A stretch of 64,000 bases of DNA from Epinephelus fuscoguttatus (lineage: Eukaryota; Chordata; Actinopteri; Perciformes; Serranidae), in contig NC_064758.1 of the NCBI RefSeq assembly GCF_011397635.1, positions 14,466,013 to 14,530,012 of the forward strand, read 5' to 3'. Position 1 is the first letter of the stretch; the number at the start of each line of letters is the position of its first letter. A program made the position numbers and the translations under genes. Shown here piece after piece: positions 1-64,000 of the stretch. A model generated the notes under the pieces. It was not told the DNA's origin, ran no database searches, and worked only from the letters and a program-made list of their open reading frames with translations.

Positions 1-243
1 AGAGGAAGACTGAAACACACTCTGTGGGTGTGAAGATGGGCGTTACACTCAAATCATCATCATTAAATCAATTTCAAAACTTTTAAAATTAAAAGTCCCA
101 GAAATCGCGGTCCCTCTGCCCTACTCTGTTTATATTTTCATACGTGTGAAACTGGACTTGCAGACACAAGTTCCAATGAAAGCGTCTTCCTTATCACAGG
201 TTGTTTCACATTCTTTGTCCTCTCCATGTCCACACTCTTGCAG

Positions 244-418
244 ATAAAGCCCTGGTCGGAGCTGTCATGTCACCTCAAGCTCTACTTCTGCTTCACCATA
301 GCGTCTCTGCTGGCACTGCTCAGCCTCACCCTGTACAGCATCTACAAGCAGCACAAGGACACTGGTGTGTCTGATGAGGACAACTTCACTGTGTCTCTCA
401 TCCAGTTGGTTGGAATAC
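244..418 (+). CDS. Membrane-protein gene, first exon in window
   Basis: The acceptor is CTCTTGCAG at 235-243 and the donor GTGAGT starts at 419. The exon carries the hydrophobic segment [19 protein letters not shown] followed by a polar loop ([13 protein letters not shown]), and ends one base into a codon. No methionine before the acceptor is needed, so this is an internal exon. Confidence 0.8.
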
Positions 419-3400
419 GTGAGTACAATCACTCGACATCCTGAGGCACTGTCAGTGTCCTCAGGATGTCGATGTAACACCATGCCCGTTTAACTGCCAG
501 CTACACTGTCTGCAAAAAGCAGAAGTTTTCCAGTGTAATCATGTGATGAAAACTGCTGCACTTTAACTTTGCATTTTGCCCAGATGGATTTACTGTCTCA
601 TCTTCTACAGACTGTCTGTTGAAGCTTTATTCTTTCCCAAGTTGTTTTTAATGACCTTCTTTTGCAGTGTTTTACTTTTCTTAATGATAGATTTGCTGCT
701 GTATCACTTCTATCAGTCTACAGTTAAACCTTTACAATAGCCACAACTGTGTTAATGAAATTAGAGTTACAGCTCACAGTATTTTTCCTTATGGATTAGT
801 CTGCCAAATATTTTCTTGATCAATCATTTAGTCTGTAAAAAGTCAGAAAATACAAGTTCCCAGGACCCACTGTACATAACATCTTAAAATGTCTGTATTC
901 ATGACTAAAGGTCCAGAACTAAAATATATTCAGTTTACTATCATACAGTAGGAGACTAAGGAAATACATTTAGAAGCTAGAACAAGTGAGTTTTTGACAG
1001 TTATCCTTTAAACAGTAATTGACTAGTTTAGTTAGTAGTTTTGGCACAAAATGTTTCTTTGTTCACACAGACTGTTCAACTTCTGCATACACACAGATTT
1101 AGCAGTTTGATTCCATATCTTGCTCCGTTATTAATACTGTGCTGATGAGTCTGACAGATCTATGGGTGCAGTTGAATTGGTAAAGTTGTCCCCTGCAGCA
1201 GAGGAGAGAGCACATCATGTATCCCATTGATGATCAAATTTGATCAATTTTGCTGTGTCTTGATTATTCCCAAAGCAAGATAATTTGGTCAGTCAGCTGC
1301 TTTGGGGGTTTAAATCAGGTTTTCTGTCATGAGACTGTCACGCTTGTAATTGGGGTAGATCACCACGGTAACGCTGCACAGAGCAGGGTAACTTCAGTGG
1401 ATCAGGTCAAACTGTCTGCCAAGCATTCAGATCACCAGAAAAATTAAATCATTGCTTCCAAAATGGACAAAAGTGCTGAGTTTATAATAGTGGTAAGAAA
1501 TAAAGCACAAAAGCAGGTGTCAGTGTTTTATCGCATGTCATATTAAAGGCACAGTTCATCCCAAAATCAGAAATACATATCTTTTCCTCTTACCTGTAGT
1601 GGTTTTATCAGTTCAGATTTTTTTGGTGTGAGTTTCCAGGTGTTGGAGATATCGGCCATAGAGATGTCTGCCTTCTCTACAATATAATGGAACTAGATGG
1701 CACTCAGCTTGTGGTGCTCAAAGCTCCAAAAAAGTACATTTAAAAAACCTCAGCAGCAATGTCTCTTTCAAGATATCATGACCTGCGTACTAAAGATAAT
1801 CCACAGACCTTGTTGTGAGCAGTTTCATGTAGGAACTATTTTCTCCCTACCAAACTACATGTGCCAAAAGTATCACCATGCAGAAGGAAGTGAACATCTA
1901 CTCATGGACGAGAGGCTTGCACTCATTACAGTAACAGATATAAACATTAATGACGTCTTCCTCAGCTGAGCTGTAACGTTAGCTAGCTCAGTGGTGCTAG
2001 GTGAGCTAACAGTAGATGTATGCCTCCTTATGCATGGTGATCAGTTGGCGAGTGTGAGTAATCAGGACACTATTTCTAGAAAGAGACATTGCTGTTGAGT
2101 TTTTTAAATGAATTTTTCTATTTCCGTTATATTCAAGAGGAGGCAGACAACTCTACAGCCGATATCTCCAACACTCTGCACTACATGTAAGAGGAAAAAT
2201 CAGTATTTTTTATCTGGGGGTGAACAGTGCTTTTGAGTCCCCCGCTCTCAGTTCTGATGATTTTGCTTGTAATCGACAACTTCCTCTTTTCAAGTGAACA
2301 TGCTCAGATCTGTAAAACCCAGAGTTAACAAAGACAGTTAATAACATGCTTCGTGATACCAGTAATTCAGGATCATTAATGATAAGCTCAGTGACGTAAG
2401 GAAAAACTGTGTCGTTGCTCTTTATTTTCACGTCAGTAGTGATCAGATGAAGAAGTCAACAAAGCAAACTGGGTTCCTCCTTAACTGCTGAACTAGACAG
2501 CACACAAATCACAGCAAGCCTGAATATGATTTTTTTTTAAAAAACAGGATAGTAGTAGTAGTGTGCACGCAAACATATTAGAAAGGACTTCCTTTCTTAT
2601 TTTCATCACTCAGGACTATATTGCCCATTAATATTCAGTAATTACTATTTTGTTTCCTACAGACACCGAAAAGTCAAATGACAATAAAGCCTCCGTCACA
2701 GTTTCAGAGTCTACCCCCACCACCTTCCATAGCTAGTTGCTGTTTGTAAGTGATTTCATAGACCAATAAACTTAAACTCTGGAGAAATTTTGTGAAAAAA
2801 TAATTGATTCAATGCAGACAAACTTTGTTAAAAAGCTATTTTTTTACTCCCACTTGTCTCGTGCAGAGTCATGAAGGGCTGGAGCCGGTTCCAGCAGACA
2901 CTGGACAAGAAATCACATTAATTAATATATTTGAATTATAAGAAACCTTTAGATAAATATTTGACCTTTGGTAGCTTGTAATAAGTGTTTGTTATTGTTA
3001 CTGACATTTTATACACGAAATAATTAATAGAAAAGATCATCTGTGTAGCTGCATAAAGAAAAGAGTGCTGTAATAAAATGGCCTGTGTTGTTTGTGTGCA
3101 TTGTACGGTCTGTCCTCTACAGTGTTCTGCATCTACTACATCGTCCGAGGCGTGTTGCAGGAGAACAAACAGGAGCTGGTTGTGTTTGGGCTCAGCGTGT
3201 TGGTGGTGATGGTTCGATCGGTGGTCAACTTCTCCGTGCAGGGGTCAGAGGGCAAGCAGGAGCTGCTGGTAGGTCACTCTCTACTGCTCAGGACTCTTTG
3301 AGGCAAAACACTGCATGAGGAGTTTTTAAAATGAATAACCATTTATTTATTTATTATAGTAATGATAATAAAAACACAGCTGTGGAAGCTCACTTTAAAA

Positions 3401-6400
3401 GTTTCTGAATCTTCTGTGTTTTCTTATCAATTCGACTGATGTATTGATTTTTTTTAAGGATCTAAAAAACAAACAAGAATCCAAGAGATAACATGTTAAA
3501 GTGAGAACACGTGTTTTCAGCACAGCCCCAAGATGTCAGAAACAAGACAGCCATTATGACATAACATTACGTTACAGAATTACATTAGAGACAGGGAAAA
3601 TATAAAACTTCAGATTTTTAGAATTCAGTATACACAAATTAAATTCCATCATATTCTCTTTAAACTCTGCTTCTTTTTTAAAGTTTAAATCAATTATAAA
3701 ATGTGTACTAATCTTTTTTTTTTTTTTTCATTTAAACTCAACAACTGCCAACATCATGTATAAAACATGTTAATTGCTGTAACTTTGTCACAAAGACAAG
3801 GTCAGATCTGACCTTTAACTGTCCCATGGATTTGGACAACTTGATATACATATATATGATGGGAGGACAGTGGGACACCAGTATAAATCAAGGTGTTGTT
3901 TCAATGTTGTAATGTAAAATTTGCTTTCTAGTAGCCACTGACTGATATTTAAAGGCCCAGCCTCTGATCAGGGCACACACTTTGGATGATGTGGTGCTGT
4001 AGACTGATCTGAGACTGGGGCTGTTAGACTAGGCAAGGGTGTAGATTTGGTTTCAGAAGTGGAGGGATACAATAAAGTCAGATGTAGTTTGACCAACAAA
4101 AAACTGAGTGCTATTCCATATATAACTCTAGCAAATTACAAAAATGTGTATCATGCTTTCCCTAATAAAAAATATTTGAAAATACTTTGTGAATTGCATT
4201 ATTAATGCATTTATCCTTAAATTACATTATTTTTTTTCTTGACAGAGACAGGATACTTTTTGTTGTTGAAGTGTGAGGTCTTTTCAGGAGAATATTTACT
4301 GCAAATTAAAAAAAAGAATTTAATTGGGTTTTACTTCATGAAAAACATGCAGAGAAGGGGAAGTAGTGTCTCTCACAAGAAGGCAGGGTAGCCACACCTC
4401 TAGCTACTGCTAGTGACAGTTTATTACTGTCATGATGATGATAATGATGGTGATGATGATGATGATTAATAACTCAGATAAATTTATGAACATTTTGATC
4501 TACTCATTGAAAAAAAAAAAGATTGCAGAACCATGACAGGACTGGATTCATACCAGCTGCTGGTTGCTGCTAATAATCTCACTTTTTTTTAATGACTTAA
4601 GTTTGTTGAATTTCAAATTTTCAACAACAAAAAATTTCCCTGAACAGCAACAACAAAAAAATAATGGAATAGGTAAGGATTGACTTATACTAATAGAAAA
4701 AAATAGAAGCAAATGAACCATAATGATAAAAACAATAAACCGGGGTAAATCAAAATAACAGCATTAACGTGACATGTAAGTTAACTTTACCACTGTTAAA
4801 TGTCTCTCCTGCACTCATTACAGACTACCGACGACATGCCTCTTTATGTTTACAACTGAACGTAACATTTAGCAACAAACACATTAATATTCGCACACCA
4901 TGTATGTTATGAGCCTGGTACCAAGCAAAATCCAAATCACTCCCCCTGTGCTCAGACAGGTGTGTTCACTGCCCCTCTGCACTGAGTGGCACCACAGAAA
5001 CATAACTCAATTAATATTATACTATTCTGCCTCATTTATTAAGCTATAGGATATTCTCTCAAAAGCTGCCATCTTGCATAATCTCACTTTATTAATGACG
5101 GGGAAACAACAGCTGATCCTCACAGCTCTCATCCTGCTGAAAGGAGTCACGCTTTCACCACTTGATGTCGCTGTTGTTGTTTGTATCAGTCGCATGTAGT
5201 TGTGTTCATCATTGTATCTCTGGCTGGATATCACAGCTCTGAGTTAATGTTTACGGAGGCTGAATCATTATGGAGCGAGATATTATTTGTGTAAACATAT
5301 TGACAATCTGTGTGTTATTGTGTAATCTGTAAATACAAAACATCTTCCACAAATACAAAAAAAGATTTGATTTTCACAAAACAAATAAAGAATACATTTG
5401 CAAATACACAAAAAAATTCCACAAATAAAACAAAAATCTTTGAATACATTTAATTAATTTGAAATTAAATGAAAAACATTTGTGAATACCTTCAGAACAT
5501 TTGTACAAAAGTGTACAAAAATTAAATATGAATGATAAATATCAATGAAATCCCCTCAGAGCAGCTTCTCATTAAGAGCAATCTGTGCCTGGGTGAGGTC
5601 AGCCAGGTAGGTCACCATCATCAGGTCGCGGATGTTGGTATTGAGTGTGTTGTCAGAGTCCTCGGCTGAGATGGCGGGAACATGGTTAACCAGTTCCATC
5701 AAGAAGCGGCCCTGCTGTTATCTGCTGTCACTTTGTCAGACGGCACATTCCTAACTTTCAAACAGATATTTGTGAATCTCAGTTCCACACTTGCAGATTT
5801 GCATTTTACATTCACTGAGTCTTTTTTTTTTATTTTTTTGAATTTGTTTGCGTGTTTTCAGATCAGTTTTATATTTACAAAATACTTTAGTGTGTTTACA
5901 AATCTTTTTTTTTTTCAATTTATGGAAATTTATTGCTTTATACTTACAGATTACACATTTACACACAGACTGTCCATCTGTCACAAATAATACTGAGTTA
6001 AATCTATCTCCATTAATAATCTACACTAATCATTTGTGTTGATAAGTTTGAAGTGGACTGATGGTAAATTCTGAGAAACTAATTTTGGCTTGTACCAAAG
6101 GAGAAAACACTGCTGTTTAGTTTTGTGGACAAAAAAAAATACAGGCTGATGAGGGATTGTCAGAGATAACACGACAAAATCCAGGATTCCAGCCAGCTGT
6201 TTGATGTCCATAACGGGAGACACATGACAACCACGTAGATAAACACGCCAATAAAGAAGTACTTGGCTGCTGATCAGTGACCTTTAGACCCTTACTGACC
6301 TCTGCCCTGAATAAAGTTACATAGTTTTTATCTCCTCGCAGGAAACACTACGCATGTGTCATATTTCCATGGATGACAGTTGGTCTGTCAGTCCATCACT

Positions 6401-9400
6401 TTACTTACTTATGCCAAACACTACCACTGAAGTTTAGGCCCTCGGCAAAGGACCTCCAGATTTCTCAGTCATAATAAAACCTTGTCTGGTGGTGTTCGGC
6501 ACTGGGATTCGTATTGTGTGTGCCCGATCCATCTCCATCTTCTCTCCAGTTTCATCTGCTGCTGGTAGTTGCTGTATCCTCAGCCACAGATCATTATTGC
6601 TGTTCTTGTCTGGCCAGTGGATATTTAAAAAAAAATGTTCGGCAGTTGCAGATACATTTTTGCACTTTATTGATTGCGGTGTCAGTCGTTCTCCAGATGT
6701 TGACACCATTAAGCAGCACTGATTTTACACTAGAGACTTTAAGATTACCCCCTGTTTGTCAGTGATACTCCCCAAGTAGGTAAAGCACTCTGATTCTTTG
6801 AGCCTGCTGCCTTTAAATGGGGCTGGTTCCACACTGGTTACATTCATCCCCATGATCGTTTCATCTGTCCCTTATGGATGTTAAGTCCATCACTTGAGTC
6901 CAGATTGAAGTCTCAACAACTATCAGATCGATTTCCATGAAATGGTGATATTCATGGTCTCCAGAGGATTAATCCCACTGACTTTGGTGATCCCTTGACT
7001 TTTCCTGTCGTGCCACCGTCAGGTCAAAATTCCAGTTTATCCAACACTTTGATTTATGACTAAACACCTACAAAACTAAATTAGTATTAGTGTTAGGTAT
7101 CGTTGTTTTGGCAGCACTCACACATCACATGTTGTATATATAGAATTACGCGTTAATCAAAGTTTATTCACTCGCTGTGATCTGTTTGTGTTGCAGGTTC
7201 GTTTCATGTGCATCATGTGTCTGGGCGTGATCCACGTCTTCTGCACCACGCTGCTCATCCGGAGGCCCAATATGATGGCATTCCGTGTGGGCGGGGCCTT
7301 GGAGAGCCTCCAGGAGCAATACTTCCTGCTCAACCTATGCTTCTCTATGGTGACCCTTGACCTTCAGGCTCAGGTTCATGTGCATTCCTTTATACATAAA
7401 TGCAGATAGTTAGCATGTTTTTTTGTTTTTTTTTTACATTCTTTACACTCAGGTGCTGTTCACCACTGACTCCAATTATATACTGTTAAACATTGGGTTG
7501 GGCCGACCTCCCAGTGATTTATTTGTTTTTCAATAGTATTTTTTACAGCTGAAAACTTGAATTTTGTCAACTCTATCAGGCACACAAAAAATCCATCCAT
7601 CCATCCATCCATCCATCCATCCATCCATCCATCCATCCATCCATCCATCCATCTTCTAACCTCTTCATCCTCTTGAGGGGGGCTGGAGCCTATCCCAGCT
7701 GACATTGGGCGAGAGGCAGGGTTCAGACTATCGCAGGGCTGACACATAGAGACAAACAACCATTCACGCTCACATTCACACCTACGGACAATTTAGAGTC
7801 ACCAATTAACCTAGTCCCCAATCTGCATGTCTTTGGACTGTGGGAGGAAGCCGGAGTGCCCGGAGAGAACGTGCAAACTCCGCACAGAAGGGCTGCCACA
7901 CCCGGGATCGAACCGGCAACCCTCTTGCTGTGAAGCAACAGTGCTAACCACCGCACCACCGTGCCGCCCATCACACAAAAAAGTCTTAGAATCATATTAT
8001 AAATCATTAAGTAAATATTTAATGATTTTTGTGTTATTTAGCTGTATTATAATCAAAAAGTTTAAAATCGTTTTATACAAGAGATGCCATTATAATGTTG
8101 CCCACTTGTAATTTCTGTTGATAACGTAATTTCTCTTTTTCATAAAAATCTAATTTTATTTAATTAAAAAAAAAAAAAAAAAACACATCAGGTGTGCCAT
8201 AGCAAATTTTGTTGAGATAAACTCATTTTACAAATCATTATGAATATTTATTTAATAAATATAGCTCACTTCTCGATGACAGTTGACAGAAAACTGACGG
8301 AGTCGACATCAAATAAAAACAAAATAGCACACAAACTTAAAAGAAAACTAGAAACAGACAGAGAAACAGACTGATATTAATACATATAACACCTGATAGC
8401 AATGTTATTTAATGAATTTATCAAAAAATAGGAAGTATACTAGTACTTGAAGTACTTAACCGGGAAGTGAGACAGGAGTCCATACGATATACAGCTGTGT
8501 TTGTATGTGTGATACACTATGATTTTTTTTGTGACGTGTGATTTAATTTTTATGAACATGGAGAGAGAAACAACAATAAGAACAACAAGTTTTTCAAGTT
8601 GGTTTGCAGTCAGGTCCCGTGTCCTGTGTCCCACATTGGAAACGTGTCTTGGTTGCATTCATTCCAAATCAGCTGGTGTTGCTGGAGAAACTGGTCTGCG
8701 TGCCTCTCCTCCAGCACGTTTCTCATCACGAGCCAACAAAATGCCTGTGTGTGTGACTTTAGAACAAACTTAAATCCGAGTATGTCCTCAAATTAGCTAC
8801 TGACTTCACTAAAGACATGCTGTTGGTGTGTTTCAGTTGTGTCTGTGTATCCTGATCATGACGTGGAAATCTGCCTCGTCTGCTACCCACAGCATCATCC
8901 TGGGTGTCGGGGTGGTGTGGGCCTGTCTGACTGCTGCTGTCGGGGCTGTTGCAGTGAGTGATCTTCATCCATCGTCTTCATTAGTGAAACTGCTATAAAA
9001 CTAATTAGAAAATATCACACAGGATGCACTAAACCGTCAGGAGCACACATGTTAAGTTCAGAAGCAGTCTGTGGTTGTAACTACTTGTTGTTTTCCAGGT
9101 TTTAAAGGAACTCAAGGTTTTAGTTTGGGTCTTCATGGTGCAAAATCTTCCTCAACTAGCCTACTTTGTTTATCTGATTTACACGGTGAGTTGCCAGTTT
9201 TCCTCTAGTTCAAACATTTCAGTAGATTCATTCAAGAAAATCATTCCTATACATTCAGGTATGGATGACTGCAGTAAAATAGTGGTTTGCCTTACTTACA
9301 GATGGCAGTGAAATGGTACGAGGACACGTCATACACCCTGGAGGCCGCCGCTGTCACCGGAGCTTTTATTTCACTGGTGATTAAAGTGGTTTTATTCTGG

Positions 9401-9711
9401 GGCCTCATCAGACTGGTGCATAGCTTCGGCCAAGGCCTGAGGGAAAGGAGTGAGTATACTGTCTGATGTCACAGCTTCTCTTTTCTCTTGATTTCAGTCC
9501 TTCAAACATGACTCTCAGCAGACGACAAAACAAAACACAGCATTAGGGAAACACTAACTAATCTTCACAAATGTCTAAATATCCTGACCACTTCCCTCTT
9601 TATGTTGTCTTGATCACGTTCCTGATTCTGAGAAACCTGAGGGGTGGCATAACGCCTAACTGTTGTTGTAACCTTATTTTTTTCTTTGCAGTGTTTGCAC
9701 CCAGCAAGTAA
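244..9711 (+). CDS. Multi-pass membrane protein, unrecognised (3' part of gene, seven exons)
   Basis: Coding exons are 244-418, 3123-3268, 7197-7373, 8837-8953, 9099-9185, 9302-9449 and 9692-9711. Every junction has AG/GT borders and the phases agree, giving 290 codons including a TAA stop at 9709-9711. The gene begins left of the window because the first exon here opens at an acceptor. The 289 residues contain about six to eight hydrophobic stretches separated by short polar loops, for example [38 protein letters not shown] and [19 protein letters not shown]. An acidic SDEDN loop follows the first stretch and the C-terminus is a short polar tail ending APSK. I see no catalytic motif, no repeated domain and no family signature that I can name, so I give no function. 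It runs convergently towards nadk. Confidence 0.8.
433..472. repeat. Strong short hairpin just inside an intron
   Basis: Perfect 14-base arms at 433-446 and 459-472 are followed inwards by four more pairs around a three-base loop (one bulged T). It starts 14 bases after an exon end. See findings. Confidence 0.7.
1543..2235. mobile_element. Non-autonomous DNA element with long inverted repeats
   Basis: The left end (TTAAAGGCACAGTTCATCCC at 1543) is matched in inverted orientation by the right end (GGGGGTGAACAGTGCTTTT near 2216-2234). Similarity between the arms continues inwards: GTGTTGGAGATATCGGC on the left is inverted at about 2157-2173, and AGCAATGTCTCTTTC on the left is inverted at about 2080-2095. 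The right arm lacks a block present in the left. No transposase is encoded. The extended arms suggest a MITE or fold-back element of unknown superfamily. Confidence 0.65.
3123..3268 (+). CDS. Membrane-protein gene, exon 2 in window
   Basis: The acceptor CCTCTACAG ends at 3122 and the donor GTAGGT starts at 3269. The first two bases complete the split leucine codon from the previous exon. It encodes two hydrophobic stretches, [11 protein letters not shown] and [18 protein letters not shown], and ends on a codon boundary. Confidence 0.8.
4429..4467 (+). repeat. Imperfect (TGA)n / (GAT)n microsatellite
   Basis: A run of ATG/GAT triplets with a few substitutions, in an intron. Confidence 0.8.
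5281..5992. mobile_element. AT-rich inverted-repeat element (MITE), copy A, carrying an eif3f fragment
   Basis: The ends TATTATTTGTG (5281-5291) and CACAAATAATA (5982-5992) are perfect 11-base inverted repeats. Weaker inverted similarity extends inwards (AATCTGTGTG and TGTAATCTGTAA on the left against TTACAGATTACA and CACACAGACTGT on the right). A second copy lies at 25635-26051. The interior is AT-rich and non-coding except for about 5550-5750, which is an eif3f-like coding fragment absent from copy B. Confidence 0.7.
5550..5750 (-). pseudogene. eif3f: eif3f C-terminal fragment, frameshifted, inside a MITE
   Basis: Read on the minus strand, the segment ends with [20 protein letters not shown], then LL and a TGA stop at 5556-5558. 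This closely matches my recollection of the extreme C-terminus of translation initiation factor 3 subunit F ([20 protein letters not shown] in human). Upstream the match continues through [10 protein letters not shown] and SDKVTADNS, but a frameshift separates these two blocks near 5705-5715. No start, poly(A) tail or splice site is seen, so it is a non-functional fragment of about 65 codons. It lies inside copy A of an inverted-repeat element and is absent from copy B. Confidence 0.7.
6434..6830 (-). mobile_element. Decayed non-LTR retrotransposon (reverse transcriptase C-terminal region)
   Basis: On the minus strand, frames interrupted by shifts spell pieces typical of LINE ORF2 downstream of the catalytic domain: [11 protein letters not shown], then [19 protein letters not shown], then [14 protein letters not shown], then a degraded IGHTLRKP-like stretch ([17 protein letters not shown]). 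These blocks occur in this order in RTE-like and related fish LINEs. It is broken and 5'-truncated and cannot be active. Clade assignment is uncertain. Confidence 0.6.
6895..7040 (+). repeat. Fish interspersed repeat fragment
   Basis: The stretch (CTCAACAACTATCAGATCG, then CATGGTCTCCAGAGGATTAA, then CTTTGGTGATCCCTTGACTT) resembles a common fish interspersed repeat that I know by pattern only. I cannot assign a class and see no terminal repeats. Confidence 0.4.
7197..7373 (+). CDS. Membrane-protein gene, exon 3 in window
   Basis: The acceptor TTGCAG ends at 7196. The donor after 7373 is GTTCAT, a weak but valid GT site, and the exon is phase 0 on both sides (59 codons). It encodes the segment [19 protein letters not shown] and then an amphipathic stretch ending in LDLQAQ. 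Confidence 0.75.
7374..8836 (+). other. Intron of the membrane-protein gene
   Basis: The intron contains the retroposon at 7592-7971 and a poly(A) tract at about 8165-8183. Nothing else was recognised. Confidence 0.55.
7592..7971 (-). mobile_element. tRNA-headed SINE-like retroposon with (ATGG)n tail and target-site duplication
   Basis: In minus orientation the element starts GGGCGGCACGGTGGTGCGG and ends in about 15 ATGG/GGAT units (7592-7653). Its head has an A-box-like TGGTGCGGTGG (7943-7958 region) and a consensus B box GGTTCGATCCC (complement of 7904-7914) at tRNA-like spacing. The body (CCCACAGTCCAAAGACATGC and the complement of CTGGAGCCTATCCCAGCTGA) is a very common fish repeat. The exact 11-base direct repeat CACACAAAAAA flanks it at 7581-7591 and 7972-7982, as expected for target-primed retroposition. 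No protein is encoded. Confidence 0.75.
8837..8953 (+). CDS. Membrane-protein gene, exon 4 in window
   Basis: The acceptor GTTTCAG ends at 8836 and the donor GTGAGTG starts at 8954. The exon holds exactly 39 codons. Its product has [10 protein letters not shown], a small serine/threonine-rich loop and the segment [20 protein letters not shown]. Confidence 0.78.
8954..9098 (+). other. Short intron of the membrane-protein gene
   Basis: A compact 145-base GT-AG intron with no embedded feature. Confidence 0.7.
9099..9185 (+). CDS. Membrane-protein gene, exon 5 in window
   Basis: The acceptor TTTTCCAG ends at 9098 and the donor GTGAGT starts at 9186. It has 29 codons and encodes one membrane segment, [20 protein letters not shown]. 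Confidence 0.78.
9302..9449 (+). CDS. Membrane-protein gene, exon 6 in window
   Basis: The acceptor CTTACAG ends at 9301 and the donor GTGAGTA starts at 9450. It encodes a charged loop ([12 protein letters not shown]) and the last membrane segment, then a basic tail (GQGLRER), ending one base into a codon. Confidence 0.78.
9692..9711 (+). CDS. Membrane-protein gene, terminal exon
   Basis: The acceptor TTTCTTTGCAG ends at 9691. The exon completes the split methionine codon, adds FAPSK and stops at TAA 9709-9711. The phase matches the previous exon exactly. Confidence 0.75.
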
Positions 9712-10240
9712 TAAAACATCTGGTGGTTGTGGACCAAGGACACAGCTGCATGCTGCGGACACAACAGTTTGAGCAGTGTGTTGCTGACCAGGGAGCTCAT
9801 ATTTTTATTCAGCATCTGCTCCACCAAAATGATCAGTCAGCTGACATCTTCTTTTTCTTTCTACCTTAATGTGCTGTTACTGTATACATTTTATTTGGTT
9901 TTAGCTAACACTTCATCAGGGTGCCTTTCTACAGGATGTAAAGCATCACAGCTGAACCTACATCACATGCTTTCGTAGATAGGATTCATAATGGTTTTTA
10001 ATTTTTTTGTTTTTACTGTAATATGTATTATGAAACTCAAATTTAATGTTGACTGACTTAAGTTTGCTTTTTTGAAATCATACTTATCTAACTTAAATTG
10101 TGATCTGCATTATCTAGACTCTGAGCGACACTGGAATATTTTTACTAAACTTTCTGCGGCACCTGACTGCACTGATCTAAGTGTTTTTTTGTTTTGTTTT
10201 TTATTCAGTGTTCTTAATAAAATATCAAAACAAGGCTGAT
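9712..10240 (+). other. 3' untranslated region and poly(A) signal of the membrane-protein gene
   Basis: No reading frame of note lies between the stop codon and an AATAAA at 10216-10221, the first good poly(A) signal downstream. Cleavage around 10235-10245 would give a 3' UTR of about 530 bases. The end point is inferred from the signal alone. Confidence 0.45.
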
Positions 10241-10691
10241 TTTTTTTGATTTGTTGCTCAATAAGAAAAGTGAAAAGGAAGTTATTTGGATTTAACTTGA
10301 CCTCCCTCTTGCAGGAATCCTGAAGTTAAATTTAACACCTTTTTAAAGACTGTTTTTCAGACCCCTTCCATACACAGCAGGGGTGTTTTGGTGCTTTTTT
10401 AGGCCAAGGACTCATTAGCCGAAAGAGAAACATAACAGGGACCCCCTACATATTACTCTGGGCAGAGGGAGGTTGTCAGGCAGAGGGCCATATGAGCTTC
10501 TGTCTTTAACTGTATTTGCTTTTCAGGTAGGTAAGAGGGAAACTCATTTTCACAAAGATGAGTTGCTGCTAAAGGCAATTTATATTGGATTCATGTGTAT
10601 TTTCAGTCAGTTTTTGAAAAGAAAAAGAAATCTATGAAACAGTTACACTAAGGACCCCCTGAATCACTGACCTCCTGTTGATAAAACAGTC

Positions 10692-12312
10692 GCTATATTA
10701 AAGAAAGTCAAAGTATAGTGTATCGTAAAAGTAACTCATAGTATATTATGTTGTAAAAAAGTAACTAAAAACTCACAGTATAATATGTCTTAAAAAATGT
10801 CAAGGAAAAACCACAATATAGTATGCCATACAAAAGGAATTAGTGTCAAAAAGTCAATAGTGTGTCATAAAAAATGTCATTAAAACCGTCTTATTGCATG
10901 CAATAAAAAACTCAAAGTCATAGTATTGTATGCTATAAAAAATGTCATATAATAATATGCTGTGAAAATATAAAAATCATAGTATTTAATGTATTGTATG
11001 CCATTGAATATGTCAAAGAAAAGGCATAGAGTAGTATATCATAAAAATGTCATAGAAGAGTGTACCATTTTAAAAAAAAGTCCTAATATACTGTCCTGAA
11101 AATTTTCATAAGAGTCAGAGAATAGTATACCGAAATTAATGTCATAGCTTTGTATGCCATTAAAAAGTCTTAATATACTATGTAATAAAAAATATAAAAA
11201 AGTCACAGTGCAGTATACAATGAAAAATATTAAATAGTCATAGTATAGTACACTATGAAAAATGTCAAAAGAAAAACATACTACGGTGTGCTTTAAAATA
11301 TGTCATAGTATGTCATTAGTATAGTATGCTCTACCAAATGCCCTAAGAGAGTAATAGTATAGTACGCGATACAAAATTTAACTGAGAAAGTTGTATTATA
11401 GTATGCTTTAAAAAAGTCTTAGTATTGTATATCATAATAAGACAAGTATATTATGTCATAAAAAGTCATTGTATAGCACGCAAGAAAAAATGCCATAAAA
11501 AGTCAGAGAATAGCACTTTATTAAAAAAGTCATAGTACAGTATGCCATAAAAAAAAGTCATTATAAAGTCTTGTGTTGCATGCTGTAGGAAATGTCATCA
11601 AAAATCAAAACATAATATGTCATGAAAAATGTCATAAAAAATTATACTATAGTATGCTTTAAAAAACAACATAGTATAGCGTGTCATAAAAAATCAGTAT
11701 ATTATGTCATAAAAAAGTCATAGCCATTGGGTTGCCATTAAAAAAATGACAGAAAAAAAAATAATTGTACAGTATGTAATGAAAAATGTAAAAAATAAAT
11801 AAAAGTATAAAAAAGTATAGTAGCCATAACAAATGTCATAGAAAGTCATAATATAGTATGTCATGAAAAATGTCAAGTATAGGACGTCATAAAAGACTTT
11901 TAATACAAAATGTACTAAAAAGTCATAGTATAACACGCTGTAAAAAATGTCATAATATAGAATGTCATAAAAAACTCAATGTGGCATGTCATAAAAATCG
12001 TGATATTGTATGCCATTATAAATGTAACAAAAAAGTCATTGTATAGTGTGCCATTAAAATAAGAGCGTCACAGTGGTACAAAAATATCATAAGAATGAAT
12101 ACTATAATATGTCATGAAAATGCCATAAAGAGAGTCATAGTATAGCATGCCATAAAAAATGTTATAAAAAAGTTATCGTATAGTGTGTCATAATGTCAAT
12201 AGTAAGTAATATTATAGTATGCTGTGAAAAATGCCATAAAATGTCATAAATAATTCATAGTACGTCATAAATAATGCCAAAAAAGTTATAGTATAGTATG
12301 ATATAAAATGTA
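10692..12312. repeat. Degenerate AT-rich tandem array (minisatellite or satellite)
   Basis: About 1.6 kb consists of imperfect units built from two modules: CATAGTATAGTATGCCATAAA and a shorter AAATGTCATAAAAAAGT. The modules alternate irregularly, so the apparent period varies between about 27 and 50 bases. Copies are strongly diverged and there is no long open frame. The array lies between the 3' ends of two convergent genes. Confidence 0.8.
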
Positions 12313-14354
12313 ATTGAAAAGGTGACCATACTCATAGAACTGAACTTGAATTAGTTTTTGCTAACACACACATCAACGTTCACCATATTCTCATGATTCA
12401 AAGCAAACTTGATCCCAACGAGTGTTTTCAGGTGTGAAGCACAATGATCAAACAGCAGGATACACACTTTATGATTTTATGTTCTTTCTGTTTATTAAAG
12501 TGCTCTGGAAAAAGATAGAAAGATTCATATTAGAAATATTAACAAACTTACTGATACAAAAGTGAGAGCTACAAAAGTGAAAAGCACTTTGAGAGAGGAG
12601 GTGACAATGCTTTATGAGAAACACAACTTACAGCCTGGGCTGTTTGTCTTACTGGGTTTACTGGGACTTTGGAAACATACTATATCTGTTTCCATTTCCT
12701 GTATTAATACATGGATTAAAGAAAAATAGACTTCATGTTGTACTGGAATGCATTTTCAATAATCTTTAGCTCTATTTAAATGTATAAACACTTCACTGTA
12801 CTGTCAGTACTTCTGACCAATCACAGGCTGAGTTAGAGAATCACATGTTTTTTCCATCACAAAAAGAATTAACTGAAGAACTTATTAAAGTAAAAAAGTA
12901 CCAAATAGATTTATTTTCAGCAATGATACATTGTAAACAGGTTAATAAACATATAGACTTTACAAAATACATCTTCAAGCATCACGTATATACACATAGA
13001 GTTTAAGGAATGATTGCCTTTTAGAGCTCAGTTGGTCCTCTTGAGTTACAACAGGTGATGACATCATCACCCTGACACAATCTGTCGAGCCAATTTCATT
13101 GTGTATATATTATCATCTAAAAACTATATGTGAACAGATATGTAAGGTAGGCCACCTTAAAGTATTCAGCATAGACTGAGCAATGGCAGACTCGTAGCAA
13201 ACGGACCGAAGTCTGAAAAATTAAATTCCTCAACATACACAGACCATTATAAATCCCCCACAGCCCACACACATCGGTCTACAAAACGTTCGCAGAGATC
13301 AGCTATGGCTTAAACGACATTTTGGAAAAACAGACACTGAAGACATCTGAGCTGTGGTCTCTTTGCCTGGAATGAATATCACCTCCTCGCATTCCTGACG
13401 TGTCATCCAACGCACTGACTCCATGACTGCGGGACAGAGGCTATGTGACACTACATAATTCAATCAGTCCATCAATCAAGCGTCACGCGCTGCAGACAGC
13501 AAAGACAATGGTCAATGTGTGGCTGCAATGAAAATGCACAAATCACACATTTGTGCCAGTATGTAATTACATCATCACCATGATGTAAACCTTGAAAAAT
13601 AACATGTCTGTACATTAATGATACCAGTGTTTAAGGCACAGTCTGTACAGTTGGGCCACTATTGCCGATGTAAATCTGCTCTTTCCCAGGATGCACCTAC
13701 ATATTATGTATTTGCCATTCATTCATGACATCACATCAGTACTTTTTGATGTGATAAACAGGATTTGGGAAAGTTTAATTTAACAGATATTCTCAGATTT
13801 TTCTTTTTTAGAAAAGTGCAACTGATCCTTTACCTCTACTGACAGAACTCGCTTTTGCTGTTTATAAAGTAGTAGATGTGTCCCTGCCATCCGTCTTAAA
13901 GATTAAAAAGTGCTAAAACAGACCATCCTGATGATGTAATAACTGCCATCCATGACTGACCTTCAGAGATTTAGTCCATGTTTATCCCATGGTTTGCATT
14001 TCCTTCCTTCTGATGACCAGTCAAAAGGCCAGTCTGCACTGCATACAAAATGAAAACACACAGAAACAATCCTGGACCGCTAGTGATGCCAAACTCCATT
14101 CAAAATCCCACCATTTTACACATTTGAACATGACATAATATTTTCTGGGGTATTCTACAAACTCCTTATTAATGCTATTAACTCTAACATTAAAAACGTA
14201 GATAGGTTACTTGTGTAACCCTGGTTCTCTGGGTAGCATGAGTGAGTCTGATTAGGCTCAGATTATTCTATGGGATTTCAAAGTGTCGAATAAATTGTCA
14301 ATTATTTTTTATAAATTAACAAATCAACAATTTTTATGAAATACTATTTAATAT
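12313..14354. other. Intergenic sequence or distal nadk 3' UTR
   Basis: No coding region was seen. An AATAAA on the minus strand (TTTATT at about 12491) could end a long nadk transcript, but a nearer signal exists at 15183-15188. A small palindrome, GGTTAC..GTAACC, lies near 14204-14219 and resembles a CACTA-type terminus. Otherwise nothing was recognised. Confidence 0.4.
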
Positions 14355-15055
14355 ATACTTCAATTTTATTTTTATTTAACACTTGTTTAATTATAGAATT
14401 TACTTCAAAATGTCCTTTTCAAAAGTCTGTTTTTAAATGTTATGTTAGCATTTTTCAAAATGATAAAATATTACAAAATATGAGTATTGAAGAGTGGAGT
14501 TGCTGCCTCCTCGCCTTTCAGCCAATCACATGCCTCCATCCTCTCAGCAGACTCAACAACTGCTAGCTAACTAGCTCCTGTTGGCTAAAAAACCCCAAGG
14601 TCTACAGATAGGCTTTCTTTAATGTAAATTACCCAGCTAGCAGCTGACGTTAGCACTAGCTTTTCATATCCATGCCAACCTAGGTAGTTAGCTGTGTAGC
14701 TACGTAGCATTTGTAGCCTTTCAGACCAGATAAAAGACGTGGTTTGGACAAGTTTACATGTTGGTCTGCTGCAGTTTATTTTAAATGTGTGATTTAAAAT
14801 GATTCTGGAATTGTTGTTGCTCCCGCTAGTGGGAGCTAGTTGGCTAAATTTGGTAGCTGTTGTTCAGCCTGTACAGATGATTGGTATCGGGTGACCGGCT
14901 GAGTGGAGAGGAGCCTGTGACGACTCCAGTGTCACAAAAAGTGATATTTTTAAATGAACGCATCACTGGAGAAAATGCCGTTATGGTATAAAAACAGACT
15001 TCTGCAAAAGGGCATTTTGAAATCAAATATTCTGCGCTGAAATAAATAAAGCTTT
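14355..15055. mobile_element. Non-autonomous element with long imperfect inverted repeats
   Basis: The left arm (TTCAAAATGTCCTTTTCAAA near 14404, then AGTCTGTTTTTA) is matched in inverse by the right arm (AAAAACAGACTTCTGCAAAA near 14990, then GGGCATTTTGAAATC). Inner parts (AACTGCTAGCTAACTAGCTC near 14558) also pair loosely with AGCTAGTTGGCTAA near 14833. No transposase is visible. It lies 3' of nadk and could fall within a long 3' UTR. Confidence 0.55.
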
Positions 15056-15182
15056 AACAATTTCTGAAGTTATTTCAGAATGTATTGGTCAATATGCTGT
15101 GTTCAGTCTATTCATATGATTATTTATTTTATTTAATTGAACACTTTGGGCTTTCATAATTATTCCTTTTTTCCCCCACAAA

Positions 15183-15188
15183 TTTATT
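15183..15188 (-). terminator. nadk: Candidate nadk poly(A) signal
   Basis: The minus strand reads AATAAA 238 bases downstream of the nadk stop codon. It is the nearest canonical signal, though use of more distal signals cannot be excluded. Confidence 0.4.
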
Positions 15189-15425
15189 CCACTAAAATCC
15201 AACATGGAGGACCGCAGCAGAGGAGCTGTTCAGCTCAATATTTAGAATATTATTCTGGAACAATTTAACACATATAAAGGGCCACGTTATGACAGGCATT
15301 TTTGAATGGAGTTTGTTGAGACCTTGTATCCATAAAAGACGACACAGCACAGAGCGTGGTCGACCTAAAACCAAGACGAAGGAGTCCTTGAGACTTTGCA
15401 GAGGATCTCGCAGATGCCTCGCGCC

Positions 15426-15573
15426 TCAGAACTCTTCGTCCTCTGAGCTGAGGTAGTTCTGCTTCTTCCTCACGTTCCAGTGTAAACACTGGGCCAGGCT
15501 CTCGAACCAGTCGTTGACCGGGTCCCGGAAACAAATGGAAGGAACGGGGAAGCAAGAAGTAGTGATGGTAATA
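15426..15573 (-). CDS. nadk: nadk terminal coding exon
   Basis: It encodes [20 protein letters not shown], then [18 protein letters not shown], ending in an acidic tail SSEDEEF and a TGA stop at 15426-15428. Human NADK also ends in an acidic run after WNVRKKQ. Confidence 0.95.
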
Positions 15574-18500
15574 CTGGGGGAAAAAAAAGAAGAAAAGGTT
15601 TTTTGTCACAAAAGTTGCACTCTGAATGAGGAAAGAACAGTCCAGGTACTTGCAATCATAAAAATAAAAGAGGACGTGTTGACATCAGATCTAGCAACAC
15701 GACTTCCTCCTGAAGCAACAATGGCCATTTGTTTAAGTTTGTTTCAATTACTCAAAATGACTGGCAGCTCATTTCAAGAACCAGGAAGGTGATTATCTCT
15801 AGAGTTGCATAAAGGAAGAAGCTGGCCTCTGTATGCGGGACACTCCTGGCCTCAAGCCCATTAAGCAGGCTGATAAGGTTACGTGACAAAGCCTGTAAGT
15901 GTTGAGGCAGCTGCTGGGAGAGTTAAACTTATTATCCATTACAGAGTCTCTGTGCTTTGTTTTGCTCCATTCACTCAGCGTCACCCTGACTGTTTCTGTG
16001 AGTTGGGTGTTTGTGTGGCTGTGGTGTGATGATTAGCCCGGTATGTGGACTAACCTGTCTCCGTGGCAGATCTCTTGTCTCTTTCTTCCATCGAATGATA
16101 CCCAGGCGGTGTTTCTGGCGTCACGTGACAGCATGATCTAGAAAACAAGAAGCAAAGAAGAAGATTGGGATTTTTTTCAGTTGAGAGAAAACATGTTTTT
16201 GCCCTCCATGCTGAAATGACACATACTCAATCATTTTATATCATCTGGGGTTTCAGCCTGTAAAACCTGCATCTCACGAAAATACTAATTCAAACTACAG
16301 TCAGATTGCAAATAATTAAAATCTGATATGTAGGACTGACTCAAACAGTTTAAATACCTTGAGCTCCACCCCGGCAGGCACCACGATGGGCCTGAAGGAG
16401 AGTGAGTGTGGGCAGATGGGGGTGATCATGATGGCCGGGACATTGGGATGGATCATGGAGGCTCCTGCTGCCACTGCATACGCTGTACTTCCTGTAGGTG
16501 TAGATACTATCACACCTGAGGGGACACAGAGGTGCAGGCACACAGAGAATTAAAGCACAACTATATTACGTCTATGTTGCAAACACTGAACCTCAACAGG
16601 TGACACTTGACCATATTTGAAGGAGGGATTGGAGCTGTGGAGGAGTGAGCGGTGAATCTGACTTACAGACTGTGGCAATGCCTTGAAGAGGGCATTTTAA
16701 CACGGGGATCTATATGCATGGGGATTGAGTCACTTCTGGAGAAAGACAGGATGGCGATCGGCTATTTGAGGAAGTGAAGTTTTTGGCACCTCTATGTTGG
16801 CTTTTTTTTTTTAGCCCCGGAAATTGCTGCTTGAGTGCAACACATCTTTTCCGCATAGAGTTGATCATGTTGTTGATTGTGGCCTGTGAAATGCTGGCTC
16901 AATTCTCTTCAATGGCTGTGAAAAGATGCTGGATATTGGCAGGAACTGGAACACGCTGTCATAAATACCAATCCAGAGCATCCCAAACATGTTCAGTGGC
17001 TGACATGTTTGGTGAGCACACAGGCCATGGAAAAACTGGGATGTTTTCAGCTTCCGGGAATTGTGTACAGATTCTCAACATGGGGTTGTACATTATCATG
17101 CTGCAACATGAGGTCATGGCGGCAGATAAACGGCTGACAATGTGCCTCAGGATCTCAACAGTATCTTTGCACCTGTGTTTGTTGTCTTATGCCAGCCCAT
17201 ACCATAATCCCACCACCATGGGACACTCTGTTCACAAAGTTGGCATTAGCAGACTGCCTGCCCACATGACAGCATACATGCTGTCTGCCATTTGCCAGTA
17301 CAGTGTAAACCATGATTCATACCTACTACTGCCACTGCAGTTGAGCAGGTGCCCACTCAAGTCATTTACGACGAACTGCAGTCAGGTCAAGACCCTGGTG
17401 AGGACACTGGATGTGGAGGTCCTAGGCTTGGGTGGTTACACATGGTCTGTGGTTGTAAGGTTGGTTGGATGTACTGCCAAATTCACTGAAACGACTTTGG
17501 AGATGGCTAATGGTTGTGAAATGAGCATTTCATTCATGGGCAACAGCTCTGCTGGACATTATTGCGGTCAGCATGCCAATGGCACGCTCCCTTAAAACTT
17601 GCAACATCTGTGTCATTGTGTCGTGCGATTAAACTGCATGCTTTAGAGTCACCTTTAAGTGTGACCAGCCCAAGGCACACCTGTGTGGTCATGATAATGC
17701 TGTTTAATCAGCATAATGATATGCCACACCTGTCAGGTGAATGGATTGTCTTGGCAAAAGAGAAGTGCTCACTAACACAGATTTAAACACACTGGTGAAC
17801 AAAAATGTGAGAGCGATAAGCCTTCTGTGTCTGTAGAAAAAGTCTAAATCTTTTATTTCAATTCATGAAAAATGGGACCAAAAACAAAAGTGTTACTTTT
17901 ATATTTGTGTTCAGTGTAATAACCAGGCTGCATGACGTCATGCAACCTGGAGTTTCTCTGTGTGAGCGAAAGAAACTCAGGGACATGACACGATATGGAT
18001 GATTCATATTCAGAAGCTACGAGTGACTATTTTTTACCAATGGGAATCAACACAGTGGCCATGTCTACAAACTGCTATATGAAATACTCTGCTTGCTGGG
18101 AGGTGAAGGTCAGCCAGAGGTGCAGAGACTAAACATTGCCTTATCTGCAGACCATCTTGTTTGGGCTGTCAGACAGGTTTTAGTCAGACAATATTAAATA
18201 CTGCTAAGTTATGTGAATGTTTGGCAGCTTTACCCCCGTACGACACTGATCTGATTAATGTGTCAGCACTCTCTGACTCCTATTAAATGTTGGTGCCACA
18301 GTGCAAACCAGACTGACCGCATCTCAGTATTTACATTGCCCCAGCCTGCTGAACATCAAGACAGATCATCTGCCCACTCACCGTCTCCCTGCACGGTGGT
18401 AATGAGGTGTCCGTCCAGGAAGAGGTCGACATTGGAGAGATAGGAGGAGGGGCCTCTGTCCACCACCACCTCGTTCAGTACCTGAAACACACAGTTAACA

Positions 18501-20456
18501 AGTTTTTCCATCAACTCATATGATCTGTGCACAAGGTCACCAACTCCTGGTCTGCACACCCACCTCATTACGGGATTTAGATCATTAACCTCATACCTGC
18601 AGTCAGAGCTGCATTTCTTGTTTTGGAGCTGATGTCAGTGTTTACTTATGTGGTTTTGTAAAAAGCTTGTGGCTCAAATCCCTCAGGCATCAGAGTAAGT
18701 CATTATGTCGACATCACATGGCTGAGCTGTTTTGGCATGTTTACAGCGTGGACTCCGGCTATAGTAAAATTGCATCCTGCGGCGACAGTCCCCATTGGAG
18801 GCTTCCATTGTAACAGTGAAAGAAGTATGTCACTGCAAGAAAGATTCTTTTGAAAGTGGCGCAATTTGACCAGCGAAAACAGAGGGAGGAAAGGGCTGTG
18901 GCATTTGTTTTTCTTGCTTTTGCTTTTCCACAGGAAACAATATGGCGGCTAGCTGGTAAACAATCTTGAGTTACAGTTAAACAGTAAACTAAAATATGAC
19001 CCCAAAAACATTTGAGGCGAGAAACAGGCACCACAGTAACAGAATCTTGGTTTATATTTGATCAACACTGCCTAGTTTTACAGTTTGATCAGAGATTGAG
19101 ACAAAGACAGAGACGGGTGGGTCCGTCTCTTGATCCGCTTCTACATTCACTGTGTCTGTGGTGGCGGGCACACGAAAATGCAAAAATACAATCTGTAGTG
19201 TAAGCGACAGCCCAAGAGCCAGCGAGAATCTGCTGGCTGAAACAAATAGGGGATTTGAGCAGGGATTTCTGGGTGCTGTAAGATGAAGGGAAGTTTACCA
19301 AAGTTCATTTACACATAGTGCCTACACACTTTAATGTCCTTCAAAGACAGAAGTCGGTGGCACACAATGAAAAGTGTCATTTGACTTGTTTTACCAGAAC
19401 GTGCACAGAACTTGAGGAAGAGCCTGGCTCAACACAGCAAGCTGACAACCACCTTAGTGGTACCCGTTATTGCTGACTGGGGATTTAAGGTGTGTTAAGG
19501 CAGCTAAGGAAAGCCTGCCTCTGTTGAACCTGCTTCATGGTACTCCCCTCAGGACTCGTGGACAGCCATGTGAAGTGATGAACAGAACCTGTTTTTTTAC
19601 ATCTTGGCAAGGACTGTGAGAAAATAATGCTGGCAAAAGCTCAAATGCGTTTAATGTGTTCCACAGAACTGATTTAAGCTGCAGGTAATACCTGATACTG
19701 CACGGCTTTCCGGCTGCTTTCGATGTCTCCATTAGTCAGGATGATGCCCTTTTCATCCACTCTGGCTTTCTTCTCCCAGTTGTCTTTGAGCACCCGGACC
19801 TTTAAGCGGCTTCTCAAGACGATGGCAGCATTACCTATAAACAATACATACAGTATATCACATGCTTTGCAAACAGAACAGGAGTGTATATATATATGAT
19901 ATGAAAAGACAGAGGCTGATAGACAGGTTAGAGAACATACAGTACCTTCAATGATTTGGGTGACCTGAGACTGGTAGGTCTCAAATTTGAAGGGTGTCAA
20001 GAAACCCAGGGAGCCCAGGTGGAAGGCCATAACTGGTGGAACGCTCTCCTACAAATATTCAAAGGAAGGAGAGGACTGTAGTGTCATACCAAGTAATGTA
20101 AAAACACACAAAGGCTTCTTTCAAAGTGACAGTAGGAACACTTGGCTGAATACCTGGAAGAGCGAAGATGCATACAGCAAAGTTCCATCACCACCAAGAC
20201 AGATGATGAAGTCTATGCGATTAGAGATGTCATCGAGATCTGAGAAAGACATGACAATGAACCTTTTAAATATCTTATTTAAGATGATGATTTTGTATAT
20301 ATATGCCTAGTGTGCATTCAAACATAGCAAAAAATTGTTTTTCTTACCATCTCTGAAAGTGCAGAATTTCTTAGTTATGGCCCCAAAGTTTTCATCGTCT
20401 GAAATGGCTGGGTCCTCCAGAACTTTCTTTTCCACGTAAACAATCATGTCTTTCAC

Positions 20457-20495
<39 letters not shown>

Positions 20496-23400
20496 GATCA
20501 AAATCAAGGAAGAGAAATGGCGAAATGGCATCACGCACACTGGTTTCACAATGATCCCTCACCAGCTTCCCACCCACAAAAACTGCCAATTACTGACAAT
20601 CCCTGCTAATTATGTTCATTGTTAAAGGCCGCCGGTCATACCTCGGTGAGGAATACGCAGAGCTCTTTGAAAGGCTGAAGCAGACTGGCATCTCGTATCT
20701 TCTTGATGACAAGGACACTTTTTGGCGGCGTGTTCCACGTTAGTCTCTGGCTGGCGGGGTCCTGAATGTGCCTAAAAACACACATACAACGTTTACCTCA
20801 GCGGGCTAAAACAAACTGAACAGTCTCTAGGATAAGGATTCCCCCTTTACATTACATCAGCATCAAGCAGAGCGTCCAGATCTTGGCTGATGTAACATCT
20901 GTTAACTAACCTACTGCTCATCACACCCTGGACTGCTTAGTACCTATCCAATTAGAGTCACAAGTTTAAGGTCTGACCTGTAGCCACATACTGCTGAACC
21001 CCACGCGTCGTCTGCAGGGCCTTCAACTCATCTTAACCCCGCAGAGATGTCTAAACTTTGAAAAGGGCAAGATAAAAATGCGGGAGTGGTGTTTTGAGAG
21101 GAAAAAAAGAGAGGCAAAAATTTCTCTAAAACTCAGCTTTTAAAACCAAAACGCATTCTAAGATAGCAGCCGAAGAGCCACGAGTTGTGAGGATGAACCC
21201 AGTGGAAAAGCACATGAAAAGGACATAAAACGACTACACAAAAGGTATGAAAATTGGAGCTCCCTGGGGCTGAAACAAAATGAAAACCACAAGGAAAATG
21301 AGCTAATGTCATAGCTGGAAATAGCCACAAGATGTAGGATTATTTCACAATGCCAAAAGCTCTCTCTGTCACACATATATATGGCAGTTACTGAGTCAAA
21401 TTGATAGTTCTTAGGGGCAGGGTTACACAGACATAGGCCACCCACCCAAAGACTCTTGTGCTGTGTTTCATAACCATCATCTCTGCTTTAAATGGCTTGT
21501 AAATTAACATCGGTATTACACACTGACATTTACACCAATCACATGTGGAGAGCTGAGGTTTCAAGCCTGGTTGCACCAATCAGTGGACATCACTGAGACG
21601 AAATGGTCGAATGAGGAGATGATGCCTTCAGGAGTTAAATACTTATCGGAAAACTGACATAAAATTAAAACTTTCACGCAACACTTCTGCACAGCTTGAC
21701 AACCAGCATCATCCGTCAATGCTGCATTCACATCATGCCGGTTTTACTGTGAACACCAGCTGATAGCCTCCCATGACGGTGATATTATCAAACAAGTTTT
21801 TCTTTGTTGGGCTCTGATATCTCCCCTCGGCCCATCAGATTTCAGATTTCGGCTGCACATTCAGCCTATCTACGACTGCAAATATTAAAAATGATCAGTA
21901 TTCCGATCAAAGCTGCAGGGTTTCTTCCTACATGAGGACGCTGCCCGGAGAACATATCAGTGTTTGGAGTGAAAACCTGCAGACTCCTGCAAACCCTCTA
22001 TGACACCAAACTAGGGCTGAACGACATGCAAAACAACCTGAAAAACTTGAAACTTGTAAATCTGAAATATGATTTGTAGGACAAGACAACTCTGTACCAC
22101 CACAATGCTTCATGTGTAAACGTATGTTGTGACTCATTTTACCTTTATAAAAAAGCAGCCCCACACCAAACAGCTTGAGACCAGCAGATACACACCACAC
22201 ACGCACACAAAACTCATCAGTCCCAACGTATAACATAACAAAGCAGAATTATTATAACATATCCTGTTCCTGTTTTTCGTTCAGTCAAAAAGTACCGTCA
22301 AACAACGAATAAACAGAAAAACGCTACAAACTAAAGCTTTAAAATAGCCACAGATAATCCACAAGACAGTCATTGTTAGCATCAGATTGTCTTGTACTGC
22401 ACAGGTTATTGTGGCATCTACAATGTTAAAACAGGTGCCACATCTAAATATGACAAAAACGCTTCTTAAATTAGGCAAAACTGATTAAACTGACCATGGG
22501 CAGGTACAAAGCGAAAGCCCGGTTTCACAAACAAATACAGGATACAAAGCAAAACGTCATTAACATCTGAATCGGCGTACGGCTGTGATCTATTCATGGA
22601 CTGTTTCTCCTCTGACCACCTCAAAGCATCTGCGTCCTGACCTTCCCCTTTCATTCAGGAAAACCCCCTGCTCTGTCCACACCACAATGCCATGCTCTTA
22701 CAACAGCCAGTCTGTGATAACACGCAAACACTGCCACTTCTTCAGTGTTACAGCTACCGCTTGACATGGTATGACTAAACTTTAAACCCACATCAGTCTT
22801 CAAAGGCTATCAGCCCAACCCTGCACACTCAGGACGAATACACAATTTTGCTTTTTTCATTCAAGCCAAGCTGAAGTTAGAATAATTTAAGCATGACATC
22901 AGTTTGATATTACTCTCTCTGATCAGCTGGCTCCATGCACTGCCTGTTGGCGCCAATATTTCACCTATCAAACATCTCTCTGTTAAAGAAGAGACGGGAA
23001 GATGCTCTCACCATTTCCACACTTTGTTCTCGTTGTTTTTTCCAGGGCTGTCCTGCAATACGAGCTGGTTGAACTTCATGGCTGTACTCATGTAATGAGG
23101 ATGCTGCTTCAGGCTGACTCAGCAGGAGAACGGGGCTCCGGCAGCACGGCTCATTCTACCTCTAACAACTTCCTTGATTGCCACACATTGTGAAGCAGCT
23201 GGAGCAACTGAGTCAGTTCACTTCTCGCGGTCAAGCTGTGAGTCAGCCACACGGGCCTGTCTGAGAGGCTGAGCGAGGCGGAGAGTCTCTTCAGGAACTG
23301 TGGTCGAGCTCCAGGATCAGCTAACCGCCCCCCTGGGCTGGATCCACTGAGGCTATATTTGTCCCAATGAGGACTTAGCGCTTAACCGTCCTGGAGCATT

Positions 23401-26400
23401 CTGCTGCTCAGTTAAAGCTCTCTCTCATCTTAGTGTTGACTTTATCTCTGCTCACGCCCACTCTGCTGTGCTGGACCCGCCCATTTCAGGAAAGGGCTTT
23501 CCTTATTGGACAGGTGTGATTTACTGAAACACAACAATGGCACGCTGTTCCTGAAACTGGTATGTCCACTATGTAAAATAACAATGGAGGATGGATGCTA
23601 CAAGGAAAACACATGCTGTATTACTGTATAACAATGTGTCTATTACCATCTGTTTCCATCTCTATTTATTATTAGAATTAATTAGAAAAAACCTTGTTAT
23701 CTTCCTGTTAATTTTAAGAAATAATATCACCATTAAAGAACAATAAACTGATGCGTTTTTATGTAAAGCTAGAAAATTCCCTTTTTTATTTTATGACCCT
23801 TTTTTGAGAAAAGACAATGCAGCCCGATGCCCCGCAGGAAGAGGAAGTGCAAGGTGAAATATCCCAACAGGGCTTCATGGGTGAATGATGTAATCATGCA
23901 TTATGGGAATATAACAGGATGTAGTTGAACTTCCTAATGCCTCACTAAAGTCACCATCATAGTTTAAGCAGTTAACCATCTGTAAACTGCTTTTTACTCT
24001 CACAGGCAATTTCATTTTACGTTTATCCATTGAAAATGCTGTTGTAATAATCAGACACTTTGCTTTCCAAAAGAATACTGTTTTCAATAAATAAATCATT
24101 CGCTGACTTTTATTGAGTGAGTTATTGCCATGTTTTGTTGGATAATGTGCAATGATCATAATGTATGGTGCAAATAGAAAAGTATTTCAACGGCATTTAA
24201 AACATGATTTGGTTATTGAAAAATGTGGTTTGTGATCTTTAAATCACTCTTACAATAAAGATAATATTTTTGGAAGGAATGATTAACCTTAGAGATTAAA
24301 CTGTACAGACTGGTCTAAATTCCCGTTTAAATGTCAGGGAACTTCGTCGTTAGGAACATCCCCGGTAGCTACCATTGTGCTACGTCAGACTATTCACTGG
24401 GTCAGATTACAAAGACAAAACAACATCTACGTAATGTGCTTGTTACGGTGGAAAGTCTGCATTTATTATCAAGCAGTGCATCAGTGTGGAAACCATGGCA
24501 GAAAGTTTCATTTTGCATGGTAACATGATAATTAAGGTGGTGATAATGTAAGAAACAAAGATATATAAGTTCTCTGGCTTGATTCATTCTATAAGGAATA
24601 GGTAGAAGTAAGCATGCTGTGTGCATTCAGTGGTATGTGTGCCATCTGCAACACTTGGCAGAGTGTCAGTTTCTACGTAAATCAAATTACATAATAAAGA
24701 CATCATGTAGAACATAGGATACAGACAAGGCTGGCTCTTGTGTGTTGTTTCAGGGTGTGTTTGTTGCGTCTTCAGGGCGTCCTTACATTATTGGAACGGG
24801 TGGAGATTCTGTCTGTTGTCGAATGAAAAATGCTCTCCAACAATGAAAGTCAACAGCAATACCAAACATGTGCCCATCTATACCTTGATTAGTATCACAA
24901 CCACACCCTCCCACCTAGAAAGAAGAGAGTTTTCAGTTTGGATAGTCTAAACTTTGCCTACTTCACTTGATCGTTGGTGCCAAATCACCTTTTGTGTTGT
25001 TTGTTTGCACTGTTTTTCTCCGTGGAACTAGATCTTTCTGAAAGAGCGACAGCCTAACCTTTATTTTGGAGTAAAGATAGCATGGTTTTACTACTTTTAA
25101 CTTGTCTAGCAGCTTTGAGGAGGCTAATCCATCAATTACAGCTGCCTAAGACAAACAGTGCCGGGAGCCACTTACGTGACTGAGGGAGTCAAGAGGCCAA
25201 CAGTCTGACAAGGCTTTGACGAGAAGACATCAAGAGGTTTTCATACATGTGCAGACTGAGTCATTGAGAAGAGTTATGCTACAGTTTCACCTGCTGGACA
25301 AATTAAAATGAATACCTCTTGGCTATTAGTCAATCCTCTGTAACAATTAAATACCTAAGTACCTTTGTGAAGTGTTCAGCCTCTGTTGATAGCGTACTGT
25401 ATTGCATGATAAAACAAGATATGTTGTATTGCTAAATATATTGCATCGACAGAATGACCCAACGCCTCTCTTGCGCAGTCTTAACAAAAGCTGACAAAGG
25501 AGCTTTATAAAGGAGGTGTTAAATTGTATAAGATTAATCAAATAATTGAATAATAGATCATTGCAACATCTCAAATGAGAGTTTATCTTTATTTAATTAA
25601 TCCTAAGTGATAGCAAACTAAAGATATAAAGATCTGTCTCAATATTATTTGTGTGAACAGACTGGCAATCTGAGTGTTAATGCGCAATCTGCAAATATAT
25701 AACACCTTCAACAAATACAAAATGATTTACAAACTCAAAAAACTATTTTGCAGATGTAAAATGGGTTAGCAAATACACAAACAAATTTTACAAATTAAAA
25801 AAAACATCAGTGAACACATTATTAATTTACAAATAAACAAAAAGAATTTGGGAAGATCTTGGTAACTTTAACAACTTTCGAACAGATATTTCTGAATACA
25901 GTTTTTTGTTTGTGAACCTCAATTTTACACTTGTGTATTTGAGTCTTTTTTTTATTTAATATTGTTTATATTTGCGGAAGTTGTTTTACATTCACAGATT
26001 ACATATTTACACATGGGTTGTCAATCTCATCACACAAATAATACTGAGACAAACCAGCTGCGCATAAATATCTTTGTTTGACAAATGAATCTCAAGGTCT
26101 TCGTCACTATCTTTAAGTCTCCATCAAAAAGCTGCTAAGCAAGACTTTGTGTCAAAGTATGGTTTGTCTGAACCCCAAAATTCCTAATAGTCAGAGAGTA
26201 AAGTATTAGGAAAATTACCTTATGTTTTATCGTTTCGGCTCTGTACTCTGGCACATGGGATCTAAACTGACTATGGAGGTTAAAAGTGTCAGCTCTCAGC
26301 TAATGGTATAAGTGTTTACATCCACATCAAATGAACAGTGCAGGGATTTGTGGGCCTTTTAACACATAGTTGCCCAATTTTTGGGTGTAAATAAATAAAT

Positions 26401-29400
26401 GGAAAAATTACCATAAACTTAGATAAAGTTATCATATACTACAGTACATCTCACTGTAGAGGTACGTTGTATCTTTCTAGATGATACTGTCAGGTCTATA
26501 TTTCATGCTCGTTTCTAGCGCTTTGTATCTTTAGTAAAACATGAACACTGGGGCCAATATGATACCTGAGTTTTGGCCTAAATACACTATTTGATACCCT
26601 TCTTTGAGACATATTTTTCTCTAAAACCCCCCCCAGAAAACTTCACAAAAGAAGCCACTGAAAAGTGAAAGAGACACATTTCAGTTGGTATGCGACTCTA
26701 CTGGTTTCAGGGTTTGTTTAACTGTCATTCTGGTCTTCAGTAAGTAAGTCAAACACATGCTCAGTTAGAATGAGGTCAAGTAGACTCGTCAAGACTAAAC
26801 CAGGCAAGTTGAGAATATTTACGCTTGAAGAAAAATTCCTGCGTCGCCTTGTTTGAAAGTTTAGGATTATTGTCCCACCACACTGCTAACCTCATGGTCA
26901 CTACGAGATAAAACAGCAGATAAAATCCAAAGTGCTGAGTGCAGAGACAAAATCGTGCTTGATCCTTAATACTTTTTGTTTTCACATCACTTTATCTGGT
27001 ATGGTATTGAATGTAGACATTTGACAGATGCATGTGTGTACGGAGACATGATTGTGTAACGTGTGAGCACGCTTCGACAAGTCCTCGATATTATGATGGG
27101 TCTTCTGACATATGCATAATTACAACCTGCCAAACACTATTAATCAAATCCACAGAACCTTACGTTTGGAAAGATGCCAACTCCTTGATGCTGCATGTAA
27201 ATAATAAGTATGTTTGTGGTGTTGTCATACAGTTGGCAATACTTTTCTTTTTAACCAACTTTGAAGTTACATCAGAGGATATTATGAAATTTGAGAAGGT
27301 TGGGTTCAGTTTCTCAGAAACAACCAGCTTAGGAGAAGTAAAGCATAAAGATCAGTGAGCTACAGTTACTCTACATAGAAACAAGTGAGAGTGGTGTCAC
27401 TTTGTACCATGACGCTCAGCAGCACGGTCTGTCCGTACAAGAAGAAGAAGTACCTATTTTTGTTGACTTTTAAGACAAAAGTAAACATACGTCAGCCAAA
27501 GTATAAAACCACTGACAGATGAAGTCAGTAACATTGATCATTTTGTTACAATGCAATGTTCTGCTGGGAAACCTTTGGTTCTGGCCTTTATCACCATCCA
27601 CCCAAACACCATTGCAGACCGCGTACACCCTCTCATTGCAAGGGGTGTTGATCCGTATCAGTATCTGGGTGGGTTGAGCGCATTAAGTGGCATTCACATA
27701 AATGCCAGGGCCCAGATTTCCCAGCAGAACGCTGCATCGTGACCAAATGACCAATGTTACTCACTTCACCTGTAACTGGTTTCCATGTTTCGGCTGATCA
27801 GTGTTAAGTGCATGCTCGATGGCATATTGTCATGTCCTGTATATTTTGGATATCTGCCCGATTTAATGATCAGACCAGTCTTTGCTAAGCTACAAGCTAA
27901 AGTGGTTAGCTGGTGTCTAAGGTGTTGTGCTCTATAATGGCTGCCACTGTTAATGTTAAACTCGAAACCGCTCAAGTTGAAACTGAATTTTCTTTGTTGG
28001 TGAAGTAAAACTTTAATAAGGAGAAGACATTCTGTTTATTTTTAGCATGCAGAGAAACTGCACCAGAGCACTGATGAGGAACGGGTCGCCTGATACTTGT
28101 TTTTAAACACTTAAGATGTGGCGTTACTTTGCATCCCATTGACTATCAATAGGGAGGAAGCTTGTGTGACTAGATCGGCATACAGCTGCACTGGCCTCGC
28201 CTTGTGTTGTTGTATGTTAAATTCCTTGTCTCTTTAACATTTTATCAAATTTCAACATGTTAACCAAAGTTTTAACCAGATGAGTAAGCACAACCTGACA
28301 CAACATCAGAGTCCTGCCCAACAGGATCTAAAAGCAACAGCAAATGGCTGTCATGGTCTCTGGTGCTGCACAGATTAAACTGTCACTGCTATGTTAAGTT
28401 GTACATTCACTTGTGCCTGGGCAAAAAAACACGAGTATAAAAACTGATGCAGAACCCATTTCCTCAGCCCCACTTACATTACTGTGTGTGGATTCTGGAG
28501 CATGCATGCCTTCGGGCCGAATGTGGTCACAGGGCTTGGTCCATGAAGCGACTGAGTCCTCCTGAAAGAGACAATGACAAAGGCAAACATTTAGGGCTTA
28601 AAATAGGGAAGCTGCCGAGCAAGTATGCAAACAATCATCTATGCTATTTGTTAAAGGAAAACAAAATGGCTTTAAAGTGGTCGCTATTTTTAAACTGTAA
28701 AGAAAAAAAAAAAAAGAAGTTTCATTAAGTTTCAGTCGCGAGATAAGTGTTGTGTTCCCATCATTTACAGGACGCTACAAGCTGAGCTGCAGTGCGCTCG
28801 ATGTTGCTGAAAATTCCTACATTTCTAAACGCATCTTGATGTAAAATTTCTAATCAAATATTCCACTTTCATTTCTCTGTTTTAAGAAAAAAAGAGAAGC
28901 GAAGTCATTGACCAAGACATTTAGAAAAAGCCTACGGATTTCCACAATTTAATTCATCATCAGCAGATATGAGATTATTTTGTACATTGTGTGTACATAT
29001 TTGTGGTCACCCAGTGACCACAACTGGTCTGTCTAATGTAGATAACGTGCCACATGATCTCTGTGACCTTTGGTGGTGAATAACAGGTCATTTGCTCATA
29101 CTGTCTCAAGAAGACTTTTCTTGGCAATGGTAATAATGCATTGTGAAAGGTTTGAAAAGCAAACACTTGTATCTATCCTACCTGCAGTGCAAGCACCATA
29201 TCTGTTAATGATGAAATAAAGCCCAACAGTTTTAACAACATTACCATTTAACACATCAGATGCCTTTGTTTGCTCTGGAACTCAGTGGAAAAACCCTGCA
29301 CACCTTGTCTGTCTTTCGAGACCTTGTTAAAACAATACGACTGTGCTGCGGGTGAAAGGTCGCTGACACTGAGCTGTGACGGAGCACTACGAGATCGCCG

Positions 29401-31098
29401 CCTCCAACTACAGAAGCCTTCACGCTGCATCACAACCCTCGGCCAACAAATCCTCTTAGCAGTCTGATTCTGTGAATTCGCCATCTGCTGTTTTCTGGCT
29501 CTCAAAGCTGCATTCATCAACATTTTCACATGAACACTGAATGAAACGAATAATGTGACGTGTGCTGCTTGTAGTGACAGACACACAGAGAAGCATGACT
29601 TCAGCATCTCTGCAGAAATTTTAGCCTCTTTTAGCTCTTTGTTTTGGAGTTAGGAGCCTAGAAACATGAGTCCAATGGAATGAACCATGACCATCAGGTA
29701 TGACAGGAGGCAACTGTTTACTTTAACATCTTCATAAAGCGAGACAATTCAGCGCTGTGCATCTGTCAGTTTGTTCGGGAGTTCTTCTGCCTGTTAGTGG
29801 ACAAAATGATTTCATTTAGCTGTTTATGTCTCTTTTTTGGGGATGATGTTAAAATAAATCTGAGAGCAGAGAGAGCCTGTGATCAGCTTGTCTTAACCTC
29901 TGACTTTATTCCAGGCTTTTAATCAAACTTAGATTCAGATCCAAACCACATTTTAGCCACTTCCCTCATAGTTAGTTTATATAAATCACTGTCTTATTAT
30001 CACTGAGTAACTGTGACTAATTCATCACCTTTCTAATCCAATTTCTAAGCAGTTGTTTGTTTACCTAAATCCATCACAACGACTTTCTGTCAAATGGCAT
30101 AAAAATAAGAAGTGTCATTGCCTTATTTGGATAAACTCAATAAAACTTTCTGTGGGGGTGTATTTCAACATATTGGACTAGTGTAATCTTTTAGTGGTAT
30201 TTCTCTTCCTCATTTCCACATCACTAATGGGTCAATACTGATATACACTTAAAGGACATGTTAAGACAGACTGGTGCCTTTTCACTTCTTCTTGTGAGGA
30301 ACCTCATCATTGTTGCCAAAGCACACAAACAAACAAAGCCCTTGCAACATCCGCGGTGAGCAAACGTTTCAGACCTTTGTTTTCTTGAAGTCATTAGTGC
30401 GATGGCTGAAGGGACACATGTCCGAGGTGGTGCAACACGGATCGTGTCACAAGGGTATTTCAAAAATGTTTCTCACGCAGCTCAGGGCAACAGCATCTGT
30501 TCTGAAATATCACCTCGCAGTAAGCATGATAGGTAACTGTCTCGTGGCAATGTGCTTCATGGACTTAAAATATATATGAATCAGGAAAAGGCACACCTAG
30601 GAATGTTCTTTTGCCAAGTTTGCTACACTTACGTAACACATGTGAAACTGGCATGCCGAGCTAGATAAGATCATAAACAACAGTACTGAAATGAAAACAC
30701 ATCAAAACTAACTTTAGTTCTCAGAGTCAGTGACAGACAGGGCTAAAGGCTGATTCCACATTTACCAGTAAGACCACAACCACTAAGCTCCTACTCTCTT
30801 CACTGGCAACATAACAAGATGGTTTCCTGCATGGTGTCAGAAAGAATGTGAACATCCTTGTGACTTATGACTCCAAACATAATAACAGGCTTGTCAGCAC
30901 CATAACAAATTATGTTCCATGTGTGAGGCCCCTGTTCAACACCCACCTGTACTCAGAGGAGCTGCCGGCTGAGGAGGTGCTCAGGCTGCGTGCCTTCCTG
31001 TTGCGTCGAACCAGGTTGCGGCCGGGGACCTCCCCTCCATCACAGGTGGAGCAGCAGTATGGGACAGACTCCACTCGCATATCCTCTCCACTGTCCAT
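15426..31098 (-). CDS. nadk: NAD kinase (NADK), full-length canonical isoform
   Basis: Cytosolic NAD kinase phosphorylates NAD+ to NADP+ using ATP and so supplies the NADPH pool. Coding exons, 5' to 3' on the minus strand, are 30947-31098, 28478-28561, 20642-20771, 20348-20456, 20154-20239, 19946-20048, 19692-19834, 18382-18481, 16358-16515, 16055-16137 and 15426-15573. All junctions are phase-consistent and total 1296 bases (431 residues plus stop), close to the human 446. Family hallmarks are seen: GGDGT (about residues 174-178), [11 protein letters not shown], and [10 protein letters not shown] (about 307-316). The N-terminus keeps the serine motif RSLSTSS (from residue 37) and RRTQSLHG (51-58), equivalent to the Akt- and PKC-phosphorylated stretches in human NADK. 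Start ATG is 31096-31098. An earlier in-frame ATG at 31138-31140 lies upstream of the likely acceptor. Confidence 0.95.
15574..16054 (-). other. nadk: nadk intron 10
   Basis: A plain GT-AG intron. Nothing recognised inside. Confidence 0.7.
16055..16137 (-). CDS. nadk: nadk coding exon 10
   Basis: It encodes [20 protein letters not shown] followed by QEICHGD. WVSFDG is a conserved strand-loop near the active site. The acceptor is TTTTCTAG and the donor GTTAGT. Confidence 0.94.
16358..16515 (-). CDS. nadk: nadk coding exon 9
   Basis: It encodes [20 protein letters not shown], then [20 protein letters not shown], ending [14 protein letters not shown] is the second NAD kinase signature. Its only near-human difference in the visible core is V for A in AYAVAAG. 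The acceptor is CCCCTCAG and the donor GTATTT. Confidence 0.96.
16790..17919 (-). mobile_element. Degenerate Tc1-like (mariner superfamily) transposon in a nadk intron
   Basis: The right-hand end (minus sense: TACACTGAACACAAATATAA) is the known terminal sequence of a fish Tc1-like family. It is followed inwards by the family's untranslated leader, and then by a transposase frame beginning near 17610 ([11 protein letters not shown]). Blocks for VWDALD, HDNV and [21 protein letters not shown] motifs are recognisable further down to about 16840. The transposase has stops, indels and a missing segment near 17330-17345, and the left terminal repeat is missing. It is inactive. Confidence 0.75.
17923..17950. 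promoter_or_regulatory. 28-base near-perfect palindrome with a full CRE core
   Basis: The centre GCATGACGTCATGC is a perfect palindrome containing the cAMP response element octamer TGACGTCA at 17933-17940. With flanking CCAGG/CCTGG arms the symmetry spans 28 bases with one mismatched pair. It is immediately outside the Tc1 end. Function is not shown. Confidence 0.5.
18382..18481 (-). CDS. nadk: nadk coding exon 8
   Basis: It encodes [20 protein letters not shown] and continues to [11 protein letters not shown]. The NEVVVDRG motif contacts the nucleotide in this family. The acceptor is GTGTTTCAG and the donor GTGAGT. Confidence 0.95.
18482..19691 (-). other. nadk: nadk intron 7
   Basis: About 18690-19350 has the look of an interspersed fish repeat: a block of unrelated short frames, with AAACAATATGGCGGCTAGC and TGACCCCAAAAACATTTGAG that I associate with repeats. 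I could not define its ends. No exon was seen. Confidence 0.35.
19692..19834 (-). CDS. nadk: nadk coding exon 7
   Basis: It begins [15 protein letters not shown], passes through a variable lysine/glutamate-rich insert ([13 protein letters not shown]) and ends at KAVQYQ. The insert is the least conserved part of animal NADK. The acceptor is TTATAG and the donor GTATTACC. Confidence 0.93.
19946..20048 (-). CDS. nadk: nadk coding exon 6
   Basis: It encodes [20 protein letters not shown] and then [14 protein letters not shown]. The GSLGFL stretch is conserved across NAD kinases. The acceptor is ATTTGTAG and the donor GTACTG. Confidence 0.94.
20154..20239 (-). CDS. nadk: nadk coding exon 5 (GGDGT catalytic motif)
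   Basis: It encodes [20 protein letters not shown] followed by [14 protein letters not shown] is the nucleotide-binding and catalytic signature of the NAD kinase/diacylglycerol kinase fold. The aspartate activates the 2'-hydroxyl of NAD. The acceptor is TTTCTCAG and the donor GTATTC. Confidence 0.95.
20348..20456 (-). CDS. nadk: nadk coding exon 4
   Basis: It encodes [20 protein letters not shown] and continues to KKFCTFRD. The acceptor is directly preceded, in transcript sense, by a (TG)17 tract (20459-20492). The donor is GTAAGA. The length of 109 bases means skipping would shift the frame. Confidence 0.93.
20459..20492 (+). repeat. (AC)17 microsatellite at a nadk 3' splice site
   Basis: Seventeen uninterrupted AC units. 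In nadk transcript sense this is (GU)17 ending three bases before the acceptor AG of exon 4. Confidence 0.95.
20642..20771 (-). CDS. nadk: nadk coding exon 3
   Basis: The acceptor TTTTTAG precedes GCACATTCAG and the donor is GTATGA. It encodes [20 protein letters not shown] and onward to ELCVFLTE, including the first beta strand of the catalytic fold (SVLVIKK). Phase 2 at the start fits both candidate upstream exons. Confidence 0.93.
20772..23011 (-). other. nadk: nadk intron between exon 3 and the alternative first exon
   Basis: No coding feature or recognisable repeat was found over this 2.2 kb. Confidence 0.5.
23012..23091 (-). CDS. nadk: Predicted alternative first coding exon of nadk
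   Basis: On the minus strand an ATG at 23089-23091 opens an uninterrupted frame of 26 codons plus two bases ([20 protein letters not shown], then ENKVWK and the bases TG). It ends at a good donor, GTGAGAGC. The phase is exactly that needed to join exon 3 (20642-20771), forming a tryptophan codon before HIQDPASQ. The resulting protein would be 379 residues and lack canonical residues 1-79 with their phosphosites. Upstream DNA is GC-richer, with GC boxes and AP-1-like sites. A second in-frame ATG at 23077-23079 is an alternative start. Transcription is inferred, not shown. Confidence 0.6.
23092..23490 (-). promoter_or_regulatory. nadk: Putative alternative nadk promoter
   Basis: The region upstream of the alternative first exon holds three TGASTCA (AP-1) sequences at 23115-23121, 23209-23215 and 23239-23245. 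The first sits in GCTGACTCAGCA, 12 of 13 bases of a Maf recognition element. GC boxes are at 23325-23330 and 23476-23482. No TATA box was identified. The start site is unknown, and the nearest AP-1 site may lie within the transcript. Confidence 0.4.
23491..25634 (-). other. nadk: nadk intron, no feature recognised
   Basis: AT-rich sequence between the alternative promoter and MITE copy B. I see no exon, RNA gene or clear repeat. Confidence 0.5.
25635..26051. mobile_element. AT-rich inverted-repeat element (MITE), copy B
   Basis: The terminal inverted repeats TGTCTCAATATTATTTGTGT (from 25635) and its inverse ending at 26051 match over 21 bases with one mismatch. The interior is AT-rich with sub-terminal inverted similarity (GCAATCTGCAAATA against CACAGATTACATATTT). 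It is the same family as 5281-5992 but lacks the eif3f fragment, so it approximates the empty form. Confidence 0.75.
26052..28477 (-). other. nadk: nadk intron with a small inverted-repeat remnant
   Basis: Contains the short element at 27558-27731. Otherwise AT-rich sequence without an exon or other recognised feature. Confidence 0.5.
27558..27731. mobile_element. Short element with 16-base inverted ends
   Basis: GTTCTGCTGGGAAACC at about 27559 and GATTTCCCAGCAGAAC near 27714 are inverted repeats matching at 15 of 16 positions, about 140 bases apart. The phrase CTGCTGGGAAACCTTTGGTT resembles a repetitive fish sequence I know by pattern. Superfamily unknown. Confidence 0.4.
28478..28561 (-). 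CDS. nadk: nadk coding exon 2
   Basis: The acceptor CTTTCAG abuts 28561 and the donor GTAAGTG follows 28478. It encodes [20 protein letters not shown], then LQNPHTV, and two bases of a methionine codon. The serine of RTQSLHG corresponds to human Ser64. This exon would be skipped by the alternative first exon at 23012-23091. Confidence 0.92.
28562..30946 (-). other. nadk: nadk intron 1 of the coding region
   Basis: No exon or recognisable repeat was seen in these 2.4 kb. Confidence 0.5.
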
Positions 31099-31112
31099 CT
31101 CAGACAGCCAGG
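30947..31112 (-). CDS. nadk: nadk exon with canonical start codon
   Basis: The acceptor TTGCAG is at 31113-31118 (minus sense), 14 bases of 5' UTR precede ATG at 31098-31096, and the donor GTGGGT begins at 30946. It encodes residues 1-50 and two bases of codon 51, including CCSTC and the basic, serine-rich segment with RSLSTSS. Confidence 0.85.
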
Positions 31113-32030
31113 CTGCAAGCAATCTGACAGGGCACATCAATTATTAATGAAGCTGGAGTCAAATGTAAACAGGCATATAATCATTAGTCAAGCCTGGGCC
31201 AAACTCCACTGGGAAAAAGGGCAATTTAAATTATAGTTCATGAAAATTAAAAGACTTTACAAATACTTATTAAACGTATGTATGAATTGATAAAATGAGA
31301 GTCAGTCTAGAATTCGGCTCTGCTACAATCCACCAGTCCGCACATATTTCTGGTCATTTTCATCTTTTAATGTCGTTTTAATGGCATATCTTCAGCAAAG
31401 TACATACATGCAATACTGGTCAGTTGACAGATTTTATAAGTCTGTATCAAGTTGAAATAAAGAGCTACTAAAATGTTACTTAAATTCTGAGAAACTCTCA
31501 AGTGAAGTAAAGTGTAAAACAGCACAAAAGCAGAGTTTCTGTTGTCAGAAATGTGTTACAACGGTTTTAACGAGTTGAGAGGTAACCGGCGCTAATCACC
31601 TGGATAAACAGCTAACCTAGCTTTAATTTAGCTACACACTTTACAGTTCATCAATTAAGATACCCGAGGCAAGCAGCCTCGTAGTCACGTAAGAAAGCTA
31701 GCTTAGCAAGTTATGAATTCTCCAAAAATCCAATTGTTGTTATCGTTAAGCACAACAAGCTCTCCGCCGACATACAGGGCAGTTGAGCGGATGAATGGTG
31801 GCGGTTCCAGATGGTAAAATATTCCCGGTGAGCTAACTAAGCTAGTTAGCGAGCCGAGCTAGCAGTTAGACATGTTCAACACAAAGCGCAATGTAAGTCA
31901 TTTCTGAGGCCAACTGTACCTTTCACCCACAACGACACAGGGGACGACACAAGTTCGGAGCGCAGCAAACTGCCGTGGGGATCAGAGCCTCGACATTATT
32001 TCATTAGATAACAATGTTACACCATCTTAC
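31113..32030 (-). other. nadk: nadk 5' UTR intron
   Basis: Intron between the untranslated first exon and the exon with the start codon. An alternative, weaker donor (GTACAG) for the first exon lies at 31919 in minus sense. Nothing else recognised. Confidence 0.4.
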
Positions 32031-32075
32031 TTTGCAAGAGCGCTGCTGTCAACAGTCGGCTCATCACTTCCTGAT
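32031..32075 (-). other. nadk: Probable nadk untranslated first exon
   Basis: The minus strand has a good donor, AAA|GTAAGA, with the exon edge at 32031. The exon would start near 32070-32080, just below an inverted CCAAT box. It has no coding potential. The start site is inferred. Confidence 0.4.
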
Positions 32076-32120
32076 ACGGACTGACCAATCACAGACTCGC
32101 TTATCGCGACGTCATGTTGG
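32060..32120 (-). promoter_or_regulatory. nadk: Main nadk promoter (inferred)
   Basis: An inverted CCAAT box (32085-32089), a CRE variant (minus sense TGACGTCG at 32107-32114) and an ETS-type GGAAGT site (32066-32073) cluster within 60 bases at the 5' edge of the gene. The arrangement fits a TATA-less housekeeping promoter. Confidence 0.45.
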
Positions 32121-33180
32121 AAGACCTCACCAAACTGACCAGCGTGTCACAATCTAACTTTGTGAGAGTATCATGAGTGTAAGCTAAGACATGTCATTTT
32201 AAAGGCTTAAGGGACTGTTCTTTATTCATTTTCTAAATCCTCCCCAGAGCTACAAATATTTTTTAGTGTCTAGGTGAAAATGCACGACCCTCCCTCCACC
32301 ATAAAGTAATTGTTAGATTTTAAAAACTTACTGTTTGATGTTTGAAAGTTAAAAATTGAAGATGAAATCGTGGATTTGACAAAAGCCTTGGTTCTTCACT
32401 CTTGTTGCGCACGCTGGTTTGATCGTGCAAACAGTTTACTTAAGGAAAATTCTGAAATGTAAAATAAAGTGATTTTGATGAAATGTCGTTATTTTAAATT
32501 AGTCTAGGTTATGTGTTTTTTTCTGACAAGCTTTCATCCTATATAATGTGTTCAAGGACTACTGGAAATTTGGAAAGCCAATAATAATTTCTGTTTTTTA
32601 CAGTTTCTGGCTATGATAAATGGTGTAATTTCGGCAGTAAAAACAAAAACAAAATACAACCATTGAAAGTTGTATGCACCTCTCTTAAGCTAAAATTAAA
32701 TCCCCAGTGCTTTAAAAATATTTGACAAGCCTCCCCCTTTTTGCACCACAACCTCCAAGTAACAAACAGTCCCTAACTTGTGAAGAAATTATTATATATT
32801 TTTTCATATAGAATAAACAGAAGTTTTTCTCTTGTGCTTTATGTAGCCTATCTATGAAAAAAAATATGGAAAGCAAATTGTGCCCATTTATCTGCGTGAC
32901 TCTAAACAAGTTCTATGTCAAATCATCACAAAGTGGTGACTGGTACTTTTCCCACTTTGTCTGGACAGTGATGGTCCAAGGGCACAGTGTGGTCTGACTG
33001 CTGTGCCTGGCCTGAATAACTTGTATCATGCAACAGTAGGAAAAAAAAGGTCCTGGCTCCCTGTTGCCCTCTGGGAATGTGACCTTGCATCATTGTCTCC
33101 TCTGTTTAGTTGGTAAACTTACTTGGAAATGTGGCATACTTTAGGTGCTTGTCTCCCAAAGATACATTTAAGCGGGTCAT

Positions 33181-33217
<37 letters not shown>

Positions 33218-34190
33218 ATTGCCTAACTTGTGTAACACAGTGTGATAGCGCCACCGTCTGGCTCATTGCACACAAATCATGAGCAACGCTTTGCATGTGC
33301 CCAAACTCTGAAGTAATGCTTTTTAAGTTTGCAGTGATACAATATATTTATTTCACCTTACAAATCACGACATATGTGACCATGAACTCCACAGACCTTA
33401 TGTAATTAGTATTGTTCAAGCAAACGAATGGACATTCAGTGTTTCATAGATATGCACAGTAAACTGCTATAAAACATAATGAATAGAAATCTGGCACATC
33501 TTGTCTAGGCCATTTGATGACACTTTTAGCGCTAAACAGGTCTGTCATGATTAGACCCTCTATCATGTTGTGCAGAACCCAGATCAGAGATATTAATTTT
33601 ATTTCTCATATATCATTTTATCCACAAATTCTGACTGGACTATGTGAGTAAATGTTGAGTTTTTAGTGTAATCATCTGACATGTAGCATTACTGCTGGAA
33701 TAAAAGTGTTATCTCCACTTATCAGAGCTTGACATGCACACCAAAAAGGGATGAACAGACACTGCTTACAACTTCAGATTAGTATTTCCATTTTCCCGAG
33801 TGCGAAAATCACATTACATTGAAACCATATAGATCATGAATCCTCAAAATAGCGATACAATCTCTAACATCCCTTACTGCGTTTCATACTATTGTCCAGT
33901 AGGGGGTGACAAAGACCAGCAAGTATTTCCAAGGGACGTGCCGCTCTCCGCAGCAGTGACCAGTCATGCTTTTTATGTGGCTTCTCTTCATGTGAGTCTG
34001 CGGTGCTGAACAGACACATCACAAGTTCACAGTCATGGTCTGCAGCTTAGTTTCTATCCTCACAACAGCTACACATACAAACAGGACTCTAAGGTGTCCC
34101 TTCATACACTGTGTGCATGCTGAATGTGAAAGAGTAAAGTGTGAGTGACTGCACAGAGGAGCCAGGCTGATTCAACAGTGGATAAGAAAT
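32121..34190. other. Intergenic spacer between nadk promoter and gnb1 3' end
   Basis: About 2 kb with a poly(A) run at 33187-33213 and no gene. Confidence 0.55.
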
Positions 34191-34192
34191 TG

Positions 34193-35956
34193 TTTATTTA
34201 ACTTGAACATAATTACAAGGAAACCAAACAGTCTGCAACATTCTAGCTTCAGTGGTAACCGTTCTAAGTGAATCACACTCAACACAGTAGGTCATCTCAA
34301 ACTGCTTTTTATTACATCTTAAATAACAGTACATTTTAATATAGTTTCTATCTTGCATCCAGCTTTCGGTTGTACACTGACTGACTTTAAAATTAAATAC
34401 AAAAGGTGAAAAGGGAACAGTGGGGGTGCAGAGCTCTACAGTTATTTGATGGAGAAAGAGAGAAAAGGAAAGGGAATTTAATTAATTTTTAATATTTTTT
34501 ATTTCATTTTATTTTTTGCCAACTCCAGGCCTAACGCACAATTACAGCACATTTTTTTGTACAGAATGTCGCAGAGAAAAAACAGAATGGAAAAAATGTC
34601 ACTACTGCTAAAGAAAGAGCGTCTCTGTTTACAAGGAGAAGGGAACAACAGAAAATTCTGCCATTCAGATGCTGCAAGATTTTTTTTTCATTTTTTATTA
34701 AAGGACAGAAAAAAACCTGTTATAAAATGTTTTTCTTTGTAAGTGGAATTTTGTTTGCTACAGAAGGAATGAAAATGTATTTGTTCCATTTGAGATCGTG
34801 TATGTTTAGGTGGATGAATGTACGTATGCATGTGTGTACAATTTAAACATTTACGTTACGTCTTAATTTGTGGAATCCCTCCCAAGTATGGACCAAGTAA
34901 CCATTTATGTTGCAGGGTTTGCTTCTCAAGTGCATAGCTTTGACGTTTTAGTTGAATCATGTATGCACGGAGTAGCCAAAAACAAAAAGGAAAAAAAAGA
35001 AAAACAAAAAAAAAAGAAAAGAAAAGAAAAAAGGAAAATATAAATACCATTGTATTGATATATTCAACAGGTTATTTTCTCAAAGAAAAACATCAAAGGA
35101 CTTAATTCCATATGCACCTTTTTAAGCAATTCTACAGCATGCGATTCTAAGAGATAACCCACCCATGGCAGACAACCAAAATCTTTTTTTTTTTTCGTTT
35201 TTAACTTAAAAAGTTTCAATATCATTATTTTCAAACATTGATTTATACAACATGTCATTCACAGAGTAGTAACTGCGTTTCCAAGCACGGAATGGGCACC
35301 TCTGTTAAAAGAGAAACGTCCGGATTGCAACCGGGCTAAAGTGGAGGTACTCCCTACCCGACCAAATCACATCACCGGTCCCAACCATGGGCAACAGAAA
35401 CCAGGGAAAACAAAACTAAATTAAAGGAGAAAAAAAAATGAATAAAAAAAAGGGGGCAGGGTGGATTATGATCCGATGGGTTAATCTTCATTTAATTATT
35501 CTACACTGTCGCCAGACAAAAAGGTGTAAGAATGGTTAAAATGGTTTGTTTTTTTGTTGTTTTTCGTTTTAAAAACGAGCATTCATTATCATAAACAGCA
35601 TGTGCTTGGTTAGTTAACTTTTTTTTTCTTTAGACATTATTCTATATATGCAAAGTTTAATTTTGTGCAAACAAAGATTTGTGGACTACACTGGAAAAAA
35701 GAAACAGTAAAAGTATCATGGGACTAAATATACAGAAGGGCCAGAAGTGGCTTGAGGACTCCCTGTTGAAGCTCAATTCTCTCGCTTTGTTCTCCAGTGG
35801 GATAAAGCTGGATTTTAAAATGACATGATCTGGAGGTTCTTCTAGGTCTCAACTTAAAAACATTCTCTAAAATGTGTAAAGACTAGGAAATAAAACAAAG
35901 CTTTGATCCTCATTTTAAACATTAACTGACAGTTCACTGATCTACTTCTCTTGAAC

Positions 35957-35987
<31 letters not shown>

Positions 35988-36739
35988 AGAATGAAAACAA
36001 AAACAGAAACAAAAATAAACATGGCCCAAAAGCTATTAAGAGTTAGATCACTGTCATGTAATAACCTTCACTCAGACCTGTGTATAATGAGGACGCAGGA
36101 CACGTTTGCTTGGTGGCGGCGGCAGCGGTGGGGTGTTTGCATTTTCACTTACTACAATACCAGACCATGGTCATGGGAGGAATGTACAATTTTCCCCTCC
36201 GTTCCATTTTAAAACCACTAAATTCCTCAAGCTTTTTTTTTTCTCTTTTTTTTGTAGCTGAATGAGTGACAGACAATTGTGCTCTTTTAAATGAGAAGGA
36301 GAGAGAGAGAGAATTTTTGCCCTTGATAGTTTTTTGGGGTGTTTGGAGTCAGTATCATGGTGTTTTTGAAAAGATTGGATATGCAATAAAATTGAACATT
36401 GTGATGTTGGAATGGTCTTCCACTCAACTTTGGAGTCCAGATGCCACCTGAGAACAAAAGAAAAACACATGATTAGATTCAGTGACCAGAAAACTGTAAA
36501 ATCAATGCATCATGGGTTGATCATGTTTCTCCAAGTTTTATTAGCAGTTACAAATATTCACAAACTGCTCACATATTTATTTTACTCATGTTTAAAATGT
36601 CTTACATGTTGCACCTTCTTTCCCAACCCCCAGATGGCAGTAAACACAAACTCTAGCTGAGCTCCATGTAGCTGCTGCTGCTGTTTCTCAACCAATCATC
36701 AGACAACATTTCTCTCAGTTCATCATTTACCTTCAGACT
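34193..36739 (-). other. gnb1: gnb1 3' untranslated region
   Basis: It follows the gnb1 stop codon without any recognisable splice site or other gene. Minus-strand AATAAA signals occur at 34308-34313 and 34193-34198, giving a 3' UTR of about 2.4-2.5 kb. It contains homopolymer tracts (35958-35984; 34681-34690). The extent is inferred from signals only. Confidence 0.5.
35958..35984 (+). repeat. Poly(A) tract of about 27 bases in the gnb1 3' UTR
   Basis: Uninterrupted A run, which is poly(U) in the gnb1 transcript. Confidence 0.9.
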
Positions 36740-49364
<12,625 letters not shown>

Positions 49365-49414
49365 TTTCCTCTGCTAATGGTGTGCTTCGCTCCGCCGCCT
49401 AGACTCTTGCTGAT

Positions 49415-52400
49415 CTGGAGGAGACAAGAAACGAGAGGCTCAACATACATACTACATACTGCTCTTTTCATGTTGGTGGTAATCAGGGTTGGAAATAAAC
49501 TCTTTTGCATCCACCAGTCACCCAATAGTTTACCAATGTTTTTCTGGCTGCTGAGTAAGGCAAATCTCGCAGCCACTTGCATATTTTACCAGCATTTGGC
49601 TGTTGGCTGGTGCTAATTTCCAACCTGGTAATACACAAAATTTACAGTTAGGTAACTTGTACTCATGACTTTTTTACTCTGAATACTAGTGCACCAAATT
49701 ACATTAAAGACATGATGTGCTTCACCATCTGTGATTGATTGATGGACATGATAACTTCAACAAAATGCAGCTGAGGATCACATAGTCTCTTAAATCCAAT
49801 CTGCAAGGCCCAGACAAAGTCGCAGGGAATCACAACAGCCCAACACTTTCTAGACAGCTCGAGACTTGTCCTTGCCAGCTTGAAACTGTTACCTAGCAAC
49901 AAGCACTAAGCAGCTACTTTAGGCTTAAGATAACAATTTTGAGGATGATGTTGAATTTGTTCTCTCTCCCCTCACAAACAATAGCAGACCCCCAGGCAAA
50001 GATTTGGCCACACTGAGCAGCTGATAACCATTCCTCAACAGCCAAGGCAAAAATAAATATTTTAAAAAAATGTTTAAAAAATTCCACTCAGCCATAAAGA
50101 AGCAAACGTACCCCTGGACTGTCAAAAGAAGGATTAAGAGTCCAGATATCAAGAAAGCAGAGAGGCAGACGAAGAGACCAGCTTGGGTTTTGTTGCACTA
50201 CTGGAACCCGATGGAGCTCAGATGATGGGCCGGGTTTGACGAAGCTGTCAATGCTCTGGCCTCTGGACTCTAAACTCTCCTCCAATGTCATCCCTGTAAT
50301 CCTGGGACACAGTTGATTCAGCTCCTCCAGCCAAATCCGGTTAAGACAAAACCTGCTGATGATCCTAAAAGCAGTGGCTATCCCGCTGACCCCAATCCTC
50401 TGGTTGACGCTCTTAGCACCGACACTTTCACTCTCCATAAAAAGACGACAAATTCTACTAAAAAGAAAAATACAATTGCCACAATTATGAAATCTGGCTT
50501 ACAGTCTTGAAAGGCATGACACTGATGGAAGACAGTGTAAGTGGGACCATCGTTACTATTTTAAGTGCCTGGAAAAGTCAGCAGACAAAACTTTCCTAAA
50601 CAGCTGTCCACTGAAACAGTTAACTCCAGGATGATTTGAAAAATGATGATGGATGACTCCATCCAGTGAGGAAAATTAAGGAATGGTTTTCCTTTGGCGC
50701 TCTCTCCTCTCACTCATTTCAAGGACCAGTTACGAACACAATTTTATGAAACTTAACTTCCTTCTAGGAAAAACTACGTGACATCACTGCCCATGTGTCA
50801 AACAAAAGCGAACTACAGTACCATTTATACTGCACACACACCTTACCTCCCTGTTTCTCTGGGTTTCAATATAGGTCCTTTGTCCTGGAGAGTGTTGAGA
50901 CCTTCTGAATGAACACCTTAGCCTTCAAGCGCCTCACATCTCAGTTGCTACCTGTCACCTGATTGGCCAGCGCTGCTAAATGGGTCTGCATCCAGGCAAG
51001 ACGCTTTAACCCTTAATCTTGGTTGATAAAAACATCTCACGGTAATATCATGGGCTAATTCTTCTCTTCTCTGTAACAGTCCACATACTGTGTAAGAGAA
51101 AATGTAACCCACCAGTGGCCTTTTCAACATAAGCTATCAGCTGTACAACATATATCGGAACCTGAAAACATTTCAAAGTGTAACACCGGGACATCTGTAA
51201 AAGGTGTAACGCACCATGTATATCTTCTACTGGTTGATGAAGTCTACGTTAGGATGATTCATATACCCTGCAGTGCATGAATAACACAACGACCAAAGTT
51301 CTACTGCTAATAATTCTTCCTTCACTTCAATTTATTACACACTGCACAGCTAAAATAACCATGCCTCCGAAGCCTTGTGTTACAATCTAACAAGTTTGTT
51401 TCAATTTTCTGTATCTCTGTCTAATTCATTGTTAATAGTAAAATGTCACTGAAAGGCATTAAATGCACACTGCTGCCATGGTGGTGGTGGTGAGGGTTTT
51501 TTGCCAGAAATAGCACTTGAAATTCAGGCACTGCTGTTGAATTTTTGTTTCAGGACACCTTAGTAACTATATCTTATACTGTCAGTCCAGAGGTGTTAAT
51601 TATAAACACACTGTTGTCCTTCTGATACGTTCGCCAAGCCCTGCAGAGCAACAATGCAAAGGGCACCAGATCCTGCTCCCATAAACTTACTTGCTCCTGA
51701 GGTAGTGTTTTCCCATGGCCCAGGAACTATGGGGGTGGAGTCTGCAGCGCAAAATGTTACTTGCTGGTCACACAAACCTTGAAGCTGCTATGACATGTGA
51801 ACAGCATCCATTACGTCTGAAAGCAAGCACTGGTTGTCCTGGCTTTAAATAATATTATGGCAAAGGGCACAACTGGAATACCCTTTGCGGTCCATGGTGG
51901 CCGAGTAAGATGTTTACTGAAGCATTTGGGTAATCCTGGTCAGTTTGTCTGAAAACCATATGATCACATCATATTCGACTGGGTATTGGTTCAGGTGGTG
52001 CTCAATAACAGATAACATCACATAATCCGTACCAGTAATAGAACAGACATATTAAGATGAAATGAAATGAACATAAGTCATTTGTTTGCAAAAACTCTGC
52101 ATTCAGGAACTGCGAGAAGTCTACAATCCTTCTACACCAGAAGCTTGGTATGTAACACCCTGCCAGGCCTGTAGTCTTGACTTCTTTCTTGTTTTAAGGA
52201 GCTTTTTGTCCTCATTTTTGGCTTGAATAAGAAAAACACATGCTCAGTTGGGCTGAGGTCAGGTGATCTATGCAGTCTGTCAGAAACATTCCACTACTAG
52301 CTCCTTAAAAAAAAACCTCTCCAAAAATTGCTTGACGGCTTTATATGAATGAATAACAAATATTTATCTTTTTTTCATTGGTCTCAGTGCTCAAACATAA

Positions 52401-55400
52401 CCTGGCGTCTAAAATGCAACAAAATCCCAGATTGGGTTAATGTGTAATTGATGAAATGCAAAAGAATTTCTACTGACAGAAACATAAAATAAGGCACTAG
52501 TCTTTGCTGGCAATTAGTATTAGAGGTGTGATTCAGAGGACTCTTTTTCCCTTGTGCTGGTGGTGGGAGTGTTGAAACCACTGGCAGCCCAACAGATAGA
52601 GCCTCGACTTCGCTGCCTTCTCTTTCTGCCAGCTATTTTTAGAGAGGTGGTGGGGGAGGAGGAGGAGAAAGAGGAGGAGGGAAGCAGACTTCACATTTTC
52701 CAGCCACTCCTATCAGCTCCGACATCTCGAGCACAACACAGTGACAAGGAGAGAGGAAGTGTAATTTGACTCCACACACACTAACACACTTCACTGGTAT
52801 TTCTCCTTCCCATGCGGCCATGATCATGCATGCACCATTCATTTCCACACCGTACAGACGTATTACTGGGCTATATGAGCTTTGTAATCAGAGAACATTT
52901 CGGTGGAGGTTTCATTATACAGTGCAAAGGATGAGAAATAAAATAATGTGAGTGGACTTCTCTGTAAATATGTATTTCAAAGAAAGTAATGATAAATAGA
53001 AACAATGCCTTTGTGAATTTTCAGAGAGCAAGTTTAAAGATATTTTAACGTTTTTATTTAATAGTAACTTGCATTAAATTTAGAAATATATCCTAAAATG
53101 TCCAAAAAATGTCTCTACCTGGGAAAAAATTTCCTCATAGTTATGGAACCATAAATGTGCAGTGCTAAGAAAAAGGACGACAAAACTAGACAATATGTCC
53201 AATCACATCAATGAACACATACTGCACTAAAGTTATTTGCACAAATAATCAAAATGGATCTCTGATAACTACACTGAGGAAAAATGCAATCCTACAATAA
53301 AGATCTGAATGAAGGATTTATTTATTTCAATTAAAATACCCAAGGACAACTTCATGAAAACAAAAATGACTGATGGCTAAATAAAAACAGAAGGGTAGTA
53401 GGTGTGAAGGGACATAAATCACAGGATGGTCTGGAGGGGTTTGCCAGTAGATTTTTGGGGGAGACAAAAGGCTCCACCCTGATGACATAAGAAGTCGGGT
53501 AGGCAGTGAGATGTTCTGGTGCACAAGAGGATAGAGGCAAGAGAAGCAAGCTGGAGGACAGAGCCAGATTAAACTAATGAGAGTGAACAAGCAGAGGACA
53601 ATTGGGAGGGGAGCTGCTAATTAACCCCTTGGTGAAAGGGAGCAAGGCTCTGTAAGCTTCCCAGTATTAAAGGACTGAGCAGAGGAGGCCTACACTTACT
53701 TCACCCTGGCTTTCTTGGCCATCCAAAATATAGCTTTTCTCACCTGGTTTTCAGCCAAATACTCTATACAAATGAGCATATACATTACAAAGCACTGTAC
53801 GTATTGTACATGGAGTCAGCACAGACAAAGTCACACAACATATTGAAACCCTGTAAACTAAGCCTGCATGAATAAACCTTTATGAAACATAAAAAATGTC
53901 CTCAATGGACTGCAGGCCTAAATTTTCTTCTGAGATGAATGTAACCACATTGGTCTTAGGTGTCGCGCACTTAAAGCAAACAGGAGAAATTACCAAAGAG
54001 CACATCAACCAATAGCAGACACATGTAAAATCCCTTTTATAAAAGTTTAAGTAAAATTTTCTGACTCTGACAAATAATTATATTCACCATATATTGGAAA
54101 TATGACAATTGCTCCCAAACTTAACTTCTTTACGTCTTTAGGTTACCACAGCAAATGAACACGACAGAATAGATAACACTAGCCTTTCCCTGTGACGTTT
54201 CAATGTGAGTGACTGTGACTGGGGCCAATGCAGGCATGTTTTTTTATGAACTGGTACTTGCTATAGTAGCCTGGACCCATCTTAAAAACTTAGTCCATAT
54301 GCTCTGGGTACGTCAGGTGATAAAAGTGTGGCATCCTAACCTGTTAAAACACTGAAGCCTTTTTTTGTGTGTGCCCCTTTTCCACCAAAATTAGCACATA
54401 TGCATTTTTATTTATTTATTTTTTTACATGAGGGAACACTACCTAAAAATAGGCCATGGGATACTTTCCTGCTGCTAGTAGACAAGTATGCCTTTATTTT
54501 ATGGTGTGTCCTGTTCAATGTCATTAAAATGCCAGAAAACAGGGTTGGTAAATGGCTGACAAAAGCATAAAAGGCTGGTGAAAATGCTATGGCAGTCACT
54601 TATTTTTTTTTTTTTTAGATCTGTTATTTTTTTCAGTCAACAGTTGCACCGCAAAAGGGGCAAGAATTAGCATATCCTCCCACATTGACATGTTTCCATC
54701 ACTGCTGATCGGAGCTAGATCCAATAAAACCTATGACTACTGAAGAGTCATTTGTCCCGAGAATCAGAGTTTACATTAGCTGTCATATGCTGGCTTCTGG
54801 CCGCTATCACATGTAGTTGTCCAGCAGATGAAAATATCAACTGCCAAAATGTCTGGGGGGAAATTTGCCTAATTAATTACTTATAATAGCATATTAAATA
54901 GTCTTATATTGTGTGACCTATAACATATGTTGCCAAGACAATTTAAATATAAACTTACGTTACCCAGACTAGATTTTGGGATATTAATTACCAATGGATC
55001 TATTTATCCAACAAATCCGTACAGAGTGTATCCCTACCTCCTTGTCAGTTGTGTCTAAACAGAGAGCGAAACAAGCGGACACACACAACACACACACAAA
55101 CATGTAAGCAGACAGAGCCAATGCTTTACATTTGATTAGAGGAGAACAGAGGAGCAGAATTGCTTGCTGACCAGCGCAGAGAAATGCGCTTCTGGTTTTA
55201 AGGACTAGGTGGCTGCGTGAAAACAGAGGAAGACAGACATACTGGGGCGCACCGAGTCCTTTCCCTCCTTTGCCGCTGCCACTAATCCTGTGATTAGTTA
55301 CAATGTTAAATAGGCCACTTCTTCATTTAGCTTATTTTCAAGTTATTTAATTTGCAGCATTTTATTGCTGTTAAAGTGTAGGCTATTATATAGCTATTCA

Positions 55401-55655
55401 AAACACATGGTCTGCAGTTGTTCTATATGGCCTAAATTCTGAAATATTAACGAGCATAAAACCGGACAGAAATAAACTGCCAAATGTAACATTTCCCTCT
55501 GAAGACAAAAGCCAAATGTTAGTGGGTGTTATTTTTGTCAAGTGCGAAAGGAGCCTCTGAGAACTGAGGAGCTCATAAAACAAACAAATCACAACAAGGA
55601 GTTTAAACTGATTCACTCTGACTGAGCCACTTAGGTTTTAAGAAAGGGTTGTCTA
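49415..55655. other. Probable gnb1 5' intron or upstream flank, part 1
   Basis: No coding exon supported. A purine-rich stretch (52646-52682, GGAGGAGGAGG-type) lies in a slightly GC-richer block at 52540-52760. A 116-codon minus-strand frame at 50088-50438 has no recognisable similarity. A possible donor (CTACCTCCTT, minus sense AAGGAG|GTAG) near 55034 could mark a gnb1 5' UTR exon but is weak evidence. Confidence 0.3.
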
Positions 55656-56162
55656 AAGCCCCTTTCACACATGGACTACAACCGAGAACCTGTATAGACA
55701 CAACTCAGACAAGCTGTATATGAGAATGCAAACACAACTTTACCCTTCCAGTTCTCTTGTGCAAATTCTGTGCAATGTCTGATTGAGCCCATGAGTGAAT
55801 AGAGCAGGTCATTATTCAGAGAAATCACAGCCAGCAAGTGGGTGTGTGGAAGACATTTCTAACATGCAAATGGCACGTACCCAGAAAAATACAAACATCT
55901 GAGGATGAAGAAGAAGGGTCATTAGACGGACACAATACTAAGCTGGGGAGACAAGCAGATTTTAAAAAAACGTGTGCTGGTATGGGCCATTGCTAAAATA
56001 ATCAAATACAAGGAATGCAGAGAGACTTGGTTGTTCATGACCAAATTACAAACCGGCTAATTTTCTCTACCCAGGCGAAACCCCACACCCAATCCAAATT
56101 GAGTATTTCTAGTAGGTAAGAGCACACCCACTGTTCTGTACTACGTGTGTGAAAGGGCAAAG
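55656..56162. mobile_element. MITE with CCCTTTCACACA-type inverted ends
   Basis: The left end GCCCCTTTCACACATGGACT (about 55658) is inverted at the right end (ACGTGTGTGAAAGGGCAAAG, about 56143-56162). About 500 bases, AT-rich and non-coding. Such CCCTTTCACAC ends are common among fish non-autonomous DNA transposons. Confidence 0.6.
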
Positions 56163-58890
56163 TTCATATGAGAAAATGGCGTGTAAATGTGCGTTTTCGG
56201 TTTCGTATGTGGGATCAGGGTGCAGGGAAGTGTTGCGGAGAAGTACCAAAGACAAAAAAAAGTGATTGGAGCATTGAAAGCCTGAGTGGTGTTGTTGTTG
56301 TTTTCAATCTCAATTATCATGACAATTATTTCTCAATACATTTTGCCTGCTGTGAGACAGACACACAGCCATGTATTAAACACACGCTAGTTTTTAAAAA
56401 GGTGGGGTTAAGATAGTGGGCTTAATAATTTACGCCCTCCTGCTTAGATACCAGCTGCCCCACCCCTTGCCTTCATGAGGGCTGCATCCCGTCTTCCCGG
56501 TCTGATTGTTCCTGCTAAGTTGCTTCTCTGTGGGATCCTACATTCTCACGCTTTAGAGTGCCATTTGGTTGTGGTTGATTTGCTGCTCCTAGACACGTAC
56601 AGTGTGAGATACAGCAAGATATGGATGGCACTGCTTTTTGCTGCAAGTTTTTTTAGTAGCTGGCTGTGGCAGTGGTTCGACTACTCATCATCTGTGTCAG
56701 CATGCTGCCTCCACCTTAATACGAGCGCATAGCCTCTCTAAGCAGGCGTTTCCTTTTTAAGGGTGTTTCCCTTGCTGTGCTTGTCTCTCTCTCTTCCCTT
56801 TGTCAAAACATTCAGCGGATGTGGCGACAGCACACACACTTTACAAATACACTTGCTCTGTGGTTTCTGCTACTACCATTGCGCTTGCCAGTGTCCATCC
56901 AGGCTTTGAACCAGGCTATGCAATCAGCTGCATTACAATAACAGGTTACACAGGACATCCTGACAGGCAGGCTTATGCTAACAGACAAATGTGGGGATAA
57001 AATCAGAAAGGAGGGAGGATCAGCAGGAGGCGCTGTGTGTGGTGCTGCAACACCAGAGGACAGGCTGGCACTTCACACGAAATTAGGTCAGTCTGACTTA
57101 TATTAGGCCTAACCCATGCTGGTAAACAAATAATCAAGACTGAGTGAAAGAAGCTGAGTGAAGCTGCAATGAGACAAGTCACTTTGCTGAGCTACAGAGT
57201 ATTTTAGAGAGTATTTTATTAAATGAAAGAGGGATACAAAAGGTATGAAACAGTAACTACAATTAACATAATGCATATAAGAGCAGTTACGAATGACTCT
57301 TTTTTACAGAATGATTGATTTTGTCAGATGAATGAGTTTAAATTTAGTGTTACTGAAACAGTATGTTCAAAACATAGCATTCAAAGAGTGAAGAAAGAGT
57401 GAAATTTGTGCATAAGCAGAAAAATACACTCATTACTCATACTTGGACTCCACCCTGTCTGATATAGTCGACATGCCACACATTCATCATATTTGCTTTG
57501 CAAGATTAACAATGACTCCTTTTTTTGGAGGAAACAACTTTTATCACTGTATCTGCATCAACATGCTGATAAACATACATTTAATAAAAATCGTTGCCTC
57601 CAAAAAAGAGTTACTTGTTAACATGGCCTCCTCCTTAGTATGAACTTGGTTGGACCAAAATTATCATCTGTCATTTTCTGTGGGTAGTCTCAGCTTGAAA
57701 GCCTTTGGGCGCATCAACCTGTCATAGAGTCGGAACTTTAACAGGCTTTGTAACATAATGATAACTGGTGATTTTAATAAACAGACCTATGTCTTTCACT
57801 TTAAACCCAGGCCATACACTTTTTAAAAGTATCTGATTACAAGTAGTCAGGTATATAAAGTGTTTTTGCTTCATCTATGGTAATTGCACAGCCTGCACTG
57901 AGGAAGAATGATGTATGTAATTCACAATAGTTTGGTCCCCCCCCCCATTGACATTAAAGGCAAAGAGACATCACGTACAGGTAGAGGTAGGCAGGGTGGC
58001 CCTGCAGCATGTCAAGTTCACCACAAGCCATGATGACGTAAGTAGTGCTTGTAATTGTGTTAATCGTGATCTCAATATTGACCAAAACAATCTAGATAAA
58101 TCATGATAATGCTTCAAGCCATAACTGAGCAGCCCTACATGCAAAACAAAAAACAAATACAAATTTTTAGAAAAATCTCATCCCTGAGCATCCATGATGT
58201 CAATATGCACGCCTCCTGGATTACTGGACCTCCTTCTGATTTAAACAAGCAATGTAAATCAATTTTATGTGCTGTTTTGAAGTGTCAATTTTTATCTTAC
58301 ACATTTTGCCTAGGTCAGAATCAGCCATGGCAGATGGCTCAAAAAACCCTATTCCTGGCTTACAATGGGACTGCACTTTCAGGTCTCGATGCCACTGGAT
58401 GGCTTTTAGAAAAGCACTGTGTGGGGGAAAAGCCAACTCATTTCGTCTTTTTCTCTCTATCCATCCATCCAGCGGAAAAAACAACAACATTAAAAGCATT
58501 CCCTAACACCTGAGCTCTCTTACTAAGAGTTAGACAAATCTCATTGAGCTCAGCACTTGGCGTCTAACCAGCAGTGACAGCTTATCCACTGACTAGCTCT
58601 GACTACCAAACTGGCAATATTATGATCACACAAAGTTATGTCAAATATAACAGCCAGTCGTTTATTATAGTAGGCTGACCCGATCCATTTGTGATGGATT
58701 GTGTTGGCTTAATAATGGCTGATAATAATAATGATCCATTCCTTTCTTTTCTGAGGTGGACCACGCCTCTACATTTTTGCTTAAAAAAATTTACTGAAAC
58801 TTCAAACTGGGGATAAGAGATGATGTCCAAATCCTGCCCAATCCTTACCCTTACTTACTTAACTAATTTCCTCTAACACTACCTAGGTTC
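56163..58890. other. Probable gnb1 5' intron or upstream flank, part 2
   Basis: No gene supported. A fragment at about 58045-58138 (TTAATCGTGATCTCAATATT, ending AGCAGCCCTA) is related to the hAT-like element that follows. Confidence 0.35.
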
Positions 58891-59470
58891 GAAAGGCTGT
58901 GCAATTAATCGTCTGGTGATCGCGATTACGATTTTGAGGTCAAACAATTTCAAAATTAATGAAATCAAGGGTAAACGATTTTTGGTCATGGATGCCTGGA
59001 GATGCTATTTTGTCTTCAACAGAAGCTTTGCATGCGCAATACCGCCCCGTCCCCGCCTCTCCTCTATTCACTCCACGAGCCAGTCAAGTAGGTGAACTAT
59101 GAATGATGCGAGGGGGGAGGTGATCGCGGAAGATTTCAAAAACAGCAAACGGAAAATGGCAGAGGGAGAGCAAGAGAGGTTGGTCTGTGTGTGTGTGTGT
59201 GTGTGTGTGTGTCTGTGTGTGTGTGTGTGTGCGCGCGCGCATGTGTCTGTATGTGAGCGCATGTGTCTGTGCGTGTGCATGCATCAGGGTCAAACTCAGC
59301 TGTGCACGATACAGAGAGCAGAGGAGAATTGAAGATGTGCGACCATGTAGAGACAGAAATGACATGCCGTCATGTAAACAATATCAGTCATCACGTGCAC
59401 CGCATAATCGTGATTTCAATTTTGACCCAAAATAATCGTGATTATGATTTTTTCCATAAATCAAGCAGCC
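58891..59470. mobile_element. hAT-like non-autonomous element with 8-base target duplication
   Basis: The direct repeat CTAGGTTC flanks the element at 58883-58890 and 59471-59478, the 8-base duplication typical of hAT. Ends are inverted in outline: GGCTGTGCAATTAATCG on the left; on the right, in inverse sense, GGCTGCTTGATTTATGG followed by AATCACGATTATTTTGGGTC. The interior holds a (TG)n tract and no transposase. Confidence 0.65.
59187..59235 (+). repeat. (TG)n / (GC)n microsatellite inside the hAT-like element
   Basis: About 20 TG units with one CTG break, then GCGCGCGCGC. Confidence 0.9.
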
Positions 59471-62393
59471 CTAGGTTCAATGCACTATCATGGTCATGCA
59501 GAATACACAGTATGTATATTAATGCATATAATGTGGAACCCAAGTTTACAAGTGCACGTTTCGCACAGAAATTTTAGGCCATACACCTTTAACAACACAT
59601 GCTAAGGTGTTGCACAACAAGCAGATTAGTGAGCGACTCAGTAACTCTATAGCAAATGCAGATTAAACACCAGAGCTGGAAGACCTGCCTGCGGTTTCCC
59701 GGTCAGCTACAACAGCATCAGGGAGAGAGAGTTGTGTATCAGACAAGGACAATGTGTGTGCCTTGCTCGCCATTGTAGAGGATGTGAATAGAAACCTGAC
59801 CATTTGACAGCATCAACCGGATTTGCCAATCGCCAGGGTGATCAACACTTGGGTGCCAAGGTGAAAAAAAGTGAACCATTCCTCCTATAGTCTCACAAGT
59901 CAGTCTTTAGACGCTTTGCTTAAATAAAGACTAATGACTTTCTCCCTGATTTTGTGTTTAGATGGGTGGATACAATTTCAGAGTTTAAAAAAACTCCCTA
60001 CGTTGCAGAACCAATAGTAAATCTGCAGGGCGGTCCTTTGGTGGCTCGCTGAACTCTTGTGTTCATAAACATAGCCCGACTAGAAACACGTGTAGCGGTA
60101 CAAAATGGCTCAAGTCGCTGTAAGTCTCGGCATCCATTTTCAAGCTCTCTCTGTGTGTTTGTGTCCTTGTGGACGAGAAAAGGGGCAGCGCACATTAACG
60201 GGAGGGCGTGTCCTTTCCAAAAATGCGAGAGGTGTTGCTTTGTTGCCAGCCGTTTTCGCCGGTGTGTTAAACACACTTTAGAAAGGAGTGTCCCCAGACT
60301 ATCAGAAGGCGGAGATCTTTGATTGTCTGGTGGCGAGACTATTTCTCCTATTGCACAAGTTTTTGTTATTCTATGTACCATGGCGTTTTCAACTTCATAT
60401 CATAGGATGCTTTAGTTTTATGTCTGGTTGTGACCTGTTGTGTTTTGGGAAAGTGCTCAGTGTTCATTGAAATGTTCCTTATTTTCATAATGTAAACAAT
60501 TTACAAGAGTTGCCAATGGGCAAAATGTTATCTTAGTCCCCAGCAAAAGGACTGTGCCTCTCTTTGACACTTTCACTGCTGTCCAAATGAAATGAAATGA
60601 AACATATCTTTATACATTTGAGGGGGTTTCTAATGTACCGAAGTTGCATGGTCTTACGGAACAGTGATTTTTGTGTAGCATTACACCCTTTTATTGATTA
60701 ATCTTCCCACTATTTTCTCAATTACTCGAATAATTGTTTCATTAATAAAATGACAGATAAGAAAACTATAATTTTCACATTTAAATAACATGAAACCAAC
60801 CAAATGATTGGATTTTTTGCTTAAAAAATTGACAAAAATTATTATTTAATCATCAAACTAGTTGCCACTTAATTTTGATGATTGACTAATCGATTAACTG
60901 ACTAATCGGTAAATCATTACTTATCATATTCAGTAACAGCATTTACTTAGTATGAAAGGACTCTGAGTGCAATCTGAGATAATAAACATGATCAGAACAT
61001 TCCTGATAAAAATATTACCCTACATCACTTTTCATTTTCTTATCAACTAATTTCGACAGTTTTTATTGGTACAAAACAGAGGCAAAATGATACTGTAAGT
61101 GCAAGCGTCTTTTTTTTTTTTTTTTTTTAGTCTGGTTGGTGGGTGAGGGTCCGCCTAAGTGCTTTGGGGAAGTGATGCATGGTAAATGTAGCTGAAACAC
61201 AACCAGGTCACAAAGAAGGCAGTAACAAGGAGGTTGATGATGCAGTAAGAGAAGACAGAAGAGGATTGCTCCTGGACATTTCTTAAAAGCCCCATCCAAT
61301 CTCACTCACTTTGTCATTCTCTCCAACACACATTTTCTATGGCTTGGTGATTTTTCTACCAAACAGGAAGCAACTTAAGCACCGTGGAGGAGGAGGTGAA
61401 TCCGTACTCTCCCTATATGACTAGCATCAGTGTGAAAGTGTGAATGAATGTCTTGTGAAAAGTTTTAATGACGGAGTCAGCGTTTCCATACAAAATCAAA
61501 ACAAAATCTGAAATCTTTTTTTTTTTTAATTCTCAGAACGCCACTTACAGTGAAGCCTTAAAAGTAATTACTTTGGGCTGTTAATCTGTTTTCCTCATAA
61601 AATATTTTTCCGTTAACTCTACGATCTTGAGCTATTGTTTTTAATACAATTTGCCACAATATTCTCAAAAACAAAGCCACAAGGTTACATAAACTGTGCA
61701 ACTATCTCACGATAAAGGCAATTTGAGATGTCTGAGTGACTGCCCTGTCAATGCAGAGTGCGAACATTAGCACGGTTCCACATACTGGCCACTACTTCTA
61801 ATGATATGCAGCAAGCAACGAGCAAAGGTTGACAAACTGTAGATTATTCTTTTAATCGCTGTCTGAGGAGTAGGTGGATTTCTAATCCTTTTGGGTCTCA
61901 AGAAGAATAGCTGAACTGAAAATGAATAGCCTTGGGCCCTATAACCCATTTTGCTCCATTGAAAGTGGAGCAAAATCCTGGGGCTACAAATGAGTATGCA
62001 TAAGCTGACACAGTTCTGATCATGATGTTCCACTGAATTTGGGTGCACAATTCATTTGATGGTTAAATGAAACAGAAGAGATCAGCAATTTTCTAACTTG
62101 AAGAAGGTGCCTTTACCTTTTCCCTGAATAGTTTTGGGGCAAATAGTGAACCCTCCAATCTGGAGTAAACTCTTGAGTGGAATCGTAGGAGAGGCATGGT
62201 TTCATCATGCAGCTATTCTTAGCAAGTCAACATTTGGCCACTGAAACATCCATACAGGACAAACATGGGCCCCGAACAATGACACATGCATTAACAAAAC
62301 AGCTGACACACATTTGCTTTATATGCTTTCAATCTATGTGATATCATTTCAGTCCATTGAAGCCTCCATAGATCAGGTTGAGGGGCAGGCTTT

Positions 62394-62431
<38 letters not shown>

Positions 62432-63182
62432 CATTTTACAGGACACATTGGAGCTGTATGCGTGACACAAAAACCTTTCCACATCAGCGGACTAGGAGCC
62501 ATGGGCAATAAGTGTATGGTGAAACCCTTGCATTTCCTGAACAACAGTCACACTGCCTAAAAGCTTAAGAAAAACGACATACTGTCAATTACACAATGCA
62601 AAGTTAACTTGCCTCTATTACTAAAAAACATGCTAATCAAAGCAATGTTAAATCCTGTTTGTTTCCCTCCTTATGGAATGGTTCAAGGTTAGGTGTATTG
62701 GTGACTAACCGTAAGTATGTGAGTATTAATGGTTTCTTATTAATGGTTTTTTAATAGTGACAGACTGATGACCTGACTTGTGTGTCCCCTAGCTACTGCC
62801 CAATGTGGGCTGATAGGATGGGCTCCAGCTCCTTGCTCTGCACAGGTTAAGCAGTTACATAAAATGGATGAATCGATGGGTGAATCAAGGTTTTAATATG
62901 TTGAAGCATTTCTAGAGCCTGAAATAAGTGAATTTCAATACTGCTGCCTTTTATTTCATGGTGCTATGCTCTACATAATGTGTAAGTTTCACATTTAGCA
63001 ATTATTAATCTAAAGAATATCTCTCAAGGCTCAACAATAAGGATTGCCCAAATGCCTGGGGCAAGTAAAATGCCACGTTGGGCTAGTAAATCTACACCAA
63101 TCAGGCAAAAGGCATCATTTTTTTCTTGAGCTCATGATGGAAGTAGCAAAAGACTAAGCCATCTAGCTTTCTTGTCATCTAT
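59471..63182. other. Upstream flank with repeats, no gene
   Basis: About 60000-60370 is GC-richer and carries a 127-codon minus-strand frame, but its composition (TGGTGGCTCGCTGAACTC, CATAGCCCGACTAGAAACAC) looks like an interspersed repeat. Poly(T) at 61110-61128 and poly(A) at 62397-62430 are present. A truncated retroposon lies at 62697-62890. No exon seen. Confidence 0.35.
62697..62890 (+). mobile_element. 5'-truncated, diverged copy of the retroposon seen at 7592-7971
   Basis: TATTGGTGACTAACCGTAAG, then CTGCCCAATGTGGGCTGATA, then GGATGGGCTCCAGCTCC and AAAATGGATGAATCGATGGG correspond, in the opposite orientation, to the body and ATGG tail of the 7592-7971 element. The tRNA-like head is absent. 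Confidence 0.6.
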
Positions 63183-64000
63183 TAGGGATGCACCGAATAT
63201 TCGGTAACCAAATATATTCGGCCGAATATTGCAAAAAAACACACATTCGTTATTCGGAGGAATAAGTTAAAAGCAAGGCCGAATAATAGCGGCGTGTTTT
63301 CATAACGCAATCAAACGGCGTGCTGTGACGGGCGGAATAAAATGTCGGCATTGTGGCGATCCGTCCGTCACGGAACTCGCATTTGCGACTAAAAATAGTT
63401 TTGAGCGAGCAAAATAGGCTTAAATCATTCAGCACGCTGTGCGAGCAGCCTACAGATTTCAACCAGCAGCAGAAACGAAAGGCGAATCCCACCGATTGTG
63501 GGTTGAACGGGGGTCACAAACACAGACAGTAACCTTAATGTATTCCGCGGCCATCGGCTTACCCGGCGACGGAGAAGTCGGTTCCAATAATGTCCTCTTC
63601 TTGGTGTTATGACTGCCCAAAAGTACCTGAACAGCCGAGCCAGCCGAACACAGGTATGTGATGTGTCAGAGGAGAAACGAGCCTTTCACATTTCTGTCTT
63701 TGTGTCAGTAACAGTCCACAAACCTCACCGCACTTTAGGGACTGTTCGTTACTTATGAAGGGACTTGTCAGGGGAGGAGGGTGGCTGGTTGATTTTTATT
63801 TTATTTATTTATTTTATTTTGACCCCCCCTGTGTTAATCACTTATTGATGCTGTTTCTGAAGTATGAATAAGTCAGTAAGTAATTTATTCCATTGAAATA
63901 TCAGTGATGTATTATAGAAAAGTGATTTATCTTTTCATAAATGACAAAAGGCACATCTGCCTCATTTTCGCTGTGGTATCGTGATACTACTCAGAACCAT
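63183..64000 (+). mobile_element. hAT-type transposon end, continuing beyond the window
   Basis: TAGGGATGCACCGAATATTC at 63183 is a well-known type of hAT terminal inverted repeat in fish, followed by sub-terminal ATTCGG repeats (complex inverted ATTCGGCCGAAT near 63218). The following GC-rich, CpG-containing block (63290-63660) fits a 5' region of such an element. No transposase frame is complete in the window and the right end is outside. Confidence 0.55.

Follow-up and report, generated by a model that had tools for sequence, protein, structure and literature searches.

The cytosolic NADP(H) pool is the product of NAD kinase (NADK). In mammals, the control of this enzyme, as far as it is known, is exerted largely via the N-terminus, the region that growth and insulin-type signals normally target. 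A short isoform of NADK is reportedly the subject of a breast-cancer metastasis paper (Ilter et al. 2023), and Hoxhaj et al. 2019 is reportedly another NADK-related paper. In human NADK, according to PMC11233901, phosphorylation by Akt at residues 44, 46 and 48 lifts autoinhibition, residues 46 and 64 are targets of PKC and residue 64 is one of CaMKII, and deletion of residues 1-87 raises activity. The cryo-EM paper PMC12052686 describes residues 87-91 as pairing across the dimer in structure 3PFN and considers that I90F may tighten the dimer interface; this substitution is activating according to the same paper and to PMC11233901. The cryo-EM paper also describes a human isoform 3, which is rare, highly active and without the regulatory domain. 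Like the fish form presented here, this isoform has lost the phosphorylated N-terminal region and kept the catalytic domain (PMC12052686); it is taken here from its description in that paper.

The window (the whole stretch of DNA that was analysed, 64,000 nucleotides from Epinephelus fuscoguttatus) carries a nadk gene on its minus strand. The exons were located with human NADK as the query and then trimmed to splice sites. A putative alternative first coding exon lies between the second and the third canonical coding exons. The organization of the gene is as follows:

30947..31098, minus strand, canonical coding exon 1, holding RSLSTSS (human Ser44/46/48 segment)
28478..28561, minus strand, canonical coding exon 2, holding RRTQSLHG (human Ser64 segment)
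23119..23121, minus strand, TGA ahead of the alternative ATG and in frame with it, read from the sequence
23012..23091, minus strand, coding part (26 codons plus TG) of the putative nadk alternative first coding exon, from the reading frame and the conserved N-terminus of its relatives
23077..23079, minus strand, Met5 codon, the likelier start, from its GCCATGA context and the motif of the relatives
23006..23011, minus strand, 5' splice donor GTGAGA of the alternative exon, read from the sequence and scored
20642..20771, minus strand, coding exon 3 (HIQDPASQ...), common to both forms, with acceptor TTTTTAG
15426..20456, minus strand, shared coding exons 4-11 as a block, with the NAD kinase domains by Pfam
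20456-20348, 20239-20154, 20048-19946 and 19834-19692, minus strand, shared coding exons 4-7
18481-18382, 16515-16358, 16137-16055 and 15573-15426, minus strand, shared coding exons 8-11

In the canonical product, RSLSTSS begins at residue 37 and QSLHG at residue 54. They align to human Ser44/46/48 and Ser64, positions which were verified on human NADK (P0084), and this alignment bears out the initial annotation, which had equated RSLSTSS and RRTQSLHG with the human segments. WD40 exons with GNB1 as their best match adjoin nadk on the minus strand (41418-44089); we take GNB1 to be the neighbour of this gene in human too. Rfam at the gathering threshold gave no matches within the 64-kb window.

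On the minus strand, positions 23091-23012 read ATG AGT ACA GCC ATG AAG ... GTG TGG AAA TG, followed by GTGAGA. The 26 whole codons are free of stops, and the isolated ATG frame with a GTGAGA donor that had been proposed for the intron between exons 2 and 3 is thus present as claimed. Exon 3 starts at 20771, where the acceptor TTTTTAG is followed by G CAC ATT CAG, in agreement with the proposed phase 2 ending, which gives TG|G and then HIQDPASQ. Splicing in silico likewise reproduces the predicted product of 379 residues from Met1, with a new N-terminus in place of canonical residues 1-79. At the junction, exon 2 gives the codon ATG (Met) and the alternative exon TGG (Trp), and TG|G corresponds to human residues 88/89 (numbering verified on human NADK). 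The catalytic domain is intact in the alternative product, Pfam NAD_kinase and NAD_kinase_C (PF01513 and PF20143) both scoring above the curated cut-offs. The alternative peptide has a single match in the fish assembly (1.047 Gb, 26 contigs).

The exon observation is true, yet it is not improbable from the sequence alone. The 7706-base intron contains one frame this long or longer with an equal or better donor and the right phase. Shuffled introns (n = 200) contain 0.22 such frames on average, and 20.5% of them have at least one, so that the frame argument is only suggestive. At a looser cut (donor score of at least 6), six frames were counted in the real intron versus 4.7 in the shuffles; the donor scores in this test rest on nominal weights. 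The shuffles thus leave room for a chance open reading frame with a chance donor. Against it, dozens of species have this N-terminus at an identical junction; a chance frame was set aside for this reason and is hardly credible. As the frame alone is not rare, the case for the exon rests on homologous proteins and on the nadkb paralogue.

Three protein searches were carried out with the first 40 residues of the window product, of a Gracilinanus form and of a form from the sawfish Pristis. The window query is made of 27 new residues and 13 that are common with canonical NADK. Candidate retrieval relied on exact matches of 5-residue words and therefore favours proteins retaining WKWHI; the Gracilinanus search also lists canonical proteins and is therefore less exposed to this bias. 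The matches listed are 49 of 49 candidates for the window product, the best 120 of 158 for Gracilinanus and 55 of 57 for Pristis. The 125 distinct listed proteins were sorted by the residues preceding HIQDPA, 19 of them by hand, into 51 with the alternative start, 55 canonical, seven placental alternative, five nadkb-type and seven other proteins. Among these listed matches, Trp precedes His in all 51 alternative starts, in none of the 55 canonical and none of the seven placental proteins, in all five of the nadkb type and in two of the seven others, and WKW is found in 45 of the 51 alternative-start relatives. The two others are the goby P0049 and the goat P0057 (no Met start), in which the Trp follows different-looking starts; both were excluded from the 51, together with five more odd models.

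The 51 listed relatives comprise, among fishes, many teleosts, the bowfin, one sawshark and two rays and, among tetrapods, Xenopus, the axolotl, a turtle, a snake, a bird, the echidna and six marsupials. Most are computed gene models, and 32 carry the name NADK isoform X2 or X3. Such database isoforms of fishes, cartilaginous fishes, amphibians, reptiles and marsupials have the same start motif, the same junction and a similar length as the window product. The kind of form, known as NADK isoform 3 or as X2/X3 in databases, is thus already known. The initial annotation had asked about conservation of the frame in other teleosts, and at the protein level it is kept: the window-query matches P0002-P0019 (17 of these 18 are named teleosts) show 73-89% identity over 90-100% of the 40-residue query. 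The Polymixia and Etheostoma forms are 85% and 88% identical over this query, most other relatives being lower. The claimed absence of the phospho-regulatory region is also right by sequence. Only one of the 51 relatives, the snake model P0046, has RSLS/SLHG upstream, and this model also holds canonical exons, with the motif inserted after the sequence of canonical exon 2 and before that of exon 3. The sole source of P0008 (375 residues) is a contig of 1458 bases, and P0021 comes from ten contigs, each of at most 3344 bases. Since the corresponding coding part extends over 7.7 kb in the present gene, the contigs behind both proteins probably represent spliced RNA, with retrocopies as the alternative.

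Two start codons come into consideration. Met5 (23079, GCCATGA) has a purine at -3, and Met1 (23091, TACATGA) has none. The motif of Met5, M[KR][FILV], is found in 50 of the 51 listed relatives, with a Met four residues earlier in 32. Because of its better context and this conservation, Met5 is more likely to be the start, and the main product would then have 375 residues. The 51 proteins begin at the conserved Met in 14 cases, four residues before it in 32, three before it in one and much further upstream in three; the last are the P0020, P0045 and P0046 models, with 31, 66 and 103 residues ahead of the conserved Met. These extended models are what would be expected if the exon were real but internal, with transcripts from the main promoter skipping exons 1-2 and entering via an acceptor upstream of the ATG, and acceptor-like CAG sites do occur upstream, for example at 23114 and 23261. 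The in-frame TGA at 23121-23119 stands in the way of such an entry, although a transcript entering at the 23114 acceptor would not include it, and 46 of the 51 relatives start at the conserved Met or four residues before, even if the first Met is silent on where the transcript starts. An internal exon is considered unlikely, and the exon is treated below as a first exon.

The depth of the homology was assessed by aligning the exon-coded residues only, with 2000 shuffles and a strict control that fixes M1 and the last three residues. In the plain test of the window exon against Polymixia, Amia, sawfish, Xenopus and Gracilinanus, the score is reached by 0, 0, 2, 1 and 6 of the 2000 shuffles, respectively. 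Under the strict control, the same five pairs give 0, 0, 185, 186 and 629. Beyond the ray-finned fishes, the likeness therefore sits in the peptide ends. Intermediate pairs under this control are reached by 1 (Amia-sawfish), 0 (sawfish-Xenopus), 57 (sawfish-Gracilinanus) and 102 (Xenopus-Gracilinanus) of 2000 shuffles. The proposed homology beyond the ray-finned fishes rests on the position, the M[KR] start, WKW, these intermediates and the identical junction. The exon at 23012-23091 thus very probably belongs to NADK of jawed vertebrates at large, as an alternative first coding exon of old origin.

It could be that pipelines predict this form from a low-level or noncoding transcript, from which little protein is made. 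The rarity of human isoform 3 (PMC12052686), the weak context of Met1 and the altered start in placentals would agree with this. However, the conservation of residues among ray-finned fishes (0 of 2000 for window and Amia under the strict control) implies translation, and the context of Met5 is good. We regard a transcript of this sort as quite improbable, and a translated form remains the preferred reading.

The second copy of the gene in the same fish, nadkb, is located on contig 15 (C15). Intron 2 of this copy, with a length of about 600 bases, also holds a candidate exon:

C15:16921966-16921925, candidate nadkb alternative first coding exon MPVVRHSKEERHKW, in intron 2, with a phase that fits its exon 3

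The DNA of this exon reads ATGCCTGTGGTC...AAATG, then GTAAAA, and its peptide ends in KW. In comparison with the start of eel nadkb isoform X3, MPVLYPSKGEWKNW, the score of MPVVRHSKEERHKW is reached by 0 of 2000 shuffles, strict control included. The nadkb start and the window exon, in contrast, are not significantly alike, as 546 of 2000 shuffles reach their score in the plain test. The teleost nadkb isoforms X2-X4 (eel, Denticeps, Nothobranchius and Halichoeres) have an alternative start joined onto exon 3, with Trp before His. The fifth nadkb-type start belongs to a Synaphobranchus hypothetical protein that was assigned to nadkb in this analysis. The sequence of these nadkb-type starts differs from that of the window exon. 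Both copies therefore appear to keep an alternative start at one gene position, be it through inheritance or through two separate origins.

The seven placental forms have Gly (six) or Arg (one) in front of the His. The absence of Trp in placentals refers to these seven starts, which were judged homologous, and not to every placental model. The primate alternative starts (macaque P0059 and P0060, the latter starting at an inner Met, and gorilla P0062) have neither the M[KR] start nor Trp before His. Along the series of marsupial, cat and macaque, the score is reached by 37 (cat-macaque) and 57 (marsupial-macaque) of 2000 shuffles, versus 1095 for window-macaque. The fish alternative exon is probably related to the start of human isoform 3. 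Because the primate starts are without M[KR] and without Trp before His, the start of the human form is probably orthologous but eroded. Placental decay of this start may explain the rarity of the human version, and a fish, a frog or a marsupial would be a better system in which to study it. In the portions of the literature that were available, no description of first-exon conservation or of a fish form was found, nor were the age, the conserved WKW, the presence in both teleost copies or the placental decay found in print. The accessible parts of PMC6675116, PMC12507031, PMC11273496, PMC11274344, PMC11984695, PMC12178909 and PMC12979809 contain nothing on this form.

The Akt sites and the PKC/CaMKII site are absent from the alternative product, as RSLSTSS and QSLHG are encoded by the skipped exons 1-2. 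Transcription would begin in or just before 23012-23091, and the transcript would join exon 3 to encode a NAD kinase of 375 or 379 residues with an intact catalytic domain. Without Ser44/46/48 and Ser64, this form would escape N-terminal autoinhibition and make NADP+ at a high, Akt-independent rate, its output being set by its own promoter. We infer this escape because deletion of residues 1-87 raises the activity of the human enzyme and because isoform 3 is highly active; the alternative form should be a constitutively active, Akt-blind kinase. With good confidence, 23012-23091 can be read as an alternative first exon which yields a 375/379-residue, putatively Akt-independent NAD kinase without residues 1-79. 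If the start holds from cartilaginous fishes to marsupials, with its own conserved residues, and in both teleost copies, Akt control would have an old, built-in bypass.

The form may also be real but differently controlled, its new N-terminus being itself regulatory or partner-binding. A bare deletion would need no conserved residues, and here Trp precedes His in 51 of 51 listed relatives, with WKW in 45. The fish form diverges exactly at the dimer strand, with Trp in place of Met88 and WKW ahead of His89-Ile90, and both Trp may have a part in this strand. The pairing of human residues 87-91 in 3PFN and the activating effect of I90F (PMC12052686 and PMC11233901) point the same way. The retrieval, however, is biased towards WKWHI, and the AlphaFold pLDDT of the N-terminus is below 50 in both runs. 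The mean pLDDT is 59.6 for the Etheostoma alternative form (P0003) and 46.2 for the Fundulus canonical form (P0072), and this structural test was rejected, the models being too poor to judge the role of the Trp. A regulatory N-terminus is plausible, although its prospects fall short of even. More tentative still, and rather doubtful, is a reading in which the WKW N-terminus is a positive jawed-vertebrate module, locking the tetramer, from its place next to the dimer strand, in an active state for Akt-independent NADP+, as proposed for I90F, under its own, possibly redox-responsive promoter, and decayed in placentals. In that case, the original function would escape studies of human isoform 3.

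The promoter of the favoured first exon would lie in the region directly upstream, which contains one cluster of motifs:

23115..23245, strand not applicable, three TGASTCA sites (23115, 23209 and 23239), from a motif scan

These sites are presumably AP-1/MARE-like, and the one at 23115 also fits TGACNNNGC, an antioxidant-response-element core. All three fall within 131 bases, and the ATG follows them at a distance of 24 to 154 bases. The window has 12 TGASTCA in total and no other 140-base stretch with three; at least three are present in 0.68% of its 409-base stretches. Upstream of the nadkb exon, no TGASTCA is present within 409 bases, and one is found downstream in the same intron. A second group of three is located at 46313-46571, at higher window coordinates than those of the GNB1 exons. 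Redox control via this cluster stays a lead only, because the motif was picked after looking at the region, a second group occurs elsewhere and none is present upstream of the nadkb exon.

Canonical exon 2 of nadkb (18933-19022 of the joined reverse strand) reads RRAHFLHG, versus RRTRSLHG in human, the equivalent of Ser64 being Phe. Judging from this segment, nadk and nadkb may differ in phospho-control even as canonical forms.
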